A DNA stretch of 64,000 nt, taken from Cellulosimicrobium arenosum (GTDB lineage Bacteria; Actinomycetota; Actinomycetes; Actinomycetales; Cellulomonadaceae). The stretch is taken from contig NZ_JACYHB010000012.1 of assembly GCF_014837295.1 (NCBI RefSeq), forward strand, positions 1 through 64,000, given 5' to 3'. Positions 1-64,000 of the stretch are shown piece by piece (position 1 is the stretch's first letter; each line of letters opens with the position of its first letter). Both the position numbers and the translations under genes were made by a program. The notes below the pieces were generated by a model. It saw nothing but the letters and a program-made list of their open reading frames with translations. It had not been told where the DNA came from and did no database searches.

Positions 1-100
1 GTGCGGGGCCGGGGGGGGGAGGGGCGGCGGCGGGTCTTCCATCCGCCCGCTCGTTCCTCGCGGGCTCCCGCCAGGCCCGCCACGACCCGCCGCCGCCCCT

Positions 101-159
101 CCCCGCCCGGCCTTTGCCTCGTCGGCGTCTGGCCCCCCGCCCGGCCTTCGCCTCGTCGG
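101..159. repeat. 25-bp direct repeat, two copies
   Basis: Positions 101-125 and 135-159 carry the same C/G-rich 25-mer with a single mismatch, separated by 9 bp. It lies beyond the kgd terminator in a stretch (1-230) where I see no gene, only G- and C-rich low-complexity sequence. Confidence 0.8.
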
Positions 160-166
160 GGGATGA

Positions 167-202
167 CGAAAGGCTCCGTCCCGCGCGGGAGGGAGCCTTT
201 CG
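167..202 (-). terminator. hairpin downstream of kgd
   Basis: Perfect 11-bp arms CGAAAGGCTCC (167-177) and GGAGCCTTTCG (192-202) enclose a 14-nt loop. It follows the kgd stop at a distance of about 30 bp, so it is the likely 3' end of the kgd transcript. No T-tract follows, which is usual in this GC range. Confidence 0.6.
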
Positions 203-209
203 ACTGCTA

Positions 210-233
210 TCAGGGGTCAGGGGTCAGGGGTCA
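210..233 (-). repeat. 7-bp tandem repeat overlapping the kgd stop
   Basis: The unit aggggtc occurs three times in tandem from 212. Read on the minus strand it is TGACCCC, so TGA triplets recur every 7 nt (starting at 233, 226, 219 and 212) and all three frames are stopped just after kgd. Confidence 0.8.
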
Positions 234-3200
234 GCGGGCGAAGGCCTGGTCGATCAGGACCGCCTGCTGGGCCTGGTGCTTCTTGGCCGTGCCGGCGGCG
301 GTGGAGGCCGACGCCGGGCGGGAGACGACGCCGACGCGCGGCAGGTCCTCCGGCAGGTTGATGTGGATGTAGGACCACGCGCCCTGGTTCTCGGGCTCGT
401 CCTGGACCCACACGACCTCCGCGTCGCCGAACCGGCCGAGCTCGGCGCGCAGGGCGTCCAGGTCGAGCGGGTAGAGCTGCTCGAGCCGGACGATCGCCAC
501 GCCGTCGTCGTCACGCCGGTTGCGCTCGGCGAGGAGGTCGTAGTAGACGCGGCCGGTGCACAGCAGGACGCGCTCGACCTTCGCCGGGTCGGCCGCGGCG
601 TCGGTGATCACCGGCATGAACGTGCCGCTCGTGAAGTCCTCGACCGAGGAGGCGGCGGCCTTGAGGCGCAGCAGCTGCTTCGGGGTGAAGACGATGAGGG
701 GACGACGAGGACGGTCGTAGGCCTGGCGACGCAGCAGGTGGAAGTACGACGCGGGCGTCGACGGCTGGGCGACCGTCATGTTGTTCTCCGCTGCGAGCTG
801 CAGGAACCGCTCGATGCGAGCCGACGAGTGGTCCGGACCCTGACCCTCGTAGCCGTGGGGGAGCAGCATGACGACCGAGGAGTACTGGCCCCACTTCTGC
901 TCCGCGGAGGAGATGAACTCGTCGATGACGGTCTGGGCGCCGTTGACGAAGTCGCCGAACTGGGCCTCCCAGAGCACGAGCGCGTCGGGGCGCTCGACCG
1001 AGTAGCCGTACTCGAACCCGACGGCCGCGTACTCCGACAGGGAGGAGTCGTAGACCCAGAACTTGGCCTGGTCGGCCGACAGGTACAGCAGCGGCGTCCA
1101 CTCGGCACCTGTCTCGCGGTCGTGCAGGACGGCGTGGCGCTGCACGAACGTGCCACGCCGTGAGTCCTGTCCGGCGAGGCGCACGGGCGTGCCCTCGGCG
1201 AGCAGCGAGCCGAACGCGACCAGCTCGCCGAAGCCCCAGTCGATGCCGCCCGACTCCGCCATCTGCCGACGGCGGTCGAGCATCTGCGCGAGCTTCGGGT
1301 GGATCGTGAAGCCTTCCGGGGGCGAGGCGTGCGCCTGGCCGACGCGCTCGAGGACCTTCCGGTCGATCGCTGTCTTCCAGCCCACCATGGTGCCGGCGTC
1401 CTCGAGCTGCGACTCGGGCCGCTCGAGTCCCGCGACGGGCTCCTTGTCGGCGGTCGGCGTGTAGCCGCCCTCCTTGGTCTCGGTGAACACGCGCTCGAGC
1501 TGGGACTGGTAGTCCTGCAGGACGTGCTCGGCCTCCTCGAGCGTGATGTCGCCGCGCGCGACGAGGTTCTCGGTGTAGAGCTTGCGCACCGAGCGCTTCG
1601 CCTCGATGAGGTTGTACATCAGGGGCTGGGTCATCGACGGGTCGTCGCCCTCGTTGTGCCCGCGGCGGCGGTAGCAGACGAGGTCGATGATGACGTCGCG
1701 GTCGAACTGCTCGCGGAACGCGAACGCGAGCTCGGCGACGCGCACGCACGCCTCGGGATCGTCCCCGTTCACGTGGAAGATCGGCACCTGGTAGCCCTTG
1801 GCCACGTCGGTCGCGTACGTCGTGGAGCGGGACGACGACGGACCCGTCGTGAAGCCGACCTGGTTGTTGATGAGGACGTGCACCGTGCCGCCCGTGCGGT
1901 AGCCGCGCAGCTGCGAGAGGTTGAGCACCTCCGGGACCACACCCTGGCCCGCGAACGCCGCGTCGCCGTGGATGAGGATCGGCAGCACCGAGAAGCCGTC
2001 GCCGCCCAGGTCGATGCGGTCCTGCTTGGCTCGCACGATGCCCTCGAGGACCGGGTCGACGGCTTCGAGGTGCGACGGGTTGGCCGCGAGGTAGACCTTG
2101 GTCGTCGCGCCCGACTCCGCGGTGAACGTGCCCTCGGTACCGAGGTGGTACTTCACGTCGCCGGAGCCCTGGACGCTCTTCGGGTCGAGGTTGCCCTCGA
2201 ACTCCGCGAAGATCTGCGCATAGCTCTTGCCGGCGATGTTCGCGAGGACGTTGAGCCGCCCGCGGTGTGCCATGCCGATCCCGACCTCGTCGAGCCCGTT
2301 CTCCGCCGCGCGCGACAGGATCGCGTCGAGCAGCGGGATGAGCGACTCGCCGCCCTCGAGCGAGAAGCGCTTCTGGCCGACGAACTTGGTCTGCAGGAAG
2401 GTCTCGAACGCCTCGGCGGAGTTGAGCCGGCGCAGGATGCGCAGCTGGTCCTCGCGGGGCGTGCGGGCGTACCCGGACTCGAGCCGTTCCTGCAACCACT
2501 TGCGCTGCCTGCGGTCGGCGAGGTGCATGTACTCCGCACCGATCGTGCGGCAGTACGAGTCGCGCAGGAGCCCGAGGACGTCGCGCAGGGACGACCGCGT
2601 GCTCCCGCCGAACCCGCCGGTGGGGAACGTGCGGTCCAGGTCCCACAGGGTCAGCCCGTGGTTCTGGATGTCGAGGTCGCCGTGCTTGCGCTGGCGGTAG
2701 GCGAGCGGGTCGGTGTCCGCCATGAGGTGCCCGCGCGAGCGGTAGGAGTGCACCAGCTCGGCGATCTTGGCGGGCTTGGCCGCCTCGATCTCCGCGTCCG
2801 TCGTGTTGTCGCGGACCCAGCGCACCGGCTCGTACGGGATGCGCAGGGCGGCGAACACGCGGTCGTAGAAGCCGTCCTCGCCGAGGAGCTTGTTCGACAG
2901 GACGCGCAGGAACTCTCCGGACTGAGCCCCCTGGATGATGCGGTGGTCGTACGTCGAGGTGATCGTCAGGACCTTCGAGATGCCCAGCCGGGCGAGACGC
3001 TCGGTCGAGGCCCCCGCGAACTCGGCCGGGTAGTCCATCGCGCCGACGCCGACGATGGTGCCCTGCCCCTGCATGAGACGCGGGACGGAGTGCACCGTGC
3101 CGATGCCGCCGGGGTTGGTCAGCGAGATCGTCGTGCCGGCGAAGTCGTCGACGCCCAGCTTGCTGCCGCGCGCGCGTCGCACCAGGTCCTCGTAGGCCGC

Positions 3201-4115
3201 CCAGAACTGGGCGAAGTCCATCGTCTCGGCCTTCTTGATGCTCGGCACGAGGAGCTGGCGGGTGCCGTCCGGCTTCGCGAGGTCGATCGCGAGGCCGAAG
3301 TTCACGTGGGCGGGCTGGTTGATCGCCGGCTTGCCGTTCAGCTCGGTGTAGCTCGCGTTCATCGACGGCATGTCGGCCAGCGCCTCGACGAGGGCGAAAC
3401 CGATGAGGTGCGTGAACGAGATCTTGCCGCCGCGGCCGCGCGCGAGGTGGTTGTTGATGACGATGCGGTTGTCCACCATCAGCTTGGCGGGCACCGCGCG
3501 CACCGACGTGGCGGTCGGCACCTGGAGGCTGGCCTCCATGTTGGTCACGACGCGAGCGGCGGGTCCGCGCAGCTTCTGCACGTCGTCGTCGGCCGGGGCC
3601 TCGTCGGCGGGCACGCCGGCGACCTTGCGGGCCGGTACCTGGGCATAGGGGGCGGTGGCAGGCTGTGCGGTGGCGACCGGGCTGTTGGCGCGCGCGGCCT
3701 CGGCAGCGGCGTTGACCTCCGGGTCGGCGGGCAGGATGCGCGGCTTGGCACGCTGGGCCGACTCCGCCGCGGCGGAGCCGTCGGTCGCGGGCGCCGGGCG
3801 CTGCTGCGACTCAGCGGTCTTCGAGGCCTTCGCCGGCGCCGGGCCGGTCGACGGCGTGGGCGTCGTCGCCGCGTTCGTGCTGCCGTTCGTCGTGGCAGCA
3901 GGGGCCACGGCGCCGTCGGACGCGGCGACGTCCTCCGAGCGGTCTGCGGGGCGGTAGTCGGCGAAGAAGTCCCACCACGCGGGATCGACCGCGTTCTTGT
4001 CCTTCAGGTACTGCTCGTACAGCTCGTCGACCAACCACTCGTTCGCGCCGAAGACGGAACGAGCGTCGCTGATCGTCTCTGACTCAGCCTTCGGGGACAC
4101 GCGTGGATCGCCCAC
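231..4115 (-). CDS. kgd: multifunctional 2-oxoglutarate decarboxylase / dehydrogenase E1 with fused E2-like domain
   Basis: 1294-aa TCA-cycle enzyme of the actinobacterial Kgd/OdhA type: a thiamine-diphosphate 2-oxoglutarate decarboxylase/dehydrogenase (SucA) with an N-terminal acyltransferase-like domain. Visible layout: a short helical N-terminus ([15 protein letters not shown]), a Pro/Ala/Thr-rich linker (about 55-150), an E2-like succinyltransferase domain with the catalytic YDHR motif near residue 388, then the E1 domain with the ThDP/Mg motif GDAAFAGQG...INNQ near 715 and a C-terminal transketolase-like domain. There is no lipoyl domain, so lipoyl-E2 would have to come from elsewhere. 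The linker and N-terminal helix are where FHA regulators (GarA/OdhI) dock in relatives, but I see no clear TTETT-type phosphosite. The GTG at 4115 is the most upstream start; a second in-frame GTG lies five codons on. Monocistronic and divergent from nothing. Confidence 0.97.
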
Positions 4116-4374
4116 TTTCCATGAAACATCGACTTCTGCTGCCGTCCGTCGCCAGGGAGGGCGGCCGGTCCGGTCCGGTTGCCGGACCCTCCCAGACTAG
4201 GCCCTCGTCCTCGTCGTAGCAGTCCCCGACAGGCCTTCTCGCGCGAGCCGTCCGCGGGTTCTTCACACCGTGTTGTCGGCAGGCAAAAGTGGTGCCACGC
4301 GCACCTTGGATCCGGGCAAGAGCGCGGAATCTGGCCCCATCACCGGGTATGCCGGAGGGTCCGTGTGATGGAAC

Positions 4375-5550
4375 TCACCGCGCGTCGTCGGACACGGTGG
4401 GGTCCACCGGCTCCTCCTCCTCACCGTCGCCCGCCACCCCGGCCACGCGCGCCGGGAGCGTCACGCGCATCGTCGCGCCGCGCGGGCTGTCCGCCACCTC
4501 GACGCGCCCGCCGTGGAGGTCGACCGCCCAGCGCACGATCGCGAGACCGATGCCGGTTCCGCCGGTCGTGCCACCCGAGCCCGCGTGGCCGCCGCCGGTC
4601 GCGCTCGCCCGGGCGAAGCGCTCGAAGATCCGCTCGCGGTCCGCGGCAGCGATGCCGGGCCCGTCGTCGCCGATCTCGATCACGACGTCGTCGTCCACCG
4701 GGTAGGCCTCGAGCCGGATCTCGCCGCCCGCCGGGGAGTGCCGGATCGCGTTCTGCAGGAGGTTCACGACGACCTGGTGCAGACGCTCGCGGTCCGCCTC
4801 CAGGACGAGGTCCTCGGGTGCGACGTCCACGAGGTAGCGCAGCCCCTTGGCGGCGTCGACCATCGCGACCGCCTCTGCGTTCTCCTCGAGGAAGTCTCCG
4901 ACGTCGATCTGCGCGATGTTCAGTGCCGCCGCCCCCGCCTCGATGCGGGACAGGTCCAGGAGGTAGGTCACGAGCCGGGTCAGCCGCTCGGTCTGCGCGA
5001 GCGCCATCTCCATGGTCGCCGGCGTCGGCCGGGTGACACCGTCGACGACGTTCTCGAGCTGCGCCTGCAGCGCCGCGATCGGTGTGCGCAGCTCGTGCGA
5101 GACGTTGGCGATCAGCTCGCGGCGGAGCTGGTCGCTCGTCGCGAGGTCCTGGGCCATCACGTTGAACGCCACCGCGAGCTGCCCGACCTCGTCGCGGCTG
5201 GTCGCGCGCACGCGTCGGCTGTAGTCGCCGTCGGCCATCGCCTGCGCGGCAGCCGTCATCTCCCGCAGCGGGGACGTCATGCCGCGCGCGAGCAGCTGGG
5301 TGAGCAGCAGCGACAGGACGATCGCCAGCGGGAAGGTGCGCGAGGGACCGAGCTGGTTGCGCAGCCCGATCCAGGTGATCAGGACGGCGAGCGTGACGGT
5401 GGCCGCCACGAGGACGCCGAGCTTGATCTTCAGCGAGCGGAACGAGTCGAGCGGTCGGACGTCCGGCAGGTGCGGGCGCATCGTCCGATGCTCCACCTCT
5501 GTTCGCGCCGGGACGTCGGGCGGGTCCGTGCGACCCGAGGGCGCCGTCAT
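4375..5550 (-). CDS. OmpR-class sensor histidine kinase
   Basis: 391-aa membrane sensor kinase. A transmembrane segment spans about residues 43-61 and a second about 73-88 with only a short extracytoplasmic turn between them, so the stimulus is probably sensed in the membrane or through a partner. Then follow HAMP (about 90-143), HisKA with the phospho-acceptor H152 in NVSHELRTP, and a HATPase domain with an N-box (VVNLLQNAIRH), DGPGI G1 box and a GTGIGLAI G2 box. Between these boxes there is a Gly-rich lid insert. The ATG overlaps the stop of the upstream response regulator by 4 bp (ATGA), so the two are translationally coupled. The regulon cannot be read from this sequence. Confidence 0.93.
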   Translation of the reverse strand: MTAPSGRTDPPDVPARTEVEHRTMRPHLPDVRPLDSFRSLKIKLGVLVAATVTLAVLITWIGLRNQLGPSRTFPLAIVLSLLLTQLLARGMTSPLREMTAAAQAMADGDYSRRVRATSRDEVGQLAVAFNVMAQDLATSDQLRRELIANVSHELRTPIAALQAQLENVVDGVTRPTPATMEMALAQTERLTRLVTYLLDLSRIEAGAAALNIAQIDVGDFLEENAEAVAMVDAAKGLRYLVDVAPEDLVLEADRERLHQVVVNLLQNAIRHSPAGGEIRLEAYPVDDDVVIEIGDDGPGIAAADRERIFERFARASATGGGHAGSGGTTGGTGIGLAIVRWAVDLHGGRVEVADSPRGATMRVTLPARVAGVAGDGEEEEPVDPTVSDDAR

Positions 5551-6326
5551 TCGGCGGGTGGCTCGAACGCGTACCCGACCCCGTGCACGGTACGGATCAG
5601 GTCCGCGCCGAGCTTGCGACGCAGCGCCTTGATGTGGGAGTCGACGGTGCGGGTGCCGCTCGCGTCCGCCCAGTCCCACACCTCGGCGAGCAGGCGCTCG
5701 CGCGTGAGCACCGTCTTCGGCGAGGTCGCGAGCATGACCAGCAGCTCGAACTCGGTCGGGGTCAGGTGGACCTCGTCCCCCGCGCGGTACACGCGGCGCT
5801 GGGCCTTGTCGATCGTGACGTCGCCGATCGCCATCGGCGGCTCCACGGGTGCGGTGCTCGCCGCCTGGGCGGCGCGGTCGACGCGGCGCAGGAGGACCTT
5901 GATGCGTGCCACCAGCTCGCGCATCGAGAACGGCTTGGTCATGTAGTCGTCCGCGCCGACGCCCAGGCCCACGAGCATGTCCGTCTCGTCGTCGCGCGCG
6001 GTGAGCATGAGGATCGGCACCGGGTGCTCCGCCTGGACCCGGCGCGTCACCTCGAGGCCGTCGATCCCCGGCAGCATGACGTCGAGGACCATGACGTCGG
6101 GACGCAGCCGGTTCGCGGCGTCCACCCCGGACAGCCCGTCCCGCGCGACCTCGACCCGCCAGCCCTCCGCGCTCAGGCGCTGGGCGATGGCGGTCGCGAT
6201 CGCGGGCTCGTCCTCCACGACGAGGACGGTCGCGTTCTGCTGACCGGCCGAACCGGTCGGGGACACGGGCCGTGGCCCCGCAGTGGGCCCGACACCCGCA
6301 CCGGAAGGGTTTGCGCTGGCAGCCAT
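5547..6326 (-). CDS. OmpR/PhoB-family response regulator
   Basis: 259-aa cytoplasmic transcription regulator, partner of the downstream kinase. The receiver domain (about 33-147) has the acidic pocket VEDE, phosphorylatable D82 in LDVMLPG and the conserved K in MTKPF. A winged-helix DNA-binding domain occupies about 160-259 (VHLTPTEFELLVMLATSP, RTVDSHIKALRRKLG). I chose the ATG at 6326, which gives a 30-residue Pro/Gly/Ser-rich N-terminal tail; an in-frame ATG at 6344 would add six residues. The pair forms one minus-strand unit between kgd and a divergent CNNM gene. Confidence 0.93.
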   Translation of the reverse strand: MAASANPSGAGVGPTAGPRPVSPTGSAGQQNATVLVVEDEPAIATAIAQRLSAEGWRVEVARDGLSGVDAANRLRPDVMVLDVMLPGIDGLEVTRRVQAEHPVPILMLTARDDETDMLVGLGVGADDYMTKPFSMRELVARIKVLLRRVDRAAQAASTAPVEPPMAIGDVTIDKAQRRVYRAGDEVHLTPTEFELLVMLATSPKTVLTRERLLAEVWDWADASGTRTVDSHIKALRRKLGADLIRTVHGVGYAFEPPAE

Positions 6327-6464
6327 AGGGACAGCGTGGCACACGAGGGCCCCGAGCGTCCGGATATGCGTCCACCGCGGGTGCGCCGTGGTGCTGCGGC
6401 GCGTCGTGCGGCGCTAGCATCGTCGCACGATGAAGAGCACCTCTCGATATCGGTGGAGCACCTC

Positions 6465-7802
6465 GTGGTAGGCGACTGGTTCATGGTCGCGCTCGGGGTG
6501 CTCCTGACCGCAGGCACAGCCGTCTTCGTGGCCGGGGAGTTCTCTCTCGTCACCCTCGACCCCGCCGTCATCGGAGCCGGTGACGACCACGACGAGGGCG
6601 ACGGACCGGGGCCCGGCGACCGCCGCGAACGCAGCGTGCGCGCCGGCCTCAAGCACCTGTCGACCGAGCTCTCGTCCGCCCAGGTCGGCATCACGATCAC
6701 CACGATCCTCCTCGGCTACACCGCGCAGCCGGCGCTCGCGTCGCTCCTCGGCGCCGGGCTCTCGGGCACGACGCTGAGCGAGGCCGTCGCCGCGGTGCTC
6801 GCGGTCGTCCTCGCGCTCGTCCTGGTCAACGCCTTCTCGATGCTGTTCGGTGAGCTGATCCCGAAGAACTTCGCGCTCAGCGCCCCGTACGCGACGGCGC
6901 GCCAGGTCGTGCCCGTCCAACGGCAGTTCACCAAGGCGTTCCGCCCGCTCATCGCCGTCCTGAACGGCTCGGCGAACGCGCTGCTGCGCCGGCTGGGGGT
7001 CGAGCCGCGGGAGGAGCTCTCCGGGGCGCGGTCCGCACCGGAGCTCGCGGCGCTGGTCCGGCGCTCCGCCGAGGAGGGCACGCTGGACGTCTCCGTCGCG
7101 ACGCTCCTGACCAACTCGATCGAGCTCGATGCGCTCAGCGCGGTCGACGTCATGACCGACCGCATGCGGATGGTCGTCCTCGAGCGGGACGCGTCGGCGG
7201 ACGACGTGATGGACGCCGCGCGTCGCACGGGCCACTCGCGGTTCCCCGTGATCGGGGAGGACCGGGACGACGTCGTCGGGCTCGTGCACCTGCGCCGCGC
7301 GGTCGCGGTCCCGTACGAGCGCCGCGCCGACGTGCCGGCCGCCGCGCTCATGGACGACGTGCCGCGTGTCCCCGAGACCGTGCGCCTCGGCCCGCTGCTG
7401 GTGGAGCTGCGCGGGCTCGGGATGCAGATGGCCGTCGTCGTGGACGAGTACGGCGGGACGTCCGGCGTGGTCACGCTCGAGGACGTCGTGGAGGAGCTCG
7501 TGGGCGACGTCGCCGACGAGCACGACTCGCGGCGTGCCGGCGCGACCCGCGCGGAGGCGGGCTCGTGGCTGGTCCCCGGCGTCATGCGCCCGGACGAGCT
7601 CAAGGAGGTCACGGGCCTCGCGGCTCCCGAGGACGCCGCGTACGAGACGCTCGGCGGCCTCGTGATGTCCGTGCTCGGCAGGGTGCCGGAGGTCGGTGAC
7701 CAGGTGGTCGTCGGGGAGGAGAGCTCGCGGGTCGTGGTCCGCGTCGAGGTGATGGACGGGCGTCGCGTCGAGCGCCTGCGCGTCCAGGAGGTCTCCGCAT
7801 GA
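6465..7802 (+). CDS. CNNM/CBS-domain membrane protein (hemolysin C/CorC family)
   Basis: About 445-aa integral membrane protein: an N-terminal DUF21/CNNM transmembrane domain (about 1-190; VALGVLLTAGTAVFVAGEFSLV, then FGELIPKNFAL), a CBS pair (about 215-340; SRFPVIGEDRDDVVGLVHL, YGGTSGVVTLEDVVEELVGD) and a C-terminal CorC/HlyC domain (WLVPGVMRPDEL). Family members are linked to Mg2+/Co2+ efflux or homeostasis; the substrate here is inferred. The GTG at 6465 is chosen because GGTGGAG sits 6 bp upstream and the start matches family N-termini; GTG 6453 and ATG 6483 are alternatives. It overlaps the next, paralogous gene by 4 bp. Confidence 0.9.
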   Translation: MVGDWFMVALGVLLTAGTAVFVAGEFSLVTLDPAVIGAGDDHDEGDGPGPGDRRERSVRAGLKHLSTELSSAQVGITITTILLGYTAQPALASLLGAGLSGTTLSEAVAAVLAVVLALVLVNAFSMLFGELIPKNFALSAPYATARQVVPVQRQFTKAFRPLIAVLNGSANALLRRLGVEPREELSGARSAPELAALVRRSAEEGTLDVSVATLLTNSIELDALSAVDVMTDRMRMVVLERDASADDVMDAARRTGHSRFPVIGEDRDDVVGLVHLRRAVAVPYERRADVPAAALMDDVPRVPETVRLGPLLVELRGLGMQMAVVVDEYGGTSGVVTLEDVVEELVGDVADEHDSRRAGATRAEAGSWLVPGVMRPDELKEVTGLAAPEDAAYETLGGLVMSVLGRVPEVGDQVVVGEESSRVVVRVEVMDGRRVERLRVQEVSA

Positions 7803-8845
7803 GCTCGACCACGGCCCTGCTCGTCGGCCTCGTGCTGCTGGCCGGCAACGCGTTCTTCGTGGGCGCCGAGTTCGCGGTGATCTCCTCGCGCCGCTCCGCG
7901 ATCGAGCCGCTCGCCGCGCAGGGCAACCGGCGCGCACGCACCGTGCTGTGGGCGATGGAGCACGTGTCCCTCATGCTCGCGTGCGCGCAGCTGGGCGTGA
8001 CGGTGTGCTCCACCGGTCTGGGGATCGTGGCCGAGCCCGCGCTCGCGCACCTCGTCGAGGCGCCTCTGCACGCGCTGGGCGTCAGCACCTCGCTCGCGCA
8101 CCCGATCGCCTTCGTCGTCGCCCTGGCGGTGGTGGTCTACCTGCACGTGGTCCTGGGCGAGATGGTGCCGAAGAACCTTGCCGTGTCCGGCCCGGAGGCG
8201 GCCGTCCTGTGGTTCGGGCCCCCGCTCGTGTGGCTCGGTCGGGTGCTGCGACCGATCATCGGCGCGCTGAACTGGGTGGCCAACCACGTCGTGCGCTGGT
8301 CGGGGGTGGAACCGAAGGACGAGGTCGCGTCGGCGTTCACCGCCCAGGAGGTCCAGTCGATCGTCGAGCACTCGCAGGCCGAGGGCGTGCTCCGCGACGA
8401 GCAGGGCCTGCTGTCGGGGGCGATCGAGTTCTCGGAGCGCACGGCCGCCGACGTCATGGTCGGGGTCGGTGGGCTCGTGACCGTGACCGAGGGCTGCACG
8501 CCGGACGACGTCGAGCGGCTCGTCGCCAAGACCGGCTTCTCCCGGTTCCCGATGCTCGACCGCACGGGCGACCTCGTGGGGTACCTCCACGTCAAGGACG
8601 TCCTGTACGCGGACGAGTCCACCCGGCACCGTGCGATCCCCGCCTGGCGGGTGCGCGCGCTCGCGACGGCGGTGCCGGGGGACGAGGTGGAGGACGTGCT
8701 CCGGGCCATGCAGCGGTCCGGTGCCCACCTGGCCCGTGTCGACGGAGCGGCCCAGGTCGCCGCGCTGGGCGTGGTGTTCCTGGAGGACATCCTCGAGGAG
8801 CTCGTCGGTGAGGTGCGCGACGCGATGCAGCGACCGCAGCACTGA
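7799..8845 (+). CDS. second CNNM/CBS-domain membrane protein (hemolysin C/CorC family)
   Basis: 348-aa paralogue of the preceding gene, coupled to it by an ATGA overlap. The DUF21/CNNM membrane domain (about 1-185; LVLLAGNAFFVGAEFAVISSRRS, LGEMVPKNLAV) is followed by a CBS pair (about 205-340; SRFPMLDRTGDLVGYLHVKDVL, GVVFLEDILEELVGEV). Unlike its neighbour it ends right after the second CBS motif and lacks the C-terminal CorC/HlyC domain. Tandem long and short CNNM genes are common in actinobacteria and the two may form a heteromer; that is inference. A 16-bp GC palindrome follows the stop. Confidence 0.9.
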   Translation: MSSTTALLVGLVLLAGNAFFVGAEFAVISSRRSAIEPLAAQGNRRARTVLWAMEHVSLMLACAQLGVTVCSTGLGIVAEPALAHLVEAPLHALGVSTSLAHPIAFVVALAVVVYLHVVLGEMVPKNLAVSGPEAAVLWFGPPLVWLGRVLRPIIGALNWVANHVVRWSGVEPKDEVASAFTAQEVQSIVEHSQAEGVLRDEQGLLSGAIEFSERTAADVMVGVGGLVTVTEGCTPDDVERLVAKTGFSRFPMLDRTGDLVGYLHVKDVLYADESTRHRAIPAWRVRALATAVPGDEVEDVLRAMQRSGAHLARVDGAAQVAALGVVFLEDILEELVGEVRDAMQRPQH

Positions 8846-8846
8846 G

Positions 8847-8862
8847 CGTCCGCGCGCGGACG
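8847..8862 (+). terminator. short GC palindrome after the CNNM pair
   Basis: CGTCCGCGCGCGGACG is a perfect 16-bp palindrome 1 bp after the stop codon. The hairpin would be short with no T-tract, so it is only a weak terminator candidate. Confidence 0.35.
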
Positions 8863-8897
8863 GCGTGGGCGCGTTCCCATGGCGGTGACCAGGAGAC

Positions 8898-8926
8898 TTG
8901 GCATCCCCGGGACACTTCGTTACTGT
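8898..8926 (+). promoter_or_regulatory. sigma-70-type promoter for the M15 peptidase gene
   Basis: TTGGCA (8898-8903) and TACTGT (8921-8926) are separated by exactly 17 bp, one of the best housekeeping-promoter matches in the window. The transcript would start near 8933, leaving a leader of about 50 nt, too short for the c-di-AMP riboswitch that often precedes actinobacterial wall hydrolases. Confidence 0.6.
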
Positions 8927-8979
8927 TCCGTGATTGATCCGGTTTGCCGGAGTGATTCCTTCGACGGCGTGAGAGGCGG

Positions 8980-9795
8980 GTGGCAGTGGAGCCGCAGGAT
9001 CCAGGTTCCCCCGCGTTCGAGTCCCGCCGGGCACGCCGCGAGGCCGAGGCCGGTCCTCGACGCCCCCGACGCCGGGCGGTGGACGTGCCCCGCCAGCACC
9101 GCTGGGCACCGCGGATGGCCGTCCTCGGCACCCTCGCCGTCGCCACGATCGCGATGCCGCTCTCCGCGGCCGGCCTGGACGGTGGTGTCCCCTCACCGTA
9201 CGAGCCCGAGACGGGCCCGGAAGGACCGAGCGCGCTCGACCTGGCCACCGCTCCCTCCACCGTCCCCGCGGTCTCGGAGGCGGTCGCCGCGGCGCCGCGG
9301 GTCGCGGGCCGCAGTGCCGCCGCCTCCCGGTCGTCGCTGCGCGAGCCGTTGCCCGGCTGCGACCCCGAGGTGCGGCCCACCGGCTCGAACGGCCAGCTGG
9401 ACCCGCACGGTCTGTGCGCACTGTGGCAGCCGGACTCCTACCTGCGGCCCGACGCGGCTGTCGCGCTCTCGGCGCTCAACGAGGCGTTCCGGGCGAACTT
9501 CGGCCGCGACCTGTGCCTCGTGTCGTCCTACCGCTCGCTGGACACCCAGGTCTCGCTCAAGGGCACGCGCGGCGCGTTCGCCGCCCGGCCGGGCACGTCG
9601 ATGCACGGGTGGGGCCTCGCGATCGACCTGTGCTCGAAGGAGACGGGTTCTCGCGAGGTGTACGACTGGATCAACCTGAACGGCCCGGTGTACGGCTGGG
9701 ACAACCCGGCGTGGGCCAAGCGCGGCGGTGTCGGCGCCTACGAGCCCTGGCACTTCGAGTACACCCAGGGCGTCGAGGAGATGGACGGGGCCTGA
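8980..9795 (+). CDS. exported M15-family D-alanyl-D-alanine carboxypeptidase
   Basis: 271-aa peptidoglycan peptidase of the VanY/M15 zinc family. An Arg-rich cytoplasmic N-terminus is followed by a single hydrophobic segment (about 46-67), so the protein is probably secreted or membrane-anchored with the enzyme outside. A low-complexity linker leads to the catalytic domain (about 150-265), which holds the zinc ligands in SMHGWGLAIDLC (His, Asp) and EPWHFEY (His). The GTG at 8980 opens the frame; the GTG at 8986 sits better behind GAGAGG and may be the true start. Monocistronic, with its own promoter. Confidence 0.88.
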   Translation: MAVEPQDPGSPAFESRRARREAEAGPRRPRRRAVDVPRQHRWAPRMAVLGTLAVATIAMPLSAAGLDGGVPSPYEPETGPEGPSALDLATAPSTVPAVSEAVAAAPRVAGRSAAASRSSLREPLPGCDPEVRPTGSNGQLDPHGLCALWQPDSYLRPDAAVALSALNEAFRANFGRDLCLVSSYRSLDTQVSLKGTRGAFAARPGTSMHGWGLAIDLCSKETGSREVYDWINLNGPVYGWDNPAWAKRGGVGAYEPWHFEYTQGVEEMDGA

Positions 9796-9801
9796 TCCCC
9801 G

Positions 9802-10425
9802 TCACAGCCGCTGGTTGCGGCCGAAGTCCTGGGCGAAGTGGGGCCCGGTCGACTCGAGCTCGGCGTCGAACGCCGTGCGCCACCCGCCGAACGGGCGCCC
9901 GGCCAGGGCGTCGTTGGAGAACCTCGCGTCGTCGGTCAGCTCGGTGAGGCAGAAGGCGGGGATCCGCAGGTCCGTCACGGGTCCCGTACGCTCGCACTCG
10001 GCGATCACGAGCGGGTGGTTGGCCCCGCCGAAGACGTCGATCACCCAGCCGTCGTCCCCCAGCCACGCGGAGTAACGCGTCTTGACGATGAGAGCGCCGC
10101 CGCGTCGGATCATCTGGAGACCGACCGCCGGGTCGATCTCGCGCTCGGCCTCGTAGCGCGTCCCGCCGGCCGTCGGCCCCTTGACGGTCAGGGTGCACAG
10201 GTCGACGGCGTCGGCGTGCTCCGCGAGCGTGTCGAGAGCGTCGGTGGAGGGCGCCATCGGTGCGTCGACCTCCGGGGCCTTGGCGCGCAGCCGCAGGGCG
10301 TACCCCTCGTCCGCGAGGTAGTAGCTCTGGACGATGAGGGTCGGTGCGTCGCGCAGGTCGGGCGGTACCGACCGCACGAGGAAGCGGCGCTCGAACTCGA
10401 AGTCCCCGTACCCGCCGTCAGTCAT
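9802..10425 (-). CDS. CYTH-domain protein
   Basis: 207-aa cytoplasmic protein. It opens with FEFERRFLV, the family's ExExK-like signature in an ERR variant, and has the alternating charged strands of the triphosphate tunnel fold (YALRLRAK, CTLTVKGP, YEAEREID, IVKTRYSAW). Family members act on inorganic triphosphate, ThTP or nucleotides, with Mg2+ bound by the acidic N-terminal residues; the substrate cannot be assigned here. It converges on the peptidase gene with only 6 bp between stop codons. Its 5' end faces the PopR-type operators of the clpP pair, so the 120-bp gap may hold a divergent promoter. Confidence 0.85.
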   Translation of the reverse strand: MTDGGYGDFEFERRFLVRSVPPDLRDAPTLIVQSYYLADEGYALRLRAKAPEVDAPMAPSTDALDTLAEHADAVDLCTLTVKGPTAGGTRYEAEREIDPAVGLQMIRRGGALIVKTRYSAWLGDDGWVIDVFGGANHPLVIAECERTGPVTDLRIPAFCLTELTDDARFSNDALAGRPFGGWRTAFDAELESTGPHFAQDFGRNQRL

Positions 10426-10473
10426 GCCTGCCACGGTAGCGGTCGGGCCGTCCGGCGGGGGCCGGAGCGCGCC

Positions 10474-10488
10474 GCTGCCGACAGCAGA
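10474..10488 (+). promoter_or_regulatory. upstream PopR-type box (degenerate)
   Basis: GCTGCC-GAC-AGCAGA keeps the 6-3-6 architecture of the box immediately downstream, with one substitution per arm relative to TCTGCC-N3-GGCAGA. The two boxes are directly adjacent. PopR of Streptomyces is reported to act through two such palindromes in front of clpP3-clpP4. Confidence 0.6.
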
Positions 10489-10505
10489 TCTGCCCTCGGC
10501 AGATC
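10487..10505 (+). promoter_or_regulatory. PopR-type operator of the clpP pair
   Basis: GATCTGCC-CTC-GGCAGATC is a perfect 8-bp inverted repeat about 40 bp before the first clpP start. Its core TCTGCC-N3-GGCAGA is identical to the operator I recall for PopR, the activator of the Streptomyces clpP3-clpP4 operon. The presence of a PopR-like gene just beyond the operon supports the assignment. Confidence 0.8.
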
Positions 10506-10544
10506 CGGCCCCGGACGGCGCTGCGGCCGGGCACGGTGGTGGGC

Positions 10545-11174
10545 ATGAGCGAGCACCCGAGTCCACAGCTGTTCTCCGAACGAGTACGACGCGAGCTGTA
10601 CGAGCAGCGCGTCCTCGTCCTCGACGGTCCCCTCGACGACGACAACGGGATGCTGCTGGCGACCCACCTGATCGCGCTCGCCGCCGAGGACCCTGCTGCC
10701 GACGTGTCGCTGTGGATCCACTCCCCGGGTGGCTCGGTACCGGCCATGCTGGCGATCCGCGACGTCGTCCGGATCGTCCCGTGCGACGTCTCCACCCTCG
10801 TGCTCGGGATCGCCTACAGCGCGGGTCAGTTCCTGCTGTCGTCCGGCACCCGGGGCAAGCGCCGTGCGCTGCCGCACTCGCGCGTGCTGATGCACCAGGG
10901 TTCGGCCGGGATCGGCGGGACCGCGGTCGACATCGAGCTGCAGGCGGGCGACCTGCGCCACACCCGGGACACGGTGCTCGGTCTGGTCGCCCAGGACACG
11001 GGGCAGCCCGTCGAGCGCATCCACGAGGACTCCTTGCACGATCGCTGGTACACGGCTCAGGAGGCGCTGGAGTACGGCTTCGTCGACTCGATCGTGCGGT
11101 CGTTCGACGACATCGCTCCGCGCCGACGCCGCCAGGTCAGTCTCAGCGCGACCGCCGGGCGGGCGATCGCATGA
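10545..11174 (+). CDS. accessory ClpP-family serine protease subunit (ClpP3-like)
   Basis: 209-aa ClpP peptidase. The catalytic triad can be read: S92 in GIAYSAGQFLL, H117 in RVLMHQ and D162 in IHEDSLHDRWY, followed by the usual ALEYGFVDSIV handle. There is no evident propeptide. The ATG at 10545 is chosen over GTG codons at 10536 and 10539. The stop overlaps the next clpP by 4 bp, so the two are co-translated and probably form a mixed two-ring complex. This resembles the stress-type clpP3-clpP4 operon of Streptomyces rather than the housekeeping clpP1-clpP2 pair, which normally lies next to tig/clpX and is not in this window. Confidence 0.92.
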   Translation: MSEHPSPQLFSERVRRELYEQRVLVLDGPLDDDNGMLLATHLIALAAEDPAADVSLWIHSPGGSVPAMLAIRDVVRIVPCDVSTLVLGIAYSAGQFLLSSGTRGKRRALPHSRVLMHQGSAGIGGTAVDIELQAGDLRHTRDTVLGLVAQDTGQPVERIHEDSLHDRWYTAQEALEYGFVDSIVRSFDDIAPRRRRQVSLSATAGRAIA

Positions 11175-11773
11175 GCACCTACACGATCCCGAGCGTCATC
11201 GTGCAGCACCCGCGCGGTGAGCGGGTCATGGACGTCTACTCGCAGCTGCTCACGGAGCGCATCATCTACCTCGGCACCGGAATCGACGCCGGCGTCGCCA
11301 ACTCCCTCGTCGCCCAGCTCCTCCACCTGGAGTCGGACGACCCCGAGCGGGACGTGCAGCTGTACATCAACTGCGAGGGCGGGGACCCGAGCGCGATGCT
11401 CGCCGTCTACGACACCATCCGCTACATCCGACCGCAGGTGGCGACGACCTGCGTCGGGCAGGCCGTCGCGGTCGGTGCCGTGCTCCTCGCGGCCGGCGCG
11501 GCGGGCAAGAGGGCCGCGCTCCCGCACACCCGGGTGGTCCTGCACCAGCCGGCCGCACAGGGTCGTGGGACCGTCCCGGACCTCATCCTGCAGGCCGACG
11601 AGGTCGTCCGCGTCCGCGCGGACATGGAAGGGATCCTCTCGCGGCACACGGGTCGGACCGTCGAGCGGCTCCGCGCCGACACGGACCACGACCGGGTATT
11701 CACCGCCGCGGCGGCACGGGAGTACGGCCTCCTCGACCACGTGCTCGAGGAGCGGGAAGCCGTACGGACCTGA
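11171..11773 (+). CDS. accessory ClpP-family subunit lacking the catalytic serine (ClpP4-like)
   Basis: 200-aa ClpP homologue, translationally coupled to the preceding gene. The family motif GQAASMGA reads GQAVAVGA here, so the serine position holds A100 (codon gcg at 11468-11470), whereas H125 (VVLHQP) and D170 (RADTDHDR) remain. The segment that forms the oxyanion region, normally SPGG, is CEGG. The fold and handle (REYGLLDHVLEE) look intact, so it is probably a non-catalytic structural partner, comparable in logic to cyanobacterial ClpR or proteasome-like scaffolding rings. Whether this substitution is frequent in ClpP4-like proteins I cannot tell from here. Confidence 0.92.
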   Translation: MSTYTIPSVIVQHPRGERVMDVYSQLLTERIIYLGTGIDAGVANSLVAQLLHLESDDPERDVQLYINCEGGDPSAMLAVYDTIRYIRPQVATTCVGQAVAVGAVLLAAGAAGKRAALPHTRVVLHQPAAQGRGTVPDLILQADEVVRVRADMEGILSRHTGRTVERLRADTDHDRVFTAAAAREYGLLDHVLEEREAVRT

Positions 11774-11787
11774 GCGGCCAGCCGGGC

Positions 11788-12165
11788 CTATGCGGCCAGG
11801 GCGTAGGCGCTGCGGCAGGTCGCGGCTCGCGCGCCGTCGACGTGCGAGGGCTGCAGGCTCTGGGCGACGCCGAGCGTGAGATCGACCAGCGTGACGTCCA
11901 GCGCACCGGCGACCGCTGCGATCATCTCGCTGGACGGCTCCTTGGTCCCCCGTTCCATCTCGGAGAGGTACTGCGGCGAGACCCCGGCCCGGCCCGCGGT
12001 CTCGGACAGGGTCTCGGCCCGCGCGTGGCGCAGGGCCCGCAGCTGGTCGCCGAGGACGTGTCGCCACAGCGGACCACGTTCTCGTCGCGCCGCCGCGCGG
12101 TCCCGGTCCGGCGCGGGCCGCAGTCCGTCGGGCCGGGGAGCAGGCGGGGCAATGTTCTCGGCCAT
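11788..12165 (-). CDS. popR: PopR-like XRE-family regulator of the accessory clpP operon
   Basis: 125-aa helix-turn-helix protein. The XRE/Cro domain spans about residues 38-98 (LRALRHARAETLSETAGRAGVSPQYLSEMERGTKEPSSEMIAAVAGAL). It ends in ...SAYALAA; a terminal Ala-Ala resembles the degron by which the housekeeping ClpP1 removes PopR in Streptomyces, so that the accessory clpP operon is only switched on when ClpP1/P2 fail. The gene converges on clpP with 14 bp between stops, and PopR-type palindromes lie upstream of both units, which suggests autoregulation. The symbol rests on operator, tail and context together. Confidence 0.85.
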   Translation of the reverse strand: MAENIAPPAPRPDGLRPAPDRDRAAARRERGPLWRHVLGDQLRALRHARAETLSETAGRAGVSPQYLSEMERGTKEPSSEMIAAVAGALDVTLVDLTLGVAQSLQPSHVDGARAATCRSAYALAA

Positions 12166-12203
12166 GCTGGATGGTAGGTCGGCGAACCGGTCGACCGCTC
12201 GGT

Positions 12204-12222
12204 GTTCTGCTCCCGGCAGAAC
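12204..12222 (-). promoter_or_regulatory. PopR-type operator in front of popR
   Basis: GTTCTGC-TCCCG-GCAGAAC is a perfect 7-bp inverted repeat 39 bp upstream of the popR start. Its core TCTGCT-CCC-GGCAGA differs by one base from the clpP operator, so the regulator probably controls its own gene. Confidence 0.7.
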
Positions 12223-12254
12223 GCTCTCCCCAGGGGAGACACCGCACAAGAAGG

Positions 12255-12327
12255 TGCCCTCGATAGGATTCGAACCTACGACCTTCTGCTCCGGAGGCAG
12301 ACGCTCTATCCACTGAGCTACGAGGGC
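12255..12327 (-). tRNA. tRNA-Arg (anticodon CCG)
   Basis: The minus strand folds as a complete 73-nt tRNA: acceptor arms GCCCTCG and CGAGGGC, discriminator A, a D-loop with AGCTCAGTGGATAGAGC, a 7-nt anticodon loop CTCCGGA on a TCTGC/GCAGA stem, and the T-arm GGTTCGAATCC. Anticodon CCG reads CGG arginine codons, common in this genome. CCA is not encoded. It stands between popR and argS, head-to-head with its own synthetase gene. Confidence 0.95.
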
Positions 12328-12440
12328 GCGCGGCGCCGGTCGTGACGACCGGTCGGCGCGATGCACGAGACTACCAGCACGCCGGGGATGGTCGGGCGTC
12401 GGCGCGACGGGGGTCGGTCCCGCCTCGGTAGGATCGACCC

Positions 12441-14126
12441 GTGACCCCCGACGAGCTCTCCGAAGCGCTGAGCGCTGCCCTGGCCGCCGCCGTCGCCGAC
12501 GGCACCCTCGCCCTCCCCGCGGACGCCGTCCCGGCCTCCGTCCACGTCGAGCGACCCCGACAGCGCGAGCACGGCGACTGGGCGACGAACGTGGCGCTGC
12601 AGCTCGCCAAGAAGGCGGGCACGACGCCGCGCGCGATCGCGGAGGACCTCGCCGCACGTCTCGCGTCGACGTCGGGGATCAGGTCGGTCGACGTCGCAGG
12701 GCCGGGCTTCCTCAACATCACGCTCGACGCCGCCGCGGCGGGCGAGCTCGCGCGCACGGTCGTCGAGGCGGGCCCGGCCTACGGGCGCGGGGAGTCGGAG
12801 TCCGGCAAGCGCGTCAACCTCGAGTTCGTCTCCGCGAACCCGACCGGCCCGATCCACATCGGTGGCGTGCGCTGGGCGGCCGTGGGGGACTCGCTCGCGC
12901 GCGTGCTCGAGGCGAGCGGCGCCGACGTGACCCGCGAGTACTACTTCAACGATCACGGCGCACAGATCGACCGGTTCGCCCGCTCGCTCCTCGCGCGCGC
13001 TCGCGGCCTCGAGGCGCCCGAGGACGGGTACGGCGGCGAGTACGTCTCGGAGATCGCCGACGCCGTGATCGCCGACGCGGTCGCCGCGGGAGAGCCGGAC
13101 CCGCGCACGCTGCCGGACGCCGACGCGCAGGAGGTGTTCCGCTCGCGTGGCGTCGACCGGATGTTCTCCGAGATCAGGACCGCGCTGCACGACTTCGGCG
13201 TCGACTTCGACGTGTACTTCCACGAGGACTCGCTGCACGAGTCGGGTGCGGTCGACCGCGCCGTCGGGCGCTTGCGCGACGCGGGAAGGATGTTCGAGCG
13301 GGACGGCGCGTCGTGGCTGCGCACGTCCGACTTCGGCGACGACAAGGACCGCGTCGTCATCAAGTCGGACGGCGAGGCGGCCTACATCGCCGGCGACATC
13401 GCCTACTACCTCGACAAGCGCGAGCGCGGGTTCGACGAGGTCATCATCATGCTCGGCGCGGACCACCACGGGTACGTGGGCCGCATGATGGCGGTGTGCG
13501 CCGCGTTCGGCGACACCCCGGGCGAGAACCTCCAGATCCTCATCGGCCAGCTGGTGAACCTGGTCAAGGACGGCGTGCCGGTCCGCATGTCCAAGCGGGC
13601 GGGGACCGTGGTCACGCTCGAGGACCTCGTCGACGCCGTCGGCGTCGACGCCGCGCGCTACTCGCTCGCGCGCTCGTCCGTGGACTCGAGCATCGACCTC
13701 GACCTCGACCTGCTCACCCGGGCGACCAACGAGAACCCGGTCTACTACGTGCAGTACGCCCACTCGCGGACGTGCGCCGTGGACCGCAACGCCGCAGACC
13801 GCGACGTCGCCCGGGCGGACGGCTTCGATCCCGCCCTGCTCGACCACGCGACCGAGGCCGCGCTCATCGGCAGGCTCACCGAGTTCCCGCGCATCGTGGC
13901 CCAGGCCGCGGAGCTGCGCGAGCCGCACCGCGTCGCCCGCTACCTCGAGGCGCTCGCGGGCGACTATCACTCCTGGTACCAGCAGAAGGACCGCCGCGTC
14001 CTGCCGTACCCGGACGAGGACGTCACCGACACGCACCGCACCCGCCTCTGGCTGAACGACGCGGTCCGCCAGGTCCTCGCGAACGGGCTCGGGCTGCTCG
14101 GTGTCTCCGCCCCGGAGCGGATGTGA
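12441..14126 (+). CDS. argS: arginyl-tRNA synthetase
   Basis: 561-aa class I synthetase that charges tRNA-Arg. The N-terminal Add-1 domain contacts the tRNA D-loop (about 1-120), the HIGH-like signature appears as [10 protein letters not shown] near residue 139, and the KMSKS-like motif as MSKRAG near 382, followed by the DALR anticodon-binding domain to the C-terminus ([15 protein letters not shown]). Length and motifs are standard for actinobacterial ArgRS. Its start lies 113 bp from the divergent tRNA-Arg(CCG) gene, so substrate and enzyme genes share one intergenic region. The stop overlaps lysA by 4 bp. Confidence 0.97.
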
Positions 14127-15508
14127 CCGACGAGGTGCCCGGTGCGGGGGAGGCGGTGTACCCGGGCGAGCCGTGGTCGCGCGGTGTGCGCCGTCGCGAC
14201 GACGGCGTCGTCGAGGTCGCCGGGACGGACGTGCGCGACGTCGCGGCCGAGCACGGTACGCCGGCGTACGTGCTCGACGAGGCCGACTTCCGGTCCCGTG
14301 CGCGCGCGTACCGCACGGCGTTCGAGACGGCCTTCCGTACGGTGGGCACCGACGTCGACGTGTACTACGCCGGCAAGGCGCTGCTCACGGTCGCGGTCGC
14401 GCGCTGGGCGCGCGAGGAGGGCCTGCGCGTCGACACCGCGAGCGGGGGAGAGCTCGCCCTCGCCCTGCGCGCGGGTGTCCCGGGCGCAGAGATCGGCCTG
14501 CACGGCAACAACAAGTCGGACGCGGAGATCGACCAGGCGCTCCGGTCCGGGGTCGGGCGGATCATCGTCGACTCGCTCGTCGAGGTCGACCGGGTCGCCG
14601 CTGCCGCGCGCGCCCGCGGCGTCGTCGCGCCCGTCATGGTCCGGGTCACGACCGGCGTGCACGCCGGGGGCCACGAGTACATCTCGACCGCGCACGAGGA
14701 CCAGAAGTTCGGCCTGTCGATCGTCGCGCCGGCGGGCCAGGACTCGCCCGCGACGGTCGCGCTGCTCGACGTCGTCCGGCGCCCCGAGCTGCACCTGCTG
14801 GGCATCCACTCGCACATCGGCTCGCAGATCCTCGACGCGAGCGGCTTCGAGGCTGCGGCACGAGCCGTCCTGGAGCTGCGGGCCGCGCTGGCCGCGCGCA
14901 CGGGGTCGCTCGTGGACGAGGTCGACATCGGCGGCGGCTACGGCATCGCGTACCTGCCGAGCGACGAGACGCTCGACCCGGACCGCGTGGCGCACGACGT
15001 CGCGCAGGCGGTCGCCGCGGTCGCGCGTGACCTCGGCACCCCGCTCCCGCGCTTCTCGATCGAACCGGGTCGGGCGATCGTCGGTCCGGCCGGGATGACG
15101 CTCTACACGGTCGGCACGGTCAAGCCCGTCACGCTCGAGGACGGACGCGTGCGCACGTACGTCTCGGTCGACGGCGGCATGAGCGACAACATCCGCCCCG
15201 CGCTGTACGGCGCGAGGTACCACGCGGAGCTCGTCGGCAGGTCCTCGGCCGCGGAGCCGGTGCTCGCCCGCGTGGTGGGCAAGCACTGCGAGAGCGGCGA
15301 CATCGTGGTCCACGAGGTCCTGCTGCCGGGCGACGTGCGCGCAGGCGACCTGCTCGCGGTGCCCGCGACCGGGGCGTACGGCCGCTCGATGGCGTCGAAC
15401 TACAACCTGATCGCACGCCCGCCCGTCGTCGCCGTCGCAGGTGGCGCGAGCCGGGTCCTCGTGCGACGGGAGTCGGTGGACGACCTCCTCGCGCTCGACC
15501 TGGGCTGA
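14123..15508 (+). CDS. lysA: diaminopimelate decarboxylase
   Basis: 461-aa PLP enzyme converting meso-diaminopimelate to lysine, the last step of lysine synthesis. It is a fold-III barrel enzyme: PLP lysine K85 in YYAGKALL, the HIGSQI motif, the phosphate-binding GGGYGIAY and EPGRAIV segments, and the dimer-interface GKHCESGD and [12 protein letters not shown] motifs that complete the active site. The GTG start overlaps the argS stop (GTGA), giving the conserved argS-lysA operon. hom and thrC-thrB, from the same aspartate pathway, lie 9 kb downstream as a separate unit. Confidence 0.97.
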
Positions 15509-15562
15509 TCGGGTCCCGCGAACCCCGGCGGGTGTGATCTCTGTCAACCCGTCATCCAGCTC

Positions 15563-15604
15563 TTGCTAGGAAAGGCTCTCCTAAATTAGGTTAGGCAACG
15601 CTCG
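15563..15604 (+). promoter_or_regulatory. two adjacent DtxR/IdeR iron boxes over the hmuT promoter
   Basis: Two 19-mers fit the DtxR-family consensus TTAGGTTAGGCTAACCTAA at 14 of 19 positions each: 15566-15584 (ctaggaaaggctctcctaa) and 15586-15604 (starting TTAGGTTAGGC). A -35-like TTGCTA (15563-15568) and a -10-like TTAGGT (15586-15591) with 17-bp spacing fall inside them. Iron-loaded repressor would block the promoter, so the haem cluster should be on under iron starvation. Confidence 0.75.
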
Positions 15605-15663
15605 CCTCGGAGACGAGGTCGTCGCGCTCGTCCGGGCGCCCATCGAGGAGTTGCCGCACCGCC

Positions 15664-16833
15664 ATGGCCGTCACCAGCCGACCTCTCGCGCCGCGTGGGC
15701 GTGTCGCCACGCCGTCCCGCAGTCGTGCTCCCCGTCTGCGCTCCCGCGTCCTCGCCGTGCTCGGGCTGCCGGTGGTGCTCGCCGCGCTCCTGGCCGGGTG
15801 CGGAAGCGTCGGTGCCGGTACGTCCGAGGCCGCGGCGGTGGCGCCGTCACGGCCGCTGTCCGAGCTCGAGCCGGTCGACGACCCGAGATCCTGGGTCGGC
15901 GAGTCGACCGCCGTGCTCGCGGCGGAGCCGATCGAGCCCGTGACCACCGACGCGCAGCCCGACCTCCCGGTGACCCTCACCGACGCACAGGGGACCGAGG
16001 TCACCGTCACCGACACGAGCCGGATCCTCGCGCTCGACCTCTACGGCACGACGTCGCGCATCGCGTTCGAGCTCGGTCTCGGGGACCAGGTCGTCGGGCG
16101 GGACACGTCGTCGACCTTCGCCGAGATCGCGGACGAGCCGCTCGTCACCGCGAACGGGCACGAGCTCAGTGCCGAGGCGATCCTCGAGCTCGCCCCGACC
16201 GTCATCATCACCGACACGACCCTCGGTCCCTGGGACGTCGTGCTGCAGATGCGCGACGCGGGGATCCCCGTCGTCGTCGTCGACTCCCACCGCAGCCTGG
16301 AGACCGTCGGACCGCTGGTGCAGCAGGTCGCCGACGCGCTCGGCGTCAGCGCGCAGGGGACGGAGCTCGCCGAGCGCGTCGAGGGCGAGATCGCCGCCAC
16401 CCGGGCGCAGATCGACGAGATCGTGCCCGCGGACGAGGAGGGACGCCTGCGCATGGTCTTCCTCTACGTGCGTGGACAGGCGGGCGTCTACTACATGTTC
16501 GGCTCGGGCTCCGGTGCGGACTCGCTCATCACGTCCCTCGGCGGGGTCGACGTGGCGACCGAGATCGGCTGGGACGGGATGCGGCCCGTCAACGACGAGG
16601 GTCTCGTCGCCGCACAGCCCGACCTCGTCCTCGTCATGACGAAGGGCCTCGAGTCGGTCGGCGGCGTCGACGGGTTGCTCGAGCAGCTCCCGGCCCTCGC
16701 GCAGACGCCCGCGGGTGAGCACCGGCGCGTCGTGGACATGGCGGACTCGTCGATCCTGTCCTACGGTCCGGACACGGCCCGTGTCCTCGACGCGCTGGCG
16801 GGCGCGGTCTACGCGCCGGAGGCGACCCCGTGA
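15664..16833 (+). CDS. hmuT: haem ABC transporter substrate-binding lipoprotein
   Basis: 389-aa extracytoplasmic haemin receptor that hands haem to HmuUV. An Arg-rich n-region and a lipobox LLAGC (Cys near residue 41) mark a lipoprotein. The PBP2/TroA-like fold covers about 105-385: RILALDLYGTTSRIAFELGLGDQVVGRDTS, ELAPTVIITDTTLGPWD and SLGGVDVATEIGWDGMRPV. The Ser/Thr-rich stretch 45-90 is a probable wall-spanning linker. It is the first gene behind the iron boxes, and its stop overlaps the permease start (GTGA). Confidence 0.92.
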   Translation: MAVTSRPLAPRGRVATPSRSRAPRLRSRVLAVLGLPVVLAALLAGCGSVGAGTSEAAAVAPSRPLSELEPVDDPRSWVGESTAVLAAEPIEPVTTDAQPDLPVTLTDAQGTEVTVTDTSRILALDLYGTTSRIAFELGLGDQVVGRDTSSTFAEIADEPLVTANGHELSAEAILELAPTVIITDTTLGPWDVVLQMRDAGIPVVVVDSHRSLETVGPLVQQVADALGVSAQGTELAERVEGEIAATRAQIDEIVPADEEGRLRMVFLYVRGQAGVYYMFGSGSGADSLITSLGGVDVATEIGWDGMRPVNDEGLVAAQPDLVLVMTKGLESVGGVDGLLEQLPALAQTPAGEHRRVVDMADSSILSYGPDTARVLDALAGAVYAPEATP

Positions 16834-17972
16834 GCGCGCCGACGACGGGCGCTCCGGCATCCCGGGAGTCGTCTGCGGACGCAGCCGCGCTGGCCGCCGT
16901 CCGCGCGACGGACGGCCCGACGGCGCTCCCGCCGGCCCGGCCCGCTCGCGCCACCGCTCTCTTCGTCGTCCTGGCCGCGCTGCTGGTCGTACTCGTCGTC
17001 GTCTCCGCCGGCGCCGGTCAGCTGCACGTCCCGCCGGGCGAGGTCGTCGGCTCGCTCCTGCACCGCCTCGGCCTCGACGTGGGACCGATGCCCGCCCACC
17101 CGAACGGCGACGCCGCGCTGTGGACGATCCGGTTCCCCCGCATCGCGCTGGCCGCGCTCGTCGGCGCAGCCCTCGCGACCGCGGGCGCGGTCATGCAGGG
17201 GGTCTTCGGCAACCCGCTCGCGGACCCGGGCGTCGTGGGGGTCTCGTCCGGAGCGGCCGTCGCCGCGTCGGCGACGATCGTCTTCGGGCTCACCACGCTC
17301 GGCCCGTGGACCACCGCGACCGCGGCGTTCGTCGGCGGGCTCGTCACGACGCTGCTCGTCTACGTGCTCGCGCGGTCCGAGGGGCGCACGGAGGTCGTGA
17401 CCCTCGTGCTGACGGGCGTCGCCGTCAACGCCGTCTGCGGCGCCGGGCTCGCCCTGCTGACGTTCCTCGGCGACACGCAGACGCGCGAGCAGATCGTCTT
17501 CTGGCAGCTCGGTTCGCTCAACGGGACCCGCTGGCCCTACGTCGCGGTCGTGGCACCGGTCGTGCTCGTCGGCGTCGTCGCCTCGACCGCCCTCGCGCGG
17601 CGCCTCGACCTGCTGTCGCTCGGGGAGCGCACGGCACGTCACCTGGGCGTCGACGTCGAGCGGCTGCGGATCGTGGCCATCGTGGTCGTCGCGCTGCTCA
17701 CCGCGGGTGCGGTCGCGTTCTGCGGCATCATCGCGTTCGTCGGGCTGGTCGTGCCGCACGTGGTCCGCATGGCCGTCGGTCCCGGCCACCGGGTGCTCGT
17801 GCCCGCGAGCGCGCTCGGCGGCGCCGTGCTGCTCCTCGCAGCCGACCTCGTCGCGCGCACCGCGGTGCCGTACGCGGACCTGCCGATCGGCATGCTCACG
17901 GCGCTCGTGGGCGGCCCCTTCTTCTTCTGGCTCATCCGGCGCACCCGGCGTACCGCGGGAGGGTGGGCATGA
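16830..17972 (+). CDS. hmuU: haem ABC transporter permease (FecCD family)
   Basis: 380-aa inner-membrane permease of the BtuC/FecCD type with about ten transmembrane helices. Recognisable motifs are RFPRIALAALVGAALATAGAVMQGVFGNPLADPGVVGVSSGAA in the first third, GSLNGTRWPYV, and FCGIIAFVGLVVPHVVRMAVGPGHR with the coupling-helix region that contacts HmuV. An unusually long Ala/Pro-rich N-terminal tail of about 45 residues precedes helix 1. Overlaps hmuT and hmuV by 4 bp each. Confidence 0.93.
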   Translation: MSAPTTGAPASRESSADAAALAAVRATDGPTALPPARPARATALFVVLAALLVVLVVVSAGAGQLHVPPGEVVGSLLHRLGLDVGPMPAHPNGDAALWTIRFPRIALAALVGAALATAGAVMQGVFGNPLADPGVVGVSSGAAVAASATIVFGLTTLGPWTTATAAFVGGLVTTLLVYVLARSEGRTEVVTLVLTGVAVNAVCGAGLALLTFLGDTQTREQIVFWQLGSLNGTRWPYVAVVAPVVLVGVVASTALARRLDLLSLGERTARHLGVDVERLRIVAIVVVALLTAGAVAFCGIIAFVGLVVPHVVRMAVGPGHRVLVPASALGGAVLLLAADLVARTAVPYADLPIGMLTALVGGPFFFWLIRRTRRTAGGWA

Positions 17973-18772
17973 GCGTCCTCCTGAGCGTGCGCGGGGTGAG
18001 CGTGACGATCGAGGCCGCGACGCTCGTCGACGACGTCGACCTCGACGTGCGCGCCGGCGAGGTGCTCGCCCTCGTCGGGCCGAACGGTGCCGGCAAGTCG
18101 ACGCTGCTGGGCGTGCTGGCGGGGGACCGCGTGCCGTCGTCGGGCAGCGTCACGTGGGGCGGCGTGGAGCTCGCGGCGACGGGTGTCGCCGAGCTCGCAC
18201 GTCGACGGGCGGTGCTGCTCCAGGAGACGCGCGTGTCCTTCCCGTTCCGGGTGGTCGACGTCGTGCGCATGGGACGCGCCCCGTGGCGCGGGACGGCGCG
18301 CGAGGACGACGACGACGCCGTCGTCGCGCGCGCGCTCGTGACCGCCGACGTGCTGGACCTCGCCGCGCGGCGCGTGCCGACCCTGTCGGGCGGGGAGAAG
18401 GCACGGACGGCGTTCGCGCGCGTCCTCGCGCAGGAGCCGGTGCTGCTCCTGCTCGACGAGCCGACGGCAGCGCTCGACGTCAGGCACCAGGAGCACCTGC
18501 TCGCCCAGGCACGCGAGCGGGCTCGGGCGGGGGACGCCGTCGTCGTCGTGCTCCACGACCTGTCCCTCGCCGCCGCGTACGCCGATCGCGTCGCGATCCT
18601 CGACGGCGGTCGGATCGCCGGGGTCGGCGCGCCCGCCGACGTGCTCGACCCCGAGGTCCTGGGGCGCGTCTACCGCCATCCGGTCGACGTCCTGCCCCAC
18701 CCGCTCACGGGCGAGCTGCTCGTCCTTCCGCGCCGTCAGCCCCGCCGCCCCGTCCTGGAGGATGTCCGATGA
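17969..18772 (+). CDS. hmuV: haem ABC transporter ATP-binding protein
   Basis: 267-aa ATPase energising HmuTU. Walker A GPNGAGKST near residue 37, Q-loop at LLQETR, signature LSGGEKAR, Walker B LLLLDEPTAALD and switch His in VVLHDLSLAAAY are all present, as expected for haemin importers of the HmuV class. The start overlaps hmuU (ATGA) and the stop overlaps the following surface-protein gene (ATGA). Confidence 0.93.
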   Translation: MSVLLSVRGVSVTIEAATLVDDVDLDVRAGEVLALVGPNGAGKSTLLGVLAGDRVPSSGSVTWGGVELAATGVAELARRRAVLLQETRVSFPFRVVDVVRMGRAPWRGTAREDDDDAVVARALVTADVLDLAARRVPTLSGGEKARTAFARVLAQEPVLLLLDEPTAALDVRHQEHLLAQARERARAGDAVVVVLHDLSLAAAYADRVAILDGGRIAGVGAPADVLDPEVLGRVYRHPVDVLPHPLTGELLVLPRRQPRRPVLEDVR

Positions 18773-20052
18773 ACCGCGCCGTGCGCCCTGCGACGCCGCC
18801 CGCACCGCCTGCCCGGGCCGTGCTCGCCGGCCTGCTCGTCGTGCTGCTGGCCGCGCTCGCGGGCATCGGCTGGGCAGCTCCTGCTGCGTACGCCGCAGCC
18901 CGCGTGAGCGTCGCGAACGACTCCGGCCGCGCCGAGGCGAGCACGACCTCGAGCACGACGCTGCGGGTCACGGGCAGCGGCTTCCAGTCGGTGCAGGGCG
19001 GTTTCGGCGGGATCTACGTGTTCTTCGGCTGGGTCGCGGACCCGGGCGGCTCGTGGGCGCCCAGCCAGGGCGGCACCGTCGGGGCCGACTACCGCTACGT
19101 GCCGGACTCGGAGTCCGCGGACAACCACGGGTATCAGCGCTTCGTCGCGTTCCCGGGCTCGGACACCGAGTCGTCGGCCAACGGCGGCGTGGTCGCGGCG
19201 GACGGCACCTGGTCGACGTCGATCGTGGTCCCGGGTCCGACGTTCGACGCCCAGGACCGCGGCGGCGCCGTGACCACGGTCGACTGCCGCGAGGTGCAGT
19301 GCGGGGTCATCACCGTCGGCGCGCACGGCGTGCGCAACGCGACGAACGAGTCCTTCACGCCGGTGTCGTTCGTCGACGCCGGGTCGGGTGCCGTCGAGCA
19401 GGCACCGGACGCGGGCGACCCGCCCGACGAGACGCCGGCCGCGGCCTCCTCCGGCGCGCGCGAGCCGGCCGGGACCGACGAGGCGGACCGTCCCGAGACG
19501 GCGACCGTCGGGATCGACCGGGCGACCGCTGTCGCCGGGCACGCCCTGAGCTTCGCCGGCCAGGGCTTCGAACCCGGGGAGCAGGTCGTCGCGCTGGTGG
19601 ACGACGGTGTGCTCGCCGTCGGGCCGCTCAACGCCGGTACCCATGGCGAGGTCGCCGGCATCATCGAGCTTCCCGACGACCTGCGCGTCGGCACGCACGT
19701 GCTGCGCCTGACGGGTGCGTCCTCCGGGAGCGCGCCCGAGGTGGAGCTCACGGTCCGCCGCGACCCCGCGGCGGTGAGCGCGTCCGAGGCGGCGCCGGCC
19801 GCCGCTCCCGGCGCGGACGACGGGTACTCGCCGGCCGAGATCGCCGTCCTCGTCGCCGGTCTGGTGCTGCTCCTCGTCGTCGTGTCGTCGTTCGTCACCG
19901 CACGACGCCGACGTCGCGACGCACGCTCGGACGGGACGCCCACGCAGTCGCCGCCCGCACCGGACGGCGCAGCCACGCAGTCGCTCCCGCCGGTCGCGCC
20001 GGACGTGCCGCGCCACCTCGTGGGCGCGCACGAGGACGGGGTGCTCCGATGA
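18769..20052 (+). CDS. membrane-anchored surface protein with two Ig-like domains, haem cluster
   Basis: 427-aa predicted exported protein. The signal peptide is about 1-43 (VLAGLLVVLLAALAGIGWAAPAAYA). An Ig/neocarzinostatin-like domain (about 44-205) contains GSGFQSVQGGFGGIYVFFGWV and a Cys pair in DCREVQCGVITVGAHG. A Ser/Pro/Asp-rich linker follows, then a second Ig-like domain (about 245-335) and a C-terminal transmembrane helix (about 354-375) with an Arg-rich stop-transfer and cytoplasmic tail. The motif GxYVxFGxxxD.W.PS recurs in the HtaA-type protein encoded at 21554. Its role in haem uptake is inferred from coupling to hmuV and the next gene (ATGA at both ends). Confidence 0.8.
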   Translation: MNRAVRPATPPAPPARAVLAGLLVVLLAALAGIGWAAPAAYAAARVSVANDSGRAEASTTSSTTLRVTGSGFQSVQGGFGGIYVFFGWVADPGGSWAPSQGGTVGADYRYVPDSESADNHGYQRFVAFPGSDTESSANGGVVAADGTWSTSIVVPGPTFDAQDRGGAVTTVDCREVQCGVITVGAHGVRNATNESFTPVSFVDAGSGAVEQAPDAGDPPDETPAAASSGAREPAGTDEADRPETATVGIDRATAVAGHALSFAGQGFEPGEQVVALVDDGVLAVGPLNAGTHGEVAGIIELPDDLRVGTHVLRLTGASSGSAPEVELTVRRDPAAVSASEAAPAAAPGADDGYSPAEIAVLVAGLVLLLVVVSSFVTARRRRRDARSDGTPTQSPPAPDGAATQSLPPVAPDVPRHLVGAHEDGVLR

Positions 20053-21407
20053 ACCGGCAGCTCGCCACCTGCCTCGCCGCGTGCGTCCTGGCGTGCCTGA
20101 CGCTGACGGCGGGACTCGGCGGCGTCGCCGTCGCGGCGGACGACGGCCTGGGCGGGCCCGGGGCGGGAACGTCCTCCATCCCGGTGACCGTGACGGTACC
20201 GGGCGCGGGGACGGGCGTCGACGCGCCCGGCGAGCTCGCCGTGCGGGACGCCGAGCTGCGCTGGACGCTCAACCACGAGTCCGGCGCCGCCGCCTACTTC
20301 GGCGGCTGCAACTTCCTCATGGCGGGCGTGCCCGGGACCGACGGCGACACGGGGGGCTCCGACGTCTGGGAGGCGGCGGACGGCTACTACCGCGCGAAGG
20401 AGGGGAACGTGCGGGTCGAGCGTCCGCGCGCGGACGGGTCGTCCGCCCTCGCGACGTTCGGGACGCGGTGCCGGGCCGCGGACGGCCGGACCGTGTCGAT
20501 CGGCAACAACCTGTCGACCGGAACGGAGGTCGTGCTCGACGCGGGCACGGGCACGGTCGACCCCGCGGCGGGGACGGCGGAGATCCGCTGGAAGGGGACC
20601 TTCACCGTCGTGTTCTACGGCGGGATGACGTACTGGTGGGCGAGCGACCCCGTCCTGCGCGTCGCACCGGGCGGCACCGGGACGCTCACCGCCACCGCCG
20701 GCGGCTTCGGCGCCTCGCGCGACGACGCGTCCCAGTGGGTGGCGCTGCGCGAGAAGGTGGTCACGCTCGCCACGCTGCCCCGCGTCTCCCTCGACGGGGA
20801 CAAGGGCTTCGAGTCCGTGCCCACGTATCGGGGCGTCGCGGTCGGAGTTCCGGCGGGCGGTGTCCCGCAGGTCCCGCGCACCGCGAGCAACGCGGCGCAC
20901 TGGGGCTCGTTCCCGCAGGACTTCGTCGACTTCCAGCAGTCGACCGGGCAGGCGGCCTACTGGTACTCGTCGGGCGGTGCGCGCGACAGCGCGAAGGTCG
21001 CCGCGCCGCTCGCCGTGAGCTTCGACGCGGCGGACCCGGTCGTGCGCGATCCGGACCTGGTGCCCGACGCCGGACCGCCCGGTCCGACGGCGACAGCGGT
21101 CCGGCCACCGGCCTCCCTCACGCCCGGGACCGCGAACGGCACCGCGGCGCCCACCGCGGCTCCCGGCAGGGTGCACGACGCACCGGGGGCGGCGAGATCG
21201 CCGCTCGACACGACCGAGCCGCCGTTCTACCCGGCGGTCGCGGCGTCGACGGTCGGGGGCGGGCAGGGCCTGGTGCCCACCGGCGCGACGGTCCCGTCCG
21301 GACCCGTCCAGCGGCTCGCGATCTGGGGCACGGGGCTGCTGCTCGCCGCCGCGGGCGCGGTCCACGGCTTCCGGAAGGGATGGCTCGTGCTGCCCTTCCG
21401 CACCTAG
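20049..21407 (+). CDS. membrane-anchored HtaA-like surface protein
   Basis: 452-aa predicted exported protein: signal peptide (about 1-29), then a large Trp/Tyr-rich domain (about 65-345) with landmarks LRWTLNHESGAAAYFGGCNFL, WKGTFTVVFYGGMTYWWA and YWYSSGG, a Pro/Ala/Thr-rich wall linker (about 345-420) and a C-terminal transmembrane segment (LAIWGTGLLLAAAGAVHGF) with a short basic tail. The start LRWTLN and the abundance of aromatic residues recall HtaA haem-binding domains, but I cannot confirm membership by eye. Gene position in the hmuTUV operon suggests a wall or membrane haem relay. Confidence 0.75.
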   Translation: MNRQLATCLAACVLACLTLTAGLGGVAVAADDGLGGPGAGTSSIPVTVTVPGAGTGVDAPGELAVRDAELRWTLNHESGAAAYFGGCNFLMAGVPGTDGDTGGSDVWEAADGYYRAKEGNVRVERPRADGSSALATFGTRCRAADGRTVSIGNNLSTGTEVVLDAGTGTVDPAAGTAEIRWKGTFTVVFYGGMTYWWASDPVLRVAPGGTGTLTATAGGFGASRDDASQWVALREKVVTLATLPRVSLDGDKGFESVPTYRGVAVGVPAGGVPQVPRTASNAAHWGSFPQDFVDFQQSTGQAAYWYSSGGARDSAKVAAPLAVSFDAADPVVRDPDLVPDAGPPGPTATAVRPPASLTPGTANGTAAPTAAPGRVHDAPGAARSPLDTTEPPFYPAVAASTVGGGQGLVPTGATVPSGPVQRLAIWGTGLLLAAAGAVHGFRKGWLVLPFRT

Positions 21408-21553
21408 ACCACCGAGCCTGCCGCCGGGTCGAGTTCCCGCCCGGATCCCGACGGCAGGTCGGTCGCGCCGGCACGTCCGGCACACCGCACGCACCGCGTG
21501 CGGCACCCCGTTCCACGGAGCAGACGCCGGGTCGACCGGCACGAGAGGACATC

Positions 21554-23239
21554 ATGCACATGCACGGACATCGGACGCGAGCCTCGCGCCGCCTGGTCGC
21601 GGGGGTCGGCGTCGCCGCCCTCGGCCTGGCAGCGACGCTCGTCGCGACCGCGCCCGCGGCGACCGCCGCCCAGGACGTCGCCGCCGCCGACGGCGTCGAG
21701 GACGGTGCGCTGGGCTGGGGCTTCAAGCAGAGCTTCCGCTCCTACGTCGGCAACCAGACCGCGGCGCTGCCGCCGATCGGTGCTGTCCCGACCGGCCAGC
21801 GGATCACGCTCGTCGCGCCCGCGGAGTTCGACCTCGACGGCACGCCGGCGAGCGCGACCAACACCTCGACCCCGAACGAGACCCTGCCGTACCTGCTGCC
21901 GGTCTCCGGGGGGACCGTCGAGTCGGCGGACGAGCTGAGCATCCGGTCCGACGGCGGGTTCGAGTACCACTTCCCGTCCCACTACTTCGAGATCAGCATC
22001 GAGAACGTCGGTCTCGAGGTCTCCGGCGGCACCACGTCCGTGGTCGCCGACGTCGAGGCGGTCGTCACCGGCTCGTTCGGCAGCTGGGAGGAGGGCACGT
22101 ACGGCGGCGAGGGCGTGACGATCGCGACGACGTCGTCCGCCGACGTCGAGCTGGGCGAGGACTCGGTCACGGTCAGCGCGACGGGCCTCACCCTCACCGA
22201 GGCGGGCTCGCAGGCGCTGCCGCTCTACGCGGCGGGCGACCCGCTCGACGACCTGACGCTCACCGCAGCGCTGGAGAGCGCCCCGGTCGAGGTCGGCGAC
22301 CCGACGATCACCGTCTCGAAGACCCAGGGCCTCGCCGTGGGCGAGACCGTCACGGTCACCGGGTCCGGCTTCGACCCGGCGGCGAACGTCAACTCCGCGG
22401 GCCGCCCGCCGGTGGCCTCCGGGCAGCCCACGGGCGTCTACGTCGTGTTCGGCCGGTTCGCCGACGACTGGCGCCCGTCCGAGGGTGCCGCGTCGTCGGC
22501 CCGCAAGGTCATCGCCCAGAGGTGGGCGCTCCCGGAGCCCTCCTTCACCCAGGTCGGCACGGACTATCCGCAGCAGCGGGCGGCGCTCGTGCCGCTGGCC
22601 GCGGACGGGTCGTTCACGGCCGAGCTGACGGTCGCCGAGAACGACGAGGTCGCCGGCGGCTACGGCGTCTACACCTATGCCGCGGGCGGCGCGGCCGCGA
22701 ACGCCGCGCAGGAGCTCGCGGTGCCCGTGTCCTTCGCGGGCGACGGCGACGTCCCCATCGACGTCACGGTCCCCGAGGACGAGGTCGACCCCGAGCCGGA
22801 GCCCGACGGCGCGTTCACGTGGACCGTCGGCGGCGGTGCCGGCGCGGTCAGCCTCGGCACGGCGACCGCGACCGACGACGCGTTCGTCGCGTCCGGCGCG
22901 CTCCGGCCCGTGACGGTCGAGGACACGCGCACGGGCAGCCCCGCGTGGAGCATCAACGGGTCCGTCACGGACTTCGTCGCGGGCGACCGGTCCTTCTCCG
23001 GCAGCCTGCTCGGCTGGGAGCCGGCGCTGACGGGGGAGAACACCGTCGACGCCGTCGCCGGTCTCGCGGTCGTCCCGGGTGTCTCCGGCGGGTTGTCGGC
23101 CTCGGCCACGCTCGCGTCCGCACCGGCCGGGCACGCCAAGGGGAGCGCGACCGTCGACGCCGGGCTCGCGCTGGAGCTCCCGCTCGACACCCCGGCCGGC
23201 GACTACACGGGTGTGCTCACGCTCACCGCGATCGGCTGA
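21554..23239 (+). CDS. htaA: HtaA-domain haem-binding protein with C-terminal WxL-like domain
   Basis: 561-aa secreted protein. Signal peptide about 1-38 after MHMHGHRTR. The HtaA domain (about 50-230) opens with the family hallmark LGWGFKQSFRSYV and contains FEYHFPSHYFEISIENV; its Tyr/His residues are the likely haem ligands. An Ig-like domain with GVYVVFGRFADDWRPS (about 250-405) resembles that of the protein encoded at 18769. After an acidic Pro/Glu linker, residues 418-561 resemble a WxL wall-binding domain (AWSINGSVTDFV, GWEP, LDTPAGDYTGVLTLTAIG), though the final motif is LTL rather than WTL. There is no membrane helix. SD GAGAGGA lies 6 bp before the ATG. A 146-bp gap with small hairpins separates it from the coupled genes upstream. 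Confidence 0.85.
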   Translation: MHMHGHRTRASRRLVAGVGVAALGLAATLVATAPAATAAQDVAAADGVEDGALGWGFKQSFRSYVGNQTAALPPIGAVPTGQRITLVAPAEFDLDGTPASATNTSTPNETLPYLLPVSGGTVESADELSIRSDGGFEYHFPSHYFEISIENVGLEVSGGTTSVVADVEAVVTGSFGSWEEGTYGGEGVTIATTSSADVELGEDSVTVSATGLTLTEAGSQALPLYAAGDPLDDLTLTAALESAPVEVGDPTITVSKTQGLAVGETVTVTGSGFDPAANVNSAGRPPVASGQPTGVYVVFGRFADDWRPSEGAASSARKVIAQRWALPEPSFTQVGTDYPQQRAALVPLAADGSFTAELTVAENDEVAGGYGVYTYAAGGAAANAAQELAVPVSFAGDGDVPIDVTVPEDEVDPEPEPDGAFTWTVGGGAGAVSLGTATATDDAFVASGALRPVTVEDTRTGSPAWSINGSVTDFVAGDRSFSGSLLGWEPALTGENTVDAVAGLAVVPGVSGGLSASATLASAPAGHAKGSATVDAGLALELPLDTPAGDYTGVLTLTAIG

Positions 23240-23250
23240 CAGGACGCATC

Positions 23251-24570
23251 GTGCCCGACTCCACCTCCCGCGCCCGCTCGGTGGCACCGGTTCGTCCGGG
23301 ATCTCCCGGACGTGCCGGCGTCCGCCGGGCGGGCGCGGCGGTCCTCGCCCTCGTGTCCACCCTCGCCGTGGGCCTCGTGCTCCCCGCCGTAGCGGCGTCC
23401 GCGTCCGCCGCAGCGCCCGTGCCCGCCCGCGTCGCGGCCGCCGACGTCGGGGACGTGGGCGACGTCACCTGGGGGATGCTGCCCGCCACGGACGACGACG
23501 ACCCGGACCGCGCCAACTTCGCCTACGCCGTCGAGCCCGGGCAGAGCGTGCAGGACGCGGTGGTGGTCACCAACGACTCCACGGTCCCGCTGCACCTGGG
23601 GGTCTACGGCACGGACGCGTTCACGACCACGAGCGGGAACCTCGACCTGCTGCCGGCGGGGGACGAGCCGGTCGATCTCGGCTCGTGGCTCACGCTCGAC
23701 GTCGCCGGGCTCGACCTCGAGCCCGGCCAGTCCGTCGAGGTGCCGTTCACGCTCCAGGTGCCCGACGACGCGTCACCCGGCGACCACTCCGGCGGCGTCG
23801 TCACCTCACTGGTCCAGGCGCAGGAGGGCAGCACGCTCACCTACGACCGCAGGCTCGCGCTGCGCGTGCACGCCCGGGTCGCCGGTGCGCTCGCGCCCGC
23901 GCTCGAGGTGAGCGACGTCGAGCTCGTGCACCACGGCTCCGTCGACCCGCTCGCGACGTCGACGGCCACGCTGCGCTACACGGTGACGAACACCGGCAAC
24001 GCGCGTGTCGTCGCGCTCGAGCGGGGCGAGGTGACCGGCCCGGCGGGCTGGGCGCGCCGCGGGACCGGGCCCACCGCGCTGCCGGAGCTGCTGCCGGGGT
24101 CGAGCCTCGAGCGCGAGGTCACCGTCGCGGGTGTGCGCCCGCTGGGACGCGCCACGGCCGAGGTCGTGGTCGACGCCACCGCGGTCGGGGTCGGTGGCGG
24201 TGCGCTCGCGAGCGCGAGCGGGACGGCCGGGACCTGGGCGGTCCCGTGGGCGCTGCTCGCGGTCGTCCTGCTGGTCGTCGTGGTCGCGGTCCTCGCTCCC
24301 GGCAGGTCCGCCGCGGCGCTCGCTGCGCTCTCGGCACGTCGTGCACGGTCCCGTGCGCGAGCGGGCGCGACGTCCGGGGGAGCCGCGCGCGCCGAGGGCG
24401 TGCACCGCTCCGACGGACCTGAGGTGTCCGCCGACCCGACGTCCGGGTCCGGTCCGCAGGGACCGGTCGCCGACGACCTCGCCGCCGCGCTCGAGCGGGC
24501 ACGCGCGAAAGGGCGCGCCCAGGCGCTCGCGGAGCTCGGGGAGGGTCCGGCCGGTCCAGGGGCGCGGTGA
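23251..24570 (+). CDS. membrane-anchored WxL-protein-binding-type (DUF916-like) surface protein
   Basis: 439-aa predicted exported protein. The signal peptide is about 1-52. The N-terminal domain (about 65-200; WGMLPATDDDDPDRANFAYAVEPGQSVQDAVVVTNDSTVPLHLGVYG...) resembles the DUF916 / WxL-interacting peptidoglycan-binding domain of Firmicutes. A second Ig-like domain follows (about 205-325), then a transmembrane helix (about 328-351) and a basic, Ala-rich cytoplasmic tail. In Firmicutes this architecture accompanies WxL proteins, and the preceding gene encodes a WxL-like C-terminus 11 bp away. I infer that it anchors HtaA at the membrane-wall interface. Confidence 0.75.
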   Translation: MPDSTSRARSVAPVRPGSPGRAGVRRAGAAVLALVSTLAVGLVLPAVAASASAAAPVPARVAAADVGDVGDVTWGMLPATDDDDPDRANFAYAVEPGQSVQDAVVVTNDSTVPLHLGVYGTDAFTTTSGNLDLLPAGDEPVDLGSWLTLDVAGLDLEPGQSVEVPFTLQVPDDASPGDHSGGVVTSLVQAQEGSTLTYDRRLALRVHARVAGALAPALEVSDVELVHHGSVDPLATSTATLRYTVTNTGNARVVALERGEVTGPAGWARRGTGPTALPELLPGSSLEREVTVAGVRPLGRATAEVVVDATAVGVGGGALASASGTAGTWAVPWALLAVVLLVVVVAVLAPGRSAAALAALSARRARSRARAGATSGGAARAEGVHRSDGPEVSADPTSGSGPQGPVADDLAAALERARAKGRAQALAELGEGPAGPGAR

Positions 24571-24620
24571 CCACGCGTGACGGCACGTGACCACACGTGA
24601 CCACACGTGACCACACCGTG
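24571..24620 (+). repeat. 10-bp tandem repeat upstream of hom
   Basis: Five consecutive decamers read ccacgcgtga, cggcacgtga, ccacacgtga, ccacacgtga, ccacaccgtg. The unit carries the hexamer CACGTG in three copies at 10-bp (one helical turn) spacing. It starts directly at the stop codon of the surface-protein gene and ends about 30 bp before a -10-like TATCCT (24652-24657). Confidence 0.8.
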
Positions 24621-24766
24621 GGCGCGGGTCGGGGTGGGCGGGCACGGACAGTATCCTTGCCGTGCGATCCGTCGAACCGCTGGTCGGTGCCCTGCGTCTG
24701 CACGTCCGGGCAGCGCGCCCGAGGGCTGTCGACGCCGACGCCACCGCCATCGAGGAAAGGTCGACC

Positions 24767-26110
24767 GTGCCCGCCACCCCTGCCGCACCACGTCCGCTGC
24801 GCGTCGCGCTGCTCGGCTGCGGGGTGGTCGGGACGCAGGTCGCCCGCCTGCTCACGCACGACGCCGCGGACCTCGCCTCCCGGGCCGGCGCGCCGCTCGA
24901 GCTGGTCGGGATCGCGGTGCGGGACGTGACGGCGCCGCGCGACGCGGTGATCGACCGCGCGCTGCTCACCGACGACGCCGAGTCCCTCGTCGACGACGCC
25001 GACATCGTCGTCGAGGTCATGGGCGGCATCGAGCCCGCGCGCGCGCTGCTGCTGCGTGCGATCGCCGCCGGCGCGGCCGTCGTGACGGCGAACAAGGCGC
25101 TGCTCGCCGAGGACGGCCCGACGCTCTACCGCGCCGCCGACAGCGCCGGGGTGGACATCTACTTCGAGGCCGCCGTCGCCGGCGCCATCCCGATCGTGCG
25201 CCCCGTGCGCGAGTCGCTCGCGGGCGACGACGTGCGCCGGGTCCTCGGGATCCTCAACGGCACGACCAACTACGTCCTCGACCAGATGGCGACGACGGGT
25301 GCGAGCCTCGAGGACGCGCTCGCCGAGGCGCAGGCGCTCGGCTTCGCCGAGGCGGATCCGACGGCCGACGTCGAGGGCTACGACGCCGCGGCGAAGGCGG
25401 CGATCCTCGCGAGCCTCGCGTTCCACACGCGCGTGTCGATCGCCGACGTCGCGCGCGAGGGGATCCGCTCCGTCACCGCGGAGGACGTGGCCTGGGCCGC
25501 GCGCACGGGCTACGTCATCAAGCTCCTCGCGATCGCCGACCTGCGCGAGGACGGACCCGGCCGGGCGCCGTCGGGCGTCTCCGTGCGGGTCCACCCGGCG
25601 CTCGTGCCCCTGGCGCACCCGCTGGCGAACGTGCGCGGGTCCTTCAACGCCGTGTTCGTCGAGGCCGCCGCCGCGGGCGAGCTCATGTTCTACGGTCGCG
25701 GCGCGGGGGGCGCGCCGACCGCGTCCGCGGTCCTGGGCGACGTCGTCTCCGCCGCCCGGCACCGTGTGCTCGGGGGCAAGGGACCTCAGGAGTCCACGTA
25801 CGCCGCGCTGCCGATCCTCCCCACCGGGGCGGCGATCACGCGCTACCAGGTCCGGGTCGACGTCGAGGACCGGCACGGTGTGCTGGCGCAGGTCACGCAG
25901 GTCCTCGCCGAGCACGGTGTCTCGATCGAGGCCGTGCGCCAGCCCACCCGCCAGGAGGACGAGGTCGACGACGCCGAGGACGGCGTCGCGCACCTCGTCC
26001 TGACCACCCACGCGGCACCCGAGGCCTCGCTGGCCGCGATGGTCGACGCCGTCGCGGCGCTCGAACCCGTCCGAACCGTCACGTCCGTCCTGCGAGTCGA
26101 GGGAGCCTGA
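24767..26110 (+). CDS. hom: homoserine dehydrogenase
   Basis: 447-aa enzyme reducing aspartate semialdehyde to homoserine, the branch point to threonine and methionine. NAD(P)-binding Rossmann motif LLGCGVVGTQV near residue 20, homoserine-binding core FEAAVAGAIPIVRPVRES and ILNGTTNYVL, catalytic Lys region (AAKAAILASLAFH), and a C-terminal ACT domain (about 350-430; VDVEDRHGVLAQVTQVLAEHGVSIEAV) for threonine feedback. The GTG at 24767 is preceded by GAGGAAAGG 6 bp upstream, which decides the start against upstream in-frame codons. First gene of hom-thrC-thrB. Confidence 0.96.
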   Translation: MPATPAAPRPLRVALLGCGVVGTQVARLLTHDAADLASRAGAPLELVGIAVRDVTAPRDAVIDRALLTDDAESLVDDADIVVEVMGGIEPARALLLRAIAAGAAVVTANKALLAEDGPTLYRAADSAGVDIYFEAAVAGAIPIVRPVRESLAGDDVRRVLGILNGTTNYVLDQMATTGASLEDALAEAQALGFAEADPTADVEGYDAAAKAAILASLAFHTRVSIADVAREGIRSVTAEDVAWAARTGYVIKLLAIADLREDGPGRAPSGVSVRVHPALVPLAHPLANVRGSFNAVFVEAAAAGELMFYGRGAGGAPTASAVLGDVVSAARHRVLGGKGPQESTYAALPILPTGAAITRYQVRVDVEDRHGVLAQVTQVLAEHGVSIEAVRQPTRQEDEVDDAEDGVAHLVLTTHAAPEASLAAMVDAVAALEPVRTVTSVLRVEGA

Positions 26111-26113
26111 TCC

Positions 26114-27229
26114 ATGGCCGTCCAGAGGGCCCACCAGTGGAGGGGCGTGATCGGCGAGTACGCCGACCGGCTGCCCGCGCACGTGTCCGAACGCGTCGTG
26201 ACGCTCGGGGAGGGTGGGACCCCGCTCGTCGAGGCCCCCGCCCTCTCGGAGCGGACGGGGGCGCAGGTCTTCGTGAAGGTCGAGGGCATGAACCCGACGA
26301 GTTCCTTCAAGGACCGCGGGATGACGACGGCGATGTCCGCCGCCGCGGGTCGGGGCGCGCGGGCGGTCGTGTGCGCGTCGACGGGCAACACGTCCGCGTC
26401 GGCCGCGGCGTACGCGACGCGTGCCGGGATGCTGTGCGCCGTGCTCGTGCCGGACGGCAAGATCGCGATGGGCAAGCTCAGCCAGGCGATCGCCCACGGC
26501 GCACGGCTGCTCCAGGTGGACGGCAACTTCGACGACTGCCTCGTCGCGGCCCGCAAGCTGGCCGACACCCACCCGATCGAGCTCGTGAACTCCGTGAACC
26601 CGGACCGCATCGAGGGCCAGAAGACAGGCGCCTTCGAGATCGTCGACGCGCTCGGCGACGCGCCCGACATCCACGCCCTGCCCGTCGGCAACGCCGGGAA
26701 CATCACCGCGTACTGGCGCGGTTTCCGTGAGTACGCGGGCCAGGGGGCACCGGGTCACCCGGGCGAGGGTCTCGATCCGGTGGCGACGGGGACCCCGCAG
26801 ATGTGGGGGTTCCAGGCCGCCGGCTCCGCTCCGATCGTCGCCGGGCACCCGATCACCGAGCCCGAGACGATCGCGACCGCGATCCGCATCGGCAACCCCG
26901 CGTCGTGGCAGCAGGCGCTCGACGCACGGGACGAGTCCGGGGGGACGATCGAGGCGGTGACGGACGAGCAGATCCTCGCCGCGCACCGGATCCTGTCGAG
27001 CGAGGTCGGGGTGTTCGTCGAACCGGCGTCCGCCGCCGGCGTCGCCGGGGTCCTCGCCCGCGCCGAGCGCGGGCTCGTGCCCGCGGGCGCGCGGATCACG
27101 ATCACGGTGACCGGCCACGGGCTCAAGGACCCGCAGTGGGCGCTGCGCACACCCGACGGGTCCGACGTGGAGCCGGTGCGGGTCGGCGCGGACGTCGTCT
27201 CGATCGCCGACGCGCTCGGGCTGGGCTGA
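26114..27229 (+). CDS. thrC: threonine synthase
   Basis: 371-aa PLP enzyme turning O-phosphohomoserine into threonine. The PLP lysine is K66 in [11 protein letters not shown]. Other family features are [15 protein letters not shown], the glycine-rich phosphate loop [15 protein letters not shown] and [10 protein letters not shown]. This short bacterial form lacks an N-terminal SAM-binding extension. It starts 3 bp after hom, and its stop overlaps the thrB start (TGATG). Confidence 0.96.
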
Positions 27230-28170
27230 TGCAGCTCGGCGCCGACCACGTGCAGGTGCGGGTACCCGCGACCAGCGCGAACCTGGGGCCGGGCTTCGAC
27301 GCGCTCGGGATCGCCCTGGCCTCCTACGACGTGCTCGACGTCCGGGCGCTCGCGAGCGACGAGGTCGTGGTCGACGTCGAGGGCGAGGGCGCCGCGGACG
27401 TGCCCCGGGACGAGACGCACCTGGTCGTGCGGGCGCTGCGGGCGGCGCTCGAGGTGGCGGGCGCCCCTCAGACCGGGCTGCACCTGTCCTGCGTCAACCG
27501 GATCCCGCACGGGCGGGGACTGGGCTCCTCGGCGGCAGCGGTGGTCGCCGGGATCGTGGCCGCGCGCGCTCTCGTGGCGGACCCGTCCGTGCTCGACGAC
27601 GACGCGACGCTGCGGCTCGCGAGCAACCTGGAAGGACATCCCGACAACGCGGCGCCGGCCATCCTGGGCGGCGCGACGGTCGCGTGGGGTGCGGGTGGTG
27701 CCGGCGCCCGGGCCGTCCGCCTCGAGCTCCACCCGGACCTGTGCCTGACCGCGCTCGTGCCGTCGGCCCGGCTCGCCACGAGCCACGCGCGCGGCGTCCT
27801 GCCCGACCGCGTCCCGCACGCCGACGCGGCGTTCAACGCCGGACGCTCCGCGCTCCTCGTCGAGGCGCTCTCACGCCGCCCCGATCTCCTCCTCGACGCC
27901 ACCGAGGACCGGCTGCACCAGGGCTACCGCTCGGACGTCATGCCCACGACGTACGAGCTCGTGCAGTCGCTGCGCGCCGAGGGCGTCGCGGCGACGGTCT
28001 CGGGGGCCGGACCCACGGTGCTCGTCCTGTGCGAGGCCGCGGACGCGGATCGGGTCCGTGCTGCGGCCGGTGCGCTGGTCGGCGGGATCTCGGACTGGGC
28101 CGTCCACCCGATGGCCGTCGACGAGCACGGGGTGACCGCACGGCGGGTCCAGGAAGGCTCCTCGCGGTGA
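27229..28170 (+). CDS. thrB: homoserine kinase
   Basis: 313-aa GHMP-family kinase that phosphorylates homoserine. The N-terminal VRVPATSANLGPGFDALGIAL motif, the ATP-binding PHGRGLGSSAAAVVAG loop (about 88-104), and the C-terminal VSGAGPTVLVL motif are typical. The ATG shares its first base with the thrC stop (TGATG), so translation is coupled. Confidence 0.96.
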   Translation: MQLGADHVQVRVPATSANLGPGFDALGIALASYDVLDVRALASDEVVVDVEGEGAADVPRDETHLVVRALRAALEVAGAPQTGLHLSCVNRIPHGRGLGSSAAAVVAGIVAARALVADPSVLDDDATLRLASNLEGHPDNAAPAILGGATVAWGAGGAGARAVRLELHPDLCLTALVPSARLATSHARGVLPDRVPHADAAFNAGRSALLVEALSRRPDLLLDATEDRLHQGYRSDVMPTTYELVQSLRAEGVAATVSGAGPTVLVLCEAADADRVRAAAGALVGGISDWAVHPMAVDEHGVTARRVQEGSSR

Positions 28171-28176
28171 TAGAGT

Positions 28177-28444
28177 GCGGTAAGCCTTCGATCCAACTCC
28201 TCTCACGCGGTACCGCTCGCGTGTCGCCAGCTGTTCGCCCGGTTCCTTCCGGGCTGTTCACCCCGGCGCACGTCGCGTCCGGTGCGGGGACTCCTTGCGA
28301 GAAGGCCAATCCAGCCCACGTCAGCTGACGTCGTCGTACCACCGGCGTGGGGCTGATCTACGTGCCGGCCGTCACGCGCCGGTCGTCGACCACCCGCGGT
28401 CCACCCTCTGAGAGGTGGGCGCAGACGAGGGGGAAGGGTCCTTC
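28177..28444 (+). promoter_or_regulatory. long structured leader of rho
   Basis: This 270-bp stretch between thrB and rho holds no gene. It contains a hairpin GCCCGG-TTCCTT-CCGGGC (28237-28254) flanked by two TGTTC repeats, and the perfect 14-bp palindrome ACGTCAGCTGACGT (28318-28331). A -10-like TAGAGT (28171-28176) overlaps the thrB end. rho genes are often autoregulated through long leaders, so this is a plausible control region. Confidence 0.45.
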
Positions 28445-30613
28445 GTGACAGACACCATCAACACCGCCACGGGCAGCGCGTCCGGCCAGGACGCAGCCGG
28501 CGGCACCGCCCGGAACGGCGCGCTCTCGAGCCTGCGCCTCCCCGAGCTCCAGGCGCTCGCGTCGCAGCTCGGTGTGAAGGGCACCTCCAAGATGCGCAAG
28601 AGCGACCTCGTGGACGTCATCCGGGGCAGGACCGGTGAGCAGGCCGCCCCGGCACGCCCGGCCGGCGACGCGGACGGCGCGCGGCTCGAGAAGCCGAGCC
28701 GTGCCCGGAGCCGGCGCGCGGACCGACCGGCGAGCAACGCGAGCGAGCCGGTGCGTGAGCACGCCCCGGCAGCGGCGAGCGAGCAGCGCGGGACGACGCC
28801 CGTCCTCGACCTCCCGGCACGTGCCGACGACGCGCGCGGCGAGGGCCGCGAGTCGAACGGCCGCTCCGAGGAGCGCGGTGACCAGCAGCACCATGACCAG
28901 CAGGGTCGTGACCAGCAGGGTCGTGACCAGCAGGGCCGTGACCAGCAGAAGCGTGGGCAGCGGGACTCCCGTGCCGAGGCCGCCGCTGCGGTCGCCGAGG
29001 CGCTCGGTGGGCAGGGGGCCCGGCGTGAGGGGGACACGACGTCCTACGAGTCGTCCGGGGACCGGGCCGCGCGTGCCGCGGCGGCCGTCGGCCAGGTGTC
29101 GGGGGACAAGGGTTCGCGGCGCGGGGAGCGTACCGACGCAGCAGCGGCGGACGACCGCTCCGACAGGGGCGGCCGGGGCCAGCAGCGCCAGGGCGACCAG
29201 GGCCAGCGCGCGGACCGCGAGGACCGGCAGGGCTCGGACCGCCAGGACCGGCAGGGCGGGGACCGCCAGGACCGCCAGGGTCAGAGCGGGCAGGGTGGCG
29301 CGAGCGACCGCGACGAGGAGCGCGGCGGCCGTCGCCGCCGTGGTCGCGATCGCGGGCGGGACCGCAAGCGGGGCCGCACCACGGGTCGGCAGGGTCCGGA
29401 CGTCGCGAGCCTCGACGAGATCGAGCTGAACGACGACGACGTGCTGCTGCCCGTCGCCGGAATCCTCGACATCCTGGACAACTACGCCTTCGTCCGGACG
29501 AGCGGGTACCTCCCCGGCCCGAACGACGTCTACGTCTCGCTCGGCCAGGTCAAGAAGTCCGGTCTGCGACGCGGCGACGCGATCACCGGCGCGGTGCGGC
29601 AGTCGCGGGACGGCGACAACGGCGGCAGCAGCCAGCGGCAGAAGTTCAACGCGCTGGTCCGGCTCGACACCGTCAACGGGATGGCACCGGACGCGGCAGG
29701 TCGACGCGCGGACTTCACCAAGCTCACCCCGCTGTACCCGCAGGAGCGGCTGCGCCTCGAGAACGAGGAGGCGACGCGTCTCACGCCGCGCGTGATCGAC
29801 ATCGTCGCGCCGATCGGCAAGGGCCAGCGCGGTCTCATCGTCGCGCCCCCGAAGGCCGGCAAGACGATCATCATGCAGCAGATCGCGAACGCGATCACGA
29901 CCAACAACCCTGAGGTCCACCTCATGGTCGTCCTGGTCGACGAGCGGCCCGAAGAGGTCACCGACATGGAGCGGACGGTCAAGGGCGAGGTCATCGCCTC
30001 GACGTTCGACCGCCCCGCGTCGGACCACACGATCGTGGCAGAGCTCGCGATCGAGCGGGCGAAGCGCCTCGTCGAGCTGGGGCAGGACGTCGTCGTGCTC
30101 CTCGACTCGCTCACGCGGCTCTCCCGCGCGTACAACCTCGCGGCGCCCGCGTCGGGCCGCATCCTCTCCGGCGGTGTGGACGCCTCGGCGCTCTACCCGC
30201 CGAAGCGGTTCTTCGGTGCCGCGCGCAACATCGAGAACGGCGGCTCGCTCACCATCCTCGCGTCCGCGCTCGTGGAGACCGGGTCCAAGATGGACGAGGT
30301 CATCTTCGAGGAGTTCAAGGGCACCGGGAACATGGAGCTCCGCCTGTCGCGCAACCTCGCCGACAAGCGCATCTTCCCGGCGGTGGACGTCAACGCGTCC
30401 GGTACCCGCCGCGAGGAGGTGCTGCTCTCCCAGGACGAGCTGCGCATCGTCTACAAGCTGCGTCGGGTCATGGGCGCGCTCGACCAGCAGCAGGCGATCG
30501 AGCTGCTGCTCGGCAAGCTCAAGGACACGAAGTCGAACGCGGAGTTCCTGCTGCAGGTCCAGAAGACCACGCCGGCGAGCTTCGCGGACGAGAACGCGGG
30601 TCGCACGATCTGA
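28445..30613 (+). CDS. rho: transcription termination factor Rho with long N-terminal insertion
   Basis: 722-aa hexameric RNA-dependent ATPase/translocase. An N-terminal helical Rho_N domain (about 17-60; [35 protein letters not shown]) is followed by a roughly 250-residue Arg/Asp/Gln/Gly-rich, disordered insertion (about 65-320), typical of actinobacterial Rho and expected to bind RNA. Then follow the RNA-binding CSD ([29 protein letters not shown]) and the ATPase core with Walker A PPKAGKT near 468, Walker [12 protein letters not shown] and the Q/R-loop segments. The insertion contains near-perfect DNA tandem repeats. GTG start with an AAGGG-type SD. Confidence 0.97.
28883..28949 (+). repeat. 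15-bp tandem repeats within rho
   Basis: A 15-bp unit (gaccagcagggtcgt and variants) is repeated four times, encoding DQQGR-type pentapeptides. A second related array, coding for DRQ/DRQG repeats, lies at about 29217-29290. Both keep the frame when units are gained or lost. Confidence 0.75.
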
Positions 30614-30624
30614 GGCGGCTCCGG

Positions 30625-30656
30625 CCCGGGGTGCGGGATGATTTCGGCACCCCGGG
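30625..30656 (+). terminator. hairpin downstream of rho
   Basis: Perfect 10-bp arms CCCGGGGTGC (30625-30634) and GCACCCCGGG (30647-30656) with a 12-nt loop, 11 bp after the rho stop. It probably separates rho from rpmE, which then needs its own promoter between 30657 and 30764. Confidence 0.65.
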
Positions 30657-30764
30657 GCGTTCTGGCACAATGTTCGTCGGTCTGCGCTCACGCAGGCCCG
30701 TCTGCGGTTCACAGGCCCGGGGTCTCCCGGCCTGACCCGGAGACATCACATCCAAGGAGACACC

Positions 30765-30983
30765 GTGAAGTCTGGTATCCACCCCGAGTACGTCACCACC
30801 GAGGTGACGTGCACCTGTGGGAGCACCTTCGTGACGCGCAGCACCGAGACGTCGGGCAAGATCAGCTCCGACGTGTGCAGCGCGTGCCACCCGTTCTACA
30901 CGGGCAAGCAGAAGATCCTCGACACCGGTGGCCGCGTGGCCCGCTTCCAGGCGCGCTACGGCAAGAAGGACGCCGGCAAGTAG
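30765..30983 (+). CDS. rpmE: 50S ribosomal protein L31, zinc-binding (C+) form
   Basis: 72-aa ribosomal protein of the large subunit. It keeps all four zinc-ligand cysteines: C16 and C18 (TCTCGS) and C38 and C41 ([13 protein letters not shown]). In many actinobacteria a Zur-controlled C-minus paralogue replaces this form under zinc starvation; none is in this window. SD AAGGAG lies 7 bp before the GTG start. Confidence 0.96.
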
Positions 30984-30992
30984 CACCACCGC

Positions 30993-31057
30993 AGCGCCGG
31001 TGGTCCGAGCCCGACAACCTCTCCAGGGGCAGTCGACGAGCTCGGACCACCGGCGCT
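30993..31057 (+). terminator. long perfect inverted repeat between rpmE and prfA
   Basis: Arms AGCGCCGGTGGTCCGAGC (30993-31010) and GCTCGGACCACCGGCGCT (31040-31057) are a perfect 18-bp match around a 29-nt spacer, 9 bp after the rpmE stop. It is a likely terminator for rpmE. The large loop is unusual and the structure may also act as a processing site. Confidence 0.65.
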
Positions 31058-31107
31058 GTCGCGTTCACGCCCGCTTCGCCCCGTCCCGCCGAGCCCAGGA
31101 GCCTCCC

Positions 31108-32211
31108 GTGACCGACCAGGTGACCGACCCGTTCGCCGCCGCGCGATCGCTGCTGGGCGAGCACGCCGAGATCGAGGCGCAGCTCGCCGACCCCGCGATC
31201 CACGCCGACGCCGGCCGGGCCCGCACCCTCGGTCGGCGGTACGCCGAGCTCAACCAGGTCGTGCGTGCCTACCGGTCGTGGAGCGAGGCGACCGACGACG
31301 CGCACGCGGCGGAGGAGCTGGCCCTCGAGGACGAGGCGTTCGCGGCCGAGCTCCCGGCGCTGCGTGCGACGGCGGCCGAGGCGACCGAGCGGCTGCGGCG
31401 GGTCCTCGTCCCGCGCGACCCCGACGACGGCCGTGACGTCATCCTCGAGATCAAGGCGGGGGAGGGCGGCGAGGAGTCGGCGCTGTTCGCGGCCGACCTC
31501 CTGAGGATGTACCTGCGCTACGCCGAGCGGCGCGGCTGGAAGACCGAGGTCATCGAGGCCACCGAGTCCGACCTCGGCGGGTACAAGGACGTCCAGGTCG
31601 CGGTGAAGAACCGGTCGACCCCGACAGCGCCCGAGCAGGGCGTCTGGGCGAACCTCAAGTACGAGGGCGGCGTGCACCGCGTGCAGCGCGTGCCGGTGAC
31701 CGAGTCGCAGGGGCGCATCCACACGTCCGCGGCGGGCGTGCTCGTCTTCCCCGAGGTCGAGGACCCCGGCGAGGTCGAGATCGAGCAGAACGACCTGCGG
31801 ATCGACGTCTACCGGTCGTCCGGGCCGGGCGGGCAGTCGGTGAACACGACCGACTCGGCCGTGCGCATCACGCACGTGCCGACCGGCATCGTCGTGTCGA
31901 TGCAGAACGAGAAGTCCCAGCTGCAGAACCGCGAGCAGGCGATGCGCGTGCTGCGCGCCCGTCTCCTCGCGGCGCAGCAGGAGGAGGCGGCGGCCGCCGC
32001 GGCGGACGTGCGCCGCTCGCAGGTGCGTACCGTCGACCGCTCCGAGCGCATCCGGACCTACAACTTCCCCGAGAACCGGATCGCCGACCACCGCACCGGG
32101 TACAAGGCCTACAACCTCGACCAGGTGCTCGCGGGCGACCTCGACCCCGTGGTGCGGTCGGCGATCGACGCCGACGAGGCCGCACGGCTCGCCGCGGCCG
32201 GCGATGCCTGA
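31108..32211 (+). CDS. prfA: peptide chain release factor 1
   Basis: 367-aa class I release factor recognising UAA and UAG. The peptidyl-hydrolysis motif GGQ is in [20 protein letters not shown], and the stop-codon tripeptide PVT is in [18 protein letters not shown], which identifies RF1 rather than RF2. AGGAG sits 7 bp before the GTG start. The stop overlaps prmC by 8 bp, so the substrate and its methyltransferase are co-produced. Confidence 0.97.
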
Positions 32212-33157
32212 CACCCGACCCTCGGCGCGACTGCGTCGGGCCACGGACACGCTCGCAGGGTCGGGCGTCCCGTCGCCGCGTGCCGACGCCGAGCTCCTGC
32301 TGGCGCACGCCCTCGGTGTCTCCCGGGGCGAGGTCCGCCGGCTCACGGTCCTCGACCGCGACCTGCCCGACGCCGTCGTCCCCCGCTTCGAGGAGCTCGT
32401 GACCCGGCGCGCGGCGCGCGTCCCGCTCCAGCACCTCACGGGTACGGCGCCGTTCCGGCACCTCGAGATCGCGGTCGGGGCGGGGGTGTTCGTGCCGCGG
32501 CCCGAGACGGAGCAGGTCGCGCAGGTCGCGATCGACGCGGCGCGCGCGGCCGTCCAGGGCACGGGCAGCGCGACCGTGGTCGACCTGTGCACGGGGTCGG
32601 GTGCGATCGCGCTCGCGGTCGCGACCGAGGTCCCCGGCGCGGTGGTGCACGCCGTCGAGCTCGACGCCCGGGCGCACCGTTGGGCCGAGCGCAACGTCGC
32701 CGGCGTCCGGGCGGAGCAGGGCGTCGTCGTGCACCTCGTCCGCGGGGACGCGCGCTCGGCGCTGCCCGATCTGGACGGGCGGTGCGACGTCGTGGTCAGC
32801 AACCCCCCGTACGTCCCGCCGGGCGCGGTGCCGCGCGACCCGGAGGTCGCGGACCACGACCCCGCCGTCGCGCTGTACGGGCTCGGTCCCGACGGGCTCG
32901 AGGTCCCGCGCGGCGTGACCCGCGCGGCCGCGCGGCTCCTGCGGGCCGGGGGCCTGTACGTGATGGAGCATGCGGAGGTCCAGGCGTCCGGCGCGCGCGA
33001 CATGGTCGTCGCGACCGGTGGGTTCGAGGACGTGCGTACCGAGCAGGACCTCACCGGCCGTGACCGCATGGTGGTGGCGACGCGTGGGCCGCGCGACGAC
33101 GCCGGGCACGCCGACCTCCCCGAGGGCGCCGGCCGTCGTGAAAGACTGGCGCCGTGA
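32204..33157 (+). CDS. prmC: release-factor glutamine methyltransferase
   Basis: 317-aa SAM-dependent enzyme that methylates the Gln of the GGQ loop of release factors. N-terminal helical domain (about 1-85), SAM-binding [16 protein letters not shown], and the catalytic NPPY in VVSNPPYVP. The C-terminus carries a slightly longer Arg/Gly-rich tail than usual. It overlaps prfA upstream and tsaC downstream (GTGA). Confidence 0.95.
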
Positions 33158-33867
33158 GTTCCGTGCACCCGGTCACCGACCCCGCGACGTGGGGCCCTGC
33201 GATCGACGAGGCGGTCAACGTGGTCTCCCGCGGCGGCCTGCTCGTCCTGCCCACCGACACCGTCTACGGGATCGGCGCCGACGCGTTCGACGCCGACGCC
33301 GTGGCGGCCCTGCTGGCGGCCAAGGGGCGCGGGCGCCAGATGCCGCCGCCCGTGCTCGTCCCGGACGTCCGCACCCTCGACGGCCTCGCCACCGACGTGC
33401 CCGACGCCGCGCGCCTGCTCGTCGAGAGGTTCTGGCCCGGCGGGTTCACCCTCATCCTCACCGCCCAGCCGTCGCTCGCCTGGGACCTCGGCGACACGAA
33501 CGGGACCGTGGCGCTGCGCATGCCCGACCACGACGCCGCGCTCGCCCTCCTGCGCCGCACCGGCCCGCTCGCGGTGTCGTCGGCCAACGCGACGGGCAGC
33601 CCGGCGGCGCTCGACGTCGCGGAGGCCCGCGCCCAGCTCGGCGAGAAGGTCGCCGTCTACCTCGACGGCGGTACCGCACCCGGTGGCGTCGCCTCGACCA
33701 TCGTCGACGCCACGTCGTCCGTGCTGCGCGTCGTGCGCGCCGGTGCCGTCTCCCTCGAGGAGCTGAACGACGTCGTGCCCGTCCTGGGTCCCGACCGCGA
33801 CCCGAACCGCGGCTCCGAGCCGGCGCCCCGTAGCGCCGACGACCCCGCGGGGGCGAGCGGCGGGTGA
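33154..33867 (+). CDS. tsaC: L-threonylcarbamoyladenylate synthase
   Basis: 237-aa YrdC/Sua5-fold enzyme that makes threonylcarbamoyl-AMP from threonine, bicarbonate and ATP for the t6A37 modification of ANN-decoding tRNAs. Motifs: GGLLVLPTDTVYGIGADAF, FWPGGFTLIL, VALRMPDHD and PLAVSSANATGSPA. It has a short C-terminal extension but no full Sua5 domain. GTG start overlaps prmC, and the stop overlaps the following transferase gene (GTGA). Confidence 0.94.
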   Translation: MSSVHPVTDPATWGPAIDEAVNVVSRGGLLVLPTDTVYGIGADAFDADAVAALLAAKGRGRQMPPPVLVPDVRTLDGLATDVPDAARLLVERFWPGGFTLILTAQPSLAWDLGDTNGTVALRMPDHDAALALLRRTGPLAVSSANATGSPAALDVAEARAQLGEKVAVYLDGGTAPGGVASTIVDATSSVLRVVRAGAVSLEELNDVVPVLGPDRDPNRGSEPAPRSADDPAGASGG

Positions 33868-35114
33868 GGGTCTATCTGCTCGTGATGCTCGTCGCCGCGG
33901 TGGTGACGTTCCTCACGACACCGTTCGCGCGGTGGGTCGCGCTGCGGACGGGCGCGATCACGGCCGTGCGCGCCCGCGACGTGCACTCGGTCCCGACGCC
34001 GCGCCTCGGGGGGCTCGCCATGCTCCTGGGCCTCGTGGTGGGGATCGTGTTCGCGTCGCAGATGCCGTTCCTGCGCGGAGTCTTCGTGCGCGACGTCGCG
34101 GGCGAGCTCGTCGCCGACCCGCGCACCTGGGGGATCGTGGGCGCCGCGGCCGTGGTGTGCCTGCTGGGCATGGCCGACGACATCTGGGACCTGGACTGGA
34201 TGACGAAGCTCGCGGGGCAGGTGCTCGCCGCCGGGCTCATGGCGACGCAGGGGGTCGTGCTCTTCACGCTCCCGGTCGGCGGGACGCTGATCTGGTCCTC
34301 CCGGCTCCAGCTCGTCGCCACGATCCTCGTGGTGGTGGTCGCGATGAACGCCGTGAACTTCGTCGACGGGCTCGACGGTCTGGCCGCCGGGCTCGTGGCG
34401 ATCGGGGGCACCGCGTTCTTCGTGTACACGTACGTGCTCACGCGACAGGCGGGCGGGGACGACTACGCGAGCCTCGCGACGCTGGTCATGGCCTGTCTCG
34501 TCGGGATCTGCGTCGGCTTCCTCCCGCACAACTTCCACCCGGCGCGCATCTTCATGGGTGACTCGGGGTCGATGGTCCTGGGTCTTGTCATGTCCGCCGC
34601 CGCGATCGTCGTGACGGGGAGCATCAGCCCGCGCGACCTCTCCGGCGCACAGCAGCTCCCGGCGGTCATCCCGATCCTCCTGCCGCTCGCGGTGATCCTG
34701 CTCCCTCTGCTCGACATGGGGATGGCCGTGGTGCGGCGCGTGCTGGCGGGCAGGTCGCCGTTCCACCCGGACCGCATGCACCTGCACCACCGGATGCTCG
34801 CGATCGGGCACTCGCACCGTCGCGCGGTGCTCATCCTGTACGTCTGGACCGCGGTCTTCGCGTTCGGCGCCGTGGCCCTGGTCGCGTGGAGCTGGCGCGC
34901 CGTCGCCGTCGGTCTCCTGGTCGCCGTGGTGATCGCCCTGCTGCTGACGCTCGGCCCGCTGCGGACCCGGGGCCGGTTCCTCGACGACCAGGAGCCCGTG
35001 TCCTCGTCGGCGACCGGCACGCGGGGTCTCGCGTCACCTCCGGCCCCCACGTCACCCCCGTCCTCGCGCTCGACGACCTCGAGCGCGCCCACCGTCCCCT
35101 CGAAGGAAGCCTGA
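33864..35114 (+). CDS. wecA: undecaprenyl-phosphate sugar-1-phosphate transferase (WecA/MraY family)
   Basis: 416-aa polytopic membrane enzyme that loads a HexNAc-1-phosphate, probably GlcNAc-1-P, onto undecaprenyl phosphate to begin a wall polysaccharide or teichoic-type linkage unit. About ten helices; signatures are LGGLAMLLGLV, the metal-binding MADDIWDLDWMTK, NAVNFVDGLDGLAAGL, FMGDSGSMVLG and the HPDRMHLHHRM loop of the WecA subgroup. A low-complexity Ser/Pro/Thr tail follows the last helix. It sits between tsaC and the ATP-synthase genes, the order common in actinobacteria. Confidence 0.93.
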   Translation: MRVYLLVMLVAAVVTFLTTPFARWVALRTGAITAVRARDVHSVPTPRLGGLAMLLGLVVGIVFASQMPFLRGVFVRDVAGELVADPRTWGIVGAAAVVCLLGMADDIWDLDWMTKLAGQVLAAGLMATQGVVLFTLPVGGTLIWSSRLQLVATILVVVVAMNAVNFVDGLDGLAAGLVAIGGTAFFVYTYVLTRQAGGDDYASLATLVMACLVGICVGFLPHNFHPARIFMGDSGSMVLGLVMSAAAIVVTGSISPRDLSGAQQLPAVIPILLPLAVILLPLLDMGMAVVRRVLAGRSPFHPDRMHLHHRMLAIGHSHRRAVLILYVWTAVFAFGAVALVAWSWRAVAVGLLVAVVIALLLTLGPLRTRGRFLDDQEPVSSSATGTRGLASPPAPTSPPSSRSTTSSAPTVPSKEA

Positions 35115-35115
35115 G

Positions 35116-35649
35116 ATGTCCTCCACGTCACCCGAGCCGCACCCCGGACGGGAACCAGCGGTGCCCGACGAGACCGCAGCCCGGGAGGGGGCCGCAGGGC
35201 CGGCCGGGCAGGCAGGGCAGGCAGGGCCGACGCCCGTGCCGTCGGGTCATGCCGTGCGGTCGGTCCTGCGCACCGCGCTGCGCGACATGCTCCTGCTGCT
35301 CGGGTCGCTCGCCGTCCTCGGCGTCGTGGTCGGCGCGCTGGTCTCCGGCTCGGCGGGCGTGTGGGGCGCGCTCCTCGGGGTCGGGGTGGCGCTGCTGTTC
35401 TCCGGGACGACGGTCCTGACGGTCCTGCTCACCGTGGACTCGACCCCGGCCACGACGGCGGCCGTCGTCATGGGCAGCTGGCTGGTGAAGATGGTCGTGC
35501 TGATCGTGGTGCTGGTCGTGCTGCGGGGTCAGGACTTCTACGACCGGTGGGTCTTCGCGGCGGTGCTGCTCGTGGGCGTCGTGGGCTCCGCGGTGCTCGA
35601 CTACCGGGCCGTCGCCAAGGGGAGAATCCCTTACGTGGAGCCTCGTTGA
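35116..35649 (+). CDS. AtpI-like small membrane protein
   Basis: 177-aa protein with a Pro/Gly/Ala-rich N-terminus (about 1-45, including AGQAGQAG) and four predicted helices (about 58-172). It occupies the atpI position before atpB. AtpI-type proteins help assemble the c-ring or support Mg2+ import; sequence conservation is weak, so the assignment rests largely on topology and place. It starts 1 bp after the preceding stop. Confidence 0.75.
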   Translation: MSSTSPEPHPGREPAVPDETAAREGAAGPAGQAGQAGPTPVPSGHAVRSVLRTALRDMLLLLGSLAVLGVVVGALVSGSAGVWGALLGVGVALLFSGTTVLTVLLTVDSTPATTAAVVMGSWLVKMVVLIVVLVVLRGQDFYDRWVFAAVLLVGVVGSAVLDYRAVAKGRIPYVEPR

Positions 35650-35699
35650 CGGTTGCCCGGGGCGCATGAGCAAAATGTCACAAGCGCTCGCAACGGGAC

Positions 35700-37559
<1,860 letters not shown>

Positions 37560-37560
<1 letters not shown>

Positions 37561-38375
37561 TGCGCGGGACGAGCGGGACGTCGCAGACGCAGGCGCAGGA
37601 GCGGTTCGAGCCGGTCCTGCGCTCGGCGGGCGCGGACGCGCTCGCGCTCGGTGAGCAGCTCTTCGCCGTCGCCGCCGCGCTCGACGCCTCGACCCCCCTG
37701 CGGCGCTCGCTCTCGGACCCGGCACGTTCGGGCGAGGACAAGGCCGCGCTCGTCGCGGGCGTGCTGGGCAACGGGTTCGACGGTCGTGTGGTCGACCTCG
37801 TCTCGGGCCTGGTGCGGTCGCGGTGGTCGAGCGACCGCGACCTTGCCGACGCCGTCGAGCGGCTCGGCCTGGACGCGGTGCTCGCCTCCGCCCAGTCGCG
37901 CGACGCCCTCGAGACCGTCGAGGACGAGCTGTTCCGGCTCTCGCAGGCCCTCGTGGGCCAGCGTGACGCGCGGCAGCTGCTCTCGGACACCTCGGTGGAC
38001 CCGGAGCGACGCGCATCCTTCGTGCGCGGGCTGGTGGCCGGCAAGGTCGACCAGGCCACGCAGGTCCTCGTCGAGCACGCGGCACGTGCGCTGCGTGGAC
38101 GCCGCTTCGTCCAGACGCTCGGTCGCGTCGGTGACCTCGCCGCCGAGCGTCGCAACCGTCTCGTCGCCGCGGTCACCGCGGCGGATGTCCTGACACAGGC
38201 ACAGCTCGCCCGCCTCGGCGGCCTGCTGGAGCGCGCGTACGGCCGTGCCGTGCAGCTCAACGTCTCGGTGGACCCCGCCGTGCTCGGTGGCCTGCGCATC
38301 CAGGTCGGTGCCGACGTCGTGGACTCGACCGTGCTGTCCCGGCTCGCCGACGCCCGTCGTCGGCTGGTCAGCTGA
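37560..38375 (+). CDS. atpH: ATP synthase F1 subunit delta
   Basis: 271-aa stalk-cap subunit linking b to alpha. The C-terminal signature (VVAAVTAADVLTQAQLARLGGLLERAYGR, VDPAVLGGLRIQVGADVVDSTVLSRL) is diagnostic. It is longer than the roughly 180-residue E. coli delta, as usual in actinobacteria, but without the b-like fusion of mycobacteria because a separate b subunit is encoded. ATG shares a base with the atpF stop (TGATG). Confidence 0.94.
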
Positions 38376-38468
38376 TCCGATCCGACCGCCCTGCCGGCCC
38401 CTGGCCGCACACCAACGAACGTTCGACCGACACCGCCGACGCGGTGCGGCCACGACAGGAGAAGAGCA

Positions 38469-40100
38469 ATGGCTGAGCTGACGATCCGGCCGGAGGAGAT
38501 CCGGGCCGCTCTGGACAGCTTCGTGAAGTCCTACGAGCCCGAGGGCGCCGTGTCCGAGGAGGTGGGCCGGGTCACCCTGGCCGCCGACGGCATCGCCCAG
38601 GTCGAGGGACTTCCGGGCGCGATGGCGAACGAGCTGCTGCGCTTCGAGGACGGGACCCTGGGTCTCGCCCTCAACCTCGACGTCCGGCAGATCGGTGTCG
38701 TCGTCCTCGGCGAGTTCACCGGCATCGAGGAGGGGCAGGAGGTCCGCCGCACCGGGGAGGTCCTCTCCGTCCCGGTCGGTGACGGCTACCTGGGACGCGT
38801 CGTCGACCCGCTGGGCACCCCCATCGACGGTCTGGGCGACGTCGCGACGGACGCACGTCGCGCACTCGAGCTGCAGGCCCCCGGCGTCATGGACCGCAAG
38901 TCGGTCCACGAGCCGCTGCAGACCGGCCTCAAGGCGATCGACTCGATGATCCCGATCGGTCGCGGCCAGCGTCAGCTCATCATCGGCGACCGCCAGACGG
39001 GCAAGACCGCGATCGCGATCGACACGATCATCAACCAGAAGGCGAACTGGGAGTCCGGCGACCCGCAGAAGCAGGTCCGCTGCATCTACGTCGCGGTCGG
39101 CCAGAAGGGCTCGACCATCGCCGCGGTGCGTGGTGCTCTCGAGGAGGCCGGTGCGCTCGAGTACACGACGATCGTCGCGGCTCCCGCCTCGGACCCCGCG
39201 GGCTTCAAGTACCTCGCCCCCTACACGGGCTCGGCCATCGGCCAGCACTGGATGTACCAGGGCAAGCACGTCCTCATCGTCTTCGACGACCTGTCGAAGC
39301 AGGCCGAGGCGTACCGGGCCGTGTCGCTCCTGCTGCGTCGCCCGCCGGGGCGCGAGGCCTACCCGGGTGACGTCTTCTACCTGCACTCTCGCCTGCTCGA
39401 GCGTTGTGCGAAGCTCTCGGACGAGCTCGGCGCCGGTTCGATGACGGGGCTGCCGGTCATCGAGACGAAGGCGAACGACGTGTCGGCCTACATCCCGACG
39501 AACGTCATCTCCATCACCGACGGCCAGATCTTCCTCCAGTCGGACCTCTTCAACGCCGACCAGCGTCCCGCGGTCGACGTCGGCATCTCCGTCTCGCGCG
39601 TCGGCGGTGCCGCCCAGGTCAAGGCGATGAAGCAGGTCTCCGGGACGCTCAAGCTCGAGCTCGCGCAGTTCCGCTCGCTCGAGGCGTTCGCGATGTTCGC
39701 GTCCGACCTCGACGCGGCCTCGCGCGGCCAGCTCGCCCGCGGTGCGGTGCTCATGGAGCTGCTCAAGCAGGGCCAGTACTCGCCCTACCCGGTCGAGGAC
39801 CAGGTCGCGTCGATCTGGGCCGGCACGAAGGGCAAGATCGACGACGTCCCGGTCGAGGACGTGCGTCGGTTCGAGTCCGAGATGCTCGACCACCTGCGCC
39901 GCAACACCGACGTGCTCTCGACGATCGCCGAGACCGGCAAGCTGAGCGAGGACCTCGAGTCCCAGCTCTCCTCGGCCGTCGAGGCGTTCCGGAACGGCTT
40001 CCTCAAGGCCGACGGCTCGCCGCTCGTCGGCGGGGACGACGTCGAGGACGCCGACGTGGACGTCGAGCAGGAGCAGATCGTCCGCCAGAAGAGGGCCTGA
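38469..40100 (+). CDS. atpA: ATP synthase F1 subunit alpha
   Basis: 543-aa non-catalytic nucleotide-binding subunit. Walker A GDRQTGKT near residue 174, the arginine-finger region in [19 protein letters not shown], and [37 protein letters not shown]. An acidic C-terminal extension ([16 protein letters not shown]) lengthens it relative to E. coli; a similar tail in mycobacterial alpha restrains reverse ATP hydrolysis. SD AGGAGAAG precedes the ATG. Confidence 0.97.
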
Positions 40101-40102
40101 CG

Positions 40103-42578
<2,476 letters not shown>

Positions 42579-42661
42579 TCCGACGTGTCCGTGCAAGGCT
42601 GGGCGGGTGGGCCACGGTGCTCGCCCGTCCGGCCGCGCAGGACGTCTCACCCGTTGACGAG

Positions 42662-42678
42662 GGTCCGTACGACGGACC
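42662..42678 (+). other. hairpin in the atpD-atpC spacer
   Basis: GGTCCGT-ACG-ACGGACC forms a tight stem in the 136-bp gap between beta and epsilon, followed by three cggacctg-like repeats up to the atpC SD (AAGGAG). Elsewhere in this operon most genes overlap or nearly abut, so this structured gap may lower or time epsilon synthesis. Confidence 0.45.
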
Positions 42679-42714
42679 TGGACCCGGACCTGATCCGGAC
42701 CTGAAGGAGTTGCA

Positions 42715-42987
42715 GTGGCAGAGCTGAACGTCGACCTCGTGGCGGCGGACCGCAAGATCTGGTCGGGCGAGGCACAGATGGTGAGCGCTCCGGCGGCGGA
42801 CGGGGAGATCGGCGTCCTCGCCGGGCACTCGCCGCTGCTGTCGGTGCTGCGCGAGGGTGCGGTCCGCATCAAGGCGACGACCGGTGCGCCGGTCGAGGTC
42901 CAGATCACCGGGGGCTTCATCTCGGTCGACTCGAACATGGTGACCGTCGTCGTGGACTCCGTCGAGGCCCCGGCCTCCACGCGCTGA
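42715..42987 (+). CDS. atpC: ATP synthase F1 subunit epsilon
   Basis: 90-aa subunit that couples the shaft to the c-ring. It has only the N-terminal beta-sandwich (LNVDLVAADRKIWSGEAQMVSAPAADGEIGVLAGHSPLLSVL) and ends right after it, without the C-terminal helical hairpin that inhibits ATP hydrolysis in E. coli. Short epsilons of this kind occur in actinobacteria. GTG start with AAGGAG SD. Confidence 0.95.
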   Translation: MAELNVDLVAADRKIWSGEAQMVSAPAADGEIGVLAGHSPLLSVLREGAVRIKATTGAPVEVQITGGFISVDSNMVTVVVDSVEAPASTR

Positions 42988-43002
42988 CCGGATCCTCGTA
43001 CC

Positions 43003-43416
43003 GTGCCCGCCCTCGCCTGGATCGCGATCGGACTGCTCGTCGCGGTCGCGGTCCTCGCGGGGCTGGCGGTGGTCGTGCGGCTGCGCGCGTTGACGCGCCG
43101 CGTCGGCTCGTTCGACTGCGGGCTGCGGACCGGTGCGGGGGTGACGCAGGGGATCGCGCACTACTGCGTCGGCCGGATCGACTGGTGGAGGTGCTGGTCC
43201 TTCTCGGTACGGCCGGCACGCTCCTGGTCGCGCCACCACCTGACGATCGTGGGCCGTGAACCGTTCGAACCGAGCGGTTCACGGCCTGAGACGTATCTCG
43301 TGCGCTGCCGCTACGAGGGTGAGGAGCTCGAGCTCACCATGCCCCGAGCGGCCTATGAGGGCCTCGCCTCGTGGCTCGAGGCGGCGCCGCCCGGTCGTCG
43401 CGACCTCGTCGTGTGA
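43003..43416 (+). CDS. DUF2550 family membrane protein
   Basis: 137-aa protein with one N-terminal transmembrane helix (about 3-27) and a small cytoplasmic domain (VGSFDCGLR, GIAHYCVGRIDWWRCWSFSVRPARSWSRHHLTIVGRE...). It follows atpC by 15 bp, its usual place in actinobacteria; function is unknown. A 12-bp inverted repeat lies within the gene and encodes a segment that seems variable in the family. Confidence 0.88.
   Translation: MPALAWIAIGLLVAVAVLAGLAVVVRLRALTRRVGSFDCGLRTGAGVTQGIAHYCVGRIDWWRCWSFSVRPARSWSRHHLTIVGREPFEPSGSRPETYLVRCRYEGEELELTMPRAAYEGLASWLEAAPPGRRDLVV
43252..43286 (+). repeat. 12-bp perfect inverted repeat inside the DUF2550 gene
   Basis: GGCCGTGAACCG (43252-43263) and CGGTTCACGGCC (43275-43286) surround an 11-nt spacer. 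It falls within codons for GREPFEPSGSRPE, so it could form a stable hairpin within the message or be a protein-binding site inside the gene. Confidence 0.75.
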
Positions 43417-43502
43417 CGGGCGACGATCCAGCACGACGGTCCCCGCGACGTCGCGCGCGTGCCCATACCTGCCCACGCCCCGGCTTCTGAGAAGGACGAT
43501 CC

Positions 43503-44198
43503 TTGCGTCTCGTCGTCGCCCGCTGCTCGGCCCGCTACACGGGCCGGCTGACCGCGCACCTCCCGCTCGCCACGCGCGTGCTGCTCGTCAAGGCCGACGG
43601 CAGCGTGCTGCTCCACTCCGACGGCGGCTCGTACAAGCCGCTGAACTGGATGAGCCCGCCGTGCTCGCTCGCTGCACGGGAGCCGTCGTCGGCGGACCGC
43701 GAGCGGGGCGTGAGCGAGGTCTGGGCGGTCCAGCACGCGAAGAGCGACGACCGTCTCGAGATCGAGCTGCACGAGATCCTGCACGACAGCTCGCACGACC
43801 TTGGCACCGACCCCGGCCTGATCAAGGACGGCGTCGAGGCGCACCTGCAGGAGATGCTCGCGGCGCAGATCGAGCTCCTCGGGTCGGGCCACACGCTGGT
43901 CCGTCGCGAGTACCCGACCGCGATCGGCCCGGTCGACATCCTGGCGAGGGACGCCACGGGCACGACCGTGGCGGTGGAGATCAAGCGCCGGGGCGACATC
44001 GACGGCGTCGAGCAGCTCACGCGCTATCTCGACCTGCTGAACCGGGATCCGCTGCTCAAGCCGGTCCGCGGTGTCTTCGCGGCCCAGGAGATCAGGCCCC
44101 AGGCCCGCGTCCTCGCCGCGGACCGTGGCATCGGCTGCCTGGTCCTGGACTACGACGCGATGCGGGGCGTCGACGACGTCGACTCGCGGCTCTTCTGA
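43503..44198 (+). CDS. nucS: mismatch-specific endonuclease NucS (EndoMS)
   Basis: 231-aa nuclease that cuts both strands at mismatches, the non-canonical mismatch repair of actinobacteria and archaea lacking MutS/MutL. An N-terminal DNA-binding domain (about 1-105) is joined to a RecB-like nuclease domain with metal ligands D145 (PVDILARD) and E159/K161 (AVEIKRRG). The C-terminus ...DSRLF resembles the beta-clamp-binding tail known in the family. TTG start with GAAGGA 6 bp upstream. Confidence 0.94.
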
Positions 44199-44207
44199 GC
44201 CGGGGCA

Positions 44208-44230
44208 GCGACCGCCCGCCCGGTGGTCGC
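44208..44230. terminator. weak hairpin between convergent genes
   Basis: GCGACC (44208-44213) and GGTCGC (44225-44230) sit in the 42-bp gap between the stops of nucS and the secreted glycosidase gene. Possible bidirectional terminator. Confidence 0.35.
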
Positions 44231-44240
44231 CACCCCGCGC

Positions 44241-47200
44241 TCAGCAGGTGATCGCCGGGTGGGAGGCGTGCAGGGTCGTGACCCGGGTCGTCGCGTCCGT
44301 GACCCGGATCGTGGCCGCACCGGCCGGGAGGCTCGTGGCCCGGGCTGCGAAGGACTGGTAGGCGTTCGCACCGGGCGTCACGTCCGGGACCGTCCGGGTG
44401 CCGTACGGCGTGACCAGCTCGATGTCGACCGGTTCACCGGTTCCGGAACCGCCCGTCCCCGTGTACGCGGCGCGCACGGCGACGTAGGCCTTGCCGCCCA
44501 GGCAGCGAGGAACGGCGGTGACCTGCACGTCGGGGGTCGGTGCCGCCCCGCTCCGCGCGCGGACCTCGAACGACGAGATGCTCACCGTCCCACGGTCGGC
44601 GCGGAAGCCGACGGTCGGCAGCAGGCTCGCCAGGACGTCCGGGTCCGACGTGTCGAGCGCGCCGCCCGTCGTCGTGCCGCCGTAGTAGGTCCACCCGCCG
44701 TCCTCCTCGGCGAAGACCTCGACGCGCGAGCCGTCGACCTGCATCGCGATGCGGTCACCGGGGCCGTAGCCCTTGATGCCGAACCACGGCGAGGGCCCGC
44801 CCTCCCCGCCGACGCGGTCGAGCCCCGCGGCGACGTTCGTGTGGTTGAACCATGCGAGGGCGTACGTGCGGTCGGCCGCGGCGAGGCCGAGGAAGAGCGA
44901 GTCCTCGGACGTTCCCGCGCCGGAGAACTCGCCGATCTCGGCGATCAGCACCGACGAGCTCGTCGCGCGCGCGGTCTCGTGGCCGTACAGGCCCCAGTAC
45001 CGGGCGTCGCCGTCCGCCGCGAGGGTCCCGTCGCCCACCGTCACGGTCGGCAGGGCTTCGGCGGACGGCTGCAGCGTCGTGTAGTCGTCGGACGAGTCGG
45101 TGTCGAAGTCGTCGTGCAGCACGACGTCGTCGTACCACGCGGGGTCGAACGCGAGCCGGGTGGTCGTCGCGGCGCGCGCCTCCTGCTCGACGTCGCCCTC
45201 GGCCCAGCGCACGACGGCGCCCAGCTGTGCCTCGCTGCCCGGGACGGCGCGCTGCGGGGGAGTGACGTCCCACGAGAGCGTCGTGCGGTCCCAGGCGTCG
45301 AGGTCCCGGGGGCCGGCGTCGTCGACCGGGACTGCGGTCCAGCCGTCGGGGAGCTCGAGCGAGGCCGTCGCGCCGTCGACCGGGTCCTCGCGGGTGGACA
45401 CGGTGACGTCGACGCGCGACGACTCGCCCTGCGCCGACGAGCCCGGCGCGGCGACGCGGACCGAGACCTTCCGCGAGACGGGTGTCCACGACTCGAGCTC
45501 GGTGACCCCGACGGACTTCCCGGGCGCGTTCTCGAGGGCGACGCGGTACCGGGTGGTCTCGAGGGGCGGGAACGTGATCCGGTTGACCCCGTTGCCGACG
45601 GGTTGCGCCGGGTAGCGCGTCTGGTCCGGCACCGCCTGCCAGGCGGACCCCGTCCAGTACTCCAGCTCGTACGACGCGGCGGCCTTGACGGCGTCGGAGT
45701 CGGCGTACCCGCGGAAGCGGACGTCGCTGATCTGCGTGGGCTCGGCGAACTCGACACCGATCCAGTCGCTCGCGTTCGGCGACGAGTAGTTCGACCAGCG
45801 CGTGTTCTCGGGCACCTCGTCGTACCAGGCCTTGCCGTCGAGGACCCGCCACGCGTCGTCGTACTGCCACGTGTACGAGGCGATCGGCCGGGGGAACTCG
45901 TGCTGCAGGGGGTTCGCCGACGTGTTCACCGCATGGGGCAGCCGCTGCGCCTCGCCGGACGGGACGGGCACGACGACGGGATCTGCGCCCTCGTCCAGCA
46001 CCGTCGCGTCGGAGTGCAGCGCCTCCTCGCCGTCGACGAAGACACGCAGCCCGGCACCGGCGCCGTAGTGCGACCCGTCCCGGTCGAACAGGACCGTCAC
46101 GTTGCGTCCGTGGTACGGCACGTTCTCGGCGGCGAACCAGTCCCAGTCCGCCGGGACGAGGGGGTCGATCACGAGCGTGCCGTCGGTCTGGGGCTGCAGC
46201 CCGAGGACGTCCTGGAGCACGAGGTCGACGTAGCTGGAGTGCAGGTAGTCCTCGGAGTGGTCGTACCCGTCGTAGATCCAGCGGTCCTCGTCGGGGTGAT
46301 GGGCCTCCGCGACGTACGGCTCGCCGTCGCGGAACTGGGTCCGCACGTAGGTGTCGAACAGGTCGGTGTACTGCTCGCGCGTGACGTCCCCCGCCGTGCC
46401 GTCGCGCAGCGCGGTCGCGACGCCGTCGAGCGTCAGAGACGTGGAGAACGGCCACGACGGCCCGTCCCACTTGCAGCACCCCTCGTCGGCGTGCTTCCAG
46501 AAGTCCGGGCTGCGGCGCTCGGTGACGGTCGGTCCGTAGGGTGCCGCGAAGCCCTCGGGGTCGAAGAGCTGGTCGAGCGCTGCCGACTGGTCGGCCGACG
46601 CGAGACCGAACTTCCACGGCACGAGACCGACGTCGAGGCGGTCGCGCAGCTGCTCGTGGTCCGGGTTCTCCCGGTCGACGACGTCGTAGAAGAACTGGCG
46701 GTCGTCGTCCCACAGGTAGGTGTCGACGGCCTCGCGCAGCTCCGCGGCGCGGCCCCGGTACTCGGCTGCGGTCGCGGCGTCGCCGTTCAGGTCGGCGACC
46801 TGGGCGAGCGCGACCATGTCCCCGTACAGGTAGGCGTTGATCGACGGCCGGAACGTGTGGCGTCCGGCGTACGCCTGGTCGGTGGCGTACGACGCGGGGG
46901 AGGACTCCTTCGCGTCGTACTCGGGCGTCTGCCAGTAGAGGCCCGTCTCGGCGTCGTACTGGTTGCTCCAGTCCTCGACGAACGTCTCCAGCTCGGGCTG
47001 CAACGACGCCAGCCGGTCGAGGTCGCCGGTGACCTGTGCCCGCTCGACGATCGCCGAGACCGCCCAGAACGAGTACTGGTGGGCCCAGTCGGACGCCTCG
47101 GGGTTCTGGGCGGGCGAGATCTGCCCGGGTCCGGTGAGCCAGTAGTCCTCGTAGTCGTCGAGGTACCGCTGGTCGCGCAACCAGCGTCCCTCCGCGAGCT

Positions 47201-47621
47201 GGTGGCCCGCAGCGGCGTTGATCGCCTGGTAGGGCGCGGCGTAGCCGCAGCAGTCGAGGAACTCGGTCAGGACCCAGCCGGTGCCGGGCTCGGTGTAGCG
47301 CAGGTGCTCCTTGAGGACGCGCCAGCGGTAGTAGTAGACGGCCTCGGCGTCCGTGTCCGGCAGGTCGATCATCGGCACGTTGGCGAGGTACCAGTCCTGC
47401 TCGGCGTAGCCGGCGAGCTTCGTGCCCCCGTCGACGAACGACGTGCCGGCCCCGACCTCGGGCAGCCCTGCGGGCGTGGTCGGGTCCACGTCCACCTCGA
47501 CCTGCGCCGGGTCGCCGGGAGCGGGTGCGTGCGGCAGCGCCGTCGCGGTCGGAACGGCGAGCGCGAGCAGGAGTGCGCCCGTGACCAGGGCGCCCGCGCC
47601 CCGGGTCTGTGATCGTCGCAT
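44241..47621 (-). CDS. large secreted multidomain glycoside-hydrolase-like protein
   Basis: 1126-aa protein with a signal peptide (about 1-28). Layout: an (alpha/alpha)6-barrel glycosidase-like domain of the MGH1/GH63-like type (about 45-480) with many aromatic motifs (AHQYSFWAVSAIVERA, TFRPSINAYLYGDMVALA, ADEGCCKWDGPSWPFSTSLTLDG); a beta-sandwich (about 480-560); a discoidin/F5-8 type C-like carbohydrate-binding domain (about 585-710; SDWIGVEFAEPTQISDVRFRGY); a NEW3/Ig-like module (712-820); a LamG-like module (825-1018); and a C-terminal beta domain ending ...HPAITC. The substrate is unknown. GAGGA precedes the ATG. Divergent from tetR. Confidence 0.85.
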   Translation of the reverse strand: MRRSQTRGAGALVTGALLLALAVPTATALPHAPAPGDPAQVEVDVDPTTPAGLPEVGAGTSFVDGGTKLAGYAEQDWYLANVPMIDLPDTDAEAVYYYRWRVLKEHLRYTEPGTGWVLTEFLDCCGYAAPYQAINAAAGHQLAEGRWLRDQRYLDDYEDYWLTGPGQISPAQNPEASDWAHQYSFWAVSAIVERAQVTGDLDRLASLQPELETFVEDWSNQYDAETGLYWQTPEYDAKESSPASYATDQAYAGRHTFRPSINAYLYGDMVALAQVADLNGDAATAAEYRGRAAELREAVDTYLWDDDRQFFYDVVDRENPDHEQLRDRLDVGLVPWKFGLASADQSAALDQLFDPEGFAAPYGPTVTERRSPDFWKHADEGCCKWDGPSWPFSTSLTLDGVATALRDGTAGDVTREQYTDLFDTYVRTQFRDGEPYVAEAHHPDEDRWIYDGYDHSEDYLHSSYVDLVLQDVLGLQPQTDGTLVIDPLVPADWDWFAAENVPYHGRNVTVLFDRDGSHYGAGAGLRVFVDGEEALHSDATVLDEGADPVVVPVPSGEAQRLPHAVNTSANPLQHEFPRPIASYTWQYDDAWRVLDGKAWYDEVPENTRWSNYSSPNASDWIGVEFAEPTQISDVRFRGYADSDAVKAAASYELEYWTGSAWQAVPDQTRYPAQPVGNGVNRITFPPLETTRYRVALENAPGKSVGVTELESWTPVSRKVSVRVAAPGSSAQGESSRVDVTVSTREDPVDGATASLELPDGWTAVPVDDAGPRDLDAWDRTTLSWDVTPPQRAVPGSEAQLGAVVRWAEGDVEQEARAATTTRLAFDPAWYDDVVLHDDFDTDSSDDYTTLQPSAEALPTVTVGDGTLAADGDARYWGLYGHETARATSSSVLIAEIGEFSGAGTSEDSLFLGLAAADRTYALAWFNHTNVAAGLDRVGGEGGPSPWFGIKGYGPGDRIAMQVDGSRVEVFAEEDGGWTYYGGTTTGGALDTSDPDVLASLLPTVGFRADRGTVSISSFEVRARSGAAPTPDVQVTAVPRCLGGKAYVAVRAAYTGTGGSGTGEPVDIELVTPYGTRTVPDVTPGANAYQSFAARATSLPAGAATIRVTDATTRVTTLHASHPAITC

Positions 47622-47652
47622 GGGGTCCTCGTCGTCGAGTGAGGTTGATCCT

Positions 47653-47664
47653 GACACCGGTGTC
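47653..47664. promoter_or_regulatory. 12-bp palindrome upstream of the glycosidase gene
   Basis: GACACCGGTGTC is a perfect palindrome 32 bp before the glycosidase start, a candidate operator. No cognate regulator can be assigned. Confidence 0.4.
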
Positions 47665-47729
47665 TCGGACAGATTTGCACAGTTCCCGACACAAAACAAC
47701 ACGATGGCGCCGGGCCGGAGCGGGAGTGC

Positions 47730-47749
47730 TACTATTCTGAACGTGTTCA
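47730..47749 (+). promoter_or_regulatory. tetR promoter -10 with overlapping operator
   Basis: A -10-like TACTAT (47730-47735) is followed at once by TGAAC-GT-GTTCA (47738-47749), a 5-bp inverted repeat covering the expected start point. This is the usual place for TetR autorepression. It lies in the 150-bp divergent region shared with the glycosidase gene. Confidence 0.55.
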
Positions 47750-47771
47750 AAAACAACTCACGGAGCACACG

Positions 47772-48521
47772 ATGACCACCTCGACCCCGAAGTCCGAGCG
47801 CACGCGCGCCCACGTGCGGGAGGTCGCGGTGCAGATGCTGCGCGACGTCGGCTACGAGCGCACCACGATGCGCGCCATCGCCACCGAGGCCGGTGTCAGC
47901 ACCGGCAACGCCTACTACCACTTCCCCTCGAAGGACGCCCTCGTCCAGGAGCTGTACCTCGAGGTGCAGCACGAGCACGCCGAGCGCGCGGCGCCGGTCC
48001 TCGAGGCCTCCGGATCGCTGGACGAGCGCCTGCGCGGCGTGTGGCACGCGGCGATCGACGCGTTCGCGCCCTTCCACGCGTTCGGGGCGGAGTTCGTGTC
48101 GGTGGCCATCCGGCCCGGCTCCCCGGCGAGCCCGTTCTCCGCAGACTCGGCCGCGTCGCGCGAGCTGTCCCAAGGTCTGTTCGAGCAGGTGGTCGCCGGT
48201 TCCTCCCCTCAGGTTCCCGCCCGGCTCCGTGCGGAGCTGCCCGGGCTGCTGTGGCTCGCTCAGCTCGGCGTCACGCTCTTCTGGGTCTACGACTCCTCGC
48301 CGGGGTCCGTGCGGACGCGTCGGCTCGTCGACGGCGGGGCGTCGCTCGTCGGGCAGGTCGTGCGCCTCTCCCGCCTTCCCGTGGCGCGGGGGGTCGTCGA
48401 CCAGGTGCTGCGGCTCGTGCGATCGGTCGCCCCGGATCCGGATCCGGGTCCGGGTCCGGAGCCGTCGGGTCCGGTCGACCAGCCGGCGAGGGCCGCCGAC
48501 GGTGCGAGGGGTGCGGCGTGA
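47772..48521 (+). CDS. TetR-family transcriptional regulator
   Basis: 249-aa repressor. The N-terminal HTH (about 10-57) reads VREVAVQMLRDVGYERTTMRAIATEAGVSTGNAYYHFPSKDALVQELY; the ligand domain fills 65-215, and a Pro/Asp-rich tail (PDPDPGPGPEP), encoded by ggatcc/gggtcc repeats, ends it. The tail has no known role. Stop overlaps the YndJ-like gene (GTGA), so the regulator heads a three-gene operon and probably controls it. Confidence 0.9.
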   Translation: MTTSTPKSERTRAHVREVAVQMLRDVGYERTTMRAIATEAGVSTGNAYYHFPSKDALVQELYLEVQHEHAERAAPVLEASGSLDERLRGVWHAAIDAFAPFHAFGAEFVSVAIRPGSPASPFSADSAASRELSQGLFEQVVAGSSPQVPARLRAELPGLLWLAQLGVTLFWVYDSSPGSVRTRRLVDGGASLVGQVVRLSRLPVARGVVDQVLRLVRSVAPDPDPGPGPEPSGPVDQPARAADGARGAA

Positions 48522-49465
48522 GCGCCGCCGGCGCGGCACTCGTGTCCGTGCTCGTCGCCGTGGGGCTCGTGCTCGTCCTGCCGCTCGGCCTGCGCCTGCT
48601 CGGGCCGGACGTCGTCCCGGCGCCGCGCAGCCCGGCATGGCCCCTGGCAGGAGCGGCAGGCACGGTCAGCCTGCTCCTGCCCCGGGGGCCGCTCGCCGTC
48701 GCGCTCGCGCTCCCGTTCGCGGTCGCCGCCGCCGTCATTCTGCTCGCGGCGCTCCGGCACGCGGTGCGCGGAGGGCTGCGCGCACCGGTCGTGGCGGCGA
48801 CCGTGGCGCTGACCATGCCCGCCGTCGGTGCGTGCGCCCTCGTCGCGGAGCGCGCCGGGTGGGGCCTGCTCGGGTTCGGAGGCACGTATCTCGCCCTGAC
48901 CGTCCCGCACATGCTGTACGCGGGCTTCGGTGCGGCGCTGGTCGCCGGGGGCGTGGCCGAGCTCGCTCGTCGGTCGGACGGGGCGGTGGACCCGCTCGCG
49001 GTCGCCGGGGCGTGGGGCGTGCCGGTCGGCACCGTGCTCGTGCTGCTGGGCTACTTCGTCGGCGACGTGGCCGAGCTCGTCGGCGCGCTCGTCCTCACCG
49101 GTGCCCTGTGGGCGACGGCGGTCGCGACGACCCGCAGCCTCGCACGGCCGGCCGTCGTCACCCCCGCCGCGCGCGCCCTGCTGGTGACAGGCGTCGTCTC
49201 GGTCTCGGTCTCGATGCTCCTGGCGCTCTGGTGGGCGGCCGGCGAGGCGTTCGACGTCGCGCACCCGGGCCTCGACGTGATGGCGGCGACCCACGGAGTG
49301 GCCAACGCCTTCGGGTTCGTGCTGTGCACGGTTCTCGGGCTGCGCCTGGTCGCACGGCGACCGCGGGACGCCGACGGTCCGGGTGGGCATCCGGGTGCCG
49401 GTCCGGGCGCCCTCCACGGCGCAGGCTTCCTCGACGACCAGCACGGCGGACGGAGAACGACATGA
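48518..49465 (+). CDS. YndJ-like membrane protein
   Basis: 315-aa protein with eight to nine predicted transmembrane helices and almost no soluble part apart from a Gly/His-rich C-terminus. It resembles the YndJ family (LGFGGTYLALTVPHMLYAGFGAALVAGG; ATHGVANAFGFVLCTVLGL), whose function is not established. It is coupled to tetR upstream and to a DUF1990 gene downstream (ATGA); YndJ and DUF1990 genes are often found together. Confidence 0.8.
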   Translation: MSAAGAALVSVLVAVGLVLVLPLGLRLLGPDVVPAPRSPAWPLAGAAGTVSLLLPRGPLAVALALPFAVAAAVILLAALRHAVRGGLRAPVVAATVALTMPAVGACALVAERAGWGLLGFGGTYLALTVPHMLYAGFGAALVAGGVAELARRSDGAVDPLAVAGAWGVPVGTVLVLLGYFVGDVAELVGALVLTGALWATAVATTRSLARPAVVTPAARALLVTGVVSVSVSMLLALWWAAGEAFDVAHPGLDVMAATHGVANAFGFVLCTVLGLRLVARRPRDADGPGGHPGAGPGALHGAGFLDDQHGGRRTT

Positions 49466-49983
49466 CCTTCACGTACACCGAGGTGGGGGCGACCCGCACG
49501 GGCACGCTGCCCCCGGGCTACCGGCACCTGCACGTGCGCCACCGGCTGTCGCGCCGGGCGCACCCGCCCGAGGACCTCGCGTGGCTCGGCGAGCAGCTGC
49601 TGACCTGGCGCGTGCACGCGGCGGCGCGGGTCACGCTCGAGGCGGACGCCCCCGTCGCCGCCCCGGGCGGGAAGGTCACGACGCTCCTCGGGGTCGGACG
49701 GCTGCGGCTGTTCGAGCCGTGCGAGGTCGTCTGGGTCGAGCGGGGCGAGCGCCGGGTCGCGTTCGGCTACGGCACGCTGCCGGGCCACGCGTTCGTGGGC
49801 GAGGAGTGCTTCGCCGTGGAGCGCGACGTCGCGGGCGACCTGTGGTGGACCATCGACGTCTTCAGCCGGCCCGCGCTGTGGTGGGTACGTCCGCTCGCGC
49901 TCGTCGTCCCGACGTTCCAGCGGGTCTTCGCCCACCACCTCGGCCGCGGTGCCGCGAAGCTCCTCCGGGCACGTGCCGGCTGA
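49462..49983 (+). CDS. DUF1990 family protein
   Basis: 173-aa soluble protein. Family landmarks are LTWRVHAAARVTLEADAPVAAPG, EPCEVVWVERGERRVAFGYGTLPGHAFVGEECF and TIDVFSRPALWWVRPLALVVPTFQRVFAHHLGRG. No enzymatic motif is evident; a lipid- or START-like ligand-binding role is possible but unproven. Last gene of the TetR operon. Confidence 0.85.
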   Translation: MTFTYTEVGATRTGTLPPGYRHLHVRHRLSRRAHPPEDLAWLGEQLLTWRVHAAARVTLEADAPVAAPGGKVTTLLGVGRLRLFEPCEVVWVERGERRVAFGYGTLPGHAFVGEECFAVERDVAGDLWWTIDVFSRPALWWVRPLALVVPTFQRVFAHHLGRGAAKLLRARAG

Positions 49984-50028
49984 GAGCAGTTTGCACGCCG
50001 GGTGTACGAAGTGCGCCAGAATGAGGCC

Positions 50029-51342
50029 ATGACCGACGCCGCACGCACGCCGCCGCACCGGACGAACCGCCCGCCGCAGGTGCCGGCCCACCTGCCGACC
50101 CAGGTGCTGGCCGGGCGCGTCGTCACCCCCACGTCGGTCCTGGACGACGGCGTCGTCGTCGTCCAGGGCGACCGCATCGCCTGGGTGGGGGAGCGGAACC
50201 GCGCGACCGCGGCCGGGTACGACGTCACCGACCTCGCGCCGGCGGAACCGGGCACGACGCTCGTGCCCGGTCTCGTCGACCTGCACGACCACGGTGGCGG
50301 CGGTGCGAGCTTCCCGGACGCGACCAGCGCCGAGGAGGTGCTCGTCGCCGCTCGCGAGCACCTGCGCCACGGCACCACCAGCCTCGTCGCGTCGCTCGTC
50401 ACGGCCCCCCGCCAGGTCCTGCTCGAGCGGGTCGCGACCCTGGCCGACGTCGCCGGCACGGGCGACCTCGTCGGCATCCACCTCGAGGGTCCGTTCCTGT
50501 CGCGCGCGCGGTGCGGTGCCCAGAACCCGCACGACATGCTCGACGGCGACCCGGTGCTCGTGCGCGAGATCGCTGCGGCGGCCCGCGGCCATCTGCGCAC
50601 GATGACGGTCGCGCCCGAGGTCCGGGGCGTCGTCGGGCCGGGTGGCGTCATCGAGACGCTCGTCGAGGTCGGCGCCCTGCCGTCGATCGGGCACACCGAC
50701 GCGACCACGGAGCAGACCGAGGCCGCGATCGCCGCGGCGTTGGCGGCGCTCGCGGCGGCCGGACGCCCGGGTGCGCGACTGACCGCCACGCACCTGTTCA
50801 ACGGGATGCGGCCGCTCCACCACCGTGACCCCGGCCCGATCGCCGCGTGCCTCGCCGCGGCGGCGCGGGGACAGATGGTCGTCGAGCTGGTCGCCGACGG
50901 GACGCACCTCGCGCACGGCACCGTGCGCAGCGTCGTCGGGCTGGTGGGCGCGCACGTCGACGCCGACGGGCACGTGGCCGGGCCCGACGCCGTCGCCCTC
51001 GTCACCGACGCGATGGCCGCCGCAGGAATGGCCGACGGCACCTACGAGCTCGGTCCGGTGCGGGTCGCCGTCGCCGACGGCGTCGCCCGTCTCGCCGACG
51101 GTGGCAGCATCGCCGGAGGGACCTCCCACCTGCTCGACGTCGTCCGCGAGGCGGTCGCGGCGGGCGTGGGGCTGGTCGACGCCGTCCGCGCCGCGTCGTG
51201 GACGCCCGCGGTGGTGCTGGGGCTCGAGGACGTGGGTGGCCTGGTGACGGGGCGCCGCGCCGACGTCGTGCGGACGGACGCCGACCTGCGTGTGCAGCAG
51301 GTCCTGCGCGCCGGGGCCGACGTCGGTGGCGCGGCGGACTGA
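50029..51342 (+). CDS. nagA: N-acetylglucosamine-6-phosphate deacetylase
   Basis: 437-aa amidohydrolase that deacetylates GlcNAc-6-P in chitin and wall-sugar recycling. Metal-site motifs in order: [35 protein letters not shown] and the catalytic Asp in [13 protein letters not shown] non-conserved N-terminal extension of about 25 residues precedes the first strand. nagB is not beside it. The ATG at 50029 is preferred; an in-frame GTG at 50002 would add nine residues. Confidence 0.93.
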
Positions 51343-51442
51343 CGCGACGCGTCTGCTCCACCGGGCTCGGGTGGTCTCTCGGCGTGACCGGACCGAGGCG
51401 TGCGCGGCGCCCTCGCGCGGAAGGCGTACGCTGGGTGCGCGA

Positions 51443-51458
51443 GTGGAAGCGCTTCCAC
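51443..51458. promoter_or_regulatory. LacI-family operator in front of the beta-glucosidase gene
   Basis: GTGGAAGCGCTTCCAC is a perfect 16-bp palindrome with the central CG typical of LacI-family operators such as CebR/CelR, 47 bp before the bgl start. A -10-like TACGCT (51427-51432) lies just upstream. Beta-glucosidase expression is therefore probably induced by cellobiose or a similar sugar; the regulator is not in the window. Confidence 0.75.
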
Positions 51459-51505
51459 CCGCGCGCCCCGCCCAGCAGAGACCGCACACAGATCAGCGAG
51501 GAACC

Positions 51506-52993
51506 GTGAGCACCGACATCTCCAGCCAGCCCGACGTCGACCGCGCGCCAGGTCGTCAGCCCACCGCCGCGCCGTCGGGCCGAAGGTTGCCCGTCGACTT
51601 CCTGTGGGGCTCGGCCACCGCGTCGTACCAGATCGAGGGGGCCGCGGCCGAGGGCGGCCGGACCCCGTCGATCTGGGACACCTACTCCCGCACGCCCGGG
51701 CGCACCCTCAACGGTGACACGGGGGACGTGGCCGACGACCACTACCACCGGTGGGCCGAGGACGTGCAGCACATCGCGGACCTGGGGCTCGGTGCGTACC
51801 GGTTCTCCATCTCGTGGTCCCGCGTGCAGCCCGGGGGCACCGGACCCCTCAACCCCGAGGGTGTGGCGTTCTACTCCCGCCTCGTCGACGCGCTCATCGA
51901 GAAGGGCGTCAAGCCCGTCGTGACGCTGTACCACTGGGACCTGCCCCAGGAGCTCGAGGACGCCGGCGGCTGGGCCAACCGTGACACGGCTCTCGCCTTC
52001 GCGGAGTACGCACGCCACATGGCGCGAGAGCTGGGGGACCGCATCGACACGTGGACCACGCTCAACGAGCCGTGGTGCACCGCCTATCTCGGCTACGGGT
52101 CCGGTGTGCACGCGCCCGGACGCACCGAGCCCGCGGCGGCGCTCGCCGCGGTGCACCACCTGAACCTCGCCCACGGTCTCGCCGTGGCGGCGATCCGCGA
52201 CGAGCTCGGCCAGGACGCGAAGACCTCGGTCACCCTCAACCTGCACGTGATCCGGCCCGACGACCCGACGTCCGCGGACGATCTCGACGCGGTCCGCACG
52301 ATCGACGCGCTCGCGAACCGGGCGTTCCTCGGCCCGATGCTCGACGGCACCTACCCCGCCGATCTCCTCGCGGACACCGCGCACGTCAGCGACTGGTCGT
52401 TCGTGCAGGACGGCGACCTGGAGATCGTGCGCCAGCCGTTGTCCGTCCTGGGCGTGAACTACTACTCGACCGTGCGGGTGCGCCACTACTCCGGTGTCGG
52501 CGAGCGGTCGGAGAACGACGGTCACGGCGCGTCCGGCCACAGCCCGTGGATCGGGGTGAGCGACGTCGAGTTCGTCCAGCAGCCCGGCCCGTACACGGCC
52601 ATGGGGTGGAACATCGAGCCGGCCGGCATGACGGAGCTCCTCGTGTCGGTCGCCACGACCTACCCGGGGCAACCGCTCATGGTCACGGAGAACGGCGCCG
52701 CGTTCGAGGACGAGGTCTCGCCCGACGGGCGCGTGCACGACGAACGACGCGTCGCCTACCTGCACGACCACGTCGACGCGGTCGGGGCAGCCGTCGACGC
52801 GGGTGCCGACGTGCGCGGGTACTTCGCGTGGTCCCTGCTCGACAACTTCGAGTGGGGCTACGGCTACGAGCGGCGGTTCGGGATCATCCGGGTCGACTAC
52901 GACACGCTCGAACGGACGTGGAAGGACTCGGCGCACTGGTACCGCCGCCTCGCGACGAGCAACGTGCTGCCGGGGGTCGACGAGGTCGGCTGA
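51506..52993 (+). CDS. GH1 beta-glucosidase
   Basis: 495-aa intracellular retaining glycosidase (no signal peptide) hydrolysing cellobiose or related beta-glucosides. GH1 signatures: [29 protein letters not shown] at the N-terminus, acid/base E188 in TLNEPW, nucleophile E395 in VTENGAA and the +1/-1 site [13 protein letters not shown]. The N-terminus is about 25 residues longer than usual. GAGGAA lies 5 bp before the GTG. A LacI-type operator precedes it and a hairpin follows. Confidence 0.95.
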
Positions 52994-53003
52994 CACCTCT
53001 CCC

Positions 53004-53039
53004 GTCGTCCCCGCGAGCGTCGGCGCCCGCGGGGACGAC
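53004..53039 (+). terminator. hairpin downstream of bgl
   Basis: Perfect 12-bp arms GTCGTCCCCGCG (53004-53015) and CGCGGGGACGAC (53028-53039) with a 12-nt loop, 10 bp after the stop. Confidence 0.7.
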
Positions 53040-53457
53040 CCGTGTCCCTCGATCGGCGAGGGTGACCTTTCTCGCAGCGCGGCATCGGCTCCGACGAGCA
53101 GGACGGGCAGCGAGCAGGACGGGCGGCGACACGCCGAGCGGGTGACGACACGCCGACGAGTTCTGGCGACATCGCCCGGCCTGGACGTGCCCGGTTCCGC
53201 CCGATTCGATCGGGCCGCGAGGCGCTCGTGGCGGGCGCCCGGAACGCGTCGGGCAGGTCTGCACAGGGTGTGGACCGACGCCGTCCCCAGCCTGTGGACG
53301 ACGTCGCGGGAGTCGCAGGAGGACGCCGAAACGTGGCCGCCGGTGCGGTGGACGACGCGGTGGGGAACCTGCTCCAGGGGGAGTGTCAGAGGGTGCTGAG
53401 ACCATGGTCGGATGGCTGCTAGCACACCTCAGCGGGTGAACTCGCCCGCACCTCTCA

Positions 53458-53505
53458 CCACGACATGTTGTGGGGTGGCGCGGCCCGGACCCCTAGGTAT
53501 AGTGG
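53458..53505 (+). promoter_or_regulatory. paired NrdR-like boxes over the nrdH promoter
   Basis: Two 16-bp sites, 53458-53473 (CCACGACATGTTGTGG) and 53490-53505 (CCCCTAGGTATAGTGG), each match the NrdR consensus ACACWATATATWGTGT at about 11 positions. Their centres are 32 bp apart, the three-helical-turn spacing typical of NrdR. The second overlaps a -10-like TATAGT (53498-53503). NrdR would repress ribonucleotide reductase when dATP is plentiful; nrdR itself is not in the window. Confidence 0.65.
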
Positions 53506-53636
53506 TTTCACACCCAGGGGGCCACAGGCTCTCTGGCGAATCACACAGACGTAGTTCCAGCGGTGTCCTTCGAGGTCAGAGGTGTTCCCTCCCTCCCCGA
53601 GCACACCTCCCGAGCGCGCGAGACGAGGAGATCCAC

Positions 53637-53882
53637 ATGAGCGTCACGGTCTACAGCAAGCCGTCCTGCGTCCAGTGCGAGGCGACGTACCGCGCTCTCG
53701 ACAAGAAGGGCGTCGAGTACACGGTCGTGGACATCAGCGAGGACGCCGAGGCGCTCGCGATGGTCCGCGAGCTCGGGTACCTGCAGGCGCCCGTCGTCGT
53801 GGCCGGCGACGAGCACTGGTCCGGGTTCCGTCCGGACCAGATCAGCGCGCTCGCGCTGAAGGCTTCACCCGTCGTGGCCTGA
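53637..53882 (+). CDS. nrdH: NrdH glutaredoxin-like redoxin
   Basis: 81-aa electron donor for class Ib ribonucleotide reductase. Thioredoxin-fold active site C11-V-Q-C14, and the C-terminal substrate-recognition segment WSGFRPDQI that lets thioredoxin reductase reduce it. GAGGAG lies 7 bp before the ATG. First gene of nrdHIEF. Confidence 0.97.
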
Positions 53883-53958
53883 ACGGCACACGCACCAGGG
53901 CCACCCCCGGGTGGTCCGAGCAGCACGACCAGGCACAGCAGGACGGAGGTGCGTCCCC

Positions 53959-54390
53959 GTGGGGTCGCTCGTCTACTTCTCCAGCGTGAGTGAGAACACG
54001 CACCGCTTCGTCCAGCGGCTCGGCCTCCGTGCGCTGAACATCGACGTGCAGCGCATCCCGCTGAGGCCGACGGACGGCTTCCTGCGGGTGCACGAGCCCT
54101 ACGTGCTCGTGGTCCCGACCTACGGCGGGGGTAACGAGGGCGGCGCCGTGCCGCGACAGGTCGTGAAGTTCCTGAACGACGTGCACAACCGGTCGTTGAT
54201 CCGTGGCGTGATCGCCGCGGGCAACACCAACTTCGGCGAGGCGTACTGCATCGCCGGCGACATCATCTCCGCGAAGTGCCAGGTGCCCTACCTGTACGCC
54301 TTCGAGCTTCTGGGGACAGCCGAGGACGCCACCCGCGTCCGCGACGGATTGGGACGATTTTGGCAACGACAGTCACAGATTCCGGCGTGA
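53959..54390 (+). CDS. nrdI: NrdI flavodoxin-like protein
   Basis: 143-aa FMN protein that supplies superoxide/oxidant to assemble the Mn(III)2-tyrosyl radical of NrdF. N-terminal FMN-binding [18 protein letters not shown], and the loops [14 protein letters not shown] and [19 protein letters not shown] start behind GGAGG. It overlaps nrdE by 31 bp if nrdE begins at TTG 54360. Confidence 0.95.
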
Positions 54391-56561
54391 TCCCGGAAGC
54401 CGGGGGCGCCAGCGCCGCGCCGGCCGTGCAGCAGGTCTCGCTGTCGAGCTCGCAGCTCGACTTCCACGCGCTCAACGCGATGCTCAACCTCTACGGTCCG
54501 GACGGCGAGATCCAGTTCGACAAGGACCGCGAGGCCGCGCGCCAGTACTTCCTGCAGCACGTGAACCAGAACACGGTGTTCTTCCACGACCTCGCGGAGA
54601 AGCTGGACTACCTCGTCGAGAACAAGTACTACGATCCCGCGGTGCTCGCGAAGTACGACCGCGCGTTCGTGAAGTCGCTCTTCGAGTTCGCGTACTCGAA
54701 GAAGTTCCGGTTCGAGACGTTCCTCGGCGCGTTCAAGTACTACACCTCGTACACGCTCAAGACGTTCGACGGCAAGCGCTACCTCGAGCGCTTCGAGGAC
54801 CGCGTGTGCATGGTCGCGCTCGGGCTCGCGGACGGGAACGAGCAGGCGGCGCTCGACATCGTCGAGGAGGTCATCTCGGGCCGGTTCCAGCCCGCGACAC
54901 CGACGTTCCTCAACGTGGGCAAGGCGCAGCGTGGGGAGCCGGTCTCCTGCTTCCTGCTCAGGATCGAAGACAACATGGAGTCGATCGCGCGCGGCATCAA
55001 CTCCGCGCTGCAGCTCTCCAAGCGCGGCGGCGGCGTCGCCCTCCTCCTGAGCAACGTCCGCGAGCACGGCGCACCGATCAAGCACATCGAGAACCAGTCC
55101 TCCGGCGTCATCCCCGTGATGAAGCTCCTCGAGGACTCGTTCTCCTATGCCAACCAGCTCGGCGCGCGCCAGGGCGCCGGCGCGGTGTACCTGCACGCGC
55201 ACCACCCGGACATCCTGCGGTTCCTCGACACCAAGCGGGAGAACGCCGACGAGAAGATCCGCATCAAGACGCTGTCGCTGGGCGTCGTGATCCCGGACAT
55301 CACGTTCGAGCTGGCCAAGAAGAACGAGGACATGTACCTGTTCTCGCCGTACGACGTCGAGCGCGTCTACGGCACGCCGTTCGCCGACGTGTCGATCTCC
55401 GAGAAGTACGACGAGATGGTCGACGACTCGCGCATCCGCAAGACGAAGATCAAGGCGCGCGACTTCTTCCAGACGATCGCGGAGCTGCAGTTCGAGTCCG
55501 GCTACCCGTACATCATGTTCGAGGACACGGTGAACCGCGCGAACCCCGTCAAGGGCCGCATCACGCACTCGAACCTGTGCTCGGAGATCCTCCAGGTCTC
55601 GACGCCGTCGACGTTCAACGAGGACCTCTCGTACGAGCACGTCGGCCGCGACATCTCGTGCAACCTCGGTTCGCTGAACATCGCCAAGACGATGGACTCG
55701 CCGGACTTCGCCAAGTCGATCGACACCGCGATCCGCGCGCTCACCGCCGTCTCGGACCAGACCAGCATCGAGTCGGTGCCGTCGATCAAGCGGGCGAACC
55801 AGATGGGCCACGCGATCGGCCTCGGCCAGATGAACCTGCACGGGTACCTCGCGCGCGAGCGCATCCGCTACGGGTCCACGGAGGGCGTCGACTTCACCAA
55901 CATCTACTTCTACACGGTCGCCTACCACGCGATCGCGGCCTCCAACCGGCTGGCGATCGAGCGCGGGCGGGCGTTCGGCGGCTTCGAGGACTCGAAGTAC
56001 GCGAGCGGTGAGTACTTCGACAAGTACACCGACCGGACGTGGGAGCCCGAGACCGAGCGGGTCCGTGGCCTCTTCGCCGACGCCGGCGTGCACATCCCGA
56101 CCCAGGACGACTGGCGCGCGCTGAAGACCTCGGTCATGGAGCACGGGATCTACAACCAGAACCTCCAGGCCGTCCCGCCGACGGGCTCGATCTCCTACAT
56201 CAACAACTCGACGTCCTCCATCCACCCGGTGCCGTCGAAGATCGAGATCCGCAAGGAAGGCAAGATCGGTCGCGTCTACTACCCGGCGCCGTACCTGACG
56301 AACGACAACCTCGAGTACTACGAGGACGCGTACGAGATCGGGTACGAGAAGATCATCGACACCTACGCAGCCGCGACCCAGCACGTCGACCAGGGCCTGA
56401 GCCTCACGCTGTTCTTCAAGGACTCCGTGACGACGCGTGACGTCAACCGGGCGCAGATCTACGCGTGGCGCAAGGGCATCAAGACGCTGTACTACATCCG
56501 CCTCCGCCAGATGGCCCTGGAGGGGACCGAGGTGGAGGGTTGCGTCAGCTGCATGCTGTAG
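54360..56561 (+). CDS. nrdE: class Ib ribonucleotide reductase alpha subunit
   Basis: 733-aa catalytic subunit that reduces ribonucleoside diphosphates. Active-site features: [13 protein letters not shown] (first redox Cys), [37 protein letters not shown] (catalytic Asn/Cys/Glu and second redox Cys), [12 protein letters not shown], and the C-terminal shuttle pair CVSC in EGCVSCML reduced by NrdH. There is no full ATP-cone allosteric domain, as in other NrdE. TTG 54360 (MATTVTDSG) is preferred over GTG 54399-region codons lacking an SD; this is a judgement. Confidence 0.96.
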
Positions 56562-56640
56562 TTGACGTAAGCAACTATCGGCAGCGCCCGACGGCGCAGC
56601 GTCCCGTTCACGAAGTCGTTCCCGGTCGGTCCGGGCCTAG

Positions 56641-57639
<999 letters not shown>

Positions 57640-57678
57640 GTCGCTGAGTCGGCCCGGCACACGTCACTGCCGAAGGGT

Positions 57679-57712
57679 GGCCCGGACCTGCAGATCTCTG
57701 CAGGTCCGGGCC
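57679..57712 (+). terminator. strong intrinsic terminator of nrdHIEF
   Basis: A 16-bp perfect stem, GGCCCGGACCTGCAGA (57679-57694) with TCTGCAGGTCCGGGCC (57697-57712), has a 2-nt loop and is followed by TTCTTCGT. It is the clearest intrinsic terminator in the window, 39 bp after the nrdF stop. Confidence 0.85.
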
Positions 57713-57831
57713 TTCTTCGTGCCGGCCGGGCACGCTCGACGTCGTCGACCAGACGGTGGACGTGTCGTACACCCTCGCCGGTGAGTCGGAGCGCGCCCGC
57801 CTGTTCGCAGGACTGGTGGGTCAGCGCGGCG

Positions 57832-58386
57832 TCACGGTAGCGGGACGACTGTGGAGGGCGCCGTCACGGGCGGCTCGGCCGACCACGGGAACGTGATCCA
57901 CAGGTCGGTGTCGCGCCACGAGTAGTCGGGCTGGATGATCGAGCGCGGCTTGGTGTAGAGCACGGCAGAGCGCGCCTCCGCGCCGTGCCCGTTCAGCATC
58001 TCCATGACGAGCGCCAGGGTGCGGCCCGAGTCCGCGACGTCGTCGACCACGAGCACGTGCGCCCCCGGCAGGTCGGAGGTGTCCATGAGCGGCGGCAGCA
58101 CGCGCGGGTCCGAGAGCGTCTGGCCGATGTCCGTGTAGAACTCCACGTTCAGCGTCCCCACGCCCTTGGTGCCGAGCGCGTACGCGACCGCGCCACCCGG
58201 CAGGAGGCCGCCGCGGGCGACGGCGACCACGACGTCGGGCCGGTAGCCGCTCGCCACGACCTGCTCCGCCAGCTCGCGCGCGGCGACGCCGAAGGCCTCC
58301 CAGGAGAGCACCTCCCGCTCGGGCGGGACGGGTGGGCCGGCGGCAGAGAGCGCAGCGGGTGCGACATGGGTGGGGTCGTTCGTCAT
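57832..58386 (-). CDS. xanthine/hypoxanthine-type phosphoribosyltransferase
   Basis: 184-aa type I PRTase. The PRPP-binding loop is VLVVDDVADSGRTL, and DVVVAVARGGLLPGGAVAYALG forms the first loop. The size and the motif YSWRDTDLWITFPW resemble Gpt/XGPRT-like purine salvage enzymes of actinobacteria. The base specificity cannot be set by eye. Minus strand, converging on nrdF. Confidence 0.85.
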   Translation of the reverse strand: MTNDPTHVAPAALSAAGPPVPPEREVLSWEAFGVAARELAEQVVASGYRPDVVVAVARGGLLPGGAVAYALGTKGVGTLNVEFYTDIGQTLSDPRVLPPLMDTSDLPGAHVLVVDDVADSGRTLALVMEMLNGHGAEARSAVLYTKPRSIIQPDYSWRDTDLWITFPWSAEPPVTAPSTVVPLP

Positions 58387-58443
58387 GGGTCGAGCCTACG
58401 GCCCGGATCGTGGCCCGTTCGCCGCGACGTGGCGGGGATACGG

Positions 58444-58478
58444 CGAAGGGCCGCACCCCCGCGGGGTGCGGCCCTTCG
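58444..58478 (-). terminator. terminator of the FKBP gene
   Basis: Perfect 16-bp arms CGAAGGGCCGCACCCC (58444-58459) and GGGGTGCGGCCCTTCG (58463-58478) with a 3-nt loop, 12 bp beyond the FKBP stop on the minus strand. Confidence 0.75.
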
Positions 58479-58490
58479 TCCGGCACGGGA

Positions 58491-59483
58491 TCAGTACGCG
58501 GCGAGGATGTCCACCACGAAGACCAGCGGGGAGTCCGGGGGGATCGACCCGTCGGGCGTGCCCTGCTCGCCGTATGCCATGTCGGACGGGATGACCAGCA
58601 GCACCTGGCTGCCGACGGTCTGCCCGGCCAGGCCCTCGGTCCACCCGGCGATGACGCCGTTCAGCGGGAACGTCGAGGGCTCCCCGCGCTCCCAGGACGA
58701 GTCGAACGCCTTGCCGTCGAACGTCCAGCCCGTGTAGTGCGCGATCACGGTCTGGTCCGCGGTCACCTCGGGGCCGTCGCCCTTGATCAGCGGCTGCACG
58801 ATCAGCTCCGACGGCGCCTCGTACCCGTCCGGGATCTCGACGCTGGGTGTGCCGGAGTCGTCGAGCGTGACGGTCGGCAGGCCGTCCTCGGGCGTCACGG
58901 ACTCGCCCTCGGCGCGGTCCGGGACGTCGGCCGGGTCGGGGACGACCGGGGCGTCCTCGACGCCCGTCACCTCGGCGACGGTCAGGAAGGTGGCGGACTC
59001 GCCCGTCGCCTGGTCGGCCTGCGTGCTCGCGAAGAGGAAGCGCGTTCCGACCTTCTTGCCCACGACGACGTCGAGGAGCTGCGGGTAGAGGTTCTCGTCC
59101 AGGACGAGCTGCTCGGGGGAGTCGGTCTCCCAGGTCGAGCCCGCCTTGGTCCCGTCGGCGCCGGAGAAGCCGACGGTGTGCATCGTGATCTCCTGCCCGG
59201 CCTCGATCGTCTCGCCGTCGCCCTCGTCGAGCGACCTCGAGACGGCCCCCGTCACGGTGAACGGCGTCTCGAACTCGACCGTCGGCTCCGCGCCGGCGTC
59301 GCCCGTCACCGTGACGGCCTCGAGGGCCGCGACGTCCGCGGGGTTCGACGAGGCCGCGTCGCTCGCGGTCGGGCTGTCGGACGTCTCGTCGTCCGCCCCG
59401 CCGTCGCTCGAGCCGCATCCGGCGAGCAGGAGGGAGGCGCCCAGGGTGAGCGCGGCGACGCCGCGCAGGGTGCGGTGCTTCAC
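58491..59483 (-). CDS. FKBP-type peptidyl-prolyl isomerase lipoprotein
   Basis: 330-aa predicted lipoprotein (LLLAGCGSS, Cys near 23) with a Ser/Asp-rich linker. The C-terminal FKBP domain (about 225-330) is complete: VIAHYTGWTFDGKAFDSSWERGEPSTFPLNGVIAGWTEGLAG...VLLVIPSDMAYG...PPDSPLVFVVDIL. The upstream half (about 65-190) resembles a second, degenerate FKBP repeat (ITMHTVGFSGADGTKAGSTWETDSPEQL). It probably helps fold exported proteins. GTG start; AAGGA lies 9 bp upstream. Confidence 0.9.
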   Translation of the reverse strand: MKHRTLRGVAALTLGASLLLAGCGSSDGGADDETSDSPTASDAASSNPADVAALEAVTVTGDAGAEPTVEFETPFTVTGAVSRSLDEGDGETIEAGQEITMHTVGFSGADGTKAGSTWETDSPEQLVLDENLYPQLLDVVVGKKVGTRFLFASTQADQATGESATFLTVAEVTGVEDAPVVPDPADVPDRAEGESVTPEDGLPTVTLDDSGTPSVEIPDGYEAPSELIVQPLIKGDGPEVTADQTVIAHYTGWTFDGKAFDSSWERGEPSTFPLNGVIAGWTEGLAGQTVGSQVLLVIPSDMAYGEQGTPDGSIPPDSPLVFVVDILAAY

Positions 59484-59676
59484 GAGGGAAGGTCCTTCGG
59501 TTCGAGGGGACGACACGCGGTCGCCTGGTCTGGGCTGCACCAGCACGACACCGGTGGCCCGCAGGTCGTGCCGGGCACCGGCCGGTCGCGCGTCTGGTGC
59601 AGCACCGGCGGCCCACACTCTAGCGGGCGAGTCTGGACCGGTGCTGTGAGCGTCCGCGGTACGCGATCATGGAGGG

Positions 59677-59979
59677 ATGCCGTCCCGTCGATCCCGCAAG
59701 CGACCCTGGGGTGCCGAGCACGTCCCGCTCGACCTCGACCGTGCCACGGGCGGCGCCCGCCGCGAGTCCGGTCCCGACGGCGAATGGACCGTCCGGACGG
59801 TCCGGGGCGGCGACAAGACGTACGTGTGCCCCGGCTGCAGCCAGACCATCCCGCCAGGCACCGGCCACGTCGTCGCGTGGCAGGAGGACTCGTTCTTCGG
59901 CACGCAGACGGCGCTCGACCAGCGGCGGCACTGGCACACGTCCTGCTGGGAGGCACGCGGCCGTCGTCGTCCCCGCTGA
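59677..59979 (+). CDS. small zinc-ribbon-like protein of actinobacteria
   Basis: 100-aa basic protein. A CPGC pair (YVCPGCSQTIPPGTGHVV) and a distal HWHTSCW supply four plausible zinc ligands (C-x2-C, H-x-H/C). Actinobacterial orthologues are often labelled ATP/GTP-binding protein without support; I see no P-loop. It sits between the divergent FKBP gene and two hydrolase genes. Confidence 0.8.
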   Translation: MPSRRSRKRPWGAEHVPLDLDRATGGARRESGPDGEWTVRTVRGGDKTYVCPGCSQTIPPGTGHVVAWQEDSFFGTQTALDQRRHWHTSCWEARGRRRPR

Positions 59980-60016
59980 GCGCGCCCGCACGACCGAGGA
60001 ACTAGGCTCGGACGCG

Positions 60017-60838
60017 ATGAGCACCGCAGCCGAGCCGACCCCGATCACCTCTCTCACCGTCCTGCCTGCCCGGCGCGAGGACGTGGAGCTGCACACCGCG
60101 GACGGGCTCACGCTCGTCGGCGAGCTGGCGCTCCCCGCGGAACGAGACCCGGCGGCGACCCTCGTCACCCTCCATCCCCTGCCCACGCACGGCGGGTACA
60201 TGGACTCCCACGTCTACCGCAAGGCCGCGTGGCGGCTCCCGGCGCTCGCCGACCTCGCGGTGCTGCGGTTCAACACCCGCGGGACCTCGTCCCCGCGGGG
60301 CAGGAGCGAGGGCGAGTTCGACGGCGGCGAGGCCGAGCGCTTCGACGTCGCCGCTGCCGTCGAGTACGCCGACTTCCACGACCTGCCCAGGCCGTGGCTC
60401 GTCGGCTGGTCCTTCGGGACGGAGCTCGTGCTCAAGCACGGCGCCGACCCGTCGGTGGAGGGCGCGATCCTGTTGTCGCCGCCCCTGCACCGTGCGACGG
60501 ACGAGGACCTGGACCGCTGGGACGCGTTCGGCAAGCCGGTGGTCGTGCTCGTTCCTGAGGAGGACGACTACCTGCGTCCCGACGAGGCGCGCCGCCGCTT
60601 CGCGCGCGTGCGCCAGGCGGAGGTGATCGCGGTCGAGGGCGCCAAGCACCTGTGGGTGGGTGAGGCGCAGGTGCGCCGCGTGCTGGACGAGATCGTCCGC
60701 CACGTCCGGCCGGACCACGCGGTGCCGCTCCCGACCACGTGGTCGGGCGGCGCGTCGGCCGGGACCGCGGACCGGGACACCGAGGACAGCGACCAGGCGA
60801 GCTACGACGCGAGCCGGTCGGACGAGACGGCGGACTGA
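60017..60838 (+). CDS. alpha/beta hydrolase
   Basis: 273-aa cytoplasmic protein with the nucleophile elbow GWSFGTE, an early HPLPTHGG oxyanion loop, and late Asp and His (VPEEDDYLRPDEA, GAKHLWVG). This is the YcjX/dienelactone-like subgroup that acts on short-chain substrates; the substrate is not known. The C-terminal 35 residues are acidic low complexity. ATG at 60017. Confidence 0.85.
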   Translation: MSTAAEPTPITSLTVLPARREDVELHTADGLTLVGELALPAERDPAATLVTLHPLPTHGGYMDSHVYRKAAWRLPALADLAVLRFNTRGTSSPRGRSEGEFDGGEAERFDVAAAVEYADFHDLPRPWLVGWSFGTELVLKHGADPSVEGAILLSPPLHRATDEDLDRWDAFGKPVVVLVPEEDDYLRPDEARRRFARVRQAEVIAVEGAKHLWVGEAQVRRVLDEIVRHVRPDHAVPLPTTWSGGASAGTADRDTEDSDQASYDASRSDETAD

Positions 60839-60896
60839 CCGCGACCCGGGCGCGCACGGTCCGCCGGGTGCGCCGGGAGAATCCGAGGAGAACCAC

Positions 60897-61685
60897 ATGT
60901 CGACCGCACGACCCGAGCTCCACGTCCTGCGCCAGGGCCACGGCGACCCCGTCGTCCTGCTGCACGGGTTCCCGCTCGACCACCGGATGTGGTCGGACGT
61001 CGCGGCGGTGCTCCCCGGCGACGCGCCGATCCTCGCCCCGGACCTTCCCGGCCTGGGTACCGGTCCCGTGCCCGGCGCGGAGCCGTCGGTCGACGTCGCT
61101 GCCGACGCGGTCGCCGACCTGCTCGACGCGACCGGGGCGCGCCGCGCCGTCGTCGTGGGTCTGTCCATGGGCGGCTACGTCGCCCTCGCCCTGGCGGAGC
61201 GTCGGCCGGACCTGGTCGCGGGTCTCGGGCTCGTGGACACCAAGTCGACCGCGGACACCCGGGAAGCCCGCGAGAACCGGTGGCGCATCGCTGACGAGGT
61301 GGCCCAGGCGCAGACCGTCGACGCGGTGCTCGGCATGCCGCAGAACCTCCTCGGCACGTCGAGCAGGCAGACTCGCCCCGAGCTGGTCGCCAGGATCACC
61401 GCATGGATCGGTGACCAGTCGCCCGACGGGATCGCCTGGTCGCAGCGCGCGATGGCGGGCCGACCCGACCGGACGCACGTCCTCGTGGGCTTCGGAGGAC
61501 CGGTCTGCGTCGTGGTCGGTGCCGAGGACACGGTGACGCCCCGCACGGACGCCGAGCACATGGTGGGGGCGTCCCGTGCCGCGCGACTGGTGCAGGTCGA
61601 GGGGGCAGGTCACCTCAGCGCCGTCGAGAACCCCGCGCCGGTGGCGGCTGTGCTCGCCCAGCTCGCCGCGCAGGCCCTGGCCTGA
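60897..61685 (+). CDS. alpha/beta-fold hydrolase
   Basis: 262-aa hydrolase with oxyanion motif LLHGFPLDHRMW, nucleophile in GLSMGGYVAL, catalytic Asp in VGAEDTVTP and His in GAGHLSAVENP. Resembles 3-oxoadipate enol-lactonase/esterase-like proteins, but pathway genes are absent. It follows the previous hydrolase by 58 bp, with GGAGAA SD; the two are not close paralogues. Confidence 0.88.
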   Translation: MSTARPELHVLRQGHGDPVVLLHGFPLDHRMWSDVAAVLPGDAPILAPDLPGLGTGPVPGAEPSVDVAADAVADLLDATGARRAVVVGLSMGGYVALALAERRPDLVAGLGLVDTKSTADTREARENRWRIADEVAQAQTVDAVLGMPQNLLGTSSRQTRPELVARITAWIGDQSPDGIAWSQRAMAGRPDRTHVLVGFGGPVCVVVGAEDTVTPRTDAEHMVGASRAARLVQVEGAGHLSAVENPAPVAAVLAQLAAQALA

Positions 61686-61694
61686 GCCGACCGG

Positions 61695-62114
61695 TCAGCC
61701 ACGCTCCAGGACGAGCGCGAGCGCGTCGGGAAGGTCGATCGACTCACCGTCGCGACCCCCCTTGCCGAGCACGAGCGGCGGGTCGGACGGTGCGAGCGTC
61801 GTCCCGCGCAGGCGCGCCCGGAGACCGCCGGGGACGCTGAGCACGTAGAACGCGCCGTCCGTCCCGATCCCCACGCTCTGGTTGCGGCGCAGGTACCAGC
61901 CGACGACGTCGGTCCGGTACGTCGACCGGCCGTCGTACGAGCGTGCGCGCAGGGGTTCTGGCGCCAGGCCGCGTTCGCGCGCACGCTCGACGAAGTCGGC
62001 GATCAGCGAGCGGGCGGTGGCCGACTCTTGCTGCCGACGCCGGTCCAGCTCGCGTTGCTGGACCTCGGCGGCCTCGGTGCGCTGCTGCCGCCACTCCTCG
62101 TGGTGGGACGACAC
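61695..62114 (-). CDS. conserved hypothetical protein
   Basis: 139-aa protein with a charged N-terminal helix (EEWRQQRTEAAEVQQRELDRRRQQESATARSLIADFVERARERGL) followed by a small beta-rich domain (TDVVGWYLRRNQSVGIGTDGAFYVLSVPGGLRARLRG). I do not recognise a function. It directly follows the DivIVA-like gene (5-bp gap) and is probably co-transcribed with it, which suggests an envelope or growth-zone link. Confidence 0.75.
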   Translation of the reverse strand: MSSHHEEWRQQRTEAAEVQQRELDRRRQQESATARSLIADFVERARERGLAPEPLRARSYDGRSTYRTDVVGWYLRRNQSVGIGTDGAFYVLSVPGGLRARLRGTTLAPSDPPLVLGKGGRDGESIDLPDALALVLERG

Positions 62115-62119
62115 GGTGC

Positions 62120-63643
62120 TCAGGTCCGGGCGCTCGCGTCGCCCTTGCTCGCGGCGACCGGAGCCTCCTGGTCCGCGGCGTCCTGCGCGTCGTCGTCCGG
62201 CTCCTCGACCGGCTCCTCGGACTGCTTGTCGGACGCCTCGACCGTGCTGCCCGTGGACGTGCTCGTCGCGGGCGGGGCCGGCGGCGCAGGCACGGTCTGG
62301 ACGGGAGTGGCCTCGTCCTCGGGTGCAGGGGCATCGGCGGTCTGCAGCATGGCGGCGCGGGCCTTCTGCGCCCGCGTGCCCGACGGCGCGGCGGTCGACT
62401 CCTGCGTCTTCTCCTTGGCCGGTGCGTCCGGGTCACCCAGCAGTCCGCGCAGCTCGTCGAGGTAGGTGTTGATCGAGTCGTGCTGGCGCGTGAGGTCCTC
62501 GAGCTGACGCTGCGCCTGGGCGCGCTGCTGCTCCGCCTCGATCGTCGCGTCGTTGACCGTCTGGTCCGCGAACTCGCGCGCCTCGGCCGTGACACGGTCG
62601 GCGTTGCGACGCGCCGTGGCCATGAGCTCCTTGACGTACGCGTCCGACTCGGAGCGGACCTTCTCCGCCTGCTCGAGCGCGAGCGCGACGCGCTTCTCCG
62701 CCTCGGCGGCGTGCTCCTCGGCCGTGGCGACGAGCTTCTCGGTGGCTGCCTTCGCGGCCCCGTGCCGCTCCGCGTTGTCCTGCTCCGCCTGCTCCCGGCG
62801 ACGGACGACCTCGAGCTCGGCGTCGGCGAGCGCGGTCCGAGCCTGGTCTCGCAGCTCCTCCATCTCGGAGGTGACCGCATTCGCCGCCTCGGACGCCTGG
62901 CGCTGCGCCTCGTCGACCTGGCGCTGCGCCTCGCGGCGCGCGTTCTCGAGCAGCTCCGCGGACTCGCGCTCGGCGCTCTCGCGCTGAGCCGCGGTCTCGG
63001 CGGCGACCCGCGCGCGCAGCTCCGCGGTCTCGCGCTCGGTACCGACCCGCAGCTCGGTCGTCTCGCGCTCGACCTGCGCCCGCAGCGTGCCGAGCTCGCG
63101 CTCGAGCGACGAGCGCCGCTCGCTCTCCTCGGTGGACAGGGCGCTCTGGATGCGAGCCGCCTCGCGCTCCGCGGACCCGACGAGCTCCTCGGCCCGCCGC
63201 TGCGCGCTGACGAGCGTGCCCTCGGCCTCGCTCGCCGTCGTCGAACGGATCTCCTCCGCCTCGTAGCGCGCGCTCGCCAGGAGCTCACCCACCTCGTTCT
63301 CCGCGCGCGAGCGGACCTGTCCGGCCGCGAGCTTTGCGCGCGCCATGCTGTCTGCCGCCTGGGAGTTGGCCTGGGACAGGATGTCTGCGGACTGCTCCTC
63401 CGCAGACCGCAGGAGCTGCTCCATGCGGGAGCCGAGCCCCGAGTAGGAGGGACGGTCCATCTCGCGCAGCTGGCGCCTGGTGTCCGAGAGCTCGGCCTCG
63501 AGCTGCATGGACCGGGCGTCCGAGCCCTCGAGCCGGTTGCGCGCCTCCTCGAGCGCCTTCTCCAGCCGAGCGAGCTGTGCCTCGACCTGGGCGCGGTCGT
63601 AGCCGCGCATGGTGATGGGGAAGAGCGTGCGCTCGTCGGACAC
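62120..63643 (-). CDS. DivIVA-like coiled-coil protein
   Basis: 507-aa protein. The N-terminus (FPITMRGYDRAQVEAQLARLEKALEEARNRLEG) is the DivIVA/GpsB-type membrane-targeting motif. Residues 40-400 are an almost unbroken Glu/Ala/Arg coiled coil with heptads (ERESAELLENARREAQRQVDEAQRQ). The C-terminal 110 residues are Pro/Ala/Thr-rich and disordered. The architecture resembles Scy/FilP-like polar scaffold proteins of actinobacteria; role in polar growth or division is inferred. Confidence 0.85.
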   Translation of the reverse strand: MSDERTLFPITMRGYDRAQVEAQLARLEKALEEARNRLEGSDARSMQLEAELSDTRRQLREMDRPSYSGLGSRMEQLLRSAEEQSADILSQANSQAADSMARAKLAAGQVRSRAENEVGELLASARYEAEEIRSTTASEAEGTLVSAQRRAEELVGSAEREAARIQSALSTEESERRSSLERELGTLRAQVERETTELRVGTERETAELRARVAAETAAQRESAERESAELLENARREAQRQVDEAQRQASEAANAVTSEMEELRDQARTALADAELEVVRRREQAEQDNAERHGAAKAATEKLVATAEEHAAEAEKRVALALEQAEKVRSESDAYVKELMATARRNADRVTAEAREFADQTVNDATIEAEQQRAQAQRQLEDLTRQHDSINTYLDELRGLLGDPDAPAKEKTQESTAAPSGTRAQKARAAMLQTADAPAPEDEATPVQTVPAPPAPPATSTSTGSTVEASDKQSEEPVEEPDDDAQDAADQEAPVAASKGDASART

Positions 63644-63984
63644 GTGGATGACCTCCGGTGCTGTGGGACGTGGGGCGAGCGCGCTGGCGGCGGCTCGTGG
63701 TCGCTGGTCCGGGGGTGCCGGTGGGTGACACGACCCCCCGGTGGGTCTCGGTCCAGGATACGGTGCGAGACGTGTCCTGAATACCCGCTAGGTACCGAGT
63801 CGGCCACGGCGCCGACGGTCGCGTCGTGCCTGGTACGGCAGGGCTCACGGCCCTGTCGGCGGGCCTGGTCGTGGCTCGGTGGGACGAGAACGCGCGTGTT
63901 CCGTGAACGGTTCGTGAGGATCGTCGCTGCTCGGCGCACGTGTGCTGGACCGGCGCGTCCGCACCTATTCTGGGAGGTCGATCG
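63644..63984. other. 340-bp intergenic region with two divergent promoters
   Basis: No gene seen. The minus-strand -10-like TATCCT (63755-63760) may serve the DivIVA-like gene. A hairpin CAGGGC-TCACG-GCCCTG spans 63839-63855. Near the right edge a plus-strand -10-like TATTCT (63966-63971) and SD GGGAGG lead to the next gene. Confidence 0.45.
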
Positions 63985-64000
63985 ATGAAGGGAAGTTCGG
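63985..64000 (+). CDS. start of a gene cut by the window edge
   Basis: ATG 63985 lies 7 bp behind GGGAGG (63972-63977) with a -10-like element just before. Only the codons for Met-Lys-Gly-Ser-Ser are visible; no product can be named. Confidence 0.45.

Follow-up and report, generated by a model that had tools for sequence, protein, structure and literature searches.

A ClpP4-like subunit without the catalytic serine beside an intact ClpP3 in Cellulosimicrobium arenosum: a putative docking ring of a proposed conditional Clp protease

What does a ClpP subunit do when alanine occupies the position of its nucleophilic serine, and the gene beside it encodes a ClpP with a complete catalytic triad? 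This question is raised by a pair of genes in the soil bacterium Cellulosimicrobium arenosum, located in the window analyzed here (the whole stretch of 64,000 nucleotides, positions 1 to 64,000 of contig NZ_JACYHB010000012.1). The two genes and the three codons concerned are as follows.

10545..11174, plus strand: clpP3, ClpP3-like catalytic subunit (P0002) of 209 residues; Pfam CLP_protease E 8.5e-51; Ser92-His117-Asp166 intact
11171..11773, plus strand: clpP4, ClpP4-like subunit (P0001) of 200 residues without the catalytic serine; Pfam CLP_protease E 4.3e-63
11468..11470, plus strand: codon 100 of clpP4, GCG, alanine at the nucleophilic serine position (codon reading and alignment)
11543..11545, plus strand: codon 125 of clpP4, catalytic histidine retained (alignment)
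11690..11692, plus strand: codon 174 of clpP4, catalytic aspartate retained (alignment)

The stop codon of clpP3 and the start codon of clpP4 overlap (ATGA). ClpP4 covers positions 2-181 of the 182 positions of the CLP_protease profile. When it is aligned to E. coli ClpP, A100, H125 and D174 correspond to Ser111, His136 and Asp185 (precursor numbering), and the motif at A100 reads VGQAVAVGAVLL compared to MGQAASMGAFLL in E. coli. ClpP4 therefore has A100, H125 and D174 in place of Ser-His-Asp. A first-pass annotation of this DNA had reported the alanine in the second ClpP, the survival of its His and Asp, and an intact S92 in the upstream partner, and all of these readings hold; ClpP3 also has His117 and Asp166. 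Two further ClpPs, both with full triads, are encoded on contig C9 of the C. arenosum genome. Upstream of the pair, at 8980-9795 of the window, lies a putative VanY-like D,D-carboxypeptidase gene with weak model matches.

It has to be asked whether A100 is real. That serine is the rule in ClpP is the sole point in favor of a pseudogene or a sequencing error. Against it, the P0001 frame is free of internal stops, and the ClpP4 of C. terreum (G016), an independent assembly, is 90% identical to P0001 and also has alanine at position 100. P0001 belongs to a clade of 113 distinct sequences with identity of at least 68.5%, in which position 100 is Ala in 100, Gly in 8, Ser in 4 and Asp in 1. Among the 111 distinct clade members for which both genes are available, 99 have an alanine codon there (GCG in 71, GCC in 27 and GCT in 1). 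The first-pass annotation allowed that resequencing might give a serine codon, and independent assemblies give alanine instead. In addition, purifying selection is similar on both subunits. The dN/dS between C. arenosum and C. terreum is 0.14 in ClpP3 and in ClpP4, and the medians over 4514 non-independent pairs are 0.20 for ClpP4 and 0.16 for ClpP3, which again argues against a pseudogene. Median pairwise identity over the 111 loci is 79% for ClpP4 and 82% for ClpP3. The chance of a pseudogene or a sequencing error is negligible, and independent genomes rule out both of these, and coincidence, as the cause of Ala100. The reading frames fetched from relatives are open over the ClpP domain. In-frame stops were noted in many of them; nearly all lie at residue 196-199, close to where the protein usually ends, and are read as the normal C-terminal stop.

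The alanine has a patchy distribution near C. arenosum and a wide one beyond it. A ClpP3/ClpP4-type pair is found in 13 of 17 genomes of the genus, with Ala at position 100 in two (C. arenosum and G016) and Ser in 11, so that Ala is a minority state within the genus. The Ser-bearing ClpP4 of those 11 genomes is a different ClpP4, only 56-57% identical to P0001. The pair is missing in four of the 17 (G011, G013, G014 and G015), two of which are 83% and 75% complete. In the family, a ClpP4 at least 74% identical to P0001 occurs in 25 of 221 genomes, C. arenosum included, and all 25 have Ala-His-Asp. Named genomes were scanned as well, and the best 80 of 314 confirmed loci, C. terreum included, fall into 34 named genera and 14 named families. 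Ala stands at position 100 in 71 of these best 80, which represent 28 named genera (four of the 71 carry no genus name); their triads are Ala-His-Asp in 67 and Ala-Asp-Asp in four, all Glycomyces (L080, L104, L128 and L131), in which the His has been lost to Asp as well as the Ser. The other states at position 100 in the best 80 are Gly (4), Asp (1) and Ser (4). The ClpP3 partners of the same 80 have Ser-His-Asp in 78; of the remaining two, one (L118) is short with the same residues and the other (L137) is cut by a contig end.

By phylogeny, the two subunits group with different halves of the housekeeping protease. A FastTree phylogeny with E. coli ClpP as outgroup was built from all ClpP pieces with at least 150 aligned residues (498 entries), giving 431 distinct sequences; shorter pieces, such as the ClpP3 of L118, were excluded from the tree, the triad counts and the loss counts, and identical sequences were counted once. 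In this tree, 215 upstream genes (ClpP1 and ClpP3) form one clade with support 100, and 215 downstream genes (ClpP2 and ClpP4; for four, the partner was not readable) make up another with support 98, into which P0001 falls. The assignment to ClpP3/ClpP4 as opposed to ClpP1/ClpP2 is taken from the same tree, where support is 99 for 199 ClpP3 and 94 for 198 ClpP4, but 42 one step above ClpP3.

The loss of the triad is confined to one of these four groups. Intact triads are found in 16/16 distinct ClpP1, 17/17 ClpP2 and 199/199 ClpP3 sequences, compared to 49/198 for ClpP4, a share that leans to the P0001 clade, as similarity to P0001 largely decided which sequences were collected. The first-pass annotation had proposed such a count of serine loss across actinobacterial ClpP3/ClpP4 pairs, and the count shows a one-sided loss; its treatment of a single protein was too narrow, as the loss is a recurrent ClpP4 trait and, in the P0001 clade, extends to the oxyanion strand. 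In an evenly drawn sample of the class, 394 genomes were searched and all 105 that matched at E <=1e-64 were read. Nine of the 105 matches are ClpP2, and Ser-His-Asp is kept in 35 of the 96 ClpP4, a fraction that refers to matches above a cut-off which also favors ClpP4 near P0001. The triad is complete in all 95 readable ClpP3 partners of this sample; the remaining partner is truncated by a contig end. Triad loss is not needed for the system, since the triad is kept in the 49 distinct ClpP4 above and in 11 of the 13 genus genomes with the pair.

Triad loss in ClpP4 is evidently more than one event. On a tree of 123 ClpP4 and 5 ClpP2, from which the triad columns and their neighbors had been removed, the minimum number of changes is 18 for position 100, 4 for the His and 12 for the Asp. 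Scored as intact or broken, the triad requires at least 10 changes, or 7 when the four main-clade sequences with Ser are set aside. Shuffled labels need 39 changes on average, which indicates that triad states follow descent. Placing every broken ClpP4 in a single clade is rejected (p-AU 9e-42; 79 rows against 45, with the four Ser-bearing clade members omitted), the group in this test having been named after the tree had been viewed. About nine separate losses would be counted if Ser has not been regained outside the main clade. The routes appear to differ. In one, Asp was lost first and Ser then became Glu, in a clade mostly of one family code; in another, His became Gly, and one member of that group matches Streptomyces fungicidicus at 87% of bases; in further losses Ser was replaced by Gly, Trp, Phe or Ala. 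Among named replicons, the ClpP4 of S. fungicidicus (L266) has Ser, Gly and Asp, that of a Tsukamurella plasmid (L267) has Ala, His and Asp, and that of a Prescottella equi plasmid (L268) has Gly, His and Gln, each beside an intact partner. Glu for Ser is seen in 11 ClpP4 of one genus code (L187, L190, L194, L198, L200, L202, L204, L207, L210, L213 and L214), with the motif GQASETAAVLL (GQAGETAAVLL in L210). In these eleven, Asn or His replaces Asp, and ten have a Ser one residue early.

In the P0001 clade, a second part of the active site has changed along with the serine.

11372..11389, plus strand: oxyanion strand C68-E69-G-G-D72-P73 replacing SPGGS (conservation in 113 distinct clade members)

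Conservation over the 113 members is 97% for C68, 92% for E69, 99% for D72 and 96% for P73, together with 96% for H125 and 100% for both D174 and R175. Outside the clade, the 45 intact ClpP4 sequences have Ser at 68, Pro at 69 and Ser or Ala at 72, and none was found among them with C68, E69 or D72. P73 occurs in 4 of the 49 intact ClpP4, and all four Ser-bearing clade members have it. These four (L074, L134, L135 and L139, from Frigoribacterium, Pseudonocardia, Microbacterium and Aeromicrobium) keep C-x-GGDP despite Ser at 100, so the serine alone may not make them proteases. The first-pass annotation also raised the possibility that another serine supplies the nucleophile; no serine newly conserved with the loss was seen in ClpP4, S24 being present in all ClpP4 and S74 standing where intact ClpP4 mostly have Thr.

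Such strong conservation might mean that the active site of the clade has been converted and has not simply decayed, with C68-E69-G-G-D72-P73, H125 and D174 forming a new site in the chamber, a proposal that is decidedly doubtful. It is just as doubtful that the converted site would have an activity based on the cysteine, or would act as a sensor, by binding a metal or a peptide, and so inform the docking ring about the cutting ring. As a full alternative to a docking role, a new catalytic or ligand-binding center built from Cys68, Glu69, Asp72, His125 and Asp174 is very unlikely. The conservation of C68, E69, D72, H125, D174 and R175 at 92-100% and the absence of the first three from the 45 intact sequences speak for it; against it, Asp replaces His125 in 4 of the 113 members (Glycomyces where named), other ClpP4 lineages have lost triad residues without the CEGGDP motif, and P73 replaces a residue whose backbone amide pairs with substrate (E. 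coli Ile70). In known ClpPs, the Asp and Arg equivalent to D174 and R175 take part in ring-ring contacts, and such contacts may hold these two residues conserved in the clade. The conserved His125 and Asp174 are otherwise unexplained by a pure docking ring, unless they are structural. A structure prediction for P0001 from 42 clade sequences has a mean pLDDT of 63, too weak for use.

The reading that is probably correct is that the pair encodes an asymmetric backup Clp protease, with ClpP3 as the cutting subunit and ClpP4 as the one that docks the unfoldase. It is the ClpP2 face to which the ATPases bind in M. tuberculosis and Streptomyces, and an N-loop with Pro and a hydrophobic patch are reported to be involved (PMC4416901, PMC9765437). 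A ClpP2-type N-loop with Pro is found in 196/198 ClpP4, P0001 itself included, and in 13/17 ClpP2, 0/16 ClpP1 and 0/199 ClpP3 (the frame upstream of the domain included). Judged by this loop, the subunit without the triad is the one predicted to keep the docking side. The patch is less discriminating. Tyr65 is present in 196/198 ClpP4, 45/199 ClpP3 and 15/16 ClpP1, an aromatic residue or His occupies the third patch position in 198/198, 20/199 and 15/16, respectively, and position 63 is aromatic in 15/16 ClpP1; P0001 has Y65 and Y85, with Q63 where E. coli has Tyr74. As ClpP1, which is not the docking ring, has the aromatic patch too, the patch does not decide docking. The first-pass annotation had offered a gate or a chaperone-docking ring, as opposed to a protease, as the role of the second subunit. 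Comparison supports the docking ring, on the ClpP2 lineage, the N-loop, the rebuilt groove and the ClpP3 triads (199/199).

ClpP4 might instead enter mixed rings with ClpP3, where it would tune how many sites are active and have no particular part in docking. Plastid ClpR is an established case of inactive subunits within mixed rings (PMC7966870), and the patch that fails to separate the two lineages also fits this arrangement. However, the N-loop is divided between the two subunits, present in ClpP4 and lacking in ClpP3, and actinobacterial ClpP1P2, the closest characterized relatives, are described as separate homoheptameric rings (PMC9067928, PMC8182300). Mixed rings are considered unlikely. 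Another arrangement, considered quite unlikely, is that ClpP4 does not work with ClpP3 only but joins ClpP1 or ClpP2 of the housekeeping protease, where it would modulate ClpP2 or take its place. This would suit a subunit of the ClpP2 lineage, and it has a parallel in ClpP-ADEP, the sixth ClpP of a Streptomyces strain, which affects complexes of ClpP1 and, together with ClpP2, makes up an active complex (PMC12607617). The overlap of clpP3 and clpP4 argues against it, as does the ClpP3 gene adjoining ClpP4 in 95 of the 96 class-sample loci, the last being cut by a contig end. The operon suggests a partnership of ClpP4 with the active ClpP3.

The proposed division of labor resembles that of Mycobacterium and Streptomyces ClpP1P2, in which ClpP1 is the cutting ring and ClpP2 the docking ring (PMC9765437, PMC9067928). 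Only ClpP1 activity is reported to be essential in M. tuberculosis, where ClpP2 is the docking ring (PMC9067928; PMC4416901), and a strain with ClpP2 S110A grows (PMC9067928). In Streptomyces, ClpP2 S131A gives full activity and ClpP2 docks the ATPases (PMC9765437). The difference is that ClpP2 keeps its triad (17/17 distinct sequences), whereas several ClpP4 lineages no longer have an intact one. In cyanobacteria, plastids and apicoplasts, an active ClpP is likewise accompanied by a ClpP homolog without a working triad, ClpR, whose inactivity is established for the first two (PMC7966870). ClpP4 groups with actinobacterial ClpP2 on the tree above, which was composed without ClpR sequences, and its descent may be separate from that of ClpR. 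An inactive actinobacterial ClpP subunit is, as an idea, already in print: one sentence in PMC9067928 mentions several ClpP alleles, one without critical residues, in N. asteroides, S. coelicolor and L. interrogans, and of the 121 Clp-like proteins in a 2008 survey, 21 are counted as inactive homologs (PMC2605481). In the literature searched on inactive actinobacterial ClpP4, with Viala 2000/2002 and Gominet 2011 outside the search, neither the repeated one-sided loss nor CEGGDP nor the cassette described below was found. The ClpP4 lineages would be natural, repeatedly arisen examples of the cut/dock division that has been engineered in mycobacterial and Streptomyces ClpP1P2. That related partners have lost the cutting site several times suggests a docking platform rather than a blade.

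The genes around the pair suggest when such a protease would be made.

10443..12252, no strand assigned: three-gene cassette of 1.8 kb (box, clpP3, clpP4, popR, box), from blastn of the site; borders approximate
10489..10503, no strand assigned: PopR-box-like palindrome TCTGCC-CTC-GGCAGA upstream of clpP3; exact match
11788..12165, minus strand: popR, PopR-type HTH regulator (P0003), C-terminus ...SAYALAA, convergent with clpP4
12206..12220, no strand assigned: second PopR-box-like palindrome, upstream of popR; 1 mismatch
12253..12327, minus strand: tRNA-Arg (CCG) at the cassette edge (ARAGORN)

PopR is a paralog of ClgR. The best NCBIfam model for P0003 is that of ClgR (NF041677), with 64 bits, below the cut-off of 170; the best score of this model elsewhere in the C. 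arenosum genome, 121.6 bits, falls short as well, and none of 14 control genomes reaches the cut-off. P0003 is an HTH gene that adjoins clpP3clpP4, converges with it and ends in an Ala-Ala tail (YALAA). A convergent relative of the regulator lies downstream in 171 of the 192 ClpP4 loci with room for it, with the tail LAA in 158 of the 171; it was not found beside the other 21 of the 192.

The PopR-box-like palindrome TCTGCC-N3-GGCAGA occurs twice in the window with at most one mismatch. The expectation is 0.17, and two or more copies appear in 1 of 100 shuffles. When two mismatches are allowed, 176/199 loci have it in the 250 bases that precede the clpP3 domain, compared to about 3.7 in shuffles; when one is allowed, 98/199 do. 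Within two mismatches it is found in 0/199 clpP4 coding stretches. The signal before popR is weaker, with 54/166 loci within two mismatches compared to about 4.8 in shuffles.

Work on Streptomyces and Mycobacterium provides the analogy by which these elements may be joined. In S. lividans, ClpP1 and ClpP2 are needed for PopR degradation, and PopR is regarded as the driver of clpP3clpP4 (PMC9765437). The mScarlet substrate with which the mycobacterial Clp protease was tested carries YALAA as its tag (PMC9067928). By this analogy, the clpP3clpP4 locus would encode a conditional peptidase under a PopR-type activator. While ClpP1P2 is working, the regulator would be degraded via its YALAA tail; when ClpP1P2 fails, the regulator would accumulate, bind the palindromes and switch the cassette on. 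All cutting sites would then come from ClpP3, of the ClpP1 lineage. ClpP4, of the ClpP2 lineage, would have lost its peptidase function and is predicted to form the ring onto which ClpX or ClpC docks. The putative ClpP3/ClpP4 core would thus be asymmetric, with one docking side and one cutting ring. The same analogy underlies the assignment of who docks whom, as well as the degradation of the regulator and the activation of the cassette.

The cassette resembles the ClpP3/ClpP4 system of Streptomyces with PopR, as seen in S. fungicidicus, which likewise has a two-gene operon, a convergent HTH regulator with an LAA tail, an exact TCTGCC-N3-GGCAGA upstream and a ClpP4 without one triad residue (Gly for His). 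In C. arenosum, however, it is the Ser and not the His that is lost, the oxyanion strand reads CEGGDP, and the cassette is sporadic within the genus and lies beside tRNA-Arg. It occupies this site in 2 of 17 genus genomes (C. arenosum and G016). In all 15 others, blastn places the upstream gene and the tRNA-Arg about 40 to 140 bases apart. Matches to the upstream gene end at 10426-10455 and matches to tRNA-Arg start at 12244-12253. Eleven of the 15 genomes without the cassette carry a Ser-bearing pair elsewhere, in G003 some 230 kb from the site. Horizontal gain of the cassette is likely, with loss in the other genomes as the alternative. Being small and self-contained, the cassette makes the role of ClpP4 and of ClpR-like subunits testable.

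A dedicated second unfoldase for the pair was considered and rejected, since neither clpX gene lies beside clpP3clpP4 in G003, G007 and G012, and a second clpX piece is present in G015, which lacks the pair. Two separate N-terminal clpX pieces are present in 14 of the 17 genus genomes, and in five of these they are two full genes. The clpX genes of C. arenosum lie on contigs C9 (3-437) and C32 (3-458), at loci L256 and L257, where contig ends cut both at the same place, and the two share an identical stretch at the break. In the genus, one clpX adjoins clpP1P2 wherever its surroundings are visible.
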